Source: Actinokineospora pegani (lineage in GTDB: Bacteria; Actinomycetota; Actinomycetes; Mycobacteriales; Pseudonocardiaceae). Taken from it: a stretch of 58,781 nucleotides of DNA. The position numbers and the translations under genes were made by a program. How positions within the stretch are numbered: position 1 is the first letter of the stretch; each line of letters opens with the position of its first letter. Positions 1-58,781 of the stretch are shown here, piece after piece. The notes under the pieces were generated by a model, which was given only the letters and a program-made list of their open reading frames with translations, had not been told where the DNA came from and searched no databases. The stretch is taken from assembly GCF_009745975.1 (NCBI RefSeq), contig NZ_WHOL01000070.1, positions 1 through 58,781 on the forward strand. Direction: 5' to 3'.

Positions 1-2982
1 CGGCTGGATGAGGCGTTGGACGAGTTGGTCGGGTTTTTCGTCAACACGTTGGTGCTGCGCACGGATGTCTCCGGTGACCCGACGTTCGGTGAGTTGGTGG
101 CCCGGGTGCGCGACGCCGACCTGGCCGCGTTCGAGCACCAGGACCTGCCATTCGACCTGCTGGTGGAGGAGTTGAACCCGGCCCGCTCGACCGCGCACCA
201 CCCGCTGTTCCAGGTGATGCTCGTGCTGCAGAACAACGCCGAGGCCGAGGCCATCGGCGCCGGGTCGGCGAGCGCGGGCACCGGGGCCAAGTTCGACCTG
301 ACGCTGGCGGTCAAGGAGGTCGCGGGCCACGGGGTGCGGGGGACGCTGGAGTACGCCACCGACCTCTACGACCGGGGGACCGCCGAGCTGCTGGCCGAGC
401 GCCTGCGGCTGCTGTTCACCGCTGTCGCCGCCGCCCCGCGGACGCGGCTCAGCGATCTCGACCTGCTGACCGAGGGGGAGCGGACCCGGCTGCTCACCGG
501 GTTCAACCCGGAGCCGGTGGACGCCCCGGTGGCCTGCGTGCACGAACTGGTCGCGGCCAGGGCGAGGGCCACGCCGGACGCCGAGGCCGTGTGCGACGAG
601 TCCCGGTCGCTGACCTTCGCCGAGCTCGACGCGCTGGCCAACGGGGTGGCGCGTCGGCTGGTGGCCGACGGGGTCGGCCCGGGGTCGGCGGTGGGGGTGC
701 GGATGCCGCGCTCGGTTGACCTGGTGGTTGCGGTGCTGGGCGTGCTCAAGGCGGGTGCGGCGTACGTGCCGGTGCCCGACGGGCTGCCCGCGGCGCGGCT
801 GGCGGCGATGCTGGCCGAGGCGGGGGCGTCGGTGCTGCTGGAATCGCTGGGCGGGGTCGCGCCCAGCCCGGTGGCGCCCGAGGTCGAGGTGGGGGTGGAC
901 GACCTCGTCTACGTCATGTTCACCTCCGGCTCCACCGGCAGGCCCAAGGGGGTGGGCGTGACCCACCGCAACGTGGCGCGGCTGGCGCGCGACCGGTGCT
1001 GGGACCCGGGGACCCACCGGCGGATGCTGGTGCACTCCGCGTTCGGGTTCGACGCCTCCACCTACGAGATGTGGGTGCCGCTGCTCGTCGGCGGGTCGCT
1101 GGTGGTCTCCGGCGGCGACGGGGCGGACGTGGCGCACCTGGCCCGGGTGATCGACCGGCACGACGTCACCGCCGCCTACTTCACCGCCGGGCTGTTCGCG
1201 CTGGTGGCCGAGGAGCACGTGGACGCGCTGGGCAGGCTGCGCGAGGTGTGGACCGGTGGCGACGTGGTCGCCCCGGCCACCTTGCAGCGGGTCCTGACCC
1301 ACTGCCCGGACACGGTCGTGGTGCACAGCTACGGGCCGACCGAGACCACCTTCGCGTCCAGCCGCCAGCGGTTCGGACCCGACCAGCGCGATGGGGCGTC
1401 CGTCCACCTGGGGGTCCCGCTCGACCACAACCGGCTCTACGCCCTCGACGACCGGCTGCGGCCGGTGCCGCTGGGCGGGGTCGGCGAGCTGTACATCGCG
1501 GGCGAGCAGGTGGCCCGCGGGTACGTGAGGCAGCCCGGGTTGACCGCGCACCGGTTCGTCGCCGACCCGTTCGGGCCCGACGGCGAGCGCATGTACCGCA
1601 CCGGTGACCGGGTGGCCTGGTCGACGACGGGGGAGCTGCGCTTCCTCGGCCGCGTCGACACCCAGGTCAAGGTGCGCGGGTTCCGCATCGAGACCGGGGA
1701 GGTCGAGTCGGTGCTCGCGCCGCACGTCGGGCAGGCGGTCGTGCTGGTGCGGGAGGACCGGCCGGGTGACAAGCGGATCGTCGCCTACGTGACCCAGCCC
1801 GCGGTGGCGGTGGACGGGCTGCGCGCCCACGCCGCCGAGGCGCTGCCGGAGTACATGGTGCCCTCGGTGTTCGTGGTGCTCGACGAGTTGCCGCTCACCC
1901 CGAACGGCAAGCCGGACCGGCGGGCGCTGCCCGCCCCGGCGGGGGCGGTCGGGGCGGGGCGGGCCCCGCGCACGCCGGACGAGCGCGTCCTGTGCGGGCT
2001 GTTCGCCGAGGTGCTGGGGCTTCCCCCGGTCGGGGAGGCGGGCTCGGTCGGTGTGGATGACGGGTTCTTCGACCTCGGCGGGCACTCGTTGCTCGCCGTG
2101 CGGCTGGTCAGCCGGGTGCGGGCCGCGCTCGGCCGGGAGATCGCGGTGCGCGACGTGTTCCGCTGCCCGACCCCGGCGGCGCTCGCCGCCCTGGGGGCCA
2201 GCGCGGGCCGGGCCGCGGGCGGTCGGGCGGTGGAGACCCTGCTGCCGCTGCGCCGGGGCGGGGCGGCGACCCCGCTGTTCTGCGTGCACCCCGGCATGGG
2301 CTTGGCCTGGCCGTACGCGGGGCTGACCCGCCACCTCGGGCCTGACCAGCCCGTCTACGGCATCCAGACCCGCGAGCTGACCGGCGGCGCCACCGCCGGC
2401 TCGATCGCGGAGATGGCGGCCGAGTACCTGACCCTCGTCCGCGGTGTCCAGCCGCACGGTCCCTACCGGCTGCTGGGCTGGTCCTTCGGCGGGGTCGTCG
2501 CCCACGAGATGGCGGCCCAGTTGCAGGAGCGGGGCGAGGACGTCGAACTGCTCGCCCTGCTCGACTCCTACCCGGCCGTGCCCGGGGGCGCGGGGGACGG
2601 GCGCGAATTCCTCGGCGCCCTGTTCGACGACCCGGCGGCCATCACCGACACCACCCCGCCGGCGCTGGCCCGCGCCCTCCGCGACCGCGACCCGGTCCTG
2701 GCGGGCCTCGACCACGACGAGGTCACCACCCTCGTCACCGCCGCCGCACGGCACACCGCCCTGCTGCGCGACCACCGGCCCCGGCTGGTCACCGGCGGCG
2801 CCCTGCTCTTCCGCGCCACCCGGGGCAGCGGCCCCGCCCCCGACCGGTGGCACCCGCACCTGACCGGCGGGCTGACCCTCGTCGACGTCGACGCCACCCA
2901 CCTCGGCCTGGCCGCCCCGGCCCCGCTGACCACGATCGGCGAGACCCTCGCCACCGCGCTGTCCACTCAACTCATCCGCTGA
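1..2982 (+). CDS. Nonribosomal peptide synthetase, terminal C-A-PCP-TE module (5' partial)
   Basis: The reading frame is open from base 1, so the start lies upstream of the window. In order it holds the C-terminal part of a condensation domain ([13 protein letters not shown], about nt 28-66), an adenylation domain with core motifs [11 protein letters not shown] (about 919-951), [22 protein letters not shown] and NGKPDRR, a carrier protein with [10 protein letters not shown] (phosphopantetheine Ser, about 2077-2106), and a type I thioesterase with the GWSFGG nucleophile motif (about 2476) and a late ATHLG histidine. The domain order marks the chain-terminating module: it activates the last residue, condenses it and releases the peptide by hydrolysis or cyclisation. 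Aligning by eye to PheA gives the specificity residues D-A-Y-Y-W-G-S-F-A-(K), which I cannot match to a known substrate. The MbtH partner follows 27 bases downstream. Confidence 0.96.
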
Positions 2983-3009
2983 AACACCTGACACCAAAGG
3001 AGAAAGACC

Positions 3010-3216
3010 ATGTCGAACCCCTTCGAGGACGCTGACGGCACCTACCTCGTCCTGGTCAACGACGAGGGCCAGCACTCCCTGTGGCCGTCGTTCGCGACCG
3101 TCCCCTCGGGCTGGACCGTGGCCCTGGCCGAGACCACCCGCGCGGCGTGCCTGGACCACATCGAGGCGAACTGGACCGACATGCGACCCAAGAGCCTGGT
3201 CGCCCAGTACGCCTGA
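3010..3216 (+). CDS. MbtH-family protein
   Basis: A 68-residue protein with the full MbtH signature: NPFED near the N-terminus, [22 protein letters not shown] and the terminal WTDMRP block. MbtH proteins bind NRPS adenylation domains and support their folding and activity. It lies 27 bases after the NRPS stop with a clear AAGGAGA ribosome binding site in front of ATG, so it is almost certainly the last gene of the NRPS operon. A strong hairpin begins a few bases after its stop. Confidence 0.97.
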
Positions 3217-3228
3217 TCTGCCTGTCCG

Positions 3229-3259
3229 CCCCGGCCGCCCGGAAAACGGGTGGCCGGGG
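3229..3259 (+). terminator. Hairpin terminator after the NRPS-MbtH operon
   Basis: CCCCGGCC-G-CCCG, loop GAAAA, CGGG-T-GGCCGGGG forms a 12-bp G+C stem with one internal mismatch. It begins 12 bases after the MbtH stop codon. It has no T tract, which is common for actinobacterial hairpin terminators. Confidence 0.75.
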
Positions 3260-3285
3260 CAAAGGGGGCTGGGTACAAACAGCCC

Positions 3286-4086
3286 ATGCGCCCGTACACC
3301 GGACCGGACGACCTGCGGTTGATGCAGGGCCTGGCCCAGCGGCTGTGGTCGCACCGCTCGCAGTGGCACATCGGCGACCTGGTCTGGCAGCGGTTCCAGC
3401 ACCTGGGTCGGGAGCCGGAGTGGCCCACGGCGCTGTGGGAGGTCGACGGGAGGGTGGTCGCGTGGGGCTGGGTGCGGGAGCCCGGGGGGCTCGCCTACCA
3501 GGTCGACCCGGACTTCCCGGACCTCGCCGCTGAGGTCGTGGCGTGGGGCGAGCCGGAGGCGGTGTGGTTGATCGACGGGGAGGAGCACCTGGTCCCGGCC
3601 GGGTTCACGGCGCGGGAGGTCCGGTCCACCCACATGAGCCGGTCGTTGGCGGGGTTGCCCGAGCCGGTCCTGCCACCGGGCTTCCGGGTCGGGCCGGTTG
3701 ACGACGTGGCGGCGCGGGTGGCGTGTCACCGGTCGGTGTGGCGCCCGTCGAGGGTGACCGAGGAGAGTTATCGGGTGGTGATGGGGGCGTGGCCGTATGA
3801 GCGGTCGCTGGACCAGGTGGTCGTCGCGTCGGACGGGACGGTGGCGGCGCAGTGCCTGGTGTGGGCCGACGAGGTGAACGCGGTGGGGGAACTGGAGCCA
3901 GTGGGGACGGTGGAGTCGTTTCGGCGGCTCGGGCTGGGGCGCGCGGTGTGCCTGGCCGCGATGCGGGCCGCTGCCGAGCGGGGGTGCGCGGAAGCCGTGG
4001 TGTACCCGGTGACGGGGTGGGCGCAGGCGTTCTACCGGTCACTGGGGTTCACGCCGTACGCCCGGACGCGGGCGTACCGGCCGTGA
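3286..4086 (+). CDS. GNAT-family N-acetyltransferase, two-domain
   Basis: This 266-residue protein looks like two fused GNAT halves. The C-terminal half has the acetyl-CoA loop region (VESFRRLGLGRAVCLAAM, about residues 205-225) and the AFYRSLGF motif near the end, which are typical of the fold. The N-terminal half (residues 1-110) is a degenerate GNAT-like domain. The ATG at 3286 is preferred over an upstream in-frame GTG at 3250, because the upstream start would lie in the terminator hairpin. No strong ribosome binding site precedes it, so it may be leaderless. The substrate is unknown. It overlaps or abuts a second GNAT gene, and the pair may tailor or detoxify the nearby peptide, or be unrelated to it. 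Confidence 0.85.
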   Translation: MRPYTGPDDLRLMQGLAQRLWSHRSQWHIGDLVWQRFQHLGREPEWPTALWEVDGRVVAWGWVREPGGLAYQVDPDFPDLAAEVVAWGEPEAVWLIDGEEHLVPAGFTAREVRSTHMSRSLAGLPEPVLPPGFRVGPVDDVAARVACHRSVWRPSRVTEESYRVVMGAWPYERSLDQVVVASDGTVAAQCLVWADEVNAVGELEPVGTVESFRRLGLGRAVCLAAMRAAAERGCAEAVVYPVTGWAQAFYRSLGFTPYARTRAYRP

Positions 4087-4100
4087 GGCAGGATGTCCGA

Positions 4101-4577
4101 GTGGACCTGCGCGCTGTCACTGACCAGGACTGGGGACGGGTCTGGCCGTTCATGCGGGAGATCATCGCCGCCGGCCAGACCTACACCCTCGCCACGGACC
4201 TCACCGAGGCCGAGGCTCGCGCGATGTGGCTGATCCCCACCGCCCTCGTCGCCGTGGCGGGCGACACGGTCCTGGGCATCGGCAAGTTCCACGCCAACCA
4301 CGGCGGCAACGCCGACCATATCGCCAATGGCAGCTTCATGGTCGACCCCGCCCACGCGGGCAAGGGCGTCGGCCGCGCCCTCGGCGCCCGGGTGCTGGAC
4401 GAGGCCAGGGCGGCGGGATTCACCGCCATGCAGTTCAACGCCGTCGTGTCCACCAACACCGCCGCCGTCCGCCTCTGGCGGTCCCTCGGCTTCGAGGTCG
4501 TCGCCACCCTGCCCGGGGGCTTCCGCCACCCGGTGCACGGGCCGGTGGGCCTGCACATCATGTACCGGGAGCTGTAG
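4101..4577 (+). CDS. GNAT-family N-acetyltransferase
   Basis: A single-domain GNAT of about 158 residues. It starts VDLRAVTDQDW and has a conserved beta4-loop-alpha3 acetyl-CoA segment (FMVDPAHAGKGVGRALG, giving the Q/RxxGxG/A-like K-G-V-G-R) and the NTAAVRLWRSLGF motif, as in phosphinothricin and amino-acid N-acetyltransferases. GTG at 4101 follows an AGGCAGGA sequence. An alternative GTG at 4083 would overlap the previous stop codon as GTGA and add six residues. The substrate is not evident. It precedes the glutamate-mutase operon but is separated from it by a likely leaderless promoter. Confidence 0.85.
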   Translation: MDLRAVTDQDWGRVWPFMREIIAAGQTYTLATDLTEAEARAMWLIPTALVAVAGDTVLGIGKFHANHGGNADHIANGSFMVDPAHAGKGVGRALGARVLDEARAAGFTAMQFNAVVSTNTAAVRLWRSLGFEVVATLPGGFRHPVHGPVGLHIMYREL

Positions 4578-4635
4578 CGGCGGGACTGCCTGAATACTGC
4601 CGGTCCAACTACCGCTCGGGGGCTCTGGGCCGACC

Positions 4636-4641
4636 TAGCTT
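4636..4641 (+). promoter_or_regulatory. Likely leaderless -10 element (TAGCTT) of the glutamate-mutase operon
   Basis: TAGCTT fits the actinobacterial TANNNT -10 consensus and ends seven bases before the ATG at 4648, where no Shine-Dalgarno sequence is present. That spacing puts the transcript start at or next to the initiation codon. Confidence 0.5.
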
Positions 4642-4647
4642 TGCGGC

Positions 4648-5085
4648 ATGGCCTCGCGCAGTGGTGGTGCAGTCGGTGTGGTCGATGTGCTCGTCGCGGG
4701 CACGGTGTCGGACTCGCACACGTGGAACCTGATCTTCCTGCAGCTGTTCTGCGAGGAGCGCGGGCTGCGCGTGGCCAACCTGGGGCCCTGCGTGCCCGAC
4801 GCGCTGCTGGTGGCCGAGACGGTGGCGCTGCGGCCCGGGGTGGTGGTGCTCAGCAGCGTCAACGGGCACGGGTACACCGATGGGCTGGTGACGGTCCAGG
4901 TGCTCAAGGCGGCGGTGCCCGACGCGCGGGTGGTGATCGGGGGGAAGCTGGGGATTGACGGGCGGGGGCGCGGCGAGTGGACCTCCGCGCTGGTCGACGC
5001 CGGGTTCGACGCGGTGTTCCAGGGCGGGGACCTGGAGGCGTTCGGCGACTACCTGGCCGGTGCGCCGCTGGCGGTGGGGTCATGA
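4648..5085 (+). CDS. glmS: Glutamate mutase S (sigma) subunit-like cobalamin-binding protein
   Basis: A 145-residue protein with the flavodoxin-like B12-binding fold: a DxH motif (D22, H24; the His is the expected lower cobalt ligand), an SSVNGHG segment where B12 proteins have the S-loop, and VIGGKLG for the GG motif. In the family this subunit carries adenosylcobalamin for the carbon-skeleton rearrangement of L-glutamate to (2S,3S)-3-methylaspartate with the E subunit. The usual DxHxxG reads DSHTWN here, with Asn replacing the Gly, so cofactor geometry may differ. The stop overlaps the E-subunit start as ATGA. The symbol is the clostridial glutamate-mutase name, not glucosamine-6-phosphate synthase. 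Confidence 0.88.
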   Translation: MASRSGGAVGVVDVLVAGTVSDSHTWNLIFLQLFCEERGLRVANLGPCVPDALLVAETVALRPGVVVLSSVNGHGYTDGLVTVQVLKAAVPDARVVIGGKLGIDGRGRGEWTSALVDAGFDAVFQGGDLEAFGDYLAGAPLAVGS

Positions 5086-6284
5086 GCTTCGGGCGGTTCG
5101 TGCGGCGCGCGGGCGAGCTGGTCGTGCAGCCGAGGATGGGGTTCGGGGACCCGCACGCCATGCGGCGGGGGCTCATCGCCACGTGGGCGGCCGACGCGAC
5201 GACCTGTGGGACGCTCACGCTCGACAGCTACACGCGGGTCAACGACCTCAAGGCGGCCGCTGACGCGTTGCGGGACGGGTCCCCGCTCAACGGCTACCCG
5301 ATCGTCACCCACAGCGTCGACACCACCCGCCGCCTGCTCGAAGGCATCGCCCACGAGAGCTTCCCGGTGCAGGTGCGCCACGGGTCGGCGAAGCCACAGG
5401 ACATCGTGCGGGCGTTGACGGCGGTGGGGCTGGACGCCACCGAGGGTGGGCCCGTGTCCTACTGCCTGCCCTACGGCCGCACCCCGCTGCGGGAGTCCAT
5501 CGCGAACTGGCGTGAGACATGCGGGATCCTCGCCGACAGCGCGGAGACGCCGCACCTGGAGAGCTTCGGCGGCTGTCTGCTGGGTCAGTTGTGCCCGCCC
5601 AGTCTGCTCATCGCCGTCAGCGTGCTTGAGGGGATCTTCTTCACGCGCAACGGAATCCCCAGCGTGTCGCTGAGCTACGCGCAGCAGACAGACCCCGCCC
5701 AGGACGAGGAAGCCATCCGGGCCTTGCGCACACTCGCGGCCCGCCACCTGCCCACAGACGCCGACTGGCATGTCGTCCTCTACGGCTACATGGGCGTCTA
5801 CCCCACAACCACGCACGGCGCGCTCAACCTGCTCAAGGCATCCGCCGAACTGGCAGCGCGCACAGGCACGGAACGGCTCATCGTCAAGACAGTCGCCGAA
5901 TCGCAGCGAATCCCGACAGTCGAAGAGAACGTGCAAGCGCTGGAAGTCGCCGCTGCTGCTGCGAGAGCGCACACCCCCCAACCGTCCACGCGCGACACAG
6001 GCATCCTCGACGAAGCGTCAGCGCTCATCGACGCGGTGCTCAACCTCGACGACGACCTGGGCCGTGCCCTGGCCGAGGCCTTCGCGCGCGGCGTGCTCGA
6101 CGTCCCGTTCTGCCTGCACCCCGACAACACCGGACAGGCCCGCAGCACCGTCGGCGACGACGGCACCCTGCGCTGGACCGCCACCGGGGCCATGCCCATC
6201 CCCCCGTCCGCCGCCGACCACCCGCTCACCTCGGAGCGCCTGCTCACCGCCCTGACCCACGTCGCCAGGGCGTTCGACCGCTGA
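5082..6284 (+). CDS. glmE: Glutamate mutase E (epsilon) subunit-like
   Basis: A 400-residue TIM-barrel-type catalytic subunit. It has the signature EGGPVSYCLPY about residue 126-136; this matches EGGPxSYNxPY of clostridial GlmE, whose Glu and two Tyr residues bind substrate, so those three are kept while the Asn is Cys. RHGSAKP and FGGCLLGQLCPPSLL also fit the family. It is shorter than clostridial GlmE (about 483). It is translationally coupled to the S subunit by ATGA. The expected reaction is Glu to 3-methylaspartate. Codon use between about 5690 and 6010 drifts to A-ending codons (ACA, GAA, TCA, GCA), unlike the neighbours. Confidence 0.88.
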   Translation: MSFGRFVRRAGELVVQPRMGFGDPHAMRRGLIATWAADATTCGTLTLDSYTRVNDLKAAADALRDGSPLNGYPIVTHSVDTTRRLLEGIAHESFPVQVRHGSAKPQDIVRALTAVGLDATEGGPVSYCLPYGRTPLRESIANWRETCGILADSAETPHLESFGGCLLGQLCPPSLLIAVSVLEGIFFTRNGIPSVSLSYAQQTDPAQDEEAIRALRTLAARHLPTDADWHVVLYGYMGVYPTTTHGALNLLKASAELAARTGTERLIVKTVAESQRIPTVEENVQALEVAAAAARAHTPQPSTRDTGILDEASALIDAVLNLDDDLGRALAEAFARGVLDVPFCLHPDNTGQARSTVGDDGTLRWTATGAMPIPPSAADHPLTSERLLTALTHVARAFDR

Positions 6285-6301
6285 ACCCGGAGGAGCCAGC
6301 C

Positions 6302-7285
6302 ATGTCCGAATCACCCCTGCCCCCGCTCGCCGAGCACCTGACCGCCCGGTCGACCGCGGCGGCCATGCGGGTGCAGCAGGAGGCGCTGCAGGCCGCTCGC
6401 GACCACCTGCGCTCCCTGGGCTTCCAGGAGCTGCTGCCGCCGCTGATCGGCCCGGTCACCGACCCGGGCGGGCGCGGCGCCAAGGCGCTCGACGTCGACT
6501 TCTACGGCCACCGCTACAAGATGATGACCAGCGCGATCCTCTACAAGCAGGCGTCGCTGCGCGGGTTCCCGAAGCTGTTCTACATCGCCCCCAACGTGCG
6601 GGTGGAGCCCGCCGAGACCGCGGGCACCGGGCGGCACCTGGTCGAGTTCCACCAGATCGACGTCGAGGTCGCCGGGGCCACCCGGGCCGGGGCCATGGGC
6701 GTGGCCGAGTCGCTGCTGACCCACGTGGTCGACCACGTGTGGCGCGCCGTCCCGGAGACGCTCACCGAGCTCGGCCGCGACCGCGAGTCCTTCGCCGAGC
6801 TGCTCGCCGGGCCGTTCGACCAGGTCACCCACCACGACGCGGTGGCGGGCCTGCGCTCGGTCGGGCACGACCAGAACCCGGACGGCGAGATCGATTGGGC
6901 GGGGGAGGAGCTGCTGTCGCACAAGGCGGAGCGGCCGTTCTTCATCACCGGCTACCCCAAGGGCTCGCGCGGGTTCTACGACCGCGAGGACCCCGACAAC
7001 CCCGGCCAGTTGCGCAACTTCGACCTCATCGCGCACGGCGGGTTCGGCGAGCTGGTCAGCGGCAGCGAGCGCGAGGCCGACTACGCCACGATCGTCACCC
7101 GGATGCGCGAGAGCGGCGAGAACCCGGCCAAGTACGCCTGGTACCTGCGGGCCGCGCGCGAGGGCATCCCGGGCAGCGCCGGGTTCGGCATGGGCGTGGA
7201 GCGGCTGACCCGCTTCCTGACCGGCCTCGACGCGCTCTGGCAGGTCAGCGCGTACCCGAAGCTGCCGGGGGTGGCGACGCCGTGA
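6302..7285 (+). CDS. Stand-alone class II synthetase core, asparagine synthetase/AsnRS-like
   Basis: A 327-residue catalytic core related to Asp/AsnRS without the N-terminal anticodon-binding domain. It shows motif 2 (NVRVEPAETAG followed by RHLVEFHQIDVE, about residues 98-122), the AsnRS-like PFFITGYPKG block (about 214), ELVSGSEREADY and motif 3 (GFGMGVERLTRFL, about 296-308). Archaeal proteins of this shape (AS-AR) make asparagine from aspartate, ATP and ammonia. In this operon the likely substrate is 3-methylaspartate or a derivative, activated as acyl-adenylate and possibly amidated (inference). A GGAGGAG site precedes ATG. The stop overlaps the next GTG as GTGA. tRNA charging is unlikely without the anticodon domain. 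Confidence 0.85.
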   Translation: MSESPLPPLAEHLTARSTAAAMRVQQEALQAARDHLRSLGFQELLPPLIGPVTDPGGRGAKALDVDFYGHRYKMMTSAILYKQASLRGFPKLFYIAPNVRVEPAETAGTGRHLVEFHQIDVEVAGATRAGAMGVAESLLTHVVDHVWRAVPETLTELGRDRESFAELLAGPFDQVTHHDAVAGLRSVGHDQNPDGEIDWAGEELLSHKAERPFFITGYPKGSRGFYDREDPDNPGQLRNFDLIAHGGFGELVSGSEREADYATIVTRMRESGENPAKYAWYLRAAREGIPGSAGFGMGVERLTRFLTGLDALWQVSAYPKLPGVATP

Positions 7286-8538
7286 GCGGCCTGACCACCA
7301 TGGCGGCCGGGTTCCCCGAGGAGCAGGTCCGCGAGCGCGCCAGGACGGGCGCCGCCGCCGCGTTCCCGCCCGCCGACACCTACGGCGCCGGCGTCTTCGG
7401 CGCCGACCCGTCCACGCCGCTCGACGACCTGGACGTCGCGCGGCTCGTGCCGCCGGTGTTCATGCCGCGCAGGCTGGAGAAGCTGATCGACCTGGGGCGC
7501 GAGCCCGAGCACACCGACGTCGACCTCACCGCGGCCGTGGGCGGGTTCCGCTCGACGCTGCCGCTGTTCCTCTCGGCGTTCGGGTCGACCCGGATCGGCA
7601 GCCGCGAACTCGGCGTCGCCGCCAGCGCCCAGGCCGGGCGGCTGGGCGTCCCGATGGTCATCGGGGAGAACATGGTGCCGGTGCACGGGTTCGGCGGCTC
7701 GCCGATCCTGGCCAGGATCTCGGCCTACCTCGAGACCGTGGCCGACGGGGTCGGCGGCGTCGTGGTGCAGCAGAGCACCGAGGACGCCGACTCCGAGGTG
7801 TGGAACCTCGTCTACAGCTCACCCGCCGCCGCGCCGCTGCTGGAATCGGGGCGGCTCGCGTTCGAGCTCAAGGTCGGGCAGGGCGCCAAGCCCGGGCTCG
7901 GCGGCATGACCGTGCTCGACGCCGCCGAGGCCGCGCGGCTGGCGGACCGGTTCTCCCTGCACGACGTGTTCGGCACCGACGCGCGGCTGCGCTGCGCCAC
8001 CCCCGGCACGTTCACCGAGGAGATCGTGCGCCAGCAGATCCGCTTCATGCGCAACAACTTCCCGCGCGCCCGGGTCTGGGTGAAGTTCCACCCCGGCCGC
8101 GACATCGGCCGTGCCGCCGAGGTGGCGTGGGCGGCGGGCGCGGACGCGGTCACCGTCGACGGGGCCGAGGGCGGCACCGGCTGGGCGCCCACCGCGTTCC
8201 TGCGGCACGTGGGGCTGCCGCTGGCCGAGTGCCTGCGCCGGATCGGCCCGCCCGCGGGCTGCCTGCTGGTGACCGGGCGGATGTGGGAGGGCAGCCGGGT
8301 CGTGCGGTCGCTGGCGCTGGGCGCCTCGGCCGCGGGCCTGGGGCGCGCCGCCCTGGTCGCGGTGGCCGAGGACCCCGGCGCCGGCCTGCTGCGGCTGGCC
8401 GAGTGCCTGGCGCTGGAGGCCAGGCTGCTGATCAGCGCGCTGGGCAAGTACGCCCCCGCCGACCTCGACGCCGACGACCTGTGGTGGCCGGGCACGCGGG
8501 CCGCCGACCGGGTCGCGGACCCGGTGCGGGGAGGGTGA
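7282..8538 (+). CDS. Glutamate synthase-like FMN-binding protein (stand-alone GltB central domain)
   Basis: This protein of about 418 residues matches the FMN/TIM-barrel domain of GltB-type glutamate synthases. It has GQGAKPGLGG (about residue 199), a KFHPG segment, then AGADAVTVDGAEGGTGWAP (about 285-305, the FMN-phosphate GGTG motif) and GRMWEGSRVVRSLALGASA. It lacks the amidotransferase domain. I also find no three-cysteine [3Fe-4S] motif in the usual place after the GGTG block, where CLLVTGRM is followed by no further spaced cysteines. It may carry out an FMN redox step or amine transfer on the product of the previous genes. Related stand-alone domains include archaeal glutamate synthases and N-methylglutamate synthase subunit C. 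GTG 7282 is chosen for GTGA coupling; ATG 7300 is the alternative. Confidence 0.85.
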   Translation: MSGLTTMAAGFPEEQVRERARTGAAAAFPPADTYGAGVFGADPSTPLDDLDVARLVPPVFMPRRLEKLIDLGREPEHTDVDLTAAVGGFRSTLPLFLSAFGSTRIGSRELGVAASAQAGRLGVPMVIGENMVPVHGFGGSPILARISAYLETVADGVGGVVVQQSTEDADSEVWNLVYSSPAAAPLLESGRLAFELKVGQGAKPGLGGMTVLDAAEAARLADRFSLHDVFGTDARLRCATPGTFTEEIVRQQIRFMRNNFPRARVWVKFHPGRDIGRAAEVAWAAGADAVTVDGAEGGTGWAPTAFLRHVGLPLAECLRRIGPPAGCLLVTGRMWEGSRVVRSLALGASAAGLGRAALVAVAEDPGAGLLRLAECLALEARLLISALGKYAPADLDADDLWWPGTRAADRVADPVRGG

Positions 8539-8539
8539 G

Positions 8540-8803
8540 GTGGCTGACTCGGTCGGGATCGGGCGGGCCGGGGCGCTGCACGCGTTCTTCACCCCGTCGG
8601 AGGTGCCCGTGGTGACGGTGTGGCCGCCCTGGTGCCGGGCGGGCGCTGGGCGGGCCGCGCGGTGGACGCTGGCCGCGCACGGCCAGGCCCACCTCGGCGG
8701 GGACCTGGTGGTGGTGTCCGACGTGGAGCACCACCTGGCCGCGCGGCTGGCCGCCGCGCGCGCCGTGGACGACGCCGTGCTCAGGGGGAGGAGGCCGCGA
8801 TGA
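8540..8803 (+). CDS. Small conserved-position protein of unknown function
   Basis: An 87-residue protein starting with GTG one base after the previous stop and ending in a four-base ATGA overlap with the MFS gene. Such tight packing strongly supports a real gene. I do not recognise the family. It has a hydrophobic N-terminal half with SEVPVVTVWPPW and a single Cys, then a segment reading HLGGDLVVVSDVEHHLAARLA, and a basic tail. No signal peptide is clear. It could be a small accessory subunit of the FMN or synthetase enzyme; that is inference from position only. Confidence 0.6.
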   Translation: MADSVGIGRAGALHAFFTPSEVPVVTVWPPWCRAGAGRAARWTLAAHGQAHLGGDLVVVSDVEHHLAARLAAARAVDDAVLRGRRPR

Positions 8804-10008
8804 CCGCCGTGCGTGGTGAACAGGTCCGGGAGCGGACCGACTGGCCCCGGATGGGGACCCTGGTCAGCGGGCAGGCGGTGTCGCTGATCGGCGACAGCAT
8901 GCTGTCGATCGCGCTGTCCTGGAGCGCGGTTCGCCTGGGCGGCGCGGGCGCGGTCACCCTGCTGATGCTGTGCTCGACGCTGCCCAAGGCCGTGATGCTG
9001 CTGGTCGGCGGGGCGGTCGCGGACGCGCTCGGGCCGCGGTTCACCCTGCTGCGCACCACCTCCGGGCGCGTGGTGCTGCTGGCGCTGGGCGCGGTCGGGG
9101 TGCTGGTGGCCGAGTCGCTGCCGGTGCTGGCGGTGATCGCCGTCGTCGAGGGCGTGCTGCTCGGACTGGGCGGGCCGTCGTTCGGCACGATCCTGCCCCG
9201 GCTGGCCTCGGGCGACGACCTGCTGCGCGCCAACTCCGGGTACTCCACGGTCACCCGGCTCGCCCCGATCCTCGGCGCCCCGCTCGGCGCCGCGCTGATC
9301 GCCGTGGGCCACCTGTGGATGGCCATGGCGGTGGTGTCGCTGACCTGCGCGGTGGCCCTGGCGTGCCTGGCGCACGTGACCCGGGGGATGCGGGCGCGGC
9401 CCGACCCGGCCAGGACCCCGCTGCTGCGGCGCTCCCTCGACGGGTTCCGGGTGCTGGGCCGCTCGACGCGGCTGCGCAGGCTGTTCGTCTCCTCGTTCCT
9501 CATCGACTTCTGCTTCGGCTGGCCGCTGCTGGCCGCGGTCCCCCTGCTGGCCGTCGAGCGCGGCTGGGGCGTGGGCGCGGTGGGCTCGGTGATCGCCGCG
9601 TTCAGCGGCGGCGCGCTGGCCTCGACCGCCCTCGGGGCCGCTGTCGCGCACCGGCTGCCGCTGTTCGCCCGGCTGGTCGTGAGCGGGTTCGTGCTGGCCG
9701 CGGCGCTGCTGGCGATGGCGTTCGCGCCGGACCCGGTCGTGCTGTCGGCCATCGCGTTCGGCGCCGGGGCCGCGTCCGGCTTCAACGGCCCGGCGACCGT
9801 CACCCTGTTCCAGGCCGCCGCCCCACCGGGGCAGATGGGCTCGGCGATGGCGGCGCTGGCGCTGGCCGGGATCGGCACCGCGCCGTTCTCCGCCGCCGTG
9901 TTCGGCGGGTTGGCGCTGCTGGTCGGGGTGCAGGCGACCTGGGTGACCTGCGGGGTGATCGCCTTCGCGGGACCGGTGGTCGGGATCCTCGCGCTGCGGA
10001 CGCGGTAG
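8800..10008 (+). CDS. MFS transporter (probable exporter)
   Basis: A 402-residue major facilitator protein with about twelve hydrophobic segments. Its N-terminus reads WPRMGTLVSGQAVSLIGDSM, typical of the EntS/drug-exporter type MFS (MFS_3). A GGAVADALGPR loop between TM2 and TM3 corresponds to the MFS signature GxLaDrxGrR. It starts inside the previous gene (ATGA overlap) and is the last gene of the glutamate-mutase operon. Export of the peptide or of an amino-acid product is the probable role. Confidence 0.9.
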   Translation: MTAVRGEQVRERTDWPRMGTLVSGQAVSLIGDSMLSIALSWSAVRLGGAGAVTLLMLCSTLPKAVMLLVGGAVADALGPRFTLLRTTSGRVVLLALGAVGVLVAESLPVLAVIAVVEGVLLGLGGPSFGTILPRLASGDDLLRANSGYSTVTRLAPILGAPLGAALIAVGHLWMAMAVVSLTCAVALACLAHVTRGMRARPDPARTPLLRRSLDGFRVLGRSTRLRRLFVSSFLIDFCFGWPLLAAVPLLAVERGWGVGAVGSVIAAFSGGALASTALGAAVAHRLPLFARLVVSGFVLAAALLAMAFAPDPVVLSAIAFGAGAASGFNGPATVTLFQAAAPPGQMGSAMAALALAGIGTAPFSAAVFGGLALLVGVQATWVTCGVIAFAGPVVGILALRTR

Positions 10009-10020
10009 CCGGGGTTGCGG

Positions 10021-10036
10021 GGACCCCGCGGGGTCC
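10021..10036 (+). terminator. Palindromic hairpin after the MFS gene
   Basis: GGACCCCGCGGGGTCC is a perfect 16-base palindrome that can fold with a CGCG loop. It lies 12 bases after the MFS stop and 14 bases before the first LLM gene. It may end the biosynthetic operon or act as a weak attenuator; there is no T tract. Confidence 0.4.
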
Positions 10037-10049
10037 GGAGAGTGGGGGT

Positions 10050-10898
10050 GTGCGCTACTCGGTCAACATCCCCAACTTCGGAGACTTCGCGGACCCGCGG
10101 GCGGTGGCGGACCTCGCCGCCGCGGCCGAACGGGCGGGGTGGGACGGCCTGTTCGTCTGGGACCACCTGCGCGGGTTCCGGCAACCCCGGCCCGAGGTCG
10201 GGGACCCGTGGGTCCTGCTGACCGCCGCCGCCCTGGCCACCTCGACGCTGACCATCGGCACGCTCGTCACCCCCGTCGCCCGGCGCCGCCCGCACCAACT
10301 GGCCCGCGTGGTCACCACCCTCGACCGGCTCACCGGCGGGCGCGTGGTCCTCGGCGCCGGGCTGGGCGCGCCGCTGGACGAGGAGTTCGGCGCCTACGGC
10401 GAGCCCACCGACCCGAAGGTCGTCGCCGCGCTGCTCGACGAGGGCTTGGACCTGCTCAACCGGTACTGGAGCGGCGAGACCGTCACCCACGACGGCCCGG
10501 CGCACAAGGTCGACGGTGTGCGGCTGCTCCCGACGCCGGTGCAGCGGCCGAGGGTGCCGGTCTGGGTCGCGGGCTACTGGCCCAACAAGCCGCCGATGCG
10601 CCGGGCCGCGCGGTGGGACGGTGTCGCGCCCATGTTCGCCGACGCCGACCACGGGTTCGCGCCGTCGGTGGCCGCCGTGCGCGACCTGGTCGACTACGTC
10701 GGCTCGCACCGCGAGGGCGGCGGGCGCTTCGACGTGGTGGTCGGCGGGGCGACGCCGCTGACCGGGGGCGTCGACGTCGTGGGGCCGCTCGCCGAGGCGG
10801 GCGCGACCTGGTGGGACGAGCGGGTGCCGGTGGACAGCCCGGACCTGGACCGGCTCGACGCGGTGCTGCGCCGGGTCGAGGCGGGGCCGCCGCGCTAA
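10050..10898 (+). CDS. LLM-class (F420-family) oxidoreductase, copy 1
   Basis: A 282-residue luciferase-like monooxygenase-fold protein. It starts VRYSVNIPNFGDFADPRAV and has LFVWDHL, ATSTLTIGTLVTPVARRRPH and LTGGRVVLGAGLGAP, all standard for F420- or FMN-dependent LLM enzymes. A second gene with nearly the same length and most of the same residues follows 39 bases downstream, so the two are a recent tandem duplication. The start is the GTG directly before CGC TAC in both copies, preceded by a G-rich AGTGGGGG stretch. The substrate is unknown. Confidence 0.9.
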   Translation: MRYSVNIPNFGDFADPRAVADLAAAAERAGWDGLFVWDHLRGFRQPRPEVGDPWVLLTAAALATSTLTIGTLVTPVARRRPHQLARVVTTLDRLTGGRVVLGAGLGAPLDEEFGAYGEPTDPKVVAALLDEGLDLLNRYWSGETVTHDGPAHKVDGVRLLPTPVQRPRVPVWVAGYWPNKPPMRRAARWDGVAPMFADADHGFAPSVAAVRDLVDYVGSHREGGGRFDVVVGGATPLTGGVDVVGPLAEAGATWWDERVPVDSPDLDRLDAVLRRVEAGPPR

Positions 10899-10937
10899 TC
10901 CGATTGCGGTGGGGCTCGGCGGGGCCCACAGTGGGGT

Positions 10938-11786
10938 GTGCGCTACTCGGTGAACATCCCCAACTTCGGCGACTTCGCGGACGCGCGCGCGGTGGCGCGG
11001 GTGGCGGCCGCGGCGGAGCAGGCGGGGTGGGACGGCCTGTTCGTGTGGGACCATGTCGTGCACATCAAGGCCAAGCGCCGCGCGCTGGGCGACCCGTGGA
11101 TCCTGCTGGCCGCCGCCGCGCTGGCCACCTCGACGCTGACCCTCGGCACGCTCGTCACCCCGGTCGCCCGCCGCCGCCCGCACCAGGTGGCGCGCCAGGT
11201 CGCCACCCTCGACCACCTCACCGGCGGCCGGGTCGTGCTCGGCGCCGGGCTCGGGGCCCCGCTGGCCGACGAGTTCGGCGCGTTCGGTGAGCCGACCGAC
11301 CCGGTCGCCCTGGCCGGGCTGCTGGACGAGGGGCTGGAGCTGATCGACCGCTACTGGACCGGCGAGCCCGTCACCCACTCCGGCCCGCACTTCCGGGTGG
11401 ACGACGTCGCCCTCCTGCCCACCCCGGTCCAGCGCCCGCGCGTGCCGGTCTGGGTGGCGGGCTACTGGCCCAACAAGCCGCCGATGCGCCGCGCCGCGCG
11501 CTGGGACGGCGTCGTCCCGATGTTCCTCTCGGCCCGGCACGGGGTCTTCCCGCCCGTGGCGCAACTGCGCGACCTCGTCGACTACATCGGCGAGCGGCGA
11601 CCAGGCAGCGGCCCCTTCGACGTCGTGGTGGGCGGCCCGACCCCGCCGACCGGCGGGGCCGACCTCGTCGCGCCCCTGGCCGCGGCCGGGGCGACCTGGT
11701 GGGACGAGCGGCTGCCCATGGACAGCCCCGACCAGGACAAGCTCGGGCCGGTGCTGCGCAGGGTCGAGGCCGGGCCGCCGCGCTGA
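10938..11786 (+). CDS. LLM-class (F420-family) oxidoreductase, copy 2
   Basis: A 282-residue paralogue of the preceding gene with the same N-terminus (RYSVNIPNFGDFADARAV) and shared long blocks such as VWVAGYWPNKPPMRRAARW. Copy 1 has HLRGFRQPRPEVGDPW where copy 2 has HVVHIKAKRRALGDPW. This is a change in the loop after the DH motif, where LLM enzymes contact substrate, so the copies may act on different substrates. Same GTG start context. Probably co-transcribed with copy 1. Confidence 0.9.
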   Translation: MRYSVNIPNFGDFADARAVARVAAAAEQAGWDGLFVWDHVVHIKAKRRALGDPWILLAAAALATSTLTLGTLVTPVARRRPHQVARQVATLDHLTGGRVVLGAGLGAPLADEFGAFGEPTDPVALAGLLDEGLELIDRYWTGEPVTHSGPHFRVDDVALLPTPVQRPRVPVWVAGYWPNKPPMRRAARWDGVVPMFLSARHGVFPPVAQLRDLVDYIGERRPGSGPFDVVVGGPTPPTGGADLVAPLAAAGATWWDERLPMDSPDQDKLGPVLRRVEAGPPR

Positions 11787-11876
11787 GTGCGAGAATCCAC
11801 CGGGCCACGGGTGTAGGGATCGCGGGCCTGGCTCCGACCCCCTGGCGAACCCCGAGCGGAGCACCAGGAGGAACCC

Positions 11877-12245
11877 GTGAAGTTTCTGTTGATCATGCAC
11901 ATGAACCCGGCCGTGTGGGACGGGCTGACCGAGGCCGAGCGCAAGGCCGTCATGGCCGGGCACGAGGGCTTCATCACCGAGGTCACCGAGTCCGGCGAGC
12001 TGCTCGGCACCCAGGCCCTCGGCGACCCGTCGACCAGCGCGGTCGTCCGGGTCCGCGACGGCGTGCCGGTGGTGACCGATGGCCCGTACGCGGAGGTCAA
12101 GGAGTACCTCGGCGGCTTCTACCACATCGATGTCGACAGCCGCGAGCGCGCGCTGGAGCTGGCGGCGAAGATCCCGGACGCGGCCGTCGACGGCCTCGGC
12201 GTCGAGGTCCGGCCGGTGATGTTCGCAGCGGGCCCGGACCTGTGA
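11877..12245 (+). CDS. YCII-related DGPF-domain protein, ECF42 partner
   Basis: A 122-residue protein starting MKFLLIMHMNPAVW with the DGPF-type motif TDGPYAEVKEYLGGFYHIDV near residue 70-90. These small ferredoxin-like-fold proteins are conserved neighbours of ECF42 sigma factors, and that is the arrangement here: the stop overlaps the sigma-factor GTG as GTGA. GTG start with an AGGAGGAA ribosome binding site. Its biochemical role in the family is not settled. Confidence 0.9.
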   Translation: MKFLLIMHMNPAVWDGLTEAERKAVMAGHEGFITEVTESGELLGTQALGDPSTSAVVRVRDGVPVVTDGPYAEVKEYLGGFYHIDVDSRERALELAAKIPDAAVDGLGVEVRPVMFAAGPDL

Positions 12246-13456
12246 GCCGGGCGGTCGGGGACCTGGTGCGCGAGCTGGCGCCCCGGGTCCTCGGCCTGCT
12301 CGTGCGCAGGCACGGCCGGTTCGACATGTGCGAGGACGCCGTCCAGGAGGCCCTGCTCGCCGCGGGCGCCCAGTGGCCGCGCGACGGCGTGCCGGACAAC
12401 CCGTGGGGCTGGCTGGTCGCGGTGGCCTCGCACAAGGTGGTCGACGCCTTCCGCGCGGAGGCGGCCAGGACCCGGCGCGAGGCCGCCGTCGCGGCCATGG
12501 AGCCGGTCGAGGCGCCGCTGGTCCCGGACGCGGACGACACGCTGTCGCTGCTGTTGCTCTGCTGCCACCCCGAGCTGACCGAGCCCTCCCAGGTCGCCCT
12601 GACGCTGCGCGCCGTCGGCGGGCTCACCACGGCCCAGATCGCGCGGGCCTTCCTGGTCCCCGAGGCGACGATGGGGCAGCGCATCACCCGGGCGAAGGCC
12701 AAGATCCGCCAGGCCGGGTTCGGCGGGGCGGGCGGCCCGGAGCGGGTCCGGGCCGTGCTGCACGTGCTCTACCTGATCTTCAACGAGGGCCACACGGCGT
12801 CCTCGGGCACGGCGCTGCACAACGTCGAACTGTCCGCCGAGGCGATCCGGGTGACCCGCCTGGCCCACCACCTGCTGCCCGCCGACGGCGAGGTCGCGGG
12901 CCTGATGGCGCTCATGCTGCTCACCGACGCCCGGCGCCGCGCCCGCACCCGGCCGGACGGGTCGCTGGTGCCGCTGGCCGAGCAGGACCGGTCGTCGTGG
13001 GACCGGGAGCAGATCGCCGAGGGCACCCTGCTCATCGAGCGCACCATGGCCACCGCGGCCCTGGGGCCCTTCCAGGTGCAGGCGGCGATCGCGGCTCTGC
13101 ACGCGGAGGCGCCGAGCACTGCTGCCACGGACTGGGCGCAGATCGCCGTGCTCTACGGGATCTTGGAACGGCTGGCGCCCGGGCCGGTGGTGACCCTGAA
13201 CCGGGCCGTGGCCGTCGCCGAGGCCTCCGGGCCCGCGGCCGGGTTGCGGTTGCTCGCCTCGGTGGCGGCCGAGCTGGGCGGGCACCACCGGTTCGCCGCC
13301 GTGCGGGGACACCTGTTGGAGATGGCGGGGGACACCGAGTCGGCGCGGGAGGCGTACCGGACGGCCGCGCGGCTCACGCTGAGCCTGCCGGAGCGCCTGC
13401 ACCTGGAGTCCCGAGCCGCCCGCCTGGGTCTTGGGGACGGCGCCGGGGCGGGGTGA
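12242..13456 (+). CDS. ECF RNA polymerase sigma factor, ECF42 type with C-terminal extension
   Basis: A 404-residue sigma-70-family factor. Region 2 (residues about 5-75) includes FDMCEDAVQEALLAA and NPWGWLVAVASHKVVD, and region 4 (about 115-165) carries the helix-turn-helix LTTAQIARAFLVPEATMGQRI. The long C-terminal part has the hallmark YLIFNEGH and helical repeat-like segments. This length and the DGPF neighbour identify the ECF42 group, in which the C-terminal extension, not a separate anti-sigma factor, is thought to control activity. No anti-sigma gene is nearby. It is co-transcribed with the DGPF gene. Confidence 0.92.
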   Translation: MSRAVGDLVRELAPRVLGLLVRRHGRFDMCEDAVQEALLAAGAQWPRDGVPDNPWGWLVAVASHKVVDAFRAEAARTRREAAVAAMEPVEAPLVPDADDTLSLLLLCCHPELTEPSQVALTLRAVGGLTTAQIARAFLVPEATMGQRITRAKAKIRQAGFGGAGGPERVRAVLHVLYLIFNEGHTASSGTALHNVELSAEAIRVTRLAHHLLPADGEVAGLMALMLLTDARRRARTRPDGSLVPLAEQDRSSWDREQIAEGTLLIERTMATAALGPFQVQAAIAALHAEAPSTAATDWAQIAVLYGILERLAPGPVVTLNRAVAVAEASGPAAGLRLLASVAAELGGHHRFAAVRGHLLEMAGDTESAREAYRTAARLTLSLPERLHLESRAARLGLGDGAGAG

Positions 13457-13808
13457 GGGGCCGGCCGCCCGGGCGGCCGAGGACCCGCGCGAGCCGTCGG
13501 CTCCGCGCACCCGATGACCACGCCGCCCCGAACCTGTGCCGGTCGAGGCCTGGATGCCGCACCCGTCGGCCAACGGCGGGTCGACGAGCAGGTGCGCGAA
13601 CGCGATCTGGCCGGGCGGGGTTGACCACCGCGCGCAGGCGCGTCAGCCGGGTGTGCCACGGACCCGGGGCGGCCGACCGGCCCAGCCGGGTGCGGGGGTG
13701 AGCACGACCGCGGGATCGGCGCGCGCCTCGACCAGCGAGGCGCACAGGCCTCGGCCGTGGCGTGGAAGAGCCCCGGATCGGCCCTGGGAGGAGACCACCC
13801 GGCGCTTG
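13457..13808. other. Gene-free stretch, possible decayed coding remnant
   Basis: There is no convincing intact gene between the ECF42 stop and the DMT transporter. On the minus strand short stretches look protein-like in different frames: LVEARADPAVVLTPAPGW in one and GQIAFAHLLVDPPLADG in another, about 13550-13760. That pattern would fit a degenerate, frameshifted gene. I cannot name the family. Confidence 0.3.
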
Positions 13809-13814
13809 TACGGT
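13809..13814 (+). promoter_or_regulatory. Likely leaderless -10 element (TACGGT) of the DMT transporter
   Basis: TACGGT fits TANNNT and ends six bases before the ATG at 13821, with no Shine-Dalgarno sequence between. The same hexamer at the same kind of spacing occurs before the TetR gene at 24879. Confidence 0.45.
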
Positions 13815-13820
13815 CCGGGA

Positions 13821-14747
13821 ATGCTTCGGGGGAGCGCGTTCGCCGCCTTGGCGATGATCATGGTGGGCAGTTCGGTCGCGGTGGTCGGCCTGCTCAGGGA
13901 CTTCCCGGTCCACGCGGGTCAAGCCCTGCGGTTCGGCCTGGCCGCGGTGCTGCTGCTGATCGTGCTCAAGGCGCTGCGACGGCGCGGTGGTCAGGCTCCC
14001 CCGAGGGTCGCCGCGGCTGACTGGGTCCGCGTCACCGTGCTGGCCGCGCTGGGGATGGTCGGGTTCAACGTCGCGCTGACGGAGGCGGGCAAGCACACCG
14101 ACCCGGCGCTGGTCGGGGTGATCGTGGGGTGCGCGCCGATCGTCATTACGCTGGTCAGCCCGCTGGTGGCGCGCGGTCGGCCGACCGGGCGGCTGGTGCT
14201 CGCGGGCGTCGTGGTCGCGGCGGGGGCGGCGGTCGCGCACGGCTTCGGGTTGGGCGGGAGTGCCCTGGGAGTCCTGCTGTCGGTGTGCGCGCTGCTGGGC
14301 GAGGTCGCGTTCGCGCTCGTGGCCGCGCCGCTGCTGCCCCGGCTCGGGGCGCTGCGGGTGTCCACCTGCGCGTGCGTGGCGGCGGTCCCGCTGTGCCTGG
14401 TGGGGGTGGTGGTCACCGGGGAGGTCGCGCGGCCGGACGGGACCGAGGTGCTGGCGCTGCTGTGGCTCGCGGGGGCGGTCACCGCGTGCGCCTACGTCTG
14501 CTGGTTCACCGCCGTGGCGGCCATCGGCCCGGAGCGGGCGGGGCTGTTCACCAGCCTGGTGCCCGTCAGCGCCGTCGCCCTCACCGCCGTGCTCGGCGTC
14601 GGGGACCCGACCCTGGGCCACGTGCTCGGCGCGGCCTTCGTCCTCGCGGGTCTGCTCATCGGCATGTGGGCCGCGCCCGACACGCGACCTAGCGGCTCGA
14701 TGCGGCGGGGAGCTCCTTGGGCTGGTCCTCGTCGGTTGTCGCCTTGA
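13821..14747 (+). CDS. EamA/DMT-superfamily transporter
   Basis: A 308-residue membrane protein with about ten hydrophobic helices in two EamA repeats. Typical features are LRFGLAAVLLLIVLKAL in TM2, the IVGCAPIVITLVSPL helix, and AIGPERAGLFTSLVPVSAV in the second repeat, as in RhaT/YdcZ-type drug and metabolite exporters. ATG at 13821 begins just before TM1. The last 59 bases overlap the 3' end of the convergent MmpL gene, so the C-terminal tail (after DTRPS) is read antisense to it. The cargo is unknown. Confidence 0.88.
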   Translation: MLRGSAFAALAMIMVGSSVAVVGLLRDFPVHAGQALRFGLAAVLLLIVLKALRRRGGQAPPRVAAADWVRVTVLAALGMVGFNVALTEAGKHTDPALVGVIVGCAPIVITLVSPLVARGRPTGRLVLAGVVVAAGAAVAHGFGLGGSALGVLLSVCALLGEVAFALVAAPLLPRLGALRVSTCACVAAVPLCLVGVVVTGEVARPDGTEVLALLWLAGAVTACAYVCWFTAVAAIGPERAGLFTSLVPVSAVALTAVLGVGDPTLGHVLGAAFVLAGLLIGMWAAPDTRPSGSMRRGAPWAGPRRLSP

Positions 14748-16938
14748 ACCAGTCGAAGGGGCCGGTGGGCAGTTCGGGGTCTTCGAGGCGGTGGCTGTGG
14801 CCGGTCCCCTCGACGTCGAGGCGGGGCAGGATCCGGTTGACCCACTCGGGCAGCCACCAGTTGGCCTTGCCGAAGATGGTCATGACGGCGGGGACCAGGG
14901 CGATGCGGATGATGACCGCGTCCAGCAGGACCGCGACCGTCAGGCCCAGGCCGGACTCCTGCACGACGCGTTCCCCGGTGGTCACGAAGGACACGAAGAC
15001 CAGGGCCATGATCAGGGCGGCGGCGGTGATCGTGCGGCCGGTGGCGGCGAGGCCGTTGACCGTGGCCTCCACGGTGTCGCCCCGGCGGTGGTACTCCTCC
15101 TGGATCCGGCTGACCAGGAACACCTCGTAGTCCATCGATAGGCCGAATAGACCCGCGAAGAGGAACACCGGGATGTAGGGCTCGATCGGGCCGGTGTCGG
15201 CGATGCCGAACCAGCCCCACTGGAACACCGCGACCAGCACGCCGAACATCGCCGCGGCGGCGAGCAGGTTCATCACCGCCGCGGTGAGCGGGATCAGGAT
15301 GCTGCGGAAGACCAGCACCAGCAGCAGGAACGAGATCGCCACGACGGTGAACAGGAACAGCGGCAGGCGGTCGGTGATGGCCTCGGAGAAGTCGGTCTGC
15401 ACGGCGGTCACACCGCCGACGTAGAGCTGGGCGCCGCTCGTGCCCGCGGCGGTCGGGATGACCTGGTTGCGCAGGTTGTCGACCAGGGCGCTGGTGGCCT
15501 CGTCCTGCGGGGACGCCTTCGGGTAGACGATGACGGCGGTGATCTGGCCGCCCTGCTTGGTCGGGGTGACCACCGGCGGCACGGCCTGCGCCACGTCGGG
15601 GTGGGTGGCCAGCTCGCGGTGGACCTTCTCGGCCGCGGCGCGCTCTTCCGGGGTGTCGGCGCGGCCGACGACGACCAGCGGGCCGGTGAAGCCGGGGCCG
15701 AAGCCCTCGGCCAGCATGTCGTAGGACTGCCTGCTGGTGGACTCCTCCTTGAGCAGGCCCGCGTCCGGGATGCCCAGGCGCAGCGAGAACACCGGGATCG
15801 TCATGATGCCGATGACCAGCAGCGCGAGCAGCGTGGACAGGTACGGCCTGCGGGTGACCGCCCGCGCCAGCGCGCCCCAGCGCCGCCCCTCGGGGAGCAC
15901 CTTGCGGTGGCGCAGGGACATGTCGCGGCGCACCGACGAGGACAGGATGCGCATTCCCAGCACCTTGAGCAGGGCGGGGAGCAGGGTCAGGGCGGCGAAC
16001 ATGGTCATCAGCACCGCGATGGAGGAGCTGATGGCGATGCCGTCGAGGAAGCTGATGCCGACGGTGAACTGGCCGAGCAGCGACACGCAGACGGTCACGC
16101 CCGCGAACAGCACGCTGCGCCCGGAGGTGGCCGCCGCCAGGGCCAGGGCGTCCTCCTGGCGGGCCCCGCCCACCAGGGCTTGTCTGTACCTGGTGACGAC
16201 GAAGAGGGCGTAGTCCACCCCGACGCCCAGGCCGAGCAGGATCACGATCTCCTGGCTGACCGTCGGCACGTCCATGACGTGGGTCATCAGCCCGACCACG
16301 CCGATCGCCGTGCCCACGGAGATCACCGCGGTGACGATCGGCACCAGCATCGAGAACAGCGACCCGAAGGTGAACAGCAGCACGATCGCTGCCGCGAGCA
16401 GGCCGAACCCGGCGTCGTCGAGGTTGGGCGGGCCGATCGTGCGGGTGGCGACCGCGCCGTCCACGGCGACCTTGAGCACCCCGCCCGAGGCGGCCTTGGC
16501 GGTCGCGACGAAGTTGTCGGCCTCCTCCTGGGTCAGGTCGTCGGCCTTGACGTCGAGGGTGACGGTGGCGAACGCGACCTGCTGCCCCGGCGAGATCTGC
16601 GCCCGCCCGGCCTCGGAGTAGGGGGAGACGACCGCGGCGACGTGCGGCAGCCTGGCGATCTCGGCCAGCATCGGCTCGACCCTGGCCTGCACCGACGGGT
16701 CCACGACGGACACCCCGTCGGTCTTGACCACGACCCGCTCCTGGGCGCCGCCGATCCCGCCGGCGCTGTCGGCCAGCAGGTCCTGGGCGGTGCTGCTGTC
16801 CGACGCGGGCAGGGCCAGCACGTCGCGGAAGTCGATGCCCGCCGACTGGGCCCCGTAGGTGGCCCCGGCCAGCACGGCGAGCCACAACACGATGACGAGT
16901 CGCGCGTGGCGGTAGCAGAAGATCGCGAGAGCCCGCAC
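14689..16938 (-). CDS. MmpL/RND-superfamily transporter
   Basis: A 749-residue MMPL-family membrane protein. TM1 lies at residues about 13-30, followed by a large periplasmic-type loop, a block of five to six helices around 190-370 (including VILLGLGVGVDYALFVVTRY with the GVDYALF core), a second loop and a second helical block at about 540-700 (LSMDYEVFLVSRIQEEY with the MDYEVF core). Actinobacterial MmpLs move lipids or other hydrophobic molecules with the proton motive force. GTG start. The TAG stop lies in the sequence CGACCTAG, which resembles the end of the dispersed repeats at 29891 and 49133. Confidence 0.93.
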   Translation of the reverse strand: MRALAIFCYRHARLVIVLWLAVLAGATYGAQSAGIDFRDVLALPASDSSTAQDLLADSAGGIGGAQERVVVKTDGVSVVDPSVQARVEPMLAEIARLPHVAAVVSPYSEAGRAQISPGQQVAFATVTLDVKADDLTQEEADNFVATAKAASGGVLKVAVDGAVATRTIGPPNLDDAGFGLLAAAIVLLFTFGSLFSMLVPIVTAVISVGTAIGVVGLMTHVMDVPTVSQEIVILLGLGVGVDYALFVVTRYRQALVGGARQEDALALAAATSGRSVLFAGVTVCVSLLGQFTVGISFLDGIAISSSIAVLMTMFAALTLLPALLKVLGMRILSSSVRRDMSLRHRKVLPEGRRWGALARAVTRRPYLSTLLALLVIGIMTIPVFSLRLGIPDAGLLKEESTSRQSYDMLAEGFGPGFTGPLVVVGRADTPEERAAAEKVHRELATHPDVAQAVPPVVTPTKQGGQITAVIVYPKASPQDEATSALVDNLRNQVIPTAAGTSGAQLYVGGVTAVQTDFSEAITDRLPLFLFTVVAISFLLLVLVFRSILIPLTAAVMNLLAAAAMFGVLVAVFQWGWFGIADTGPIEPYIPVFLFAGLFGLSMDYEVFLVSRIQEEYHRRGDTVEATVNGLAATGRTITAAALIMALVFVSFVTTGERVVQESGLGLTVAVLLDAVIIRIALVPAVMTIFGKANWWLPEWVNRILPRLDVEGTGHSHRLEDPELPTGPFDWFKATTDEDQPKELPAASSR

Positions 16939-17649
16939 GGGCAGCAGCCTAGTTCACCCGGTGACCGGGCAACACGTGCGCCGGTGACAAAAGCGCACGG
17001 CGAAGTTGTGCCGGTCCGATCGCCGGTCGGCAGCCCGGTCGGCTCCGACCGCGCCTGGCACCTCCAGTGTGCGCTCGCGCGCCCGGAAAGTCACCGCCCC
17101 AACGGAGTACTGCCGCTCACCCGGTCGAGGGGTGTTCGGGAAAGGATCGGCGGAGGGCATGATCATGTGGGGCGGCGCCGCCGCGGCGAGGTCGAGAGCG
17201 ACCCGGGGTGCTCGGAGTCCTCCGAGTGCGACAACAGCGTCCCGCCGCGGGGATGCGGGACCGCCCGGCAACCGGGTGAGCGCTTGTCCGGGCCCGCCGG
17301 TGACTCCACGTGGTACGTTTGAGTTTCACTGAACTTGTTGGCATTGAGGGAATTCTCGCCAGTTCGTGGGACGTGGTCCGGGTGAGCCTGTTCGGTCGCG
17401 ATCCACTCGAGGTCGGGTGCGCGGATTTGTGTCGCCGCGTGATCAACCGGCTGTCGGTCGGTGACAAGGTTGGGGGCGCGTCATTTTCCGCGCTGTTCAC
17501 CGGTTGGTTTTCCCTTGCCTAGTCAGCTATTGCGTGGTTACGCTCCAAATACGCGCCGACCGGTTCGGTTCAGGTCGGAGCCAGCACTCTCTCATTATCC
17601 CTGCTTATTGTTTCCGTTTCCTTCGTGCGTATTCAGCGAGGAGTTTCGC
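16939..17649. other. Long intergenic region upstream of a secreted protein
   Basis: About 710 bases lie between divergent genes without a convincing gene. G+C drops clearly after about 17310, where runs such as TTTGAGTTTCACTGAAC and, near 17580-17640, TCTCATTATCCCTGCTTATTG occur. That suggests a long 5' leader or promoter region for the secreted protein at 17650. A 70-codon ORF at 17310 has no coding-like third-position bias. Confidence 0.5.
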
Positions 17650-18276
17650 ATGTCCCGGAACAGGTTCGCGGCCGCTGCCGCAAGCGCGCTCGGCATCGCC
17701 GCGCTCGTCGTCATCCCCGCCGCCACCGCCCAGGCCGCGCCCGCCGAGGCGGCCCTCGGCACCCAGTCGGTGATCACCAAGCAGATCACCTTCAGCTGCA
17801 CCTACCCGCTGATCGGCGCCCGCGACGTCCCCGCGACGGTCACCGCGACCTTCCCGGACACCGTGGCCGCGGGCTCGCCCATCCACACCACCGACTTCTC
17901 CGTCGCCGTCGAGCTGGACTCGCTCACCCTGCAGGCCCTGTCCCTGATCGGGGCCACCACGGTCGAGGGCACCTCGACCGCCGGGGTCGACCTGGACGTC
18001 AACGGCACCGAGCTGGGGGTCACCCTGCCCGGCCTGACCATCCCGGTCACCAACATCGCGGGCCCGGCCCCGGTCGCCCTGAACATCACCGGCGCGGTGC
18101 CCTCGCTGACGGTCAAGGCCCCCGGCCAGGTGGACATCGCCATCGGCAACACCTTCACCGGCAAGATCACCCCGAGGACCGCCACCGGCGCCGAGACCGG
18201 CTTGGGCACCTTCGACCTGAACTGCTCGCAGAACGCGGGTCAGGACCCGTCGCTCGTCTCGATCCCCGTCACCTGA
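17650..18276 (+). CDS. Secreted DUF6801-like protein
   Basis: A 208-residue protein with a classical signal peptide: basic SRNR, a hydrophobic stretch AAAASALGIAALVVIPAA and an AQA-A cleavage site about residue 28. The mature part begins a beta-rich domain with ITFSCTYPLIGARDVPATVT and has a second Cys near the end (DLNCSQ), probably a disulfide. It resembles the DUF6801 family of actinobacterial exported proteins, with no known function. GAGGAG precedes ATG by seven bases. A 28-bp hairpin follows the stop, suggesting a highly expressed monocistronic gene. Confidence 0.82.
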   Translation: MSRNRFAAAAASALGIAALVVIPAATAQAAPAEAALGTQSVITKQITFSCTYPLIGARDVPATVTATFPDTVAAGSPIHTTDFSVAVELDSLTLQALSLIGATTVEGTSTAGVDLDVNGTELGVTLPGLTIPVTNIAGPAPVALNITGAVPSLTVKAPGQVDIAIGNTFTGKITPRTATGAETGLGTFDLNCSQNAGQDPSLVSIPVT

Positions 18277-18283
18277 TCCAGTG

Positions 18284-18346
18284 AGTTACTGAATGTGAAT
18301 GGACCCCGGGCGCAGTCGGCCCGGGGTCCATTCACATTCAGTAACT
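18284..18346 (+). terminator. Perfect 28-bp stem hairpin terminator
   Basis: The left arm 18284-18311 (AGTTACTGAATGTG to CCCGGGC) is the exact reverse complement of 18319-18346, with a seven-base GCAGTCG loop. It begins eight bases after the stop of the secreted protein. The stem has a G+C-rich top and an A+T-richer base; no T run follows. It is symmetrical enough to work in both directions and to protect the mRNA 3' end. Confidence 0.85.
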
Positions 18347-18377
18347 TGGCCTATTGTTTTCCGGCCGGATATGCGCC

Positions 18378-18524
18378 TCAGCGCCAAGGCGGATCCGGGG
18401 TCGGCGGGACCGGCGGTTCGGTGGCCGGGTCCGGCGAGGGGATCGGGTCCGGGTTCGGGTTCGGCGCCGGGGCGGGCGACGGGATCGGGTCGGCGGGGCC
18501 GGGGTCCGGCTGTGGGTGCGACAT
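18378..18524 (-). CDS. Possible small proline-rich protein
   Basis: A 48-codon minus-strand frame starting MSHPQPDPGPADPIPSP and continuing with alternating Pro (DP, NP, AP) to the end, PTPDPPWR. Third positions are almost all G or C. An upstream GTG in frame would extend it to 63 codons. No ribosome binding site is clear, and a simple G+C-rich direct repeat (GGGTCC/GGGTTC) on the other strand could produce the same pattern by chance. Confidence 0.25.
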   Translation of the reverse strand: MSHPQPDPGPADPIPSPAPAPNPNPDPIPSPDPATEPPVPPTPDPPWR

Positions 18525-18630
18525 GGGGATGAGGTACCCGCTGCCGTATGGCTCAATCAGCGGTGCCACTCGATCGCACGGCCGTCGGCGGGACGTGCCG
18601 ACGCAGGCGGCACCCCCGGCCTCCCACCGG

Positions 18631-18657
18631 TGTCACACTCCGGCGGGCTGTCCCGTC
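18631..18657 (+). promoter_or_regulatory. ECF41-type promoter (TGTCACA-N16-CGTC)
   Basis: TGTCACA at 18631-18637 and CGTC at 18654-18657 are separated by exactly 16 bases. This matches the published ECF41 target consensus (-35 TGTCACA, -10 CGTC). It lies directly before the ECF41 gene, whose GTG at 18666 is only eight bases past the -10, so the gene is probably autoregulated and leaderless. Confidence 0.85.
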
Positions 18658-18665
18658 CTAGTGGT

Positions 18666-19526
18666 GTGGACGAGTTCGAGAGCGTGCGGGACCGGCTGAC
18701 CTCCGTGGCCTACGGCATCACCGGGGACCGCGGCGCGGCCGAGGACGTGGTGCAGGAGACGTGGTTGCGCCTCGCCCGCGCCGCCGAGCCGGTCGACGAC
18801 GTGGCCGGGTGGTGCGTCGTGGTCGCCTCGCGGCTGGCCCTGGACGTGGTGCGGTCCGCGCGGCACCGGCGGGAGCGCTACGTCGGGCCGTGGCTGCCCG
18901 AGCCGCTGGTGGAGCCGGACGCCGACCCGGCCGACCGGGTCACGCTCGACGAGTCGGTGAACCTGGCGCTGATGGTGGTGCTGGAGACGCTGACCCCCGC
19001 CGAGCGCACGGTGTTCGTGCTGCACGAGGTGTTCGGCACGCCGCTGACCGAGGTGGCGCTGGTGGTCGGGCGCACCCCGGCCGCGGTCCGGCAGCTCGCC
19101 TCGCGGGCCCGGCGGCACGTCGCGGACCGGGCACCGAGGTTCGAGCCGGACCCGGGGCGGCAGAAGGCCGTCGTGTCGGCGTTCGCCAGGGCCTGCGGCG
19201 GCGACGACCTCGACGCCCTGCTGGCCCTGCTCGACCCCGGCGTCGTCCTGCGCACCGACGGGGGCGGCGTCATCACCGCCGCGCGCAACCCCGTCGTCGG
19301 CGCCGACCGCGTCGCCCGGTTCCTGCTGGGCGTGCACCGCAAGAACCCCGCCGCCCTGCGGCTGGTCCGGGTCAACGGCGCGGCGGGCCTGCTCCGCGTG
19401 CGCCACGGCCTGCTCGACGGCGTCTTCGCCCTCACTGTCGCCGACGGTCGGATCACCGCCGTCGACATCGTTGTCAACCCCGACAAACTGGCCCGCGTGC
19501 GGGCCGAACACCTGGAGGACAAGTGA
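18666..19526 (+). CDS. ECF41-family RNA polymerase sigma factor (SigJ-like)
   Basis: A 286-residue ECF sigma factor. Region 2 (about residues 4-70, with AAEDVVQETWLRL), region 4 (about 105-155, with TPAERTVFVLHEVFG and the helix-turn-helix GTPLTEVALVVGRTPAAVRQL), then a SnoaL-like C-terminal domain (about 165-286) ending in the family motif VNPDKL. In ECF41 this domain acts as a built-in modulator in place of an anti-sigma factor. It has its own consensus promoter immediately upstream and overlaps the downstream CMD-family gene as GTGA, the hallmark ECF41 arrangement. Confidence 0.95.
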   Translation: MDEFESVRDRLTSVAYGITGDRGAAEDVVQETWLRLARAAEPVDDVAGWCVVVASRLALDVVRSARHRRERYVGPWLPEPLVEPDADPADRVTLDESVNLALMVVLETLTPAERTVFVLHEVFGTPLTEVALVVGRTPAAVRQLASRARRHVADRAPRFEPDPGRQKAVVSAFARACGGDDLDALLALLDPGVVLRTDGGGVITAARNPVVGADRVARFLLGVHRKNPAALRLVRVNGAAGLLRVRHGLLDGVFALTVADGRITAVDIVVNPDKLARVRAEHLEDK

Positions 19527-19990
19527 CCGACACCGAGTTCGCTCCCCGCCTGGACGTCAAGGCCCACGCGGGCGAGGCCTACAAGCACATGTTCGGCCTG
19601 GAGCGCTTCGTCGCCGACAGCGCGCTGCCCAGGACCATCCACGCACTGGTCAAGCTGCGCGTCAGCCAGATGAACGGCTGCGCGTTCTGCGTCGACATGC
19701 ACGCCCACGACCTCAAGGCGGAAGGGGAGGTCGACGAGCGGCTGCACTCGGTCGTGACCTGGCGCGAGGCCCCGTTCTTCACCCCGCAGGAGCGCGCCGC
19801 GCTCGCCCTCGCCGAGGAGGCCACGGACCTGGGGCGCCACGGCGTCGGGGACGAGGTCTGGGCCGATGCCCGCAAGCACTTCGACGACGAGCAGGTCGCC
19901 GCGCTGGTGGTCGCCATCGCCACCATCAACGCCTGGAACCGCTTCGGCACCATCTTGCGGCTGGTGCCGGGGTCCCTGCGCAAGGGGTGA
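19523..19990 (+). CDS. Carboxymuconolactone decarboxylase/AhpD-like protein
   Basis: A 155-residue all-helical protein with the AhpD-type motif GCAFCVDMH (CxxC followed by H at +4, about residues 53-61) and a later AIATINAWNRFGTI helix. The CxxC suggests thiol-disulfide or peroxidase chemistry. Genes of this family are standard targets and neighbours of ECF41 sigma factors, and here the GTG start overlaps the sigma-factor stop. It is probably transcribed from the ECF41 promoter at 18631. Confidence 0.92.
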   Translation: MTDTEFAPRLDVKAHAGEAYKHMFGLERFVADSALPRTIHALVKLRVSQMNGCAFCVDMHAHDLKAEGEVDERLHSVVTWREAPFFTPQERAALALAEEATDLGRHGVGDEVWADARKHFDDEQVAALVVAIATINAWNRFGTILRLVPGSLRKG

Positions 19991-20022
19991 CCGGCTGAAG
20001 GACGAGGTCGTCGAGTAGTCGG

Positions 20023-20072
20023 CTCGTTGGGGTGGATCGGGTTGCTCGGGGGAGGCGATCCACCCCAGCGAG
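20023..20072. terminator. Hairpin between convergent genes
   Basis: CTCGTTGGGGTGGATCG (20023-20039) pairs with CGATCCACCCCAGCGAG (20056-20072) over 17 positions with one T:G position and a 16-base loop. It lies between the 3' ends of the AhpD-like gene and the adenylate cyclase, so it could terminate both. Confidence 0.7.
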
Positions 20073-20112
20073 CGGTAGGCGGTGCCGACTCGCGGTGCGG
20101 TGGGCGGGGGAG

Positions 20113-21732
20113 CTACGGGGTGGGCTCGTCCAGTTCGGCCCTGTCCGGGGTGGTCGTGGCCTCCACGGCCGTTTTGGGGAGCACCACGGTGGTCTCGGCC
20201 GTGCGCCCGCGGAGGGTGACTGTCTCCGCGGAAGTCCAGAGGGTGGCCTCGGCCTCGTTGGCCGAGGCCTGAGCGGCGGCGGAGGCGATGAGCCTGCCGG
20301 GGTAGGACTTGGCGAGTTCGGTGAGGCGGGCGGCCTCGTTCACGGGGTCGCCGATGACGGTGTACTCGAAGCGGCGGGTGTCGCCGATGTTGCCCGCCAC
20401 CGCGGGGCCGGTCGCCACGCCGATGCCCGCGGGGCACTCGGGGACCTCGGCGGGCAGGCGGGCGGCGATGGCGCGGGCGGCGGCGAGGGCCTGGCCCGCG
20501 TGGTCGTCGAGGGGCATGGGGGCGCCGAAGATGGCCAGCGCGGCGTCGCCGATGAACTTGTTGACCAGGCCGCCGTGGGCGTCGACCTCGTCGACGATGA
20601 CGGTGAAGAACCGGTTGAGCAGCTCCACGACCTCGGTCGGGGGGCGGGTGGCGGCCAGGGTGGTGGAGCCGACGATGTCGACGAAGACCACCGACACCTC
20701 GCGCACCTGCCCGCCGAGGCGCTCGACGTCGGCGGCCACGGCGACCTCGGCCACCTTCTGCCCGACGTGGCGGCCGAACAGGTCGCGGATGCGCTCGCGC
20801 TCGCGCAGCCCGGCCGCCATCCGGTTGAACCCGGCCTGCAGCAGGCCCAGCTCGGTGCCGTCGAACACCGGGATCTCGGTGTCGAAGTGGCCGCGCTCGA
20901 CCCGGGCCAGGCCGTCGCGCACCGAGTCGATCGGGGCGATGGTGGCCCGCGCGTTGAAGATCATCACCAGTAGGCCGACGACCAGCACGATGCCGCCGAG
21001 CACGATCATGGTGACCGCGAGCTGGGTCGGGGTCACGTTCCCCCGGGCCAGCGCGAAGATCCCGACCGTGACCACGCCCGCGACCGGCACGCCGGTGCCC
21101 AGCGCCCAGAACAGCAGCAGCCGGGCCGAGACCCCGGCGCCGACCACGCGCCCGAGCGGGTCGCCGTGCAGCGCCCGCGCCGCCACCGGGCGCAGCGCGA
21201 ACTCGCTGAGCAGGTAGGCGTTGGCGCACACGGTGATCCCGCTGAACCCGACGGTGAACCCGATGGAGGAGGCCAGCTCGGGCTGCGTGATCACGGTGAC
21301 GACGGTGAACACGATGGTGCCCACGCCCCACAGCGTGGCCTGCATGAGCGTCAGGCCCAGCGGCACCAGCAGGGTCGCGCGCCGGTCGGTCTCGGTCGGC
21401 TCGCGCTGCTCGATGGCCCAGCGCAGCGTCTTCAACGCCCGGCCGGTGCCCCAGACGGCGCCGACGATCAGCGCCGCGACGACGTAGGCGGGCACGGCGA
21501 TCGCCAGCGCCAGCGCGGTGCCGCTGGTCATCTCCGGCGCCGGGATGACGAAGCCGGACAGCGCGATCACCACGACCGCCCCGATGATGTTCGCCGCGAC
21601 CAGTGTGATCGTCAGCAGTGCCTGCACCCTGATCCGCAGCACCAGGCCCTGTTGGCCCTCCGGACCCAGCAACACTGAACCGAAGGGAGCCCGCCCCTCA
21701 CCCATCGCGCCCCCGTCCCTTAACCTACTCAT
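20113..21732 (-). CDS. Membrane class III adenylate cyclase with HAMP domain
   Basis: This 539-residue protein has about six transmembrane helices (residues 30-255), a HAMP linker (RATIAPIDSVRDGLARVERGHFD, about 258-310) and a class III cyclase domain (about 335-510). Metal-binding Asp residues are seen in VVFVDIVGST and FIGDAAL, Lys in NKFIGD and Asp/Asn in VIGDPVNEAARL, consistent with ATP rather than GTP as substrate. It resembles actinobacterial Cya proteins such as Rv1318c-Rv1320c. The first ATG (21730-21732) lies in a 24-base palindrome; the ATG at 21705 (MGEGRAPFG) is an alternative start. Confidence 0.93.
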   Translation of the reverse strand: MSRLRDGGAMGEGRAPFGSVLLGPEGQQGLVLRIRVQALLTITLVAANIIGAVVVIALSGFVIPAPEMTSGTALALAIAVPAYVVAALIVGAVWGTGRALKTLRWAIEQREPTETDRRATLLVPLGLTLMQATLWGVGTIVFTVVTVITQPELASSIGFTVGFSGITVCANAYLLSEFALRPVAARALHGDPLGRVVGAGVSARLLLFWALGTGVPVAGVVTVGIFALARGNVTPTQLAVTMIVLGGIVLVVGLLVMIFNARATIAPIDSVRDGLARVERGHFDTEIPVFDGTELGLLQAGFNRMAAGLRERERIRDLFGRHVGQKVAEVAVAADVERLGGQVREVSVVFVDIVGSTTLAATRPPTEVVELLNRFFTVIVDEVDAHGGLVNKFIGDAALAIFGAPMPLDDHAGQALAAARAIAARLPAEVPECPAGIGVATGPAVAGNIGDTRRFEYTVIGDPVNEAARLTELAKSYPGRLIASAAAQASANEAEATLWTSAETVTLRGRTAETTVVLPKTAVEATTTPDRAELDEPTP

Positions 21733-21743
21733 GAGTAGGTTAA
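21720..21743. promoter_or_regulatory. 24-base perfect palindrome over the adenylate cyclase start
   Basis: TTAACCTACTCA followed by TGAGTAGGTTAA is a perfect 12+12 inverted repeat with no spacer. It overlaps the first possible ATG of the cyclase and lies eight bases from the DUF6328 stop. Length, symmetry and A+T content in this G+C-rich region suggest an operator for a dimeric regulator, possibly TetR type. Confidence 0.65.
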
Positions 21744-21751
21744 CCGGGCTG

Positions 21752-22249
21752 TCAACTGGTCCGGGCGACCTTAGCGGAGGTCGACCGGCGGCGCGGCCAG
21801 CGCGCGGGCACCGCGAACCAGATCACGCCGATCAGCACCGTCGGTATGCCCGCGACGACGAACGTCCACACGCCGCCCAGCACCATCTCCGAGATCAGCA
21901 GCAGCGCCGCGGCGATGGCGCCCGCCAGGCAGGTCAGGCCAGCCACCGTGGTGCGGTTGGCCTGGCGCATGATCCGGGGCCGCTGGCCGCAGCGGAACGA
22001 CAGCCGGTGCCAGGCGACCGGCGCGGTCAGCAGGCACACCGCCGCCACCGCGAACAGCACCGCGACCAGGTGCGTGCCGCGCTCGAACGCCCCGGTCCGC
22101 TCCTGGTAGACGTCGGTGAACGTGATCGACAGCAGGAAGCCGAACAGGATCTGCACGCCCGCCTGGGCGACCCGCAGCTCCTGCAGCAGCTCGTTGACGT
22201 TGCGGTTCAGCCGCTCCTGCGCTGTCTCCGACTCGGCGTCGTCGTTCAT
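21752..22249 (-). CDS. DUF6328-family membrane protein
   Basis: A 165-residue protein with four transmembrane helices. The cytoplasmic N-terminus has the family signature RLNRNVNELLQELRVAQAGVQ, leading into TM1 (ILFGFLLSITF). The function of this actinobacterial family is unknown. The ATG directly follows the stop of the FAD oxidoreductase with no gap, so the gene is the third member of the MDMPI-FAD-DUF6328 operon. Confidence 0.85.
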   Translation of the reverse strand: MNDDAESETAQERLNRNVNELLQELRVAQAGVQILFGFLLSITFTDVYQERTGAFERGTHLVAVLFAVAAVCLLTAPVAWHRLSFRCGQRPRIMRQANRTTVAGLTCLAGAIAAALLLISEMVLGGVWTFVVAGIPTVLIGVIWFAVPARWPRRRSTSAKVARTS

Positions 22250-23155
22250 CTACATCCCATCGATGAGCGCTCTCGCCAGTGCCGTGCCCGAAAGCCACGC
22301 CGTCTCCACGCGGGGAGGGCCCCACGCGTCGCCGACGAGCCCGACACCGTCGGTCAGCAGGAACGGGGCCCCGGCCGGGTGGGCGGGGGTGGCGAAGGTC
22401 CAGCGGTGCACGTGCGTGGTCATCGGCGCGGGGAGGTCGAACAGCGCGCCGACCGACTCGGCCACCCCCGGGGCCGCCGCGTCGGGGTTCTCGAGGTGGC
22501 CGCCGGTGAAGTCCGGGGTGGTGTGGGCGACGAGCACGGGGGCGGCGTCACCGCGCCGCGAGCCGTCGTCGGAGACCGACTGGAGCACCGGGTGGCCGTT
22601 GACGAAGGCGGACTTGAAGTCCGACCACGTCCGGTCCGCGTACTCCAGGGTCACCGCCAGGGCCGGGTGCCAGCGCTGCTCGGCGGCGGCGCGGTGCGCG
22701 GGGTGGCCGGCCGGGAGCAGGCGCGCGGCCTGCGGGCCGGGCATGGCGAGCACGACCGTGCCGGTGACCTCCTCAGCGGTCGCGGTGTGGCCGGTGGTGA
22801 CGTCGAGGCCGGTCGCGAGGTCGGCGACCAGGCGGCGCAGGCCGCCGGGGGCGGCGAAGCGGGTCGGGCCGGTCTTGCGCTCGCGGGTGTCGCCCTCGAT
22901 CGCCAGCAGGGTGTCGGTCCAGGGCAGGGCGAGTCCGCGCGCGGTCCAGTCGTCCACCACGGCCCGGAAGCCGGGGTCGCGGGCGGTGAGGTAGGCGGCG
23001 CCGATGTCGGTGGGACGGCCCGCGTAGCGCTTGGTCGCGAGCCTCCCCCCGACGACGTGCCCGCGTTCGACCACGCGGACACCGACCCCGGCGTCGTGCA
23101 GGGCGCGGGCGCAGGCGATGCCGGAGATGCCCGCCCCGATCACCAGGACCGCCAC
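22250..23155 (-). CDS. FAD-dependent oxidoreductase, renalase-like
   Basis: A 301-residue flavoprotein. It begins with the dinucleotide-binding fold VAVLVIGAGISGIACARAL (GxGxxG), an acidic residue at the end of beta2 (VVERG) and the GGRLATKR motif found in renalase-like and amine-oxidase-like NAD(P)/FAD proteins. The C-terminus has the second FAD contact LVGDAWGPPRVETAWLSG. GTG at 23155 is chosen because it directly precedes the nucleotide-binding strand and follows the upstream stop by seven bases with a TGAGG site. The substrate is unknown. Confidence 0.88.
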   Translation of the reverse strand: MAVLVIGAGISGIACARALHDAGVGVRVVERGHVVGGRLATKRYAGRPTDIGAAYLTARDPGFRAVVDDWTARGLALPWTDTLLAIEGDTRERKTGPTRFAAPGGLRRLVADLATGLDVTTGHTATAEEVTGTVVLAMPGPQAARLLPAGHPAHRAAAEQRWHPALAVTLEYADRTWSDFKSAFVNGHPVLQSVSDDGSRRGDAAPVLVAHTTPDFTGGHLENPDAAAPGVAESVGALFDLPAPMTTHVHRWTFATPAHPAGAPFLLTDGVGLVGDAWGPPRVETAWLSGTALARALIDGM

Positions 23156-23162
23156 GGCGGCC

Positions 23163-23876
23163 TCAGAACCGGGTCGCCGCGAGCCAGGCGGACCAGGCAG
23201 CCCGGTCGCCGACCACGTCCAGGGCGTCCGACTCCGGCCTGCCCGCCACCGCGAGCAGCAGGTCGGCGACCGGACCGCGTACCGCGACGTCGGCCTTGGC
23301 GTGGCTGTGGTCCCACCGCGCACCGTCCCCGTCGGACACGACGAGCCACTCGCCCGCGCCGTCGTGGGCGTGCAGGTGCAGCGACAACGGGGGGGTCCCC
23401 TTGTGGACGGCCAGGTCGAGGAACTCCGAGACCCCGTCGGCGGCGACGGCGGGCTCGATGTCGAACGGGACGCCGAGGGCCAGCGCGGCGTCGCCCAAGT
23501 GGACGGTGACGTCGTGCAGCCGCCTGCGCACCCACCACTGGGCGGGGCGGGGGCCGACGAACGTCCACACCGGCTCGTCCGGGCCGGTGGCCGCGATCGC
23601 GTCGAACAGCGCGACCGGGCCCTGCTCCAGCCACGGGACCAGTCCGCCCTCGGGCGGCTTGCCGCCGGGCACCTGGCGGGGGTCGAGCGCCTCGGTCGCC
23701 CGGTCGCGGATCATGGTCGTGGCCCAGAGCGTGCCCCGGCCGACGTGGCGCGACAACTGGGTCAGCGACCAGCCGGGGCAGGTGGGCACCGGGGTCTCGG
23801 GGGCGCCGGGTGCGACGGTCCCGGCGAAGCGGCGGGTGTACTCGACGAGCGCGGCGGCGTGGTCGATGGGAGGCAT
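23163..23876 (-). CDS. Maleylpyruvate isomerase family (DinB/MDMPI) mycothiol-dependent-type protein
   Basis: A 237-residue protein with the N-terminal MDMPI/DinB helical bundle: PTCPGWSLTQLSRHVGRGTLWA (about residues 33-54, first metal His) and RRRLHDVTVHLGDA (about 130-143, two further His). A C-terminal domain follows with RGPVADLLLAVAGR. In actinobacteria these are mycothiol-dependent metalloenzymes or uncharacterised relatives. ATG at 23876 is preferred over an upstream TTG. It is the first gene of a three-gene operon with the FAD oxidoreductase and the DUF6328 protein. Confidence 0.87.
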   Translation of the reverse strand: MPPIDHAAALVEYTRRFAGTVAPGAPETPVPTCPGWSLTQLSRHVGRGTLWATTMIRDRATEALDPRQVPGGKPPEGGLVPWLEQGPVALFDAIAATGPDEPVWTFVGPRPAQWWVRRRLHDVTVHLGDAALALGVPFDIEPAVAADGVSEFLDLAVHKGTPPLSLHLHAHDGAGEWLVVSDGDGARWDHSHAKADVAVRGPVADLLLAVAGRPESDALDVVGDRAAWSAWLAATRF

Positions 23877-24119
23877 GCCCCCGATCAAACCGCACCGGGC
23901 GGTTGTCCGCTGTCAGGTGGTGACGCGGGTTCCGTTGCTCACGGCTGCTCCAGGGAGAGGTGGGCGTCCGGGGTCCGCCGCACCGCAGACCCCGGACTGG
24001 GGACCGGGAGCGGGCTGGATTCACTGGCTCGCTCACCAACGGGTGAATGATGCACATTCTGTGCTCGGGTTGGCCAGCAAAGAGGGGCGCGTATCACTCG
24101 AATGGCGCAAGTGCGCCGG

Positions 24120-24755
24120 TCAGAGCCAGCCACGCTGAGCTGCGGCGACTCCGGCTTGGAACCGGGTGGTCGCGCCCAGTTGGGCTTGCAGCACCGCCAC
24201 CCGGCGCACCACCGTCCGCCGGGACAGCCCCAGCCTGCGGGCGATGGCGTCGTCGGTGGCGCCCGCGGCCATCAGCGCCACGACCCGCCGGTCGCGGTCG
24301 GAGATCTCGTGCCCGTCGGCAACGGTCACCGGCACCGACAGCGTCCACAACGACTCGAACGTGCTCGCCAGCGCGGCCACCAGCGGCGCCGACGCGATCA
24401 GCATCGAGGTCCCGCCGACCGCCAGCAGCGCCCGGTCGTCGTCGGCCAGCACCAGTCCCATCGGCGGCGCGGCCAGTGTGCGCAGCACCTCGCCCGCGGC
24501 GGGCGCGAGGGCGTCGGGGGTGTAGGCGGGGTGGATCGTGCGGTAGCGCACCCCGGCGGCGATCCGCTCGGCCCGCGCCTCCGCGCGCGTCTCCCGCAGC
24601 GCGGCGGACTCCCGCGCCGCCGCCGCGTCGCCCTGCTCGATCGAGCGCACCTGGGCGCGGGCGCCGCGGTGCAGCGCGCGCAGGGCGCGCGAGCGGTCGC
24701 TGGGGTCGGAGACCGTCTCCACCAGGGGGTCCCGCGCGAGCATGTCGGGGTCCAT
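24120..24755 (-). CDS. LuxR-family helix-turn-helix transcriptional regulator
   Basis: A 211-residue regulator. The C-terminal LuxR-type helix-turn-helix reads ISDRDRRVVALMAAGATDDAIARRLGLSRRTVVRRV (residues about 150-190, given here as the span of the motif). The N-terminal part is an unassigned helical region followed by an alpha/beta domain (GLVLADDDRALLAVGG). That matches orphan LuxR/TrmB-like regulators of actinomycetes rather than a response regulator; no receiver aspartate pocket is evident. GGGAGGGA precedes ATG by about eight bases. No obvious target gene adjoins it. Confidence 0.85.
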   Translation of the reverse strand: MDPDMLARDPLVETVSDPSDRSRALRALHRGARAQVRSIEQGDAAAARESAALRETRAEARAERIAAGVRYRTIHPAYTPDALAPAAGEVLRTLAAPPMGLVLADDDRALLAVGGTSMLIASAPLVAALASTFESLWTLSVPVTVADGHEISDRDRRVVALMAAGATDDAIARRLGLSRRTVVRRVAVLQAQLGATTRFQAGVAAAQRGWL

Positions 24756-24865
24756 GCCGCCGGTCCCTCCCGGGTGGACAAGTCGGATACGCGGATGTAT
24801 CGGGCACCGTAGGCGGGAACCCGGCGAAGGTCAATCACCGCCCACGCAGGCGGACCCGCACGCGG

Positions 24866-24871
24866 TACGGT
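24866..24871 (+). promoter_or_regulatory. Likely leaderless -10 element (TACGGT) of the TetR gene
   Basis: TACGGT matches TANNNT and ends seven bases before the ATG at 24879. No Shine-Dalgarno sequence lies between. Confidence 0.5.
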
Positions 24872-24878
24872 CGCGCGC

Positions 24879-25451
24879 ATGGCACGGGTGAGACGGGCCG
24901 AGGTCAGGGAGCGGGTGCTCGCGGCGGCGGCCGGGGTGTTCGCGGAGAAGGGCATCGCCGCCGCCAGGATGGCCGACGTCGCGGCCGCGGCGGGGTTCAC
25001 CAGGGGCGCGGTCTACTCGAACTTCGCCAACAAGGCCGAGTTGGTCGCCGCCGTCGTCGACGCCGCCTCCGACCGGGTCGCCGCGCGGGGCGCGGCGGTG
25101 TTCGACCCCGCCGTGGCGCCGAGCGCGCTGCCCGACTCCCTGGGCGCGCTGGTCGCCGGTGGACCGTTGGTCGACCGGCGGTTGGCGCTGGAACTGGCCG
25201 TGCAGGCCAGTCGCGACCCGGGGCTGCGCGCCACGCTCGCCGAACCCAGGCGCAGGCAGCGCCGCGTCGTCGCCGAGGCCATCACCGCCTACGCCGCCGC
25301 GCGCGGGCTCACACCGCCCGTGCGGGCCGATGTCCTGGCCGCCGTCCTGCTCGCGTTGGTCACCAGCCTCACCATCGAACGCCTGGTGGACCCGGACGGC
25401 CTGCCCGCCGAGGCGTTGCGGCACGCGCTCGCCCCGCTGCTGCCCGCCTGA
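24879..25451 (+). CDS. TetR/AcrR-family transcriptional regulator
   Basis: A 190-residue TetR regulator. The N-terminal helix-turn-helix has FAEKGIAAARMADVAAAAGFTRGAVYSNFANKAEL as its span (residues about 20-54), with the typical G-x-x-Y-x-x-F core (GAVYSNF). The ligand-binding half is helical and unassigned. Apparently leaderless. It is followed by an unrelated-looking hypothetical gene with its own promoter, so its target is unclear. Confidence 0.92.
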   Translation: MARVRRAEVRERVLAAAAGVFAEKGIAAARMADVAAAAGFTRGAVYSNFANKAELVAAVVDAASDRVAARGAAVFDPAVAPSALPDSLGALVAGGPLVDRRLALELAVQASRDPGLRATLAEPRRRQRRVVAEAITAYAAARGLTPPVRADVLAAVLLALVTSLTIERLVDPDGLPAEALRHALAPLLPA

Positions 25452-25495
25452 TCCCGATTCGGAGTCGATCGCGGGCAGGCCCGCTCCGGCGAACG

Positions 25496-25501
25496 TAGGA
25501 T
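25496..25501 (+). promoter_or_regulatory. Likely leaderless -10 element (TAGGAT) of the hypothetical gene at 25508
   Basis: TAGGAT, a near-consensus actinobacterial -10, ends six bases before the GTG at 25508. Confidence 0.5.
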
Positions 25502-25507
25502 CGCGCG

Positions 25508-26014
25508 GTGACCGACCACAGGGCGCTGCTGGACCCCATGCGCTGGCCCCGCTGGCTGGCCCGCGACGCCGAGCGCAGGAAGTTGATGGATCCCGAGGCG
25601 CTGGCCACGGTGGACCACGCGGTGCGCGAGTTCCCCGCCGCGGCGTTCGCCATCGGGATGCTGCCGACCCCGCTCCCGGTGGAGCAGGTGGAGAAGCTGC
25701 CGCGCGGGGAGGTGCGCGACGCCCCGGACGGCGCCCGCATCCGCTTCCGCGCGCACCTGGTCCCCGGCGAGACCCGGGGCTGGCTGCTGGGCAACGGCGT
25801 GGTGATCAGCATGGCGCAGCGCACAGTCCAGCCGCAGTACGTGCCGGTCTCCCGGGGGGACGGTGTGGCGCTGCGTCGCGATGGGATACTCGTGCGGTCC
25901 GCGATCGCTGGCTGGGAGCCGTTTCCCGCGCCGGTGGAGGTCGAGCTCGACTCGGGCACGCAGGGCCTGGCCGAGTACCTGGAGAGGGTGCTCGCCGCCC
26001 GCCGTCCTTTGTAG
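25508..26014 (+). CDS. Conserved-looking hypothetical protein
   Basis: A 168-residue soluble protein with no signal peptide and no recognised family. It begins TDHRALLDPMRWPRWLARDAERR, then alternates short strands and loops (GWLLGNGVVISMAQ, GDGVALRRDGILVRSA), suggesting a small beta-rich domain. Start GTG at 25508, six bases after a TAGGAT -10. Third-position G+C is high, supporting real coding. It converges on the PRC-barrel gene, with a hairpin at the junction. Confidence 0.7.
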   Translation: MTDHRALLDPMRWPRWLARDAERRKLMDPEALATVDHAVREFPAAAFAIGMLPTPLPVEQVEKLPRGEVRDAPDGARIRFRAHLVPGETRGWLLGNGVVISMAQRTVQPQYVPVSRGDGVALRRDGILVRSAIAGWEPFPAPVEVELDSGTQGLAEYLERVLAARRPL

Positions 26015-26036
26015 AGCGCCCCGGGCGGGGGCGCTC
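26014..26036. terminator. Hairpin between convergent genes
   Basis: GAGCGCCCC, loop GGGCG, GGGGCGCTC: a perfect 9-bp G+C stem starting at the last base of the hypothetical gene's stop codon and 12 bases from the end of the PRC-barrel gene. Probably bidirectional. Confidence 0.7.
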
Positions 26037-26048
26037 CACGGCGGGCGG

Positions 26049-26399
26049 TCAGCGGCGGGCGAGGCGGCGTTCGGCCCCGGTGCCGTAGTCCAGGTCGTAG
26101 TGGGTGAAGATCGAGGGCTCGTCCGCGGCGAGGAGCTCGCCGTCGGTCTCGATGGCGGGGGCGTCTTTCACCAGGTCCTTGGCGAAGCGGACCCGGATGT
26201 GCTTCGGGGCCACCGTGGCGCCGAGGGCCGGGGCGAACACCAGGCGGTGCTTGCCGATGAAGCCGACCTTGACGGTGAAGAAGCTGGGCTCGTCGGTGAG
26301 GGTGTCGACGTAGATGGCCTCGAGGGCGCCGATCGTCTTGCCGTCCGGGTCGACCACGCTGTGGCCGATCCAGTCGCGCAGGTTCTCCGCGGGGAACAT
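26049..26399 (-). CDS. PRC-barrel domain protein
   Basis: A 116-residue protein whose first 75 residues fit the PRC-barrel fold: LRDWIGHSVVDPDGKTIGALEAIYVD, followed by FFTVKVGFIGKHRLVFAP. Stand-alone actinobacterial PRC-barrel proteins are common, abundant and largely uncharacterised, often linked to general stress. It lies nine bases downstream of an RsbW-like anti-sigma kinase gene and is likely in one operon with it, which would fit a stress-response role. Confidence 0.88.
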   Translation of the reverse strand: MFPAENLRDWIGHSVVDPDGKTIGALEAIYVDTLTDEPSFFTVKVGFIGKHRLVFAPALGATVAPKHIRVRFAKDLVKDAPAIETDGELLAADEPSIFTHYDLDYGTGAERRLARR

Positions 26400-26408
26400 G
26401 TCCCCTGG

Positions 26409-26876
26409 TTACCCCTCGTCGGCGGTGGGTGAAACGCCGAACCTGGCGGTGAGTGTGGTCCGGTTGTCGGAGTGGGTGAGCCGGACGCTGTCGGCGAGGG
26501 CCTCGATCATCCGCAGCCCCCAGCCCCGCGGGCTGGCCGGGTCGCGCACCGGCGGCCGCCAGGTGCCCCGGTCGACCACCACGAGCGTCACCGAGTCCGG
26601 GTGGACCGTGGCGGTCAGCGACACCGAGCCCTCGGCGTCGGCGTAGCCGTGCTCGATGGCGTTGGCCACCGCCTCGTCGCAGGCCAGGACGATGTCCGCG
26701 CACAGGTCCTCGGCCACGCCGCGGCCCGCCAGCCAGCGGCCGAGCCTGCGCCGCAGGCCGGGCAGCCGGTCGCTGTGCGCCGGGACCGTCACCACCAGCG
26801 CCTTCGACCCGCCGGGACCGCGGGTGGTCCCGTCCGCCCCGGGGTGCTCGGCGTCCGGGGTCTGCGCGTCGATCAT
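26409..26876 (-). CDS. RsbW-like serine-protein kinase/anti-sigma factor (HATPase)
   Basis: A 155-residue GHKL ATPase-fold protein of the anti-sigma kinase type. The N box is ACDEAVANAIEHGY (about residues 65-78), the G1-like loop is VVVDRGTWRPP and the G2 part is GWGLRMIEALADSV. Such proteins bind and inhibit alternative sigma factors and phosphorylate STAS antagonists. The N-terminal 30 residues are low-complexity. No cognate sigma or STAS gene is adjacent; a STAS protein is encoded 23 kb away at 49218. Confidence 0.9.
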   Translation of the reverse strand: MIDAQTPDAEHPGADGTTRGPGGSKALVVTVPAHSDRLPGLRRRLGRWLAGRGVAEDLCADIVLACDEAVANAIEHGYADAEGSVSLTATVHPDSVTLVVVDRGTWRPPVRDPASPRGWGLRMIEALADSVRLTHSDNRTTLTARFGVSPTADEG

Positions 26877-27122
26877 CGCCAGGTCCCCTCCCGGGTCTTC
26901 CGCGCCTTCGGCCGTCCTCGACGATCACCGTACTCCCGACCGGTCGTGCGCCGCCGGGACGGCGGGGGTGCGTACGATCCGGCACGGGTGACCCAGGTCG
27001 TCGACCACCCCACCCGATAACGATTCACTCCGGCGGTACCCGACCACCCTCGCGAGGACCGACGATGGGGGGACACGGTGCGCGGCGTGGTGGGCTTGGA
27101 CTAGGAGGGGCGGGAGGGCGGC

Positions 27123-29123
27123 ATGCTCGGCTTGAGACGGCTCGGGCGCCGCGGTCGCGGGCAGCGGGTGCGCGACGTCGGGCCCGAGCAGTTGGGTGTG
27201 CACCCGGCCGCGCCCGTGAAGGGTTCCCCCGCCGGGGCGCCGCCGTACATCGCCCGCGACGTCGACCCCGAGCTGGACGCGCTGCTGGCGGGCGGCGGCC
27301 TGGTCGTGATCGAGGGCGACTCCGCCTCCGGCAAGACCCGCACCGCCGCCGAGGCGGCCCGCCGCGTCCTGGCCGACCGCGCGCTGGTCCAGCCCGGCGA
27401 CGCCGCCGAGCTGCGCGCCTGGGCCGAGTCCGAGCAGCGCCGGGCCGACGTCGTGGTCTGGCTCGACGACCTGGAGCGGTTCCTGGTCCCCGGCGGCCTC
27501 GACAGCGCCCTGCTCGCCGCGCTGGCCCCCGGGGACAGCCCCGACACGCTGCTGCTGGCCACCCTGCGCTCCCGGGCCAGGCTCACCCTCACCGCCGCGG
27601 GCTCGCAGGCCGAGGCCGAGCTGGCCCGCCGCGCCGCCGACGTGCTGGGCGGGGCCACCACGGTCCGGCTGCGGCGCGGGTTCAGCGCCGAGGAGCTGGT
27701 GCGCGCCGAGGCGCTGCGCGCCGACCCGCGCATCGACGACGCGCTGGCGCGCGGCGAGGACGGCGCGCTGCCCGAGCGGCTGTGCGCCGGGCGCACCATC
27801 GCCGCCAAGTGGCACGCGGGCATCGACAGCGACAGCGGCGGGGCCAGGGCGGGCGCGGCCATCGTCGCCGCGGCCGTCGACATCAAGCGCGCGGGCTGCG
27901 CCACCGCCGTCAGCCGCAAGACCCTGGCCGAGCTGTACTCGCACTACCTCGACCAGGCCGCCCCCGTCGGCCCGGCGCTGTTCGACGCGGGCCTGGCCTG
28001 GGCCACCCAGCCGGTGCGCGGCGCGGGCGGCTGCCTGGTCTCCCGGGGCGAGGGCGTCTACGAGGCCTTCGACTACCTCGTCGACGGCGCGGAGGCGCCG
28101 GTGCCGGAGTCGGTGTGGGAGGTGCTGCTGCGCCACCTCGCGCCGTCCGACCTGCCGCTGGTGGCACTGGCCGCGCACCGGGCCAAGCAGGAGGACATCG
28201 GCCGCCGCATCCTGGTCCGCTGGGCCGACTCCTCGCCGGACCCGCAGGTGTGGGGCCTGGTCGGGGCGATGCTGTTCCGCGGCGGGGCCGACGTCTCGCC
28301 GCAGCGCCGCGCCTCGGAGGCGGTGCCGTGGCTGGTGCGCGCGGTGGAGGCGGGCAACGCCGAGGCCGCGGGCCACCTGGTCGCGCTGTACCAGGAGATC
28401 GGCGACGGCGACGCGGTGGAGCTGTGGGCCCGCCGGGGCGCGCACCAGGGCAACGCGGAGACGATGGTCGCCCTGGGCCGCAGGCTGATCGAGCGCGGCG
28501 AGCGCACCGAGGCCGACCGCTGGCTGCGCAAGGTGATCGAGAGCAGCCCGCTGGAGGTCGAGCTGCTGCCGATCACCGACGGCGTCGCGCTGGAGGTCCC
28601 GCCCGGCTCGGCGCGCGCGGGCCGGGTCGCGGGCGACCACCTGGAGTTCTCCTGCCCGCGCTCGGACGCGATGGTCCTGCTGGGGATGCTGCTCAACCGC
28701 CCCGGCCGCTACGAGGAGGCCGAGCACTGGCTGCGCCGGGCCGCGCTCACCGGGCTCATGGACGCCCTGCTGGTCTACGGCCACTTCGCCAACGACCGCA
28801 AGGGCAGGCTGGCGCTGGCCGAGTGGTGCGAGCTGGCGCAGGGCCTGGGCCGCGCGGACGCGGTGGAGGAGCTGGGCGTGCGGCTGCTCAAGACGGACAC
28901 GTTCAGCGCGCAACTGCTGTTCCTGTCCGCGGCGGACGCGGGCAAGCTGCGGGCGATGGGCTACCTCGGCCAGATGTCCGAGCGCCGCGGCGCCTTCGAC
29001 GAGGCCGAGCAGTACTACCTGCGCGCGCAGTCGGAGTACCCCGAGGTCTCCCGCTTCCTGACCCGGGTCCGCGCCGCGCGCGCGGCCAACCCGTGGCCCC
29101 CGGTGAAGTTCCAGCAACCATGA
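27123..29123 (+). CDS. P-loop ATPase with TPR/Sel1-like repeats (STAND-like)
   Basis: A 666-residue protein. A P-loop NTPase domain shows Walker A GDSASGKT (about residues 64-71) and Walker B VVVWLDDLERF (about 110-120). It continues with DTLLLATLRSRARL (sensor-like) and AELYSHYLDQAAP in a helical middle section. The C-terminal half (about 380-666) is made of helix-turn-helix repeats with WLVRAVEAGNAEAAGHL, WLRKVIES, HWLRRAALTGLMDAL and YYLRAQSEYPE, typical of TPR/Sel1-like solenoids. That order is seen in STAND-class signalling ATPases, some of which act in antiviral defence or regulation. No effector domain is evident. Start ATG with GGGAGGGC in front. Confidence 0.78.
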   Translation: MLGLRRLGRRGRGQRVRDVGPEQLGVHPAAPVKGSPAGAPPYIARDVDPELDALLAGGGLVVIEGDSASGKTRTAAEAARRVLADRALVQPGDAAELRAWAESEQRRADVVVWLDDLERFLVPGGLDSALLAALAPGDSPDTLLLATLRSRARLTLTAAGSQAEAELARRAADVLGGATTVRLRRGFSAEELVRAEALRADPRIDDALARGEDGALPERLCAGRTIAAKWHAGIDSDSGGARAGAAIVAAAVDIKRAGCATAVSRKTLAELYSHYLDQAAPVGPALFDAGLAWATQPVRGAGGCLVSRGEGVYEAFDYLVDGAEAPVPESVWEVLLRHLAPSDLPLVALAAHRAKQEDIGRRILVRWADSSPDPQVWGLVGAMLFRGGADVSPQRRASEAVPWLVRAVEAGNAEAAGHLVALYQEIGDGDAVELWARRGAHQGNAETMVALGRRLIERGERTEADRWLRKVIESSPLEVELLPITDGVALEVPPGSARAGRVAGDHLEFSCPRSDAMVLLGMLLNRPGRYEEAEHWLRRAALTGLMDALLVYGHFANDRKGRLALAEWCELAQGLGRADAVEELGVRLLKTDTFSAQLLFLSAADAGKLRAMGYLGQMSERRGAFDEAEQYYLRAQSEYPEVSRFLTRVRAARAANPWPPVKFQQP

Positions 29124-29127
29124 CCTA

Positions 29128-29156
29128 TTGACTTTCGATAGATACTTAGCGAAACT
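29128..29156 (+). promoter_or_regulatory. Promoter and inverted-repeat operator of the DUF2975/HTH pair
   Basis: TTGACT (29128-29133) and GAAACT (29151-29156) are 17 bases apart, and the ATG lies six bases further on, suggesting a leaderless transcript. Between them is a near-palindrome, TTTCGATAG-ATA-CTTAGCGAAA (29133-29154), spanning the promoter spacer. That position would let the downstream HTH protein repress its own operon. Confidence 0.55.
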
Positions 29157-29162
29157 CGATCA

Positions 29163-29642
29163 ATGATGATTGAGCGTCGCGCGGTGACCGCGCTCCGGGT
29201 GTTCCTCGTGCTGCTGTTCGCGCTGCTGGTGCTGTTCCAGACGATGTCGCTGCCGGGTCAGTTCGCCCACATGGCCGAGGAGGACCCGGGGTCGGCCCAC
29301 CTGAGATGGCCCGCCACGGCGGTGACGGTGTTCTGGGTGCTGTGCGCCCAGGTCGTGCTGGTGTGCACCTGGCAGTTGCTCACGCTCGTCCGGCGCGACC
29401 GCATCTTCAGCGAGGTCGCGTTCAAGTGGGTCGACGGCATCCTGTGGGCGGTGCTGGCCGCGTGGGTGACGCTGGGCGGCGTGCTGGTGTTCGTGCTCCT
29501 CAACGCCGATGACCCCGGCGTGCCGCTGCTGCTGATCCTGCTGGGCGCGGGCGTGACCGTGTTCGGCCTGGTGGTCCTGGTGATGCGCGCACTGCTGCGC
29601 CAGGCGGCGACCCTGCGCGCCGACCTGGAGGGGGTCATCTGA
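29163..29642 (+). CDS. DUF2975-family membrane protein
   Basis: A 159-residue protein with four transmembrane helices (starting ALRVFLVLLFALLVLF), a VRRDRIFSEVAFKWVDGILWAV segment characteristic of DUF2975, and a short cytoplasmic tail. Members are almost always paired with a small YozG-type HTH regulator, as here, where the stop and next start overlap as TGATG. The biochemical role is unknown. Confidence 0.9.
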   Translation: MMIERRAVTALRVFLVLLFALLVLFQTMSLPGQFAHMAEEDPGSAHLRWPATAVTVFWVLCAQVVLVCTWQLLTLVRRDRIFSEVAFKWVDGILWAVLAAWVTLGGVLVFVLLNADDPGVPLLLILLGAGVTVFGLVVLVMRALLRQAATLRADLEGVI

Positions 29643-29851
29643 TGGCGATCGTCGTGCGCATCGATGTCGAGCTGGCCAAGCGGAAGATGAGCGTCGGCGA
29701 GTTCGCCGAGCTGGTCGGGCTCACCCCGGCCAACGTGGCGGTGTTGAAGAACGGGCGGGCCAAGGCGGTGCGGTTCAGCACGCTGGAGGCCATGTGCCGG
29801 GCCCTCGGCTGCCAGCCGGGCGACCTGCTGGAGTGGGTCGAGGACGAGTGA
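29642..29851 (+). CDS. Small XRE-type HTH regulator (YozG-like)
   Basis: A 69-residue protein consisting of one Cro/C1-type helix-turn-helix (MSVGEFAELVGLTPANVAVLKNG core, given as the span about residues 16-38) and the tail typical of YozG, LEAMCRALGCQPGDLLEW. It overlaps the DUF2975 gene and is likely its regulator through the inverted repeat at 29133-29154. Confidence 0.93.
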   Translation: MAIVVRIDVELAKRKMSVGEFAELVGLTPANVAVLKNGRAKAVRFSTLEAMCRALGCQPGDLLEWVEDE

Positions 29852-29852
29852 G

Positions 29853-29900
29853 ACACGGCCTGGGTCGCGTTGTGGCCCCACAGCGCGACCCAGGTCGTGT
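29853..29900 (+). terminator. Long hairpin terminator overlapping a dispersed repeat
   Basis: ACACGGCCTGGGTCGCG (29853-29869) pairs with CGCGACCCAGGTCGTGT (29884-29900) over 17 positions with a single G:T pair, and the loop itself holds TGTGG/CCACA. It starts two bases after the HTH stop. Its right arm is also the left end of repeat copy A, so the end AGGTCGTGT can pair either here or with the far end of the repeat. Confidence 0.7.
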
Positions 29901-29993
29901 ATCGAAAGCCGCTGTTCGCGATTGCCACCCCGCGCCGCCAGGAACCACACCGATCACGACTCTCACCGAACGGACTCCCGAAACACGACCTAG
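29891..29993. repeat. Dispersed inverted-end repeat, copy A (MITE-like)
   Basis: A 103-bp element with ends AGGTCGTGT...CGAAACACGACCTAG. Its left part (TCGAAAGCCGCTGT...CGCGAT) and right part (CGACTCTCA...CGAA...GGACT...CCGAAACACGACCTAG) match the reverse complement of copy B (49133-49221), while the middle differs. It has no coding capacity and lies between convergent genes; its right-end CTAG provides the stop codon of the LLM gene. It may be a miniature transposable element or a REP-like terminator repeat. Confidence 0.8.
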
Positions 29994-30937
29994 AGCCGGG
30001 GGGCGACCTCCGCGGCGACGAAGTCGAGGTGGTCGAGGTCGGACAGGTCCAGGAACTGCAGGTACAGCTTGCTGATCCCGGTCCTGTCCACCCACCGCCC
30101 GATCTTGTCGGTGACCTCCTCCACCGTCCCGGCCAGGCCGTTGGCGCGCAGCTCCGCGGGCTCCCGGCCGATCGCGGCGGCGCGGCGGGCCACCTCGGCG
30201 TCGTCGCGGCCGACGCAGACCACCTGGGCGACCGAGCGTTCCAGCGGGGTGCGGCCCGCCGCGGCGCAGGCGGCGTCGACGCGGGCGAACTGGGCGGCGG
30301 AGTCGTCCATGGAGGCGAACGGCAGGTTGAACTCGTCGGCGTGGCGGGCGGCCAGGCGCGGGGTGCGCTTGGCGCCGAAGCCGCCGATGATGACCGGCGG
30401 GGCGGGGGACTGCGCGGGCTTGGGCAGGGCGGGTGAGTCGGTCAGCCGGTAGTGCTTGCCCGTGTGGGTGAAGGTCTCGCCCTCGGGGGTGCGCCACAGC
30501 CCGGTGATGACGGCGAGCTGCTCGGCGTAGCGCTCGAAGCGCTCGCCCAGGTCCGGGAACGGGATGCCGTAGGCGGTGTGCTCGTCGGCGTACCAGCCGC
30601 TGCCGACGCCGAACTCGACGCGGCCGCCGGACATCCGGTCGACCTGGGCGACCGCGATCGCGGTGGGGCCGGGCAGCCGGAAGGTGATGGCCGTCATCAG
30701 GGTGCCCAGCCGGATGGTGCTGGTCTCTCGGGCCAGGCCCGCCAGGGTGATCCACGCGTCGGTGGGGCCGGGCATGCCGTCGGCGCCGCCCATCGGCAGG
30801 TAGTGGTCGGAGCGGAAGAACGCGTCGTACCCGGCCGCCTCCGCGCGCTGCGCGGCGGCGAGCAGATCGGTGTAGTCGGCGCCCTGCTGGGGCTCGGTGA
30901 AGACCCTGAGTCGCAGTGGTCCCGAAGTGGCGGTCAC
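29990..30937 (-). CDS. LLM-class (F420-family) oxidoreductase
   Basis: A 315-residue luciferase-fold protein with LRVFTEPQQGADYTDL near the start, FFRSDHYLPM, TSTIRLGTLMTAITFRLPG and the family motif GGRVEFGVGSGWYADEHTAYGI given here in part. It fits the TIGR03560-type F420-dependent group. It is only distantly similar to the tandem pair at 10050-11786. Start GTG 30937; 69 bases separate it from the divergent DrrA-like gene. The TAG stop is formed by the end of repeat copy A. Confidence 0.9.
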   Translation of the reverse strand: MTATSGPLRLRVFTEPQQGADYTDLLAAAQRAEAAGYDAFFRSDHYLPMGGADGMPGPTDAWITLAGLARETSTIRLGTLMTAITFRLPGPTAIAVAQVDRMSGGRVEFGVGSGWYADEHTAYGIPFPDLGERFERYAEQLAVITGLWRTPEGETFTHTGKHYRLTDSPALPKPAQSPAPPVIIGGFGAKRTPRLAARHADEFNLPFASMDDSAAQFARVDAACAAAGRTPLERSVAQVVCVGRDDAEVARRAAAIGREPAELRANGLAGTVEEVTDKIGRWVDRTGISKLYLQFLDLSDLDHLDFVAAEVAPRL

Positions 30938-30969
30938 CCGGCCACCGTAGCCGCGGCGCCCGATCCGTG

Positions 30970-30989
30970 TATTATCGTATCTCATACGA
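30970..30989 (+). promoter_or_regulatory. Promoter -10 and TetR-type operator of the ABC exporter
   Basis: TATTAT (30970-30975) is a near-consensus -10. It is followed directly by the inverted repeat TCGTAT-CTC-ATACGA (30975-30989), which would cover the transcription start. A similar site (33604-33618) lies before the TetR gene at 33593, pointing to that protein as the common repressor. Confidence 0.65.
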
Positions 30990-31006
30990 AAATGAGAGGA
31001 GCGTCC

Positions 31007-31939
31007 GTGGACGCTGTTGTGGTGGAGGGCGCGCGCAAGCGCTTTGGCGAGGTGGTGGCCCTCGACGGGGTCGACCTCGCCGTGCCGTCCGGGGAGTTGC
31101 GGGCCCTGCTGGGGCCCAACGGGGCGGGCAAGACCACGCTCGTGCGCGCCTTGGCGACGCTGAGCGGGCTCGACGGGGGGCGGGCCGAGGTCGCCGGGAT
31201 CGACGTCGCCGCCGACCCGGCGGGGGTGCGGGCCAGGATCGGGGTCGTCGGCCAGCACGCCGCCGTCGACGAGGTGCTGACCGGGCGGGCCAACCTGCGC
31301 ATGTTCGCCCGGCTGCACCACCTGTCCGCCGCGGGGGCGCGGAGCAGGGCGGACGAGCTGTTGGAGGTGTTCGGCCTGGTCGAGGCCGCCGACCGGCCGG
31401 TCTCCGGCTACTCCGGCGGGATGCGGCGACGGCTGGACCTGGCCGCGGGCATGGTGCTCTCGCCCGCCGTGCTGTTCCTCGACGAGCCGACGACCGGCCT
31501 CGACCCGCGCGGCCGGGCCCAGGTCTGGGACGCCGTGCGCGACCTGGTGCGCGGCGGCACGACCGTGCTGATGACCACCCAGTACCTCGACGAGGCCGAC
31601 CAGTTGGCCGACCGGGTGACGGTGGTCGATCGCGGCCGGGTGCTCGCCGAGGGCACGCCCGCCGAACTCAAGGCCAGGGTCGGCGGCGCGCACCTGGTGT
31701 TCGTCGTGCGGGAGGGCCACGACCTCGACCGGGCCGCCGCGGCGGTGGCGGGCCTGGGCGCGCCGCGCACCGACCTCGAGCGGCGCCGGGTCGACCTGGC
31801 GGTGTCCGGGGGAGCGGGCGACCTGGTGCGCGCTGTCCGGGCGCTGGACGCCGACGGGATCGAGGTGGCCGACATCGCGCTGCGGGCGCCGACGCTGGAC
31901 GAGGCGTTCCTCGCGCTGACCGGGCAGGTGGTCGCATGA
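31007..31939 (+). CDS. ABC transporter ATP-binding protein, DrrA-like
   Basis: A 310-residue ABC ATPase with Walker A LLGPNGAGKTTL (about residues 34-45), Q-loop VVGQHAAVDE, signature YSGGMRRRLDLA (about 129-140), Walker B VLFLDEPTTGLD and H-loop substitution TTQYLDEADQLAD (Gln-Tyr where His is usual in other families, the normal DrrA form being THYLEEAE/TQYLEEAD). The C-terminal domain is typical of daunorubicin-resistance ATPases. GTG 31007 follows AGAGGAG with six-base spacing; ATG 30992 is an alternative. Partner of the permease that overlaps its stop. Confidence 0.93.
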   Translation: MDAVVVEGARKRFGEVVALDGVDLAVPSGELRALLGPNGAGKTTLVRALATLSGLDGGRAEVAGIDVAADPAGVRARIGVVGQHAAVDEVLTGRANLRMFARLHHLSAAGARSRADELLEVFGLVEAADRPVSGYSGGMRRRLDLAAGMVLSPAVLFLDEPTTGLDPRGRAQVWDAVRDLVRGGTTVLMTTQYLDEADQLADRVTVVDRGRVLAEGTPAELKARVGGAHLVFVVREGHDLDRAAAAVAGLGAPRTDLERRRVDLAVSGGAGDLVRAVRALDADGIEVADIALRAPTLDEAFLALTGQVVA

Positions 31940-32712
31940 GCACGTGGGTTGTCGTCGACTCGATGACGCTGACCAGGCGGGCCCTGGCGCACTGGCGCGC
32001 CAACCCCGGGCCGCTGGTGTTCGGCATGCTGTTCAACGCGATGCTGGTGCTCGTCTTCGCCTACCTGTTCGGCGGGGCGATCACCGTGCCGGGCGGGCAG
32101 GACTACGGGTCGTACCTGATGCCGGGCATGCTCGGCATGACCATGCTGTTCGGCACCGGCGGCACCACCGAGGCGATCGCGACCGACCTGCGGCGCGGGG
32201 TCGTCGACCGGTTCCGCTCCATGCCGATGGCGCCCTCGGCGGTCCTGGTGGGACGCGCCGTCGCCGACCTGCTGCTGGCCGTGCTCACCCTCGCGGTGAT
32301 GGTCGGGGTCGGCCTGCTCATCGGGTGGCGACCCGAGGTGGGCCCGGGTTTCGCGCTGGCCCTGGTGCTGCTGCTGTGGTTCCGGTTCGCGCTCACCTGG
32401 GTCGGGGTGTACCTGGCGCTGCGGCTGCGCGAGGGCGTGGTGACCGTGGTGCAGACCGTGGAGTTCCCGGTCGGGTTCCTGTCCGGGGCGTTCATCCCGA
32501 CCTCGACGATGCCGGGGTGGCTGGGCGCGATCGCCGACTGGAACCCGCTGTCGAGCACGGTGGCCGCGACCAGGGAGCTGACCGGGAGCCCGGCCGTGGC
32601 CGGGTCCTGGCCCGCGGAGCACCCGCTGCTGCTGGCGGTGGTGTGGCCCGCGGTGCTGCTGGCCGTGTTCTTCCCACTCGCGGCGCGCGCCTTCGCGCGC
32701 CTGGGTGACTGA
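31936..32712 (+). CDS. ABC transporter permease, DrrB-like (ABC-2 type)
   Basis: A 258-residue ABC-2 membrane protein with six helices, the conserved YLMPGMLGMTMLFGTGGTTEAIATDL segment (in part) and DRFRSMPMAPSAVLVGR, as in daunorubicin/oleandomycin export permeases. A late helix holds FLSGAFIPTSTMPGWL, the family signature. Start ATG overlaps the ATPase stop (ATGA). With DrrA it should form a 2+2 exporter for a drug or lipid-like compound. Confidence 0.93.
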   Translation: MSTWVVVDSMTLTRRALAHWRANPGPLVFGMLFNAMLVLVFAYLFGGAITVPGGQDYGSYLMPGMLGMTMLFGTGGTTEAIATDLRRGVVDRFRSMPMAPSAVLVGRAVADLLLAVLTLAVMVGVGLLIGWRPEVGPGFALALVLLLWFRFALTWVGVYLALRLREGVVTVVQTVEFPVGFLSGAFIPTSTMPGWLGAIADWNPLSSTVAATRELTGSPAVAGSWPAEHPLLLAVVWPAVLLAVFFPLAARAFARLGD

Positions 32713-32734
32713 GCGTCGACCGGTCGGATGAGGA

Positions 32735-32765
32735 CCGCCGCCCCGGGGAGGCCCCGGGGCGGCGG
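32735..32765. terminator. Hairpin after the DrrAB operon
   Basis: CCGCCGCCCCGGGG, loop AGG, CCCCGGGGCGGCGG: a perfect 14-bp stem between the convergent DrrB and TetR genes. Probably bidirectional. Confidence 0.8.
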
Positions 32766-32786
32766 CCCGTCACCGTCCTGTGCGGA

Positions 32787-33593
32787 CTAGTCCGCCGGTG
32801 GGCGGGCGCCGCGCGACTCCACCAGCACCGCCACCCCGTCGAGGATGCAGCGCAGGCCGAAGTCGAAGTTGAGCGCCGCGTCGTAGGACAGCCCGTAGGT
32901 GGTGCCCGCGGCGGCGCCGACCGCCGAGGCGGTCGGGAACGCGCTCTGGTCGACGTACTTGCCCACGACCTCGGCGGTGGCCGCGCGCCACTCCTCGTCG
33001 GTCAGGCCCGCCTCGCCCTGGGCCTGGCGGGTGTCGGCCGCCCGGCGGGCGGTGTTCTCCGCGTGGCCGAGCACGACGGTGAGGATGGTGTCCATCTCGA
33101 CCTCGCCCAGGCCCAGGCCGGACAGCGCGCTCAACTCGTACTCGTACTTGCGCATCACGTTCGGGCCCAGCGGGGCCCGGCTGACACCGAGTTGCAGCAT
33201 CCACGGGTGCCGGTGGAACAGCGCCCAGTTCTCCCTGGCGATCTGCTCGAGCCGGGTCCGCCACCCGCCCGCGACCTCGGCCTTGCCCGTCTCCGCGTAG
33301 ACCTTGTCCAGCATCAGGTCGATCAGCTCGGCCTTGCCCGGCACGTAGGTGTAGAGCGACATGGTGCCCACGCCGAGCGCGTCGGCGACCCGGCGCATCG
33401 ACAGCGCCACCACGCCCTCGCTGTCGGCGACCTCGATGGCCGCGGCGACGATCCGCTCGACGCTGAGCTCCCGGCGGCCGACGCGCGCGGGCCGCGCCTG
33501 GTCGCGCCAGAGCAGGGCCAGGCTGCGCGTCGGATCGCCGCCGCCGCCGCTGTGGTCCCTGCTTCGACCCCTGGTCCCGCCGTCCTTAGCCAT
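32787..33593 (-). CDS. TetR-family regulator of the DrrAB exporter
   Basis: A 268-residue TetR-type repressor. A disordered N-terminus precedes the helix-turn-helix (VALSMRRVADALGVGTMSLYTYVPGKAELIDLM span, residues about 65-97, core MSLYTYV). The long C-terminal ligand domain with ENWALFHRHPWMLQLG is typical of the TetR_C group often paired with drug ABC exporters. It converges on the DrrAB operon, and matching palindromes lie before both transcription units, so it probably represses both. Confidence 0.92.
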   Translation of the reverse strand: MAKDGGTRGRSRDHSGGGGDPTRSLALLWRDQARPARVGRRELSVERIVAAAIEVADSEGVVALSMRRVADALGVGTMSLYTYVPGKAELIDLMLDKVYAETGKAEVAGGWRTRLEQIARENWALFHRHPWMLQLGVSRAPLGPNVMRKYEYELSALSGLGLGEVEMDTILTVVLGHAENTARRAADTRQAQGEAGLTDEEWRAATAEVVGKYVDQSAFPTASAVGAAAGTTYGLSYDAALNFDFGLRCILDGVAVLVESRGARPPAD

Positions 33594-33603
33594 CGTGCCT
33601 CGA

Positions 33604-33618
33604 TCGTACTGGGTACCA
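33604..33618. promoter_or_regulatory. Probable TetR operator upstream of the tetR gene
   Basis: TCGTAC-TGG-GTACCA has the same layout (six-base arms, three-base spacer) as TCGTAT-CTC-ATACGA at 30975-30989; both fit TNGTAY-N3-RTACNA. It begins 11 bases upstream of the TetR start. Confidence 0.5.
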
Positions 33619-33642
33619 GGCGTTCGCGTCGCCGTCGACGGA

Positions 33643-33656
33643 CCCCCAAGAGGGGG
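33643..33656. terminator. Short hairpin CCCCC-AAGA-GGGGG
   Basis: A 5-bp G+C stem followed on the plus strand by CTTTTCC. No plus-strand gene ends here. On the minus strand it would follow the membrane-protein gene at 33738. Weak evidence. Confidence 0.3.
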
Positions 33657-33737
33657 CTTTTCCCACTTGCGCCATGCGACCTCCGGCCCCCGCTCATGTC
33701 GAGCCGTCCTCGGGCTCGAGGTCCTGTGTGGACTTGG

Positions 33738-34409
33738 TCACGCGGGGGCCGTCGCGTTGGAGTCCACTGAGGACGCGGCGGACCGCCTGCCGACCGCGAC
33801 CAACACCGTGACCAACGACAGTAGCGGCATCGGGTTACCGACGATCGCGGTGATGGTCACTTCACCGGCGACCGCGGCGCAGGCCATGACGAACACCCAG
33901 GTCGGCGCGGTCCCGGGCCGGGGCCTGCCTGCCGTCGGGCCCCGGCCCCACGGCTTGGCCACCGACAACCAGGCCTGGAAGGCGATCGCGGAGGCCATCA
34001 CCGCGGGTCCGAGCAGGATGGTGCTGGGCGAGGCCGCCCCGGTCTCGGCCGCCGCCACCGCGTCGGACAGGTTTCCCGATAGCACGAATATCCCGATATA
34101 GAGCTGAATGAGCGTGATGGCGAACTTGACCAGCACCCACCGGTGCCGGAAGAACCCCCACGCCGTCGAGGCCGACAGCACGATCCCGGTCATCGCCGAG
34201 GTGCTGGCCATGGCCGCCAGCAGCACCATGTCCAGCCGCTCGGCCATCGTGGTGGCCGCGACCCGCACGGCCTGGTCGTCAGCCGCCTCGGCCGTGGCCA
34301 GCAGCACCAGCAACGCCAGCGCCTGGGCCATCCAGCTCACCGAGGTGAGCACGTGCAGCCACACCAGGAGCCGCCGCCACCGCTGCTGGTTCTTCCCCGC
34401 TTTTCGCAT
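33738..34409 (-). CDS. Four-helix membrane protein, unassigned family
   Basis: A 223-residue integral membrane protein with a basic N-terminus (MRKAGKNQQRWRR) and about four to five helices: LLVWLHVLTSVSWMAQALALL, MVLLAAMASTSAMTGIVLS, ITLIQLYIGIFVLSG, ILLGPAVMASAIAFQAWLS and a C-terminal pair. The W-L-H-V-x-T-S-V-S-W pattern in TM1 resembles DUF2269/CopD-like membrane proteins with a conserved His, but I cannot assign it firmly. ATG 34409 is chosen with AGGG in front; an in-frame GTG lies two codons upstream. Confidence 0.7.
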   Translation of the reverse strand: MRKAGKNQQRWRRLLVWLHVLTSVSWMAQALALLVLLATAEAADDQAVRVAATTMAERLDMVLLAAMASTSAMTGIVLSASTAWGFFRHRWVLVKFAITLIQLYIGIFVLSGNLSDAVAAAETGAASPSTILLGPAVMASAIAFQAWLSVAKPWGRGPTAGRPRPGTAPTWVFVMACAAVAGEVTITAIVGNPMPLLSLVTVLVAVGRRSAASSVDSNATAPA

Positions 34410-34548
34410 GGCCACACCCTGGCGCTGCCCGGGGGCGTGCCGCGTCCGGGACAACCCTTGATAAGACCCTGATCCAGACCCTGACGCTATTCGGCGGGCC
34501 GGACGGACCGATCGGCTGCGCCGCAAGCGGTCCACGGCTTCCGAGCCG

Positions 34549-36651
34549 TCAGCCCCGGTGGACCAGGTGCAGGTCGGCGATGGCGCCCCTGGCGTGCAGG
34601 TCGAGGAACAGGTCGGCCACGTCCGGGTCGAACTGGGTGCCGCGCGCCACCCGGATCTCCTCGCGCGCCCGGTCCACCGACATCGCGGGCTGGTAGGGCC
34701 GCTCCGAGCGCATCGCCGCCCACGCGTCGCACACCGCCACGATCCGCGCCTCCACCCGGATGTCGCGCCCGGCCAGGCCGTCGGGGTAGCCGCGGCCGTC
34801 CCAGCGCTCGTGGTGCTGGCGGATCACGTGCGCCACGCCCAGGTGCCCGGGCAGCAGCGCGGCCATCCGGAACCCGTGCTCGGGGTGGCGGCGCATCAGC
34901 TCCCACTCCTGCTCGGTCAGCTCGTCCGGCTTCACCAGCACCGAGCGCGGCAGCAGCACCTTGCCCACGTCGTGCAGCCGCCCGGCCAGCTCCGCGCGCC
35001 GCACCAGCTCCGCGTCGTAGCCGCACTCCTTGGCCAGCATCCGCGACCAGCGCGCCACCGAGCGGCTGTGCCCGTGGTCGTCGAGCAGGTCGTCGACGGC
35101 GTCGGCCACCAGGTGCAGGTACTCCGACCCGCCCAGCTCCGGATGCTCGCGCGGGTGCTGCTGCGGATGCTCGGGCAGCGGCGCGTCGCTGGCCACCACG
35201 ACCCGGTCGCGGCCCGCGGCCTTGGCGCTGTAGAGCGCGCGGTCGGCGATGGCGACCAGCTCGGCCGGGGTGGTCCCGTGGGTGGGGTGGCGCGCGGTGC
35301 CGATGGACACCGTGACCGCCACCCACTGCCCCTGGTCGACCACGATCGGCGCGCTGGCGACCTGCTCGCGCAGCCGGTCGGCCAGCGTGTGCAGGGTCTC
35401 GCCCTCGGCCCCCGGCACGATGAGCGCGAACTCCTCGCCGCCGTAGCGGGCCAGCACCTCGCCGTCGCGCACCGTCGAGCGCAGCCGGGCGGCGATCTCG
35501 ACCAGCACCCGGTCACCCGCGGGGTGCCCGTACCGGTCGTTGATCGTCTTGAAGTGGTCCACGTCGATGATCAGCACGGCCACCGAGGACCGCGCCCGGC
35601 GTGCCCTGGCCATCTCCAGCGGTAGCTGCGCCTCGAAGAACCGGCGGGTGTGCAGGCCGGTGAGCGCGTCGGTGATCGCCAGCTTGCGCTGGTCGGACAC
35701 CAGGATGCCGAGCCGGGTGATCGTGAGCAGGAACAGCACCGCGCACGCGCCCGCCACGACGGGGACGTCCCGCAGCGTCGACGTGTAGTACTGCACCACC
35801 AGCACGGTGGGGGCCAGCAGCGCCGCCCCGGCCAGCAGGGCGATCCGCGGCGGGCTGAGCGTGCCGTCGCGCACCGGGGCCCGGTCGCTGACCCGCGCCA
35901 TCGTCGGGTGCAGCGCCGCCGCGCCCATGACCAGGTTGCCGGTCAGCCAGATCGCGTCGAGGAAGTTGCCCGCCGAGTAGACGCCCATGACCTGCTGGGC
36001 GACGTAGATGGTGTCGGCGGTCAGGATCAGCGCCAGCCAGGCCACCAGCAGCAGGAACGCCGTGGGCCGCGCGCCCGCGCCCAGCAGCAGGCCCAGGCCC
36101 ACGGTCAGCAGCGCCAGGTCCATCACCGGGTAGCCCACCGACGCCAGCTCCGCCAACAGCGAGCCGCCGCGCCTGCTCTGCGGCCCGATCAGGTAGACCC
36201 AGGACAGCATCGCCGCCACCACGGCCAGCGTCGCCGCGTCCAGCAGCCCCGGCACGTCGCGCCCGGGGGTCCGGCGGCGGATGAGCAGGATGACGCCGAG
36301 CACGGCCATCGGGTAGTGGCCCAGGTAGAACAGGTCGGCCCAGGCCGGGAACGCGGTGACCCCGATGAGGTAGTGCGAGACGTAGAAGACGGTGTCGGCG
36401 GTGAAGTAGGTCAACTGGCTCGCGCCCAGCAGCGCCCACGGCAGCCTGCTGCCCGGTTTCGCCCGGCGCGCGCCCCAGCACACGGCCACGCCCGCGGAGC
36501 CGCTGAGCGCGCAGTACAGCACGACCTTCGCCGGGAAGCCGCCGATGAACAGCGGGACGAAGAAGTACGCGACGACCAGCGCGAGGCCGGCCAGCAGGTA
36601 CACCAGCCACGTGCCTCGCGCCGCCCGGTCGGCGCCGCTGCGTGTCTCCAT
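34549..36651 (-). CDS. Membrane GGDEF and HD-GYP dual-domain c-di-GMP protein
   Basis: A 700-residue protein. Residues about 14-315 form nine or ten transmembrane helices of an MHYT/7TM-like sensor type. A GGDEF domain follows (about 325-480), with intact active site RYGGEEFALIV (GGEEF) and DVDHFKTINDRYGH; the inhibitory-site RxxD position reads RDGE. Then an HD-GYP domain (about 510-690) has LHDVGK, MRRHPEHGF and HHERWDGRGYPDGLAG. GGDEF domains make c-di-GMP and HD-GYP domains degrade it, so the protein is potentially bifunctional. It lies alone between the membrane-protein and coiled-coil genes. Confidence 0.93.
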   Translation of the reverse strand: METRSGADRAARGTWLVYLLAGLALVVAYFFVPLFIGGFPAKVVLYCALSGSAGVAVCWGARRAKPGSRLPWALLGASQLTYFTADTVFYVSHYLIGVTAFPAWADLFYLGHYPMAVLGVILLIRRRTPGRDVPGLLDAATLAVVAAMLSWVYLIGPQSRRGGSLLAELASVGYPVMDLALLTVGLGLLLGAGARPTAFLLLVAWLALILTADTIYVAQQVMGVYSAGNFLDAIWLTGNLVMGAAALHPTMARVSDRAPVRDGTLSPPRIALLAGAALLAPTVLVVQYYTSTLRDVPVVAGACAVLFLLTITRLGILVSDQRKLAITDALTGLHTRRFFEAQLPLEMARARRARSSVAVLIIDVDHFKTINDRYGHPAGDRVLVEIAARLRSTVRDGEVLARYGGEEFALIVPGAEGETLHTLADRLREQVASAPIVVDQGQWVAVTVSIGTARHPTHGTTPAELVAIADRALYSAKAAGRDRVVVASDAPLPEHPQQHPREHPELGGSEYLHLVADAVDDLLDDHGHSRSVARWSRMLAKECGYDAELVRRAELAGRLHDVGKVLLPRSVLVKPDELTEQEWELMRRHPEHGFRMAALLPGHLGVAHVIRQHHERWDGRGYPDGLAGRDIRVEARIVAVCDAWAAMRSERPYQPAMSVDRAREEIRVARGTQFDPDVADLFLDLHARGAIADLHLVHRG

Positions 36652-36938
36652 CACCCCGGATCTCCCCGGTGGCCCACCGTCGGCCGCCGTGAACTGTCGG
36701 CAGACAACGATCATGCCGCATCCGGCTCGGGCGCCGAGCCAGAACCGGCGGTATCCGGCGAATCACCCGATTGGCCCAGCAGCATGACACAGGACGAGCG
36801 GTCCGCGCACCGTCCTCGGCTCCCCTGCGGGGTGGGAGGACCGGGCAGGAGGCGTTCCGGGATCCCGCCGGGGCGGTCCACGCCGCCCGGCAGGCGACCC
36901 CACCCCGCGCGGACGCCGCGCCGGGGGTGGGGCGGACG

Positions 36939-38093
36939 TCAGGCGCCCGCGGGCGCCGGGACGCGCACGGTCGGGGCCTCGGCGGCCCGCGCCTCGGCCT
37001 CGGCGCAGCGGCGCACGGTCTGCGCCTCGCGCTCGGCCAGCTCGGTCAGGGTCTGCTCGGCCAGGGCGTTGAGCTCCGCGCGCGCCTCAGCCCGCGCGGT
37101 GTCGAGTTCGGCGCGCAGCTCGGTCAGGACCTCTTCGCGGACCTCGGCCCGCGCCGCGGCCTCGACCTCAGCCCTGACCTCGGCGGTGACCTCGGCGCGG
37201 ATGCGCGCGCGCTCGGCCTCGACGTCCAGGTCCGGCTCGGCCGGACGGGAGGCGCGCAGGGCGGCGACGTCGCCGGTGGCCTTGGCCCGCTCGGCGGCCA
37301 GCGCGTCGCTGACCCGGTTCCACTCGGCGGAGATGGCCGCCTCCGCCTCCTCGTGCCGGGCGGCGATCTCGGCGCTGGTCTGCCTGCGCTCCTCGGTGAG
37401 CCGGGCCTTGGCCGCGGCGATCTCGCGCTCGACCCGGTCGCGCTCGGTGCTCAGCACCCGCTCGGCGGCGGCGGTCCGGTCGGCGAGTTCGACGTCGGTC
37501 TGGGCGTGCCGGGCGTCGACGGCGGCCTCGGCGTCGCGGCGCAGCTCGGCGATCTCGGCCTCGGCCCGCTCGCGCACGGTCTCGATCTCGGCCTCGACCT
37601 GAGCGCGCAGCTCGTCGAGCTCGACCCGCCGTGCGGCCAGCGCGGCCGCGGCCTCGCGGCGCTGCTCGTCGAGGTCGGCGAAGGTGTTCTCCACCTCGGC
37701 CTCGGTCTTGGCGCGCAGTTCGGCCAGCTCGGTGAGGGTCTGCCTGCGCTCCTCGTCCAGTTCGGCGTCGTGCCTGCGGCGCTCGTCGGCCAGGGCGGCC
37801 CGGGTGCCAGCCGCCTCGAGCCGGACCGTCGAGAGCAGCTCGGCCGCCTCCTCGCGGGCGATCTCCACCATCCCGGCCAGGCGCTCGGTGAGCGACTCCG
37901 CCGACAGCGGCGCGCGCCGGATGCGGGCGAGTCGTCCGCGCAGCACCTGGTTCTCCTGGCTCAGCGCCGTGACATCGGCCACGAGCGCGTTCGCCACCCG
38001 CTCGTGCCGCGCCGCCGACGCGCGCAGCTCGGCCAGTGCGCGATCCACCTGACCCCGGTGGTAGCCCCGCCACGAGCTGTCGAAAGCGCCCAT
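36939..38093 (-). CDS. DivIVA-like long coiled-coil protein
   Basis: A 384-residue, Ala/Glu/Arg-rich protein. The N-terminus (FDSSWRGYHRGQVDRALAEL) resembles the DivIVA lipid-binding head, with a Phe, an RGY and a QVD motif. From about residue 45 to 370 it is a nearly continuous heptad coiled coil (for example ELRAKTEAEVENTFADLDEQ). In actinomycetes such proteins (DivIVA, Scy, FilP) organise polar growth. It lacks the long disordered linker of true DivIVA, so it may be a partner scaffold. ATG 38093 follows AAGGAGA; a longer in-frame start is unlikely. Confidence 0.75.
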   Translation of the reverse strand: MGAFDSSWRGYHRGQVDRALAELRASAARHERVANALVADVTALSQENQVLRGRLARIRRAPLSAESLTERLAGMVEIAREEAAELLSTVRLEAAGTRAALADERRRHDAELDEERRQTLTELAELRAKTEAEVENTFADLDEQRREAAAALAARRVELDELRAQVEAEIETVRERAEAEIAELRRDAEAAVDARHAQTDVELADRTAAAERVLSTERDRVEREIAAAKARLTEERRQTSAEIAARHEEAEAAISAEWNRVSDALAAERAKATGDVAALRASRPAEPDLDVEAERARIRAEVTAEVRAEVEAAARAEVREEVLTELRAELDTARAEARAELNALAEQTLTELAEREAQTVRRCAEAEARAAEAPTVRVPAPAGA

Positions 38094-38614
38094 GATCGTC
38101 TCCTTCCCGGGTGGTGGATCTTTTCCTTTATTACCAGTATTTTTCCCCGAAAGCGACCAGCTCAAACGTCGACCGCCCCCGGATGATCCACAAAGGACGA
38201 CACAACGCCGCTGCTGGGAACACCGCGGCGGGTGGGGCCGTCGATGTGGGCGCTGTCGGCCCTGTCACTCAATCGTCACAACGGCGCCGACGCGGGCGGG
38301 GTTCCCGCCCGGCGTCGCGTCCACGTGGTGGGACGTGCCGCCCGGGCACGTCGATCCGGTGTCGCGTCGACTCTTGCTCAATCCGTTACGGGTTGGAAGG
38401 CCGATCGTTGTCGGGATTGTCACTAGTCGCGCGTTAGTCGGAGTTCGAGACCGATCCCGTTGCCGGGGAATGAATTCCCGCCACCGCCCACCGCGCGGAA
38501 GCGCGGTGGGCAATCGTGATCATCTGATCACTCTGCGTCCGCGGCGGAGGTCCGCGGGGACTCCGGTGATCTACGCTGACCCCGCCCGGATGCCAGCGGA
38601 GGGAAGAGAAGGCG
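38094..38614. other. Intergenic region with hairpin and palindrome
   Basis: About 520 bases between the divergent coiled-coil and TenA-like genes. Just upstream of the coiled-coil gene is A+T-rich DNA (about 38115-38150, TTTCCTTTATTACC), probably its promoter. Near the TenA side are a perfect 11-bp hairpin with a GGAA tetraloop (GCCCACCGCGC/GCGCGGTGGGC, 38486-38511) and, five bases later, a separate palindrome. I see no gene. Confidence 0.55.
38516..38531. promoter_or_regulatory. Palindrome GTGATCA-TC-TGATCAC
   Basis: A perfect seven-base inverted repeat with a two-base spacer, 84 bases before the TenA-like start and directly after an 11-bp hairpin. It looks like an operator; the regulator is unknown. 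Confidence 0.4.
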
Positions 38615-39265
38615 ATGACGCGGTCGGCGAGTGAGTTATTGGCGGGCGCCCAGCGCGACCTGATGCCCGGCGAGCACGACAACCTGTTCGTGCCCAAGGT
38701 CGCCGACGGCACCGCCTCGATCGCCTCGCTGCGGGCGTTGGCGGCCGAGGAGCTGCGCATCGTGCCCAGCGACTGGCGCACCTTCCTCACACTGGCCGCG
38801 CAGGCCACCGACCCCGCGGCGCGCGAGGTGTTCGCCGCCCTGGCGGGGGGCGAGGGGGTCGCCCTGGCCGGGCTGCGCGACTTCGCCACCGCGATCGGCC
38901 TGGACCCCGACGCGGAGCACGAGCCGCTGCACGGCTGCCAGGCCTACCCCTCCTACCTGGCCTGGCTCGCGCTCAACGGCAACCCCCGCGACGCCCTGCT
39001 GGCCATCCTGGGCAACTTCGCGGCCTGGGGCGGGTACTGCGCCACGGTCTCCGCGGGCCTGCGCGAGCACTACGGCCTCGACGGGGACGCCACCGCGTTC
39101 TTCGACCTCTTCGCCACACCGGTTCCCGAGTTGGAGGCGGGGTACGCCCGCGCCCTGCAGGAGGCGCTCGACGCGGGGTGGACCCCCGAGCGGGCGATGG
39201 GGTACGGCCGCCTGCTCCAGGGCTATGAGCTGATGTTCTGGAACACCCTCGCGGGCATCTCGTGA
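38615..39265 (+). CDS. TenA/PqqC-like (heme-oxygenase-fold) protein
   Basis: A 216-residue all-helical protein of the TenA/thiaminase II-like superfamily: ELRIVPSDWRTFLTLAAQA early, HGCQAYPSYLAWLALNG and AAWGGYCATVSAGLREHYG in the middle, and YGRLLQGYELMFWNTL at the end, where TenA has conserved Tyr and Glu. Catalytic residues cannot be confirmed by eye, so a thiamin-salvage role is uncertain. GGAGGG and GAAGG sequences precede ATG. It stands alone; no thiamin riboswitch is apparent upstream. Confidence 0.72.
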   Translation: MTRSASELLAGAQRDLMPGEHDNLFVPKVADGTASIASLRALAAEELRIVPSDWRTFLTLAAQATDPAAREVFAALAGGEGVALAGLRDFATAIGLDPDAEHEPLHGCQAYPSYLAWLALNGNPRDALLAILGNFAAWGGYCATVSAGLREHYGLDGDATAFFDLFATPVPELEAGYARALQEALDAGWTPERAMGYGRLLQGYELMFWNTLAGIS

Positions 39266-39541
39266 CACGCGGTGTGACTTCACGGTAAAGGGCCGCCGAG
39301 AAATCCTCGATAAACCGTCGGTATGGCCATCCCCGCGCGCGGTGCGGCGGTGTCGATCGCCACTCGCCGCGCCGGTCGCCGGGTAAACGAGGAAGCTTCG
39401 AGCACGTCGTGGGCTAACCCGGTCGTGTCGTTCCGGATTTGCCGGGCGAGTCGGCTTTGCCGGTGAATGCTTCTTGCTGCTAACTTTTGGTCCACACCGA
39501 ACTGCCGGTTCCACGCTAACGTGCTCACACGAGGTGCCCTC

Positions 39542-39946
39542 ATGGCTCAGAAGACAATTGTCCAGCTCTTTGACGACCTGGACGGCTCCACTGGTGACGA
39601 CATTCGCTCCGTCGAGTTCAGCCTGGACGGGGTGCGCTACGAGATCGATCTGACCGAGGCGAACGCGAACCGCCTGCGCGACGAGTTGGCCGAGTACATC
39701 GACGCCGCCCGCCGCACCGGCGGCCGCATCAAGCGCAACGCCGCCCCGGCCGCGGTCGCCAAGGCCGGTGGCGAGGCCCGCTCCAAGGAGCAGACCAAGG
39801 CCATTCGCGACTGGGCGCGCCAGAACGGCCACGAGATCTCCGAGCGCGGGCGCATCCCGTCCGCGGTCGTGGAAGCTTTCGAGGAGGCGCACACCAGCAA
39901 GCCCAAGGGCGGCCGGTCGGCGAAGAAGGCCACTTTCTCCGGCTGA
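39542..39946 (+). CDS. lsr2: Lsr2 nucleoid-associated protein
   Basis: A 134-residue Lsr2. The N-terminal dimerisation domain begins MAQKTIVQLFDDLDGS and includes VEFSLDGVRYEIDLTEANA. The C-terminal DNA-binding domain has IRDWARQNGHEISERGRIPSAVVEAF, with the RGR AT-hook-like motif that inserts into the minor groove. Lsr2 is the actinobacterial H-NS analogue that silences A+T-rich and foreign DNA. ATG at 39542 follows GAGGTG. A classical terminator follows. Confidence 0.98.
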   Translation: MAQKTIVQLFDDLDGSTGDDIRSVEFSLDGVRYEIDLTEANANRLRDELAEYIDAARRTGGRIKRNAAPAAVAKAGGEARSKEQTKAIRDWARQNGHEISERGRIPSAVVEAFEEAHTSKPKGGRSAKKATFSG

Positions 39947-39969
39947 CCCACTCGGGCACCGAGCAGTCA

Positions 39970-40015
39970 CGGGCGCGGCCGTCCCCGGAAATCCGGGGAC
40001 GGCCGCGCCCGTTTT
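39970..40015 (+). terminator. Rho-independent terminator of lsr2
   Basis: CGGGCGCGGCCGTCCCCGG (39970-39988), loop AAAT, then its exact complement (39993-40011), followed by TTTT. A perfect 19-bp stem 24 bases after the lsr2 stop. Confidence 0.9.
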
Positions 40016-40401
40016 CGCGCTTGACCGCCGCGGCCCGGCGGCCGACTTATTCCCCCGGCCCGCGTATTGCCTGCCGTGGTCGGGGCGGCCGATCGGAACG
40101 CGGCGCGGTGGCCGCCGTCCGGGTGAACCGGACGGGCGGCGATCCGGGCGGTCGCGGGCGCGGTGGCGACCAATCGGGCACATCGCGACCAGCACTCGGG
40201 CATGTGTCACCCATCACGTGGAATGACGACGCAGGTCAGCCCCGTGGCCCGCGGGGATTTCGGGCACCACTCGGCCGCTCGGGCAGTGCTTCTCCGGGTT
40301 GTTCGGGCGTGGGTCCGGTGCTACTCATAAGCGGTGCCCGAGCGGGCACACCGGTGACCGAGCAGGCACTCGGCTGGTCGGTCCCAGCGGCGGGAGGTGA
40401 C
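40016..40401. other. Intergenic region upstream of the DeoR regulator
   Basis: About 385 bases between the lsr2 terminator and the DeoR start. I see no convincing gene. The DeoR frame is open further upstream with possible GTGs (for example 40352), but homology begins only at 40402. Confidence 0.5.
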
Positions 40402-41163
40402 GTGCAAGCCGAAGAGCGCAAGCGCCGCATCCTGGCCAGGGCCCGCACCGACGGCCGGGTCGAGGTCATGGACATGGCGGCGGAGTTCGCCGTCGCCCCC
40501 GAGACCGTGCGCCGCGACCTGCGGCTGCTGCACGAGCACGGCCTGGTGCGCCGCACGCACGGCGGCGCGCTGCCGGTGGAGAGCGCCGGGTTCGAGACCG
40601 GTCTGGCCTCGCGGGCGGTGTCCAAGGTCGCCGAGAAGCGGCGGATCGCCCAGGTGGCGGCCGAGCGCGCCGATGACGCCGAGACGATCTTCGTCGACGA
40701 GGGGTTCACCCCGCAGTTGGTCGCCGAGGCGCTGCCCACCGACCGCCCGCTCACCGTCATCACCGCGTCGCTGCCCACCGCCGCCAGCCTGTCGACCTCC
40801 CCGCTGACCACCGTGCTCATGCTCGGCGGCCGGGTGCGTGGGCGGACGCTGGCCACCGTCGAGCACTGGGCGGTGGCCATGCTCGGTGAGATGGTGATCG
40901 ACCTGGCCTACATCGGGGCCAACGGCATCTCCCGCGAGCACGGCCTGACCACCCCCGACCCGGTGGTCGGCGCGGTCAAGGCGCAGGCGGTCAAGGTCGC
41001 CAGGCGCCGGGTGTTCGTCGGGGTGCACACCAAGTTCGGGGTGGCCAGCTTCAGCCGGTTCGCCGGCGTCCCCGACTTCGAGACGATCGTGACCGACTCG
41101 GGGCTGCCCGCCGCCGAGGCGCACCGCTACGCGGCCCTGGGCCCGAAGGTGCTGCGCACCTAG
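40402..41163 (+). CDS. DeoR-family sugar-responsive transcriptional regulator
   Basis: A 253-residue DeoR regulator. An N-terminal helix-turn-helix (VEVMDMAAEFAVAPETVRRDLRLLHEHGLVRRTHGGAL span, residues about 18-56) is followed by the DeoR sensor domain with TIFVDEGFTPQLVAEALP, LAYIGANGISREHGLTT and FVGVHTKFGVASF. The usual DxGTT phosphate-binding motif reads DEGFT. Start GTG is preceded by GGGAGG. It lies 97 bases before a polyol ABC transporter operon on the same strand and probably controls it. Confidence 0.92.
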   Translation: MQAEERKRRILARARTDGRVEVMDMAAEFAVAPETVRRDLRLLHEHGLVRRTHGGALPVESAGFETGLASRAVSKVAEKRRIAQVAAERADDAETIFVDEGFTPQLVAEALPTDRPLTVITASLPTAASLSTSPLTTVLMLGGRVRGRTLATVEHWAVAMLGEMVIDLAYIGANGISREHGLTTPDPVVGAVKAQAVKVARRRVFVGVHTKFGVASFSRFAGVPDFETIVTDSGLPAAEAHRYAALGPKVLRT

Positions 41164-41260
41164 GCCCACCGCGACGACCACAACTGTCCATGGGCACCGC
41201 GAACCCCAGCGGTGGCCACGGTGGAGGACGGCCGTGCTCGGCCGGGAGGAAGGGAAGCCG

Positions 41261-42607
41261 ATGAGGTCTCACCTGCGGTTCGCCGCCGCTGTCGCGGCGG
41301 CCGGTCTCACAGCGGCCGCGTGCAGCGGCGCCGGGGGCGGCGGGTCGTCCGACGACGCCCAGTCGATCAACGTCCTGATGGTCAACAACCCGCAGATGGT
41401 GGACCTGCAGAAGCTGACCGCGGACAACTTCACCAGGGACACCGGGATCACGGTCAACTTCACCGTGCTGCCGGAGAACGACGTCCGGGACAAGATCAGC
41501 CAGGACTTCTCCAGCCAGTCCGGCCAGTACGACGTCGCCACCATCTCCAACTACGAGACGCCGATCTACGCCAAGAACCAGTGGCTGGCGCCGCTGGACG
41601 ACTACGTCGAGGGCGACCCCGCCTTCGACCAGGCCGACATCCTGCCGCCCATCGCCGAGTCGCTCAAGGCCGAGGACGGCAAGATCTACGCCGAGCCGTT
41701 CTACGGCGAGGCCTCGATGCTGATGTACCGCAAGGACGTCCTGGAGGCCAAGGGCGTGCGGATGCCCGCCAAGCCGACCTGGCAGCAGGTCGCCGACATC
41801 GCCGCCCGGGTCGACGGCGCCGAGGCGGGGATGAAGGGCATCTGCCTGCGCGGCCTGCCCGGCTGGGGCGAGCTGATGGCCCCGCTGACCACCGTGGTCA
41901 ACACCTTCGGCGGCACCTGGTTCACCGAGGACTGGCAGGCCCGGCTGAACTCCCCGGAGTTCAAGGAGGCCACGAACTTCTACGTCGACCTCGTGCGCGA
42001 GCACGGCCAGCCCGGCGCCGCGCAGTCCGGCTTCGCCGAGTGCCTCAACTCGATGACCCAGTCCAAGGTCGCCATGTGGTACGACGCCACCTCGGCCGCG
42101 GGCCAGCTCGAGGCCGACGGCTCCCCGGTCAAGGGCAAGCTGGGCTACGCCCAGGCCCCGACGGTGCGGACCGAGGCCTCGCAGTGGCTCTACACCTGGG
42201 CGTTCGGCGTGCAGAAGGCGTCGCGGAAGCAGGACGCGGCCTGGAAGTTCATCTCCTGGGCCTCGGGCAAGGGCTACGAGGAGCTCGTCGGCGACACCCA
42301 GGGCTGGGCGAAGGTGCCCGACGGCAAGCGCTCCTCCACCTACGCCAACCCGGACTACCTGGCCAAGGGCGGCTCGTTCGCCAAGTCGGTCGAGGAGGCG
42401 ATCAAGGGCGCCAAGCCCGACGACCCCGGCGTCCAGCGGCGCCCGGCGCCGGGCATCCAGTTCGTCGGCATCCCGGAGTTCACCGACCTGGGCACCCAGG
42501 TCTCGCAGCGGGTCAGCGCCGCCATCGCGGGCGGCAAGACCGTCGACGAGGCGCTCGAGGAGAGCCAGGGCCTGGCCGAGAAGGTCGCCGAGAAGTACCG
42601 CAAGTAG
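41261..42607 (+). CDS. Polyol/sugar ABC transporter substrate-binding lipoprotein
   Basis: A 448-residue family 1 extracellular binding protein. Signal peptide with lipobox ending TAAAC-S (Cys about residue 21), mature start GAGGGGSSDD, then NVLMVNNPQMVDLQKLTADNF and ISNYETPIYAKNQWLAPLDDY. This resembles the sorbitol/mannitol (SmoE/MtlE-like) group. ATG at 41261 with GGGAGGAAGG in front. First gene of a four-gene operon with two permeases and a Zn dehydrogenase, which together suggest uptake and oxidation of a sugar alcohol. Confidence 0.93.
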   Translation: MRSHLRFAAAVAAAGLTAAACSGAGGGGSSDDAQSINVLMVNNPQMVDLQKLTADNFTRDTGITVNFTVLPENDVRDKISQDFSSQSGQYDVATISNYETPIYAKNQWLAPLDDYVEGDPAFDQADILPPIAESLKAEDGKIYAEPFYGEASMLMYRKDVLEAKGVRMPAKPTWQQVADIAARVDGAEAGMKGICLRGLPGWGELMAPLTTVVNTFGGTWFTEDWQARLNSPEFKEATNFYVDLVREHGQPGAAQSGFAECLNSMTQSKVAMWYDATSAAGQLEADGSPVKGKLGYAQAPTVRTEASQWLYTWAFGVQKASRKQDAAWKFISWASGKGYEELVGDTQGWAKVPDGKRSSTYANPDYLAKGGSFAKSVEEAIKGAKPDDPGVQRRPAPGIQFVGIPEFTDLGTQVSQRVSAAIAGGKTVDEALEESQGLAEKVAEKYRK

Positions 42608-42629
42608 CCGACCGGGAGAGGGGAGCGAC

Positions 42630-43592
42630 ATGGCGCTCGAGACCGCACCACCGCCCACCCGCGCGGGCGCGTCGTCGACGGGGCGGTCCGGCCCGGGCCT
42701 GGACCGGGCCGCCCGCTGGGCGCGGCGGGCGCCGCTGCTGCCCGCGCTGATCTTCACGATCATCGTCACCCAGTTGCCGTTCCTGGCCACGCTGGGCATC
42801 TCGTTCCTGCGGTGGAACCTGTCGGACCCGGACGACCGCGGCTTCGCGGGGCTGGACAACTACGCCGCGGTCTTCTCCGACCCGGCGCTGCGCGACTCGG
42901 TGGTCAACACGGTCGTGCTCACGGCCGTGGTGGTCGTGGTCAGCCTCGTGCTCGGCCTGGGGCTGGCCCTGCTGCTGGACCAGAGGTTCTTCGGCCGCGG
43001 CGCGGTGCGCACCATGCTCATCGCGCCGTTCCTGGTCGTGCCGGTCGCGGCGGCGCTGCTGTGGAAGCACGCGCTGTTCAACCCCGAGTTCGGCCTGCTC
43101 AACGGCGGGCTCACCTGGCTGGGCGGGGTGTTCGGGTTCGACGCCCCGCAGCCGGAGTGGATCAGCGACATGCCGCTGACGGCGGTCATCGTCTCGCTGG
43201 TGTGGCAGTGGACGCCGTTCATGATGCTGATCCTGCTGGCCGGGCTGCAGTCGCGGCCGATGGACGTGGTCGAGGCCGCCGCGATCGACGGCGCGACCGG
43301 GTTCCAGGTGTTCCGCCACCTGACCTTCCCGCACCTGCGGCGGTACCTGGAGCTGGGCGGGCTGCTCGGGTCGATCTACATCGTGCAGAACTTCGACGCC
43401 GTGTTCACCATCACCGGGGCCTCGCTCGAGGCGGCGAACCTGCCGTACCAGATCTACCAGACCTTCTACAAGGCCCAGGACTACGGCCGGGCCTCCGCGG
43501 CCGGTGTCGTCGTGGTCGTCGGCTCGATCATCATTGCGACGTTCGCGCTGCGCACGGTGTCGTCGCTGTTCAAGGCCGAGGAGGGCCGATGA
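42630..43592 (+). CDS. Sugar ABC transporter permease (MalF-type)
   Basis: A 320-residue binding-protein-dependent permease with six core helices and the EAA loop VVEAAAIDGATGFQVFRHLTF (EAA...G...... core, about residues 210-230) that contacts the ATPase. It is followed by a four-base overlap with the second permease. Resembles SmoF/MtlF of polyol transporters. Confidence 0.95.
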   Translation: MALETAPPPTRAGASSTGRSGPGLDRAARWARRAPLLPALIFTIIVTQLPFLATLGISFLRWNLSDPDDRGFAGLDNYAAVFSDPALRDSVVNTVVLTAVVVVVSLVLGLGLALLLDQRFFGRGAVRTMLIAPFLVVPVAAALLWKHALFNPEFGLLNGGLTWLGGVFGFDAPQPEWISDMPLTAVIVSLVWQWTPFMMLILLAGLQSRPMDVVEAAAIDGATGFQVFRHLTFPHLRRYLELGGLLGSIYIVQNFDAVFTITGASLEAANLPYQIYQTFYKAQDYGRASAAGVVVVVGSIIIATFALRTVSSLFKAEEGR

Positions 43593-44452
43593 GCACCACG
43601 ACCGCTGAGCCCGCCGCGCGGGCCAACCCGACCAGGAGGGCGTGGCGGCCCTGGGGCGTGATCGCCTGGGCCAGCGCGCTGGTCTTCGCCGCCCCGGTGC
43701 TGTGGATGGTGCTGACCTCGCTGCACAGCGAGCCCGACGCCGCCACCAACCCGCCGTCGCTGCTCGCGCCGCTGACCCTGGACGGCTACGCCGACTTCTT
43801 CGGCGGCATCGGCGGCGCGGGCCCGTGGCCGCCGCTGGTCAACTCGTTCAGCGCGAGCATCGGCTCGACCGTCATCGTGCTGCTGCTGGCCATCCCCGCG
43901 GCGTACGCGCTGAGCATCAAACCGGTGGAGAGGTGGACCGACGTCCTGTTCTTCTTCCTGTCCACCAAGATGCTGCCGGTCGTGGCCGGGCTGCTGCCGA
44001 TCTACCTGGTGGCGCAGTTCAGCGGCATGCTCGACAACATCTCCTTCCTGACGCTGCTCTACACCTCGATGAACCTGCCCATCGCGGTCTGGCTGATGCG
44101 CTCGTTCCTCGCCGAGGTCCCCAGGGAGATCCTGGAGGCCGCGGCCATCGACGGCGCCGGGCTGATCACCACGCTGCGGCGGGTGGTGGCGCCGATCGCC
44201 ATGCCCGGCATCGCCGCCACCGCGCTGATCTGCTTCATCTTCAGCTGGAACGAGCTGCTGTTCGCCCGGGTGCTCACCGGGGTGGTCGCGGGCACCGCGC
44301 CGGTGTACCTCACCGGCTTCGTCACCAGCCAGGGCCTGTTCCTGGCCAAGGTGTGCGCCGCGGCCGTGGTCGTGTCCCTCCCGGTGCTCATCGCCGGGTT
44401 CGCCGCCCAGGACAAGCTGGTCCAGGGCCTCTCGCTGGGAGCTGTGAAATGA
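43589..44452 (+). CDS. Sugar ABC transporter permease (MalG-type)
   Basis: A 287-residue permease with six helices and the EAA loop ILEAAAIDGAGLITTLRRVV (about residues 185-205). It starts by ATGA overlap with the first permease and ends by ATGA overlap with the dehydrogenase. The segment LFFFLSTKMLPVVAGLLPIYL is characteristic of the mannitol/sorbitol permease group. No ATPase gene is found in the operon. Confidence 0.95.
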   Translation: MSTTTAEPAARANPTRRAWRPWGVIAWASALVFAAPVLWMVLTSLHSEPDAATNPPSLLAPLTLDGYADFFGGIGGAGPWPPLVNSFSASIGSTVIVLLLAIPAAYALSIKPVERWTDVLFFFLSTKMLPVVAGLLPIYLVAQFSGMLDNISFLTLLYTSMNLPIAVWLMRSFLAEVPREILEAAAIDGAGLITTLRRVVAPIAMPGIAATALICFIFSWNELLFARVLTGVVAGTAPVYLTGFVTSQGLFLAKVCAAAVVVSLPVLIAGFAAQDKLVQGLSLGAVK

Positions 44453-45438
44453 AGGCCGCTGTCATCACCGGGATCGGCTCGGTGGAGGTCACCGACGTGC
44501 CCGACCCCACCCCGGGCCGTCGCGACGTCGTCGTCGACGTGGCCGCCTGCGGCATCTGCGGCACCGACCTGCACATCCTCCAGGGCGAGTTCGCGCCCAC
44601 GCTGCCGATCGTGCCCGGCCACGAGTTCGCGGGCGTGGTCGCCGAGACCGGCTCCGAGGTCACCGAGCTGCGCGTGGGCGACCGGGTGGCCGTCGACCCG
44701 TCGCTGTACTGCCACGAGTGCCGCATGTGCCGCGACGGCCGCAACAACCTGTGCGAGCGCTGGAACGCCATCGGCGTGTCCAAGCCGGGCGGGGCGGCCG
44801 AGTACGCGGTGGCCCCGGTCGCCAACTGCGTCAAGCTCCCCGACCACGTGCGCACCGAGGACGCGGCCCTGATCGAGCCGCTGTCCTGCGCCGTGCGCGG
44901 CTACGACGTGCTGCGCGCCAAGATGGCCAGCCGGGTCCTGATCTACGGCTCCGGCACCATGGGCCTGATGATGCTCCAGCTCGGCAAGCTCACCGGCGCC
45001 TCGTCCATCGACGTCCTCGACCTCAACGACGAGCGCCTCAAGACCGCCGTGCGGCTGGGCGTCACCAACACCGCCCACACCGCCGACGAACTCGACAACC
45101 CCCGCGGCTGGGACCTGGTCATCGACGCCACCGGCAACGAAAAGGCCATCCAGGACGGTCTGGGCCGGGTCGCCCCCGGCGGCACCTTCCTCCAGTTCGG
45201 GGTGTCGGACTACTCGGCCCGGGTCACCATCGAGCCCTACAAGATCTACAACCAGGAGATCACGATCACCGGCTCGATGGCCGTCCTGCACTCCTACGAA
45301 CGAGCCGCCGACCTGTTCGCCACCGGCGTCCTGGACCCGGACGTCTTCATCTCCGACCGCATGCCCCTGGCGGACTACGCCGAGGCCCTGGACAAGTTCC
45401 GCAACGGCGTCGGCCGCAAGATCCAGGTCCTCTGCTGA
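44449..45438 (+). CDS. Zinc-dependent medium-chain dehydrogenase (polyol dehydrogenase)
   Basis: A 329-residue MDR-family alcohol dehydrogenase. Catalytic zinc ligands are seen in CGICGTDLH and PGHEFAG, a structural zinc site in CHECRMCRDGRNNLC, and the coenzyme fold in VLIYGSGTMGLM with an Asp after beta2 (VLDLND), which favours NAD. Sorbitol, xylitol or L-arabinitol dehydrogenases have this pattern. Being translationally coupled to the polyol transporter, it probably oxidises the imported polyol to a ketose. Confidence 0.93.
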   Translation: MKAAVITGIGSVEVTDVPDPTPGRRDVVVDVAACGICGTDLHILQGEFAPTLPIVPGHEFAGVVAETGSEVTELRVGDRVAVDPSLYCHECRMCRDGRNNLCERWNAIGVSKPGGAAEYAVAPVANCVKLPDHVRTEDAALIEPLSCAVRGYDVLRAKMASRVLIYGSGTMGLMMLQLGKLTGASSIDVLDLNDERLKTAVRLGVTNTAHTADELDNPRGWDLVIDATGNEKAIQDGLGRVAPGGTFLQFGVSDYSARVTIEPYKIYNQEITITGSMAVLHSYERAADLFATGVLDPDVFISDRMPLADYAEALDKFRNGVGRKIQVLC

Positions 45439-45441
45439 CCC

Positions 45442-45479
45442 CCGGCGGGGCCCGGCCATAGTCCGCCGGGCCCCGCCGG
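45442..45479 (+). terminator. Terminator hairpin of the polyol operon
   Basis: CCGGCGGGGCCCGGC, loop CATAGTCC, GCCGGGCCCCGCCGG: a perfect 15-bp stem starting four bases after the dehydrogenase stop. Confidence 0.85.
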
Positions 45480-45537
45480 TCCCACTCCGCGGCGGAGGGC
45501 GGGCGCGGGCGCTCTCGCCGTGTGGTCTGCTGTGCGG

Positions 45538-46365
45538 GTGAGCGGCGTGCGCCCAGGGCGGTACGAGGTCCGGTTCGGGGTCCTGGAGGTGCAGCAGGAC
45601 ATCGACCGCGACAACGGGTGGCTGCTGTCGGTCGGTGGGGTGGCCCAGTCCTACCTCGACCTCGACGACCCCACCCACCTCGAGTTCGACTACACGCGGC
45701 GGATCGGCGACGTGCTCGACCTGCTGCGCCCCGGCCCGCTGGACGTGCTGCACGTCGGTGGCGGCGCGGGCACCCTCGCCCGCTACGTCGCGGCCACCCG
45801 GCCCGGCTCGGCGCAGCGCGTCGTCGACGCCGACGACCTGCTGGTCTCCGTGGTGGACGAGCTGTTCGGCCTGCGCGCGCTGCCCGGTGTCGAGGTCGAG
45901 GTGGCCGACGGCAGGCAGGCGCTGCGCGCGGCGGCCCCGGCCAGCCGCGACGTGGTGGTGCTCGACGCGTTCGAGCGGGCGGCGGTGCCCGCCGGGATGA
46001 TCACCGTGTCCGCCGTCGAGGACGTCGCCGGGGTGCTGCGCCCGGGCGGGGTGTGCGCGCTCAACGTCACCGACGGGCCCGGCCTGCCCTTCGCCCGCCG
46101 GGTCGTGGGCACCCTCGCCGAGGTCTTCGACCACGTCGTCCTCGTCGGCGAGCCCGCGGTGCTGCGCGGCCGCCGCTTCGCCAACCTGGTCCTGGCCGCC
46201 TCCGCCGCCCCGCTGCCCACCGCCGGCCTGGCCGGTCGGGCGGCGGGCGCGCCGTTCCCGGCCAGGGTGGTCGACGCGGCGGACATCGACCAGTGGCGCG
46301 GCGCGCCCATCCTCGACGGCGACCAGGTCGGCGGCCCGCAGCCGCCACCAGGCCTGTTCGCCTGA
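45538..46365 (+). CDS. Spermidine synthase-like class I methyltransferase-fold protein
   Basis: A protein of about 275 residues with a Rossmann SAM-binding core: VLHVGGGAGTLARYVA (motif I, about residues 67-82), RVVDADDLLVSVV (acidic loop) and VVVLDAFERAAVP. That order, with a beta-sheet N-terminal domain, resembles spermine/spermidine synthase-like proteins in which aminopropyl activity is often lost (fused-MFS/SpeE-like group). Several in-frame GTGs (45520, 45532, 45538, 45547) are possible; 45538 is a compromise with no ribosome binding site to decide. Confidence 0.78.
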   Translation: MSGVRPGRYEVRFGVLEVQQDIDRDNGWLLSVGGVAQSYLDLDDPTHLEFDYTRRIGDVLDLLRPGPLDVLHVGGGAGTLARYVAATRPGSAQRVVDADDLLVSVVDELFGLRALPGVEVEVADGRQALRAAAPASRDVVVLDAFERAAVPAGMITVSAVEDVAGVLRPGGVCALNVTDGPGLPFARRVVGTLAEVFDHVVLVGEPAVLRGRRFANLVLAASAAPLPTAGLAGRAAGAPFPARVVDAADIDQWRGAPILDGDQVGGPQPPPGLFA

Positions 46366-46372
46366 GACCCGC

Positions 46373-46392
46373 GCGGGCGTTTGAGCGCCCGC
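46373..46392 (+). terminator. Hairpin between methyltransferase and HAD genes
   Basis: GCGGGCG, loop TTTGAG, CGCCCGC: a perfect 7-bp stem seven bases after the stop. It may terminate or attenuate transcription into the HAD gene 20 bases downstream. Confidence 0.5.
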
Positions 46393-46411
46393 CCGCCGGG
46401 CACCCGCGTGC

Positions 46412-47062
46412 ATGGAGCAGACGGCTGTCCTCGACGTCGACGGCACCCTCGTCGACACCAACTACCACCACGCCATCGCCTGGCACCGGGCTTTCCGCAA
46501 GCACGGCAGGACGGTGCCGGTGTGGCGGCTGCACCGCGCGATCGGCATGGGCGGTGACAAGTTGGTGCCCGCGGTGGCCGGGATGGACTTCGAGCGCGCG
46601 TTCGGCGACGAGGTCCGCTCGGCGTGGGAGGCGGAGTTCGACGCCGTCATCGACGAGGTGCGCCCCTTCGACGGCACCCAGCGGCTCCTGGAGACGCTCG
46701 AGGAGCGCGGCTACCGGATCGTGCTCGCCACCTCCGGCAACCCCAAGCACGTCGACCACTTCCTGACCCTGCTCGACGCCTCGGCCTACCCGCACACCAC
46801 CTCCGACGACGTCGACGACACCAAGCCCGCCCCCGACCTGCTCCAGGTCGCCCTGGCCAAGGTCGGCGCCACCGGCGGCGTGGCGCTGGGCGACTCCGTC
46901 TGGGACTTCCACGCCGCCACCAAGCTCGGCCTGCGCTCGGTCGGCCTGCTCACCGGCGGCACCGCCGAGTCCGAGCTGACCGCGGCGGGCGCGGAGGCGG
47001 TCTACCCGTCGGTGATCGAGCTGGTCGCCGACCTGGACACCAGCCCGTTCGGCCGGGGCTGA
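46412..47062 (+). CDS. HAD-superfamily phosphatase
   Basis: A 216-residue haloacid dehalogenase-like hydrolase of the phosphoglycolate phosphatase type. Motif I is AVLDVDGTLVDTNY (nucleophile Asp about residue 8), motif II VLATSGNP, motif III Lys in DTKPAPD, and motif IV ALGDSVWDFHAA. A helical cap lies between motifs I and II. Substrate is probably a small sugar phosphate; not further assignable. Confidence 0.92.
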   Translation: MEQTAVLDVDGTLVDTNYHHAIAWHRAFRKHGRTVPVWRLHRAIGMGGDKLVPAVAGMDFERAFGDEVRSAWEAEFDAVIDEVRPFDGTQRLLETLEERGYRIVLATSGNPKHVDHFLTLLDASAYPHTTSDDVDDTKPAPDLLQVALAKVGATGGVALGDSVWDFHAATKLGLRSVGLLTGGTAESELTAAGAEAVYPSVIELVADLDTSPFGRG

Positions 47063-47234
47063 GCCGCCCGGACGAGCCCCCGCGCCTGCGGGACCGCGCC
47101 ACTGCCGGGCCACGGCCCCGAGGGCGGTTCGCGCGGTGTTCACCACCTGCTCCACCACGATCCGCCGGGAGTGCCGCTCACGTTCCGGGCAGCCAGTAGG
47201 TAGCCTCGCTGGCGTAGGTCGGGAGGGGGAGCAC

Positions 47235-49136
47235 GTGCATCCGGTACAGGTGGGAGACCCGGAACGGGTCGGCGCTTACGCGGTTCGGTCCAGGCTCGGC
47301 CAGGGCGCGATGGGCACGGTCTACCTGGCGACGTCGCCGGGTGGGCGGCCGGTCGCGCTCAAGGTGGTGCGCGCCGAGCTCGCGGGCGACCCCGAGTTCC
47401 GCGACCGCTTCCGGCAGGAGATCTCCGCCGCCCGGGCCGTCGGCGGCTTCTGGACCGCCGCCGTCGTCGACGCCGACCCCTCGGCCCCGCGCCCGTGGCT
47501 GGCCACCGAGTACGTGCCCGGCCCGACCCTGGCCGACGCCATCGACCGGCACGGCGCGCTGCCCGAGGCCGCCGTGCTGCGCTTGGCCGCGGGCCTGGCC
47601 GAGGCGCTGGCCGCCATCCACGCCGCCGGGCTGCTGCACCGCGACCTCAAGCCGTCCAACGTGCTGCTCGCCTCGGACGGCCCCCGCGTCATCGACTTCG
47701 GCATCGCCAAGGGCGTGCGCGGCGCCGCCGCCGACCTGACCGGCACCGGCCTGGTCGTGGGCACCCCCGGCTTCCTGTCCCCGGAGCAGATCGAGGGCGG
47801 CGCGGTCGGCACGCCCAGCGACGTGTTCGCCCTCGGCTCGGTCCTGGTCAACGCCGCGACCGGCCGCGGCCCCTTCGGCGACACCGGCCTCGCGGCGACC
47901 CTCTACCGGATCGTGCACGGCCAGCCCGACCTGGAGGGCATGCCCACGCGCCTGCGCGCGGTGGCCTCGCGCTGCCTCAACCCGCGCCCCGAGCTGCGCC
48001 CCACCCCCGACGACCTGCTCGACGAGATCGGCCACCCCGAGCACGCCGACTGGCTTCCCGGGCCCGTCCGCGAGTTCGTCGAGGAGCACCGAACCCGGAT
48101 GCTCGCCCCCGTGCCCCGCCCCGGCACCCGCCAGCACACCGGCGTCGCGGACTCGGCCCCGCCTGCCGACCCGGGCCTGTGGACGACCGATCGCACGACC
48201 AGCGCCATTCCCGGCGACGGTGAGAACCGGGGGACCCCCGGGCGGGACGATCCTGGTTCGGGCCCGTTCGGCGCCGTCTCGCCACCGGTCGACGAGGAAG
48301 AGCGGCGTCGGGACGTGGAGCGGGCGGAGGAAGTCGCCAGGGCTTGGGGGGTCGGGCGCGGACGCGGTGGCGCGCCTTCGGGGGTGGCAGGCGGCGGGGT
48401 GACCGGGGCTGCGGCCGTGTCGGGCCAGGTGCCGGTCGTCGGTCCGTCAGAGAGTGCCGCGGTGGCTGTGCCCGTCGCGAAGGCGGGTGCGCTGGGCGAG
48501 GTCGTCGACGCGGTCCGGCGGTGGGTGGACAAGCCCGCCGGGGAGGACAGGCCCGAGCAGGGGCGCGGCGCGGTGTCGAACGCGGTGCCCGTGGTGGCCG
48601 CCGAGGTCGGCCGGGGCGAGGGGTGGCGGCGCGGGGTGCCGCCCCGGCGCCGGGAGTTCCGCAGCGGGCGGTTGCGCGCGCTCTGGTGGGGGCTGGTCGG
48701 TTCGCTGGGCGCCGTGATCTGCCTGGCGACGGCGGTGAGCGCGTACGGCGGCAGGCACCCCAGCGTGCAGGGGCCGGTGCTGGCGCTCGCGGTCGTGTTC
48801 GGGATGATCGGCTTGGCGGGCCTGTGGGGCGGCCTGCGGCCCAAGACGGTCATCGAGGTCGACGAGCGCGGCATCGCGGTCCGCCGCCCGGGCCGCCGGG
48901 AGCGCTACGACTGGCGCGAGATCGCGCGGGTCGAGGTGGGCCGGGGCGGCAGCCCCTGGCTCCTCGTCTGGACGACCCGGGACGGCGGCGGCCGCAAGCC
49001 CGCCAGGGCAGCCCAGGTCGCCCCGTGGCGCGGCGGCCGCAGGCGCAAGCGCGACGTCGCGGATCTGCGCGCGGCCCTCACCTGGTACGGCGGCTCACTG
49101 CACGCCGCCAAGGAGATCGAGCCCGCCAAGCGCTAG
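47235..49136 (+). CDS. Membrane Ser/Thr protein kinase with C-terminal PH-like domain
   Basis: A 633-residue Hanks-type kinase. Gly loop LGQGAMGTVY, catalytic Lys in PVALKVV, HRDLKPSNVLL, DFGIAKG and SPEQIEGG lie within residues about 15-275. A Pro/Gly-rich linker of 200 residues follows, then two transmembrane helices (LWWGLVGSLGAVICLATAVSA and VLALAVVFGMIGLAGLWGGL) and a cytosolic-looking beta-rich tail with VIEVDERGIAVRRPGRRERYDWREI, like a bacterial PH domain. PASTA repeats are absent. Start GTG 47235 after GGGAGGGGGAG. The TAG stop is formed by the end of repeat copy B. Confidence 0.92.
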   Translation: MHPVQVGDPERVGAYAVRSRLGQGAMGTVYLATSPGGRPVALKVVRAELAGDPEFRDRFRQEISAARAVGGFWTAAVVDADPSAPRPWLATEYVPGPTLADAIDRHGALPEAAVLRLAAGLAEALAAIHAAGLLHRDLKPSNVLLASDGPRVIDFGIAKGVRGAAADLTGTGLVVGTPGFLSPEQIEGGAVGTPSDVFALGSVLVNAATGRGPFGDTGLAATLYRIVHGQPDLEGMPTRLRAVASRCLNPRPELRPTPDDLLDEIGHPEHADWLPGPVREFVEEHRTRMLAPVPRPGTRQHTGVADSAPPADPGLWTTDRTTSAIPGDGENRGTPGRDDPGSGPFGAVSPPVDEEERRRDVERAEEVARAWGVGRGRGGAPSGVAGGGVTGAAAVSGQVPVVGPSESAAVAVPVAKAGALGEVVDAVRRWVDKPAGEDRPEQGRGAVSNAVPVVAAEVGRGEGWRRGVPPRRREFRSGRLRALWWGLVGSLGAVICLATAVSAYGGRHPSVQGPVLALAVVFGMIGLAGLWGGLRPKTVIEVDERGIAVRRPGRRERYDWREIARVEVGRGGSPWLLVWTTRDGGGRKPARAAQVAPWRGGRRRKRDVADLRAALTWYGGSLHAAKEIEPAKR

Positions 49137-49221
49137 GTCGTGTTTCGGAAGTCCATTCGATGAGAGTCGGGACCACCCCGGCGCGGCTATCGCGGACAGC
49201 GGCTTTCGAAACACGACCTAG
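49133..49221. repeat. Dispersed inverted-end repeat, copy B (MITE-like)
   Basis: An 89-bp element with perfect 15-base inverted ends, CTAGGTCGTGTTTCG...CGAAACACGACCTAG. It is oriented opposite to copy A (29891-29993), sharing about 35 bases at each end with few differences. The middle is different and 14 bases shorter. It fills the space between two convergent genes, and its two CTAG ends give the TAG stop codons of both (kinase at 49134-49136, STAS protein at 49218-49220). Confidence 0.85.
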
Positions 49222-49568
49222 ACCGCCTCGGTCCGCACCGTTTCCTCGGTGATCCCGAAGAGGTGGTCGACCCCGGTGATCTCCATGACCCTGGCCAGCT
49301 TGACGTCGATGGTCGAGACGGTCAGCGCGGCGCCCGCCGACGCGGCCGTGCGCTGCGCGGAGATCAGCGTGGACAGGCCGGTGGAGTCGCAGAACACGAG
49401 GTTGCCCAGGTCGAGGGTGAGCGTGTCACCCGCGCGCAGTTCCAGGTCGCGCAGCAGTGTGTCGAGGTCGGGGGAGTTGGTGTAGTCCAGATCCCCGGAC
49501 AGCGCGATCCGTTGCCCGTCAGTGCTCGCGTGGTGCGTGATAGTCAGCGGCGAGTCCGTGATCACCAT
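49218..49568 (-). CDS. STAS-domain anti-sigma factor antagonist
   Basis: A 116-residue STAS protein. ISGDLDYTN-like strand (RIALSGDLDYTNSPDLDTLL) and the phosphorylation segment LVFCDSTGLSTLISAQR, with the conserved Ser of DSTG, place it with RsbV/BldG-type antagonists. When unphosphorylated these free a sigma factor from an RsbW-like kinase. The start ATG 49568 (MVITDS) follows AGGGAGTGAC. No kinase adjoins; an RsbW-like one is at 26409. Its stop codon is supplied by repeat copy B. Confidence 0.93.
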   Translation of the reverse strand: MVITDSPLTITHHASTDGQRIALSGDLDYTNSPDLDTLLRDLELRAGDTLTLDLGNLVFCDSTGLSTLISAQRTAASAGAALTVSTIDVKLARVMEITGVDHLFGITEETVRTEAV

Positions 49569-49663
49569 GTCACTCCCTACGTTGGTCACCACGCACGTAC
49601 CCGGAGTGCGCGCATACTACGCAAACCGCAGGTCAGACCCCCTTCGGGCGACTCCGGCCAGGC

Positions 49664-52600
49664 TTATGACGCGACCCGGACCCCGGTGGCGTGCCGCAGG
49701 GACCCGCTGGAGTCGAGGTGGACTGCGGCCTGCTGGGCGCCCCGCGCGTCGTCGACGCGCGGGGCGTCGGCGGTCCGCACGGTGAAGGTCTGCCTGCCCG
49801 CCAGGTGTGGGAACCGGGCCGCGAGGTCGCCGCCGAGCACCCCGGACGGCGCCAGCCGCAGCACCTTGCCGCCCTGGACCTGGCCGTCGACGACCGCGAT
49901 GCCGCCCGCCGGGTCGTAGCGGACCTGGTAGCCGTCGGTTGCCACGGCCGGGATGTCCCAGACCAGGGTGTCCCGGTCGACCCAGGCGGCCGTGGCCTGG
50001 GACAGGTCGGCGTCGGCGGCCGGGGCGGTCGACGGCGGCAGCACGAACGAGGCGGTCCCGTCGGAGCGCGCCGACCCGGACACGAACCACACCTCGTGTC
50101 CGGTGCCCGCGACGTCGAGGAACTGGTCGGGGCCGGGGTCCTTGGCGTCGCCCCGGTGGATGATGTTGCTCAGCCCGGTCGCGCCCGGGGCCAGCGGCAC
50201 CGACCACACCACGCCGAACCCGTCGGCGCCGTCCGGTGGCCGCGACCGCGTCCAGCCCGGGCTGGGCTCCAACGACCCGGTCCAGTGGTAGAGCGTCCAG
50301 TCCGCGTAGTCGCCGTCCGGCCGGTGGTAGTGGATGACGGCCCGGTTCTCCGCCGCCGCGCGGCTGGCGAAGACACCGTCGCCGGAGACCCACGCCGACC
50401 CGGAGGTCAGCCTGCCCGACACCCCGCCCACCACCGTGAAGTCCAGCGGCACCGCCGTCGTCGGCACGACGGCGAACGACCCGAAGTCGTCACTGCCCGA
50501 CAGCGGGTAGTCCTGCCCGTTCGCGCGGACGGCCGTGCCCGGCGTGCCCGGGGCGACGTGCACGACGGCCTGCCCGGTCGCCGCCACCTCCGAGCCGAAC
50601 TGCTCGGCCGCGCCCTGCCTGAGCCACACCTGCGGGGTCGCGGCCGGGTCGACGAGCCGGTCGCCGCCGTCCTTCTCCTCGCCCTTGTGCGTGATCAGCC
50701 CGACCTGCCGGGCCCCCGGCTTGAGCTTGACCCACGCGAACCGCCCGAACGCCGTCTCCCCGGCGAACGGCAGCGGCGCCGCCCAGTCGGTCGGCGACGC
50801 CACGTCGCCCCACACGTGCAGGCCCCAGCCGTCGAAGTCGCCCGCGGGCCGCGCGTAGTGCACCACCAGCCACTCCGGGCTCTGCCCCACCCCCGGCCCC
50901 GCGGGCGGCGCGGCCCCCAGCACCAGCGTCGCGCCATCGGCCCCCAGCCTGCCCACGGCGTCCTTGGCGACCACCCGCAGCTCGACCTCCCCGCCCACCG
51001 CCGCGCCGGGCAGCGCGGCGATGTCGGCGAACACCCGGTAGGGCGCGGCGTCGTCGGTCCCCAGCACCGTCCAGTCCCGGTTGCCCGCCACCCTCGCGGC
51101 GAAGGTGGCCTGGGCGAACGGCGAGGTGATGCCGTCGGCGCGGACCTCCACCCGGCCGTCGAGCACGGTCCCGACGGCGGGCGCGACCAGGGTCGGGGTC
51201 GGCTTCGCCGCCTTGGCCCTGTCCAGCGCGACGAACGAGAGCACCGACATCGGCGGGATGGTCACCCGCACCTCGCCGTCGGCGGCGACGGGACCGGGCC
51301 CCGCCTGGGGGAACTCGGTGCGGTAGGCGCGGGAGGACGCCGGGATCTCGACCGTCGCCGCGGCGGCGCCCGAGTTGGCGACGACCAGGTGCTCGCGCTG
51401 GTCGTTCTCGGTCGAGCGGCTGAACGCGATCACGTCGCCCTGGCTGTGGCGCAGGGTCTGGTTGCCCTCGGCCCACACCCGGTCCCGGTCGACGAACCGC
51501 GCCAGCTCGGCGAGCTGCCGGTAGAGGGGGTGGGCGGTGTTGAAGTTGTCCACGGCCCCGGTGCGGTCGCCGCCGATGAGCCGTTCGCCCGCGAACTCCG
51601 GCGTCGTGCTGCCGAACATCGACTGGCGGGCGAGCTTGTCCCCGCCGCCGCCCGCGAACCCCTGCTCGTCGCCGTAGTAGACGACGGGGTTGCCGCGCCA
51701 CAGGTACATCAGCGCGTTGCCGAGCTTGAGCCGGTCGAGCAGCTCCCGCTCGGGGATGCCCGCCGCGCGCAGCATCCAGGCCATCCGGCCCATGTCGTGG
51801 TTGCCGAGGAAGGTCGGCAGCGAGGAGGCGTTGGAGTCGGCGTCGGTGTAGCGGTCGTCGTCGGTCAGGACCTCGGCCAGCCGGGCCGAGCCCTTGCCGG
51901 ACAGGAAGTCCAGCGCGCCGCTCTGGAACGGGAAGTCCAGTGTGGCCTGCATGCGGCCCTCGGTGGTGTACCGGGAGGTGTTGGCGGCGGAGGAGTCGTA
52001 GACCTCGCCGAAGACGAAGAAGTCCCGCTTGCCCCTGCTCTTCGCGTACGCCCGCACGTGCGGTGCGAGCGCTTGCCAGAACTCCATGTTGACGTGCTTG
52101 ACGGTGTCGACCCGGTAGCCGTCGATGCCGAGGGTGTCGATCCAGTGGGTGAAGATCCGCTTCATGCCCTCGACGACCACCGGGTTCTCGGTCATCAGGT
52201 CGTCGAGGCCGGAGAAGTCGCCGTACTCGGTGGACTCGCCGCTGAACGTCGAGTCGCCCCGGTTGTGGTAGAGCGCGGGGTCGTTGAGCCAGTCCGGCAC
52301 CTTCTTCGGCGACCCGGGCCGCACGACCGGGGTGTACGGGAAGGACTTCGCCGGGTCGAGCTCGGGGAAGCCGGGCCTGCCCGCCGCCGCCTTGATGTCG
52401 ACGACGTCGCCCCGCGCGTCGAGGTAGGGCGAGGCGCCGGTGGAGATGTAGTCGCTGGAGCCCTCGGTGTACTCGATGATGTCGGCGGTGTGGTTGGCGA
52501 CGATGTCGAAGAAGACCTTGATGCCGCGCCGGTGCGCGTCGCGGATGAGGGCCCGCATGTCGGCCGTGGTCCCGAAGTGCGGGTCGAGCCGGGTGAAGTC

Positions 52601-53071
52601 GGTGGTCCAGTAGCCGTGGTAGCCGGCTGAGGTGTCCGCGCCGCTGCCCTGCACCCACTGGTTGGCGAACATGGGCGTCATCCACAGCGCGGTGATGCCC
52701 ATGCCGTCCAGGTAGTCCAGTTTGGACCGCAGGCCGGCCAGGTCGCCGCCGTGGTAAAAGCTCTTGTCCGCCGGGTCGTACCCGGTCTTGAGCCGGTCGG
52801 GGTCGTTCGTGCCGCCCCGGTCGTTGCGCGGGTCGCCGTTGGCGAACCGGTCGGGCATGACGAAGTAGAACCGCTCGCCGCGCAGGTCCGCGCGCAGCGC
52901 GTCGCCTGCCAGCCGCCGGTCGTGCCTGCCCACCCCGGGCGCGGTGTCGACCACCGACGCCACCGCCAGCCCCGGCCCCGGCCCCGCGGGCGGCTGCGCC
53001 GTCGCGCCGAGCACCGTGACCGGCAGCAGCGCCACCGCCGCGGCCATGGCGAGAACGCCCCGAGGACCCAT
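49664..53071 (-). CDS. Secreted GH13 alpha-amylase/pullulanase-type enzyme with two pullulanase-associated domains
   Basis: This 1135-residue protein starts with a signal peptide (GPRGVLAMAAAVALLPVTVLGATAQP). The GH13 catalytic domain (about residues 70-560) has DIVANHTAD, GIDGYRVDTVKHV (nucleophile Asp), FVFGEVYD (acid/base Glu) and FLGNHDMGR. An all-beta domain follows, then two CBM41/PUD-like starch-binding modules beginning VVHYARPAGDFDGW and VIHYHRPDGDYADW. Large actinobacterial amylopullulanases continue with a second GH13 pullulanase module; here the chain stops (ATGVRVAS) just where that would follow. RBS GGGAGGTC precedes ATG 53071. It fits starch breakdown feeding the maltodextrin transporter nearby. 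Confidence 0.92.
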   Translation of the reverse strand: MGPRGVLAMAAAVALLPVTVLGATAQPPAGPGPGLAVASVVDTAPGVGRHDRRLAGDALRADLRGERFYFVMPDRFANGDPRNDRGGTNDPDRLKTGYDPADKSFYHGGDLAGLRSKLDYLDGMGITALWMTPMFANQWVQGSGADTSAGYHGYWTTDFTRLDPHFGTTADMRALIRDAHRRGIKVFFDIVANHTADIIEYTEGSSDYISTGASPYLDARGDVVDIKAAAGRPGFPELDPAKSFPYTPVVRPGSPKKVPDWLNDPALYHNRGDSTFSGESTEYGDFSGLDDLMTENPVVVEGMKRIFTHWIDTLGIDGYRVDTVKHVNMEFWQALAPHVRAYAKSRGKRDFFVFGEVYDSSAANTSRYTTEGRMQATLDFPFQSGALDFLSGKGSARLAEVLTDDDRYTDADSNASSLPTFLGNHDMGRMAWMLRAAGIPERELLDRLKLGNALMYLWRGNPVVYYGDEQGFAGGGGDKLARQSMFGSTTPEFAGERLIGGDRTGAVDNFNTAHPLYRQLAELARFVDRDRVWAEGNQTLRHSQGDVIAFSRSTENDQREHLVVANSGAAAATVEIPASSRAYRTEFPQAGPGPVAADGEVRVTIPPMSVLSFVALDRAKAAKPTPTLVAPAVGTVLDGRVEVRADGITSPFAQATFAARVAGNRDWTVLGTDDAAPYRVFADIAALPGAAVGGEVELRVVAKDAVGRLGADGATLVLGAAPPAGPGVGQSPEWLVVHYARPAGDFDGWGLHVWGDVASPTDWAAPLPFAGETAFGRFAWVKLKPGARQVGLITHKGEEKDGGDRLVDPAATPQVWLRQGAAEQFGSEVAATGQAVVHVAPGTPGTAVRANGQDYPLSGSDDFGSFAVVPTTAVPLDFTVVGGVSGRLTSGSAWVSGDGVFASRAAAENRAVIHYHRPDGDYADWTLYHWTGSLEPSPGWTRSRPPDGADGFGVVWSVPLAPGATGLSNIIHRGDAKDPGPDQFLDVAGTGHEVWFVSGSARSDGTASFVLPPSTAPAADADLSQATAAWVDRDTLVWDIPAVATDGYQVRYDPAGGIAVVDGQVQGGKVLRLAPSGVLGGDLAARFPHLAGRQTFTVRTADAPRVDDARGAQQAAVHLDSSGSLRHATGVRVAS

Positions 53072-53207
53072 GCCGACCTCCCTGTCGCGCGCCCGCAGGT
53101 GGGCGAAACGCACGAAACCACGGGAGCCGCGGTGCGGGATAGACCCGTTCGGGCGCTCTCGACCCCTGCTTTCCCACGCGCGGCGGGCAGGCGCCCGCCA
53201 GGACGGC

Positions 53208-53241
53208 GGCGGGCCGCCCCTGGTGTCAGGGACGGCCCGCC
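53208..53241 (-). terminator. Hairpin downstream of the LAxTG surface-protein gene
   Basis: GGCGGGCCG-C-CCCTG, loop GTGT, CAGGG-A-CGGCCCGCC: a 14-bp stem with one mismatch, 18 bases past the stop of the minus-strand gene at 53260. Confidence 0.75.
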
Positions 53242-53259
53242 GGGTCTGCTGCGCGCGTG

Positions 53260-54207
53260 TTACGCGGTGGTGCGCTTGCGGCGCGAGTACCAGAACGCGC
53301 CCGCGCCCGCGCCGAGCAGCGCCACGCCGCCCAGGGTCATCGGCAGGATGCCGCTGGCGCCGGTGGAGGCCAGGTCGCCGTCATTGGCGACCGGGGTGAT
53401 GGCGGGGGTGCTGGTGGTCGGGGCGCCGCTGCCGTCGCCGGGGGCGGTGGTCGTCGACGGGTCGGTGGACGACGGGGTGTCCGTGCTGTCCGGGGTGTCG
53501 CCCGGGCCGTCGGTGTCCGGGGTGTCGCCCTTGGTGGTGGTGGGCGTCGTGGTCGGGTTGGTGTCGTCGTCGCCGCCCCCTCCGCCGTTGCCGGTGCCCC
53601 CCGAGCAGGTGGCCTGGGAGAGGATGATCTCGCCCGCGCCGAGCTGCTTGAGCTTGCCGCCGAGGAAGGACACCCGCAGCGCGTTCACGGTCAGGGTGCC
53701 GTCCTCGGCGGTGACCTGCTCGTCCAGGACCACCGTGGCCAGGTCCGCGACGTTGATCTTGCCGCGCGCGGCGACGTCGATCTTGTGCCCGAGCAGGGTG
53801 ACCCCGGCCAGCGTGGACTTGCCGGTGGTCTTGCCGCCCTCGGTGGTGCAGGTGGCGCTGACGACCTCCGCCTTGAGGATGCCCATCAGGTCCACGTCGG
53901 CGATGCTCGCCGCGCTGGTCAGGACACCACCGGTGAGGGTGGACTCGGCGTTGATCACCTTGGCGTGCACGCCGAGCTTGTCCAGATCCGCCTTGACCAG
54001 CGACTTGTCGCCGCCCGCCGGGTAGGTCGCCTGGGGGACGGGGCCGAGCTGCACCTGTGCGACGCCGAGGCCCTGGGCCTGGATCGACAGGGCGAAGGCA
54101 CTGCCCTTCGGACCGCCCTCGGCGACCGCGAGCGGCGCGGTGAGCGCGGTCAGGGCAGCGGAGCCCGCGATGGTGCAGGCGAGCGCGAGCGCACGGGAAC
54201 GGTGCAC
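53260..54207 (-). CDS. Secreted choice-of-anchor P-like protein with LAxTG sorting signal
   Basis: A 315-residue exported protein. Signal peptide with AVAEGG cleavage region (about residue 29), a beta-rich domain with repeated hydrophobic strands and two Cys (SATCTTE, QATCSGG), then a Gly run and a Thr/Pro/Asp-rich wall-spanning linker (about 215-275). The end is a sortase signal LASTG, a hydrophobic helix (LPMTLGGVALLGAGAGAF) and a basic tail RRKRTTA. LAxTG is the class E sortase motif of high-G+C actinobacteria, so the protein should be anchored to peptidoglycan. GTG start with GGAGAAA in front. Function unknown. Confidence 0.88.
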   Translation of the reverse strand: MHRSRALALACTIAGSAALTALTAPLAVAEGGPKGSAFALSIQAQGLGVAQVQLGPVPQATYPAGGDKSLVKADLDKLGVHAKVINAESTLTGGVLTSAASIADVDLMGILKAEVVSATCTTEGGKTTGKSTLAGVTLLGHKIDVAARGKINVADLATVVLDEQVTAEDGTLTVNALRVSFLGGKLKQLGAGEIILSQATCSGGTGNGGGGGDDDTNPTTTPTTTKGDTPDTDGPGDTPDSTDTPSSTDPSTTTAPGDGSGAPTTSTPAITPVANDGDLASTGASGILPMTLGGVALLGAGAGAFWYSRRKRTTA

Positions 54208-54457
54208 GGTGTTTCTCCAAGCTGGGGACCGAATGGGGGTGGGTGTGCGTCAGAATGGCGGTACGCCCGCGCCCCCGGCAAGTTTCAAACCGTGACCTTT
54301 TCCGGCGTGGATGCGGTATGACGCAACAGGAGCCCGTCCGGAGTCCACAATTCCGCCTATCGGGATAGACCCGAGTGGACATCCTTCGAACAGCACGCGT
54401 GGTTTCGGCGCCGACACCGGGTGCGACGTGTCGCATATCACTGTCCTGGAAAAAGTT

Positions 54458-54492
54458 CGAGGCGGCGGGGCTGTAACGCCCCCGCCGCCTCG
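54458..54492 (-). terminator. Rho-independent terminator of the maltodextrin ABC operon
   Basis: A perfect 13-bp stem (CGAGGCGGCGGGG and its complement, nine-base loop), 18 bases after the stop of the last permease gene. On the minus strand it is followed by AACTTTTT. Confidence 0.88.
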
Positions 54493-54509
54493 ACAGATAA
54501 AGCCCTGAT

Positions 54510-55394
54510 CTACTTCACGCCGCCCGCGGTGAGGCCCGCGACGATCCGGCGCTGGAACAGCAGCACCAGGATCACCAGCGGGATGGTCACGATCACGCCC
54601 GCGGCCATCTGCGCGCCGAAGGGGGTGTCCCGGCCGTACTCGCCGGTGAACTGGCTGATGATGACCGGTGCGGTCTTGAGCCCCTTCTCGTTGACCACCG
54701 ACAGCGCGATGATGAACTCGTTCCAGGCCGCGATGAACGTGATGATCGCGGTGGTGAACACGCCGGGCGCGGCCAGCGGCAGGATCACCTTGCGGAACGC
54801 CTGCGCCGGGGTGCAGCCGTCGATCTGCGCCGCCTCCTCCAGCTCCGTGGGCATCTGCCGGAAGAACGTCGTCAGGTTCCACACCGCCAGCGGCAGCGCG
54901 AAGCTCATGCTGGGCACGATCATCGCCTGGTAGGTGTTGATCCAGCCGATCGAGCTGAACAGCTCCAGCAGCGGCACCAGCAGCGAGATGGTGGGGAACA
55001 TCGAGGTGATCATCACGATGCCCAGCACCACGTTCTTGCCCCGGAAGTCCAGCCGCGCCAGCGCGTAGGCGGTCAGCGTGCCGATCAGCAGCACCAGCAC
55101 CGTGGTGATCCCGGCGACCAGGAAGCTGTTCAGCAGCGCCCGCAGGAAGCCGTTGTTGTCGGCGAACGCCGCGGTGTAGTTCTCGATCGAGAACGGGGTC
55201 GGGACCGGCGAGTCGGCGAAGATGTCGTTGGTGCGGCGCAGGCTCGACACCAGCATCCAGTAGAACGGCGACAGGCAGTACAGCACGATCAGCCCGATGC
55301 CCGCGTAGGGCAGCCACCACCACCAGGCCCGGTCCTTGGCCGCGGCGGGCGACGTGGAGACCTCCTGCGGTGTGGGGTCCAGTGTGGTGCTCAT
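54510..55394 (-). CDS. Maltodextrin-type ABC transporter permease (MalG-like)
   Basis: A 294-residue permease with six helices and the EAA loop LEEAAQIDGCTPAQAFRKVI (about residues 190-210). The N-terminus has PYAGIGLIVLYCLSPFYWMLVSSL as TM1. The ATG overlaps the stop of the MalF-like gene (ATGA). Last gene of the operon, with a classical terminator after it. Similar to trehalose/maltose and alpha-glucoside permeases of actinomycetes. Confidence 0.95.
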   Translation of the reverse strand: MSTTLDPTPQEVSTSPAAAKDRAWWWWLPYAGIGLIVLYCLSPFYWMLVSSLRRTNDIFADSPVPTPFSIENYTAAFADNNGFLRALLNSFLVAGITTVLVLLIGTLTAYALARLDFRGKNVVLGIVMITSMFPTISLLVPLLELFSSIGWINTYQAMIVPSMSFALPLAVWNLTTFFRQMPTELEEAAQIDGCTPAQAFRKVILPLAAPGVFTTAIITFIAAWNEFIIALSVVNEKGLKTAPVIISQFTGEYGRDTPFGAQMAAGVIVTIPLVILVLLFQRRIVAGLTAGGVK

Positions 55395-56362
55395 CGGCCC
55401 TTCTTCCCCGCGCGGGTGCCCAGCACGTCGGCGCCGAGCAGCTTGACGAACACGAACGCCACGACCGCGACGTAGAGGAACAGGAACACCGAGTACGCCG
55501 AGGCGGGCCCGTACTTGCCGAACTTCACCGCCTCCTCGTAGGCGATGACGGTGATCGTGTCCGTGGCGTCCTTGCCCGGACCGATCAGGGTGAACGGCAG
55601 GTCGAACATGCGCAGCGTGTCGAGGATGCGGAACAGCACCGCCACCAGCAGCGTCGGCTTCACCAGCGGCAGCGTGATCGCCCAGAAGGTCTTCCACGGC
55701 GAGGCCCCGTCGAGCTTGGCCGCCTCGTAGACCTCGTTCGAGATGACCTGCAGCCCGGCCAGCACCAGCAGCCCGATGAACGGCGCGGTCTTCCACGTGT
55801 CGGCGATGACCACCGCGACCCAGGCCTGGAAGCCGTCGGTCGTCCACAGGATCGGCGTCTCCAGGTCCAGCACCTTGTTCACCACGCCGTCGGCCTGGAA
55901 GATCCAGCGCCACAGCAGACCGGCGATCGCGGTCGGCACCGCCCACGGCACCAGGATGGCGGCCCGCACCAGCGCCCTGCCCTTGAACGCCCGGTGCATC
56001 ACCAGCGCCATCAGCACACCGAGCACGACCTCGATCGAGACCGCGACGACGGTGAACGAGGTGGTGTTGAACAGCGCGTTGCGGAAGCGGTCGCCCGCGT
56101 CCCCGACGAGCATGTCGGTGAAGTTCTCCAGGCCGACGAACGTCTCGCCCTGCTCCAGCAGACCCGTCTCCGGGTCGATGCCGTCCTTCTTCTGGTAGAA
56201 GGCGAGCCGGAAGGCCGCCAGGACCGGGTAGGCGACCACCAGCGCCAGCACCAGCATGGTGGGCGTGACCAGCGCGGCGGCGAGCCTGCCCGCGCCCGCC
56301 CTGCGGCTCTGCCTGGGCGGTGGCGGCGAGGGTGTCGGCGGGGCCTCTGTGGTTGTGGACAT
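55391..56362 (-). CDS. Maltodextrin-type ABC transporter permease (MalF-like)
   Basis: A 323-residue permease with a Pro-rich cytoplasmic N-terminus, six core helices and the EAA loop VYEAAKLDGASPWKTFWAIT (about residues 215-235). Between it and the upstream binding-protein gene is a stable 15-bp hairpin. Forms the membrane channel with the overlapping MalG-like protein. Confidence 0.95.
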   Translation of the reverse strand: MSTTTEAPPTPSPPPPRQSRRAGAGRLAAALVTPTMLVLALVVAYPVLAAFRLAFYQKKDGIDPETGLLEQGETFVGLENFTDMLVGDAGDRFRNALFNTTSFTVVAVSIEVVLGVLMALVMHRAFKGRALVRAAILVPWAVPTAIAGLLWRWIFQADGVVNKVLDLETPILWTTDGFQAWVAVVIADTWKTAPFIGLLVLAGLQVISNEVYEAAKLDGASPWKTFWAITLPLVKPTLLVAVLFRILDTLRMFDLPFTLIGPGKDATDTITVIAYEEAVKFGKYGPASAYSVFLFLYVAVVAFVFVKLLGADVLGTRAGKKGR

Positions 56363-56400
56363 GGCTGTCTCCAGCGGTCGTGCGGGAAGTGCGGGGACGG

Positions 56401-56437
56401 GAACGGGGCCCCGGCCTGCTTCGCCGGGGCCCCGTTC
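56401..56437 (-). promoter_or_regulatory. Intra-operon hairpin between malE-like and malF-like genes
   Basis: GAACGGGGCCCCGGC, loop CTGCTTC, GCCGGGGCCCCGTTC: a perfect 15-bp stem directly after the binding-protein stop and before the permease start. No T run follows on the minus strand. Such hairpins usually stabilise or partly terminate the upstream message, so that binding protein exceeds permease. Confidence 0.7.
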
Positions 56438-56444
56438 GGCCGAA

Positions 56445-57749
56445 CTACTGCTTGGTCAGCTCCTCGAGCTTGCCCTGGAGGCTCTTCAGCGCGTCCTCGC
56501 TGCTCGTGGTCCCGCCCATGGCGTCGTACACGGCCGACTGGATGGCCGTGGACACCTCCTGGTACTTGACCACCGCGGGGCGCTTCTCCGCCTTCTCGAT
56601 GCTCTTCTTCAGCTCGACCAGGTAGGGGAACTTCTCCACCAGGGCCGGGTCGTCGTAGAGCGCGGCCCAGGTCGGGGCCTTGGAGGTCTTCTCCAGGTTG
56701 GCCCGCTGCTGGTCCTCGCCGACCAGGAACTTGATGAAGTCGACCGCGGACTTCTTGTTCTTGGCGAACTTCGACACCGCGTAGTTGTGCCCGCCCAGGG
56801 TCGAGGCGCCGGGGCCGTCGAGGCCGGGCAGCGGGGCGACGGCGAACTTGCCCGCCACCTGCGACGAGCCGTCGGTGGCGCTGGCCTTGGCGTACTGGTA
56901 CGGCCACTGGCGGTGGAACAGCAGCTCACCGGCCTGGAAGGCGCGGCGGCCCTCCTCTTCCTTGTAGGTGCGGGCCGCGGCCGGGATCTGGCCCGACTTG
57001 ACGCCCTCGACCAGGAAGTCCAGGCCCTTCTTGGCCTCGGGGGTGTTGACGTTGGGCTTGCCGTCCTCGCCGACGACCACGCCGCCCGCGGAGTTGACCG
57101 CCTCGGAGAAGTTGACCGTCAGGCCCTCGTACTTCTCGAACTGACCGGCGTAGCACTGCAGGCCCGGGTTGGTGGGCTGGATCTTGCCGCAGGCGTCGGT
57201 GAGCTCGGCCCACGTCGTCGGCGGCGTGAGGCCCGCCGCGTCGAGCAGGTCCTTGCGGTAGTAGAGCAGGCCGCCGTCGGAGTCGACCGGCACGCCGTAG
57301 AGCTTGTCGAAGTACTTGGCCGTCTCCACGGTGGTGGGCAGCAGCTTGTCGAGCGGGAACTCCGACTCGGGGAGCTGCTCCACCCACTGGTTCGCCGCGA
57401 ACTCGGCGGTCCAGATCACGTCCAGGTTGAGCACCGTGTACGCGTCGGACTGCGTCTGCGCGTTCTGCACGAACTGCTGGCGCTGCGCGTCGGCGTCCTC
57501 GGGCAGCTCGATGAGGGTCGCCTGCTGATCGGGGTGGCTCTTGTTCCACTCATCGATCTGGTTCTGCAGGTTGCCCGACAGGTCCTTGCCCGTCACGAAG
57601 CTGATGGGGCCGACGCCCTCCAGCGCGGCGGGGGTGTTCCCCGCCCCGCCGTCGGGCGAACCGGAGTCCGACGAACCGCACGCGCTCACGCCCAAGACAA
57701 GGGCGGCCGCGAGCGCGGCACCGCGTAAGACGCGACCTTGCGTTACCAC
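56445..57749 (-). CDS. Maltodextrin/trehalose-type ABC substrate-binding lipoprotein
   Basis: A 434-residue family 1 solute-binding protein. Signal peptide with lipobox LGVSAC-G (Cys about residue 21), then GSSDSGSPDGG linker. Mature features include NQIDEWNKSHPDQQATLIELP, LDVIWTAEFAANQWVEQLP, LYYRKDLLDAAGLTPPTTWAEL and STLGGHNYAVSKFAKNKK, typical of alpha-glucoside (AglE/ThuE/LpqY-like) binders. GTG 57749 with GGAGG in front is chosen because it precedes the lipoprotein signal directly. It is the first gene of the operon and diverges from the MsiK-like ATPase. Confidence 0.93.
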   Translation of the reverse strand: MVTQGRVLRGAALAAALVLGVSACGSSDSGSPDGGAGNTPAALEGVGPISFVTGKDLSGNLQNQIDEWNKSHPDQQATLIELPEDADAQRQQFVQNAQTQSDAYTVLNLDVIWTAEFAANQWVEQLPESEFPLDKLLPTTVETAKYFDKLYGVPVDSDGGLLYYRKDLLDAAGLTPPTTWAELTDACGKIQPTNPGLQCYAGQFEKYEGLTVNFSEAVNSAGGVVVGEDGKPNVNTPEAKKGLDFLVEGVKSGQIPAAARTYKEEEGRRAFQAGELLFHRQWPYQYAKASATDGSSQVAGKFAVAPLPGLDGPGASTLGGHNYAVSKFAKNKKSAVDFIKFLVGEDQQRANLEKTSKAPTWAALYDDPALVEKFPYLVELKKSIEKAEKRPAVVKYQEVSTAIQSAVYDAMGGTTSSEDALKSLQGKLEELTKQ

Positions 57750-58041
57750 GACGCCTCCATAAGTGTGTCGAGACAGGACCGCATGGGGGCGTACTCCACG
57801 CCCAGCCCTGCTCAGTGTTAAGCGGACTGTTCCCGCATGTGGCCGACAAGGGAACTGGCTTCGGATCGTCGTTACCGTTTCGAGACTGAATCGACCGCAG
57901 ACCCGACATGCTTTTGCGGAAAACGTTGCAAGTCCCTGGTGCGGCTGTGCGCCGTCCGGCATATTGGGCCAATCCCGGGGTCGCCGCCGCCACCGCGCCC
58001 GCCCCGGGCCGCCCATCGCCGAGCACGGAGGAACAACCGAC
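57750..58041. promoter_or_regulatory. Divergent promoter region between the sugar-binding protein and the MsiK-like ATPase
   Basis: About 290 bases hold both promoters. Near 57912-57932 the sequence TTTTGCGGAAAACGTTGCAA contains TTGC...GCAA-type inverted elements and AACGTTGCAA, which resembles LacI-family operator half-sites. The 57750-57850 part has no clear gene. Assignment to a LacI regulator is inference; none is encoded in the window. Confidence 0.4.
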
Positions 58042-58781
58042 ATGGCCGAGGTCCGCTACGAGTCGGCGTCCAGGATCTACCCGGGGAACCCGCCGGTGCG
58101 CGCGGTCGACGGGCTCGACCTTGAGGTTGCCGACGGGGAGTTTCTCGTGCTGGTTGGTCCGTCCGGGTCGGGTAAGTCGACCGCGTTGCGGATGCTCGCT
58201 GGGTTGGAGGATGTCAACGAGGGCACGATCCGTATTGGTGAGCGGGATGTGACGAATGTGCCGCCGAAGGGGCGGGATATCGCGATGGTGTTCCAGTCGT
58301 ATGCGTTGTATCCGCACATGACTGTTGCTCAGAACATGGGTTTCGCGTTGAAGTTGCAGGGGTTGCCGAAGGTGGAGATCGCGGCGAAGGTGCTGGAGGC
58401 GGCGCGGCTGCTGGATCTGGAGAAGTTCTTGGAGCGCAAGCCGAAGGCGCTTTCCGGTGGGCAGCGGCAGCGGGTGGCGATGGGGCGGGCGATCGTGCGG
58501 GATCCGGCGGTGTTCTTGATGGATGAGCCGTTGTCGAATTTGGATGCGAAGTTGCGGGTGGAGACGCGGGCGAACATCGCTGCGTTGCAGCGTCGGTTGG
58601 GTACGACGACGATTTATGTGACGCATGATCAGGTTGAGGCGATGACGATGGGGCATCGGGTGGCGGTGCTCAAGGATGGGTTGTTGCAGCAGTGTGACAC
58701 GCCGCGGGCGTTGTATGACCGGCCTGCGAACGCGTTCGTGGCGGGGTTCATCGGCTCGCCCGCGATGAACCTCGTCGAGGT
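58042..58781 (+). CDS. msiK: MsiK-like sugar ABC transporter ATPase (3' partial)
   Basis: The first 246 residues of a MalK/UgpC/MsiK ATPase, cut by the window end. Walker [11 protein letters not shown]-loop [14 protein letters not shown], signature [16 protein letters not shown], Walker [16 protein letters not shown] and H-loop [13 protein letters not shown] are all intact. In Streptomyces MsiK energises several sugar importers at once, and here neither the maltodextrin nor the polyol operon has its own ATPase. GGAGGAA precedes ATG. From about 58130 codon use shifts to G/T-ending codons (TTG, GAT, GTT), unlike the C/G-ending norm around it. Confidence 0.95.

Follow-up and report, generated by a model that had tools for sequence, protein, structure and literature searches.

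A conserved four-gene cassette of actinomycetes and a possible route to an unusual amino acid building block

The first four genes of a tightly packed group in Actinokineospora pegani, at 4648-8538 of the window (one entire contig, C70, of 58781 bases), are a conserved unit, and the cassette that they form is widespread and not peculiar to this cluster. It encodes a glutamate-mutase-like pair, a class II synthetase core akin to the asparagine synthetase A (AsnA) of archaea and a stand-alone FMN barrel oxidoreductase. We read it as a cassette for a peptide building block in which glutamate would be rearranged, amidated and then acted upon by the flavin enzyme, a three-step scheme that appears plausible as a whole but falls short of probable.

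Results

Gene layout and recurrence of the cassette

The six genes from glmS to the MFS exporter (Table 1) overlap by 4 bases at the first, third and fifth junctions; a 17-base gap lies between the end of glmE and the synthetase start at the second, and a 1-base gap at the fourth. The ORF coordinates thus bear out the packing described in the initial annotation (overlaps of 4 bases or gaps of no more than 17 bases). The two GNAT acetyltransferases that separate the NRPS from the cassette are probably accessory. Judging from a comparison with A. spheciospongiae, the upstream part of this NRPS very probably lies on another contig of the genome, C72.

Table 1. Genes of the cassette region and its upstream neighbours in the window.
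Feature	Position	Strand	Evidence
NRPS C-terminal piece: partial C, A, PCP, TE	16..2982	+	Pfam; truncated by contig start
GNAT acetyltransferase, between NRPS and cassette	3250..4086	+	Pfam; also in A. spheciospongiae (L022)
Second GNAT acetyltransferase (start provisional)	4083..4577	+	Pfam; also in A. spheciospongiae (L022)
glmS (GlmS-like B12-binding subunit of glutamate mutase, 145 aa)	4648..5085	+	Pfam B12-binding PF02310, 37 bits
glmE (GlmE-like catalytic subunit of glutamate mutase, 400 aa)	5082..6284	+	Pfam Met_asp_mut_E PF06368, 3e-84
Class II synthetase core (327 aa; related to archaeal asparagine synthetase A)	6302..7285	+	Pfam tRNA-synt_2, NF005052
Stand-alone GltS-type FMN barrel oxidoreductase (418 aa; GTG start)	7282..8538	+	Pfam Glu_synthase + FMN_dh
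Small ORF (87 aa; GTG start; unnamed family)	8540..8803	+	No Pfam/NCBIfam family match
MFS exporter	8800..10008	+	Pfam MFS_1 PF07690, 9e-26; NCBIfam search

The grouping is not a matter of chance, because the four genes recur together: they co-occurred in 23 of 25 stretches taken from relatives and were all present in 84 of the 96 distinct loci bearing the FMN gene (the window left out), being collinear on a single strand in 75 of them. The spacing between synthetase and FMN gene was 60 bases or less in 86 of the 93 loci having both on one strand. Relatives of the FMN protein were found at 202 places in our scan, and the best 80 of these belong to actinomycetes (Streptomyces, Lentzea, Micromonospora and others), where the cassette lies in NRPS clusters and also in stretches with no NRPS seen. 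At four loci (L030, L036, L041 and L123) the cassette was present with no NRPS within the fetched stretch. The clusters without a visible NRPS carry peptide ligases of the ATP-grasp type, as well as a MetRS-like protein and a DAO-type oxidase. On viral contigs, no relative was confirmed.

Among 200 genomes of the family, 22 were positive for the synthetase at E <= 1e-60, and all 22 also had the FMN gene and glutamate mutase. Every synthetase match (24/24) adjoined an FMN match, and no synthetase without an FMN gene was found in this set; the counts hold at the cut-offs used. In three draft genomes the synthetase and FMN genes were present but a glutamate mutase was not detected, and therefore 3-methylaspartate need not be the substrate in every case.

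The initial annotation grouped the small protein and the exporter with the other four genes, but they lie outside the conserved core. Relatives of the 87-aa protein, which has no family in Pfam or NCBIfam, occurred in 41 of 105 loci, and the MFS of this locus was matched in 40 of the 80 named loci. The small protein was at first assumed to be a companion of the exporter, but over all loci 37 of its 41 matches fall within 400 bases of the FMN gene and 26 of the 41 fall equally close to the exporter; either of the two may be its partner. In one genome (L028/L117) it adjoins the FMN gene, and the MFS of this locus has no match there. At L048, L052, L058 and L090 the exporter is about 7 kb from the FMN gene and the small protein stays beside the exporter.

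The glutamate mutase pair

GlmE matched the Clostridium cochlearium enzyme with E = 1.5e-31. The residues R66, R100, R149, E171, Y177 and Y181 (C. cochlearium numbering), which we take to be the substrate-site residues of that glutamate mutase, were invariant in 88 of 88 sequences, window included; a further position tried, E330, was kept in only 15 of 88. In GlmS the DxHxxG cobalamin motif retained D in 84/84 and H in 85/85, but had N in place of G in 85/85. The pair has the same two-subunit B12 architecture and the same substrate-site residues as the clostridial mutase, yet falls under the NCBIfam equivalog cut-offs (GlmE 166 bits against 390 for TIGR01503; GlmS 38 bits against 110 for PRK02261). 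We class the two proteins from their sequences as glutamate-mutase-like, which upholds the earlier identification of two B12 mutase subunits, and predict that they very likely convert glutamate into 3-methylaspartate.

The synthetase

The description of the synthetase as a class II core without an anticodon domain also stood, since the tRNA-synt_2 match of Pfam fills residues 14-320 of 327. The N-terminal anticodon-binding domain typical of asparaginyl-tRNA synthetase (AsnRS) is absent, and archaeal-type asparagine synthetase A (Pyrococcus; PDB 3p8t, 3reu, 1nnh) is likewise a class II core lacking such a domain. The protein scored 422 bits against NF005052 (asparagine synthetase A; cut-off 368), a model that may contain the synthetase's own group. 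In a small tree with only five outside sequences, it was split together with archaeal AsnA from AsnRS plus AspRS with an ultrafast bootstrap of 100, and its identity to archaeal AsnA was about 40% over aligned blocks. The invariant Lys82 has a lysine as its counterpart in AspRS and AsnA, but AsnRS has no lysine there. Alignment columns were split 14 to 14 between AsnA and AsnRS, and in the structural comparison Z was higher with AsnRS. The synthetase is nearest in sequence to archaeal-type asparagine synthetase A, with some evidence pointing to AsnRS, and because of this kinship amidation of 3-methylaspartate is its most likely activity, which we predict as probable. It differs from the archaeal enzymes in having about 60 residues (140-198, unaligned) where they have about 33, and also in its setting, since within the 200-genome set it was seen only beside an FMN gene.

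The FMN enzyme

Across its 418 residues the FMN protein matched only FMN-domain families of Pfam (Glu_synthase at residues 193-361, and FMN_dh), which agrees with its annotation as a lone GltS-type domain; no glutaminase (GATase) domain was found by Pfam and no NCBIfam model scored over its cut-off. It has in common with the FMN domain of glutamate synthase (GltS/GltB) the barrel and the motifs GAKPGxGG, kept in 26 of 26 FMN proteins, and GGTGxxP, kept in 23 of 26. In contrast to glutamate synthase it stands alone, and neither the 3Fe-4S cysteine pattern C-x3-7-C-x3-6-C (the role of this cluster in GltS is treated in parts of PMC8097209) nor the PPPHHDIYS stretch occurred in any of the 26. The structural model predicts a TIM-barrel fold; GltS was absent among the structural matches listed for it, which is not evidence against kinship.

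A-domain context and known products

A-domain codes were extracted by our own alignment with motif anchors. The NRPS A domain of the window reads DAYYWGSFA, and no substrate was matched to this code or to DALQFGGGF. The code DAQDLGLVD, one letter of which was a gap in the alignment and was read by eye, occurs near the cassette in this genome (contig C72), A. spheciospongiae and S. lavendulae, DAQDFGLVD near those of four Lentzea and DLTKVGEVA near that of L043. We take the first two of these three to be amide-type codes and the last to be Asn-like; the presence of such A domains near several cassettes speaks for an amide building block.

Literature searches on glutamate mutase, asparagine synthetase, methylasparagine, hydrazine synthetase, cirratiomycin and relatives, and GltS, with few subscription journals covered, listed no paper on a mutase combined with such a synthetase and an FMN enzyme, in line with the initial annotation. 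One paper pairing 'glutamate mutase' and 'tRNA synthetase' (PMC12087186) has the mutase only in its reference list. The cassette is carried by S. cirratus (L082) and S. lavendulae (L065), species given as producers of dehydro-amino-acid peptides in parts of PMC4282715, the producer strains being not matched to these two loci. Some of the proteins near the S. lavendulae cassette were annotated, and none of them was recognised as the product of a piperazate or hydroxymethylserine gene; we therefore withhold an assignment to antrimycin, cirratiomycin or lavendomycin. S. fragilis also carries the cassette (L053), and the main text of the azaserine paper PMC10445470 has neither 'mutase' nor 'asparagin'. 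A role like that of the hydrazine synthetase Spb40 was not accepted, because Pfam found no cupin domain in either of the two clusters tested (L036 and L041, with no NRPS seen).

Discussion

With adenosylcobalamin, GlmS and GlmE would convert L-glutamate into 3-methylaspartate, as their conserved residues suggest. The synthetase, by its kinship with archaeal AsnA, would then use ATP to adenylate the side-chain carboxylate, and reaction with ammonia would set free 3-methylasparagine. A precedent for an amidated 3-methylaspartate in a natural product is the tetramic-acid unit of streptolydigin, which has a 3-methylaspartate-derived side-chain amide; the comparison is at the level of the product. 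The FMN barrel, coupled to the synthetase, would act on this amide amino acid, and this is the weakest step. We favour a two-electron oxidation of 3-methylasparagine as the candidate reaction, most likely by removal of hydride from the alpha carbon to an imino or dehydro form that would be trapped or processed further; that the enzyme oxidises at the alpha/beta carbons is a tentative proposal. The product would enter the peptide-bond machinery of the cluster, here an NRPS apparently split over C72 and C70, and elsewhere ATP-grasp ligases. The annotated route from glutamate through 3-methylaspartate, carboxylate activation or amidation and an FMN redox or amination step to the NRPS is partly supported, by the mutase residues, the AsnA-type synthetase (which fits amidation), the GltS-type barrel and the adjoining NRPS, and for the remainder is a prediction from sequence.

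A more speculative reading, which we regard as possible but rather doubtful, is that the AsnA-like and FMN proteins are a new two-protein system in which flavin oxidation of an asparagine intermediate would convert 3-methylaspartate (or aspartate, if there is no mutase) into an amino acid that this route is not known to yield. The strict pairing of the two proteins and the chemistry leave open, as candidate products, a residue that is dehydrogenated (dehydro-) or cyclised, a pyrazolidinone with an N-N bond and 2,3-diaminobutyrate formed by oxidative loss of the carboxamide carbon.

The evidence for AsnRS raises the question of whether the synthetase has kept AsnRS-like chemistry, adenylating the alpha-carboxylate and transferring the residue onto an amine or a carrier protein (e.g. 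to load NRPS modules without an A domain), where the FMN enzyme would oxidise the bound residue. This is unlikely, as the tree and the overall identity favour AsnA, Lys82 suggests a substrate whose side chain is acidic, some cassettes lie in fetched stretches where no NRPS was seen, and for the A-less modules a candidate loading set is closer at hand, consisting of a separate A-PCP, a TauD oxygenase and a thioesterase. Nor would the synthetase readily be a second asparagine synthetase that feeds asparagine to the NRPS, with the mutase and FMN genes taking part in other reactions. The three draft genomes with undetected mutase agree with such a role, but asparagine is already a primary metabolite and the mutase, synthetase and FMN genes keep one order in 75 of 96 loci, and we consider it improbable.

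For the flavin enzyme, a redox-neutral reaction, in which one carbon of 3-methylaspartate or 3-methylasparagine is oxidised and re-reduced with inversion of its stereocentre, seems unlikely to a similar degree as the AsnRS-like chemistry; the motifs are of the GltS type and GltS carries out net hydride transfer, and fold similarity says nothing on function. The enzyme might instead run GltS in reverse, oxidising glutamate and channelling ammonia to the synthetase, such that the two would be one amidotransferase with plain 3-methylasparagine as the end product. Its GltS ancestry and the strict, closely spaced pairing with the synthetase are in keeping with this role, whereas parts of PMC3854871 state a strict dependence of asparagine synthetase A on ammonia and the PPPHHDIYS of GltS is missing from the FMN proteins. 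We judge this no more probable than the role as a second asparagine synthetase.

Building-block pathways that start from glutamate mutase are known, and in the friulimicin and vicenistatin clusters such an enzyme supplies 3-methylaspartate. In comparison with these suppliers and with the C. cochlearium mutase, the mutase of the cassette has a synthetase and a flavin enzyme as fixed partners, and we rate the cassette as a variant of the known pathways. The FMN protein represents a flavoenzyme family beyond the NCBIfam models, and the pathway needs only four proteins and common reagents for assay. If an unusual amide amino acid is made, the four-gene set would offer a means of tracking down peptides containing it.

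Organization of the cassette in the window

The initial annotation had described six tightly packed genes, and the gene coordinates confirmed both their positions and their packing: the junctions are four-base overlaps, apart from one gap of 17 bases and one of 1 base. The gene names were consistent with Pfam and NCBIfam, and the synthetase is, as had been stated, a core without an anticodon domain. Because the window is one whole contig (C70 of genome G000), the NRPS gene at its start is cut by the contig edge. Two luciferase-like (LLM) flavin proteins are encoded side by side directly after the MFS gene; they share 77% identity over 282 aa, and we read the pair as a tandem duplication.

Coordinates of the genes in the window and of selected genes in other genomic stretches (L-numbers)
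Stretch	Feature	Coordinates	Remark
Window	NRPS	16-2982	incomplete
Window	glmS	4648-5085	
Window	glmE	5082-6284	
Window	class II synthetase	6302-7285	core
Window	GltB-like FMN protein	7282-8538	
Window	small protein	8540-8803	87 aa
Window	MFS	8800-10008	
Window	LLM flavin protein	10050-10898	
Window	LLM flavin protein	10938-11786	
L035	MetRS-like protein	15533-17182	
L036	MetRS-like protein	466-2376	
L041	MetRS-like protein	432-2561	
L045	FMN gene	9254-10474	synthetase absent nearby
L046	FMN gene	9164-10276	synthetase absent nearby
L148	EF-G-like gene	4180-6324	

Recurrence of the four genes

Relatives of the FMN protein numbered 202 in a scan of GTDB species genomes. Among the best 80 of these 202, the synthetase accompanied the FMN gene in all 80, glmE was present in 75 and all four genes in 70; half of the ten incomplete loci (L049, L051, L095, L098 and L126) are truncated by the contig end at that very place. 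When these loci were pooled with the family stretches described below, removal of duplicates left 96, the window not counted, of which 84 had all four genes, five had glmE with the synthetase and FMN genes, five had the synthetase and FMN genes alone and two had the FMN gene alone. The one-strand order glmS, glmE, synthetase, FMN was kept in 75 of the 96, and the synthetase and FMN genes lay within 60 bases of each other in 86 of the 93 loci with both on one strand; in L085 they are about 8 kb apart on opposite strands. Three draft genomes, those of M. gifhornensis (L052), Acrocarpospora phusangensis (L085) and S. lonarensis (L049), have the synthetase and FMN genes with no glmE detected anywhere in them; the S. 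lonarensis contig breaks off 303 bases ahead of the synthetase match. In two further genomes (L088 and L112) glmE was not beside the pair but elsewhere in the genome.

The host's family was sampled with 200 genomes, the host's own genome included, apparently in one draw for all searches. The FMN protein (E <= 1e-30) occurred in 24 genomes, the synthetase (E <= 1e-60) in 22 and glmE (E <= 1e-30) in 50. All 22 synthetase genomes fell within the 24 FMN genomes and carried glmE, all 24 synthetase matches adjoined an FMN match, and no such synthetase was found at E <= 1e-60 in the remaining 28 glmE genomes; since the family genomes are related, these counts are not independent trials. Twenty-five stretches, each some 20 kb long, were fetched around the FMN matches, and 23 of them contained all four genes. 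In the two exceptions, L045 and L046, the GAKPG motif of the FMN gene is changed or lost, and these genes look decayed or repurposed. Three separate cassette copies (L030, L041 and L042) occur in genome G163, which matches L096, Kibdelosporangium banguiense.

The conserved unit is thus four genes, from glmS to the FMN gene; of the six genes first described, those for the small protein and the MFS exporter lie outside it. The 87-aa protein had no family match in Pfam or NCBIfam, yet relatives exist: a single-sequence search reached Streptomyces proteins at E about 3e-6. Its profile, which included the window protein, matched in 41 of 105 loci, duplicates included, and some matches were arginine-rich frames on the other strand; 37 of the 41 lay no more than 400 bases from the FMN gene and 26 no more than 400 bases from the MFS gene. 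Because of this frequency and its variable position beside one gene or the other, we do not place it in the core. It stays beside the MFS gene in L048, L052, L058 and L090, where the MFS and FMN genes are about 7 kb apart, and beside the FMN gene in L028/L117, where no relative of the window's MFS was found, and it is absent from L064, L080 and L093, which have the MFS. The MFS itself was matched in 40 of the 80 named loci (the best 80 of 202 relatives). The unnamed family of the 87-aa protein, with relatives in L050, L065, L073 and others, sits between the FMN gene and an MFS exporter in many of the NRPS clusters, as it does in the window.

Glutamate mutase residues

The glmE residues aligned to R66, R100, R149, E171, Y177 and Y181, which are substrate-site positions in the C. 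cochlearium enzyme, were identical in 88 of 88 sequences, the window included, and a K and an E farther along were likewise invariant; the position tried as E330 was kept in only 15 of the 88. In the cobalamin motif of GlmS, D was found in 84 of 84 and H in 85 of 85, with N replacing G. Both subunits scored under the NCBIfam equivalog cut-offs.

Genomic contexts

Four contexts were distinguished. The first consists of NRPS clusters resembling that of the window. Contig C72 of the same genome encodes a TauD oxygenase 87% identical to one upstream of the Actinokineospora spheciospongiae NRPS, alongside C-A-PCP-C-A-PCP, a separate A-PCP protein (code DAQDLGLVD) and C-PCP-C-PCP-C-A-PCP-C running to the contig end. 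In A. spheciospongiae a C72-like set, in which a thioesterase adjoins the oxygenase, shares one contig with the cassette, and the last NRPS gene reads C-PCP-C-PCP-C-A-PCP-C-A-PCP-C-A-PCP-TE. We infer from this comparison that C72 and C70 belong to one NRPS, with about one A-PCP missing between them. A comparable set in S. lavendulae has three C-PCP units, the third retaining a weak AMP-binding C-terminal remnant. A separate A-PCP, oxygenase and thioesterase beside A-less modules resemble the SyrB1/SyrB2/SyrC arrangement. S. lavendulae also has an EF-G-like gene (L148), possibly a second, resistance-type copy, which lies upstream of its NRPS genes. The commonest code group near the cassettes was D[AS][YF]YWG; several cassettes are near DAQDLGLVD, DAQDFGLVD or DLTKVGEVA, which we take to be amide-type codes, and the substrate of DAQDLGLVD could be glutamine itself.

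A related set forms the second context (L058, L090 and L093); its genes encode ATP-grasp, PLP decarboxylase, acyl-CoA dehydrogenase and phosphopantetheinyl transferase proteins. In the third, no NRPS match was found within the fetched stretches L030, L034, L036, L037, L038 and L041; L036 encodes a MetRS-like protein, two ATP-grasp ligases, a carbamoyltransferase, an FAD oxidase and a DDAH, and several of its gene families are common to the other five. The fourth comprises L123, which carries genes of the ATP-grasp, luciferase-like and ApbA kinds, together with L099, L122 and L124, whose genes are related. The MetRS-like protein occurs in the cassette clusters of L035, L036 and L041, and its family also in L030, L033, L034, L037 and L038. 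No anticodon or cupin domain was recognised in it by Pfam (L036 and L041), and its best PDB matches, 9vq4 and 9l8v, carry only the title 'Methionine-tRNA ligase'.

The cassette is real and widespread, and judging from a limited literature search only, it is apparently undescribed. It extends the known 3-methylaspartate route, probably by an amidation and a flavin step.
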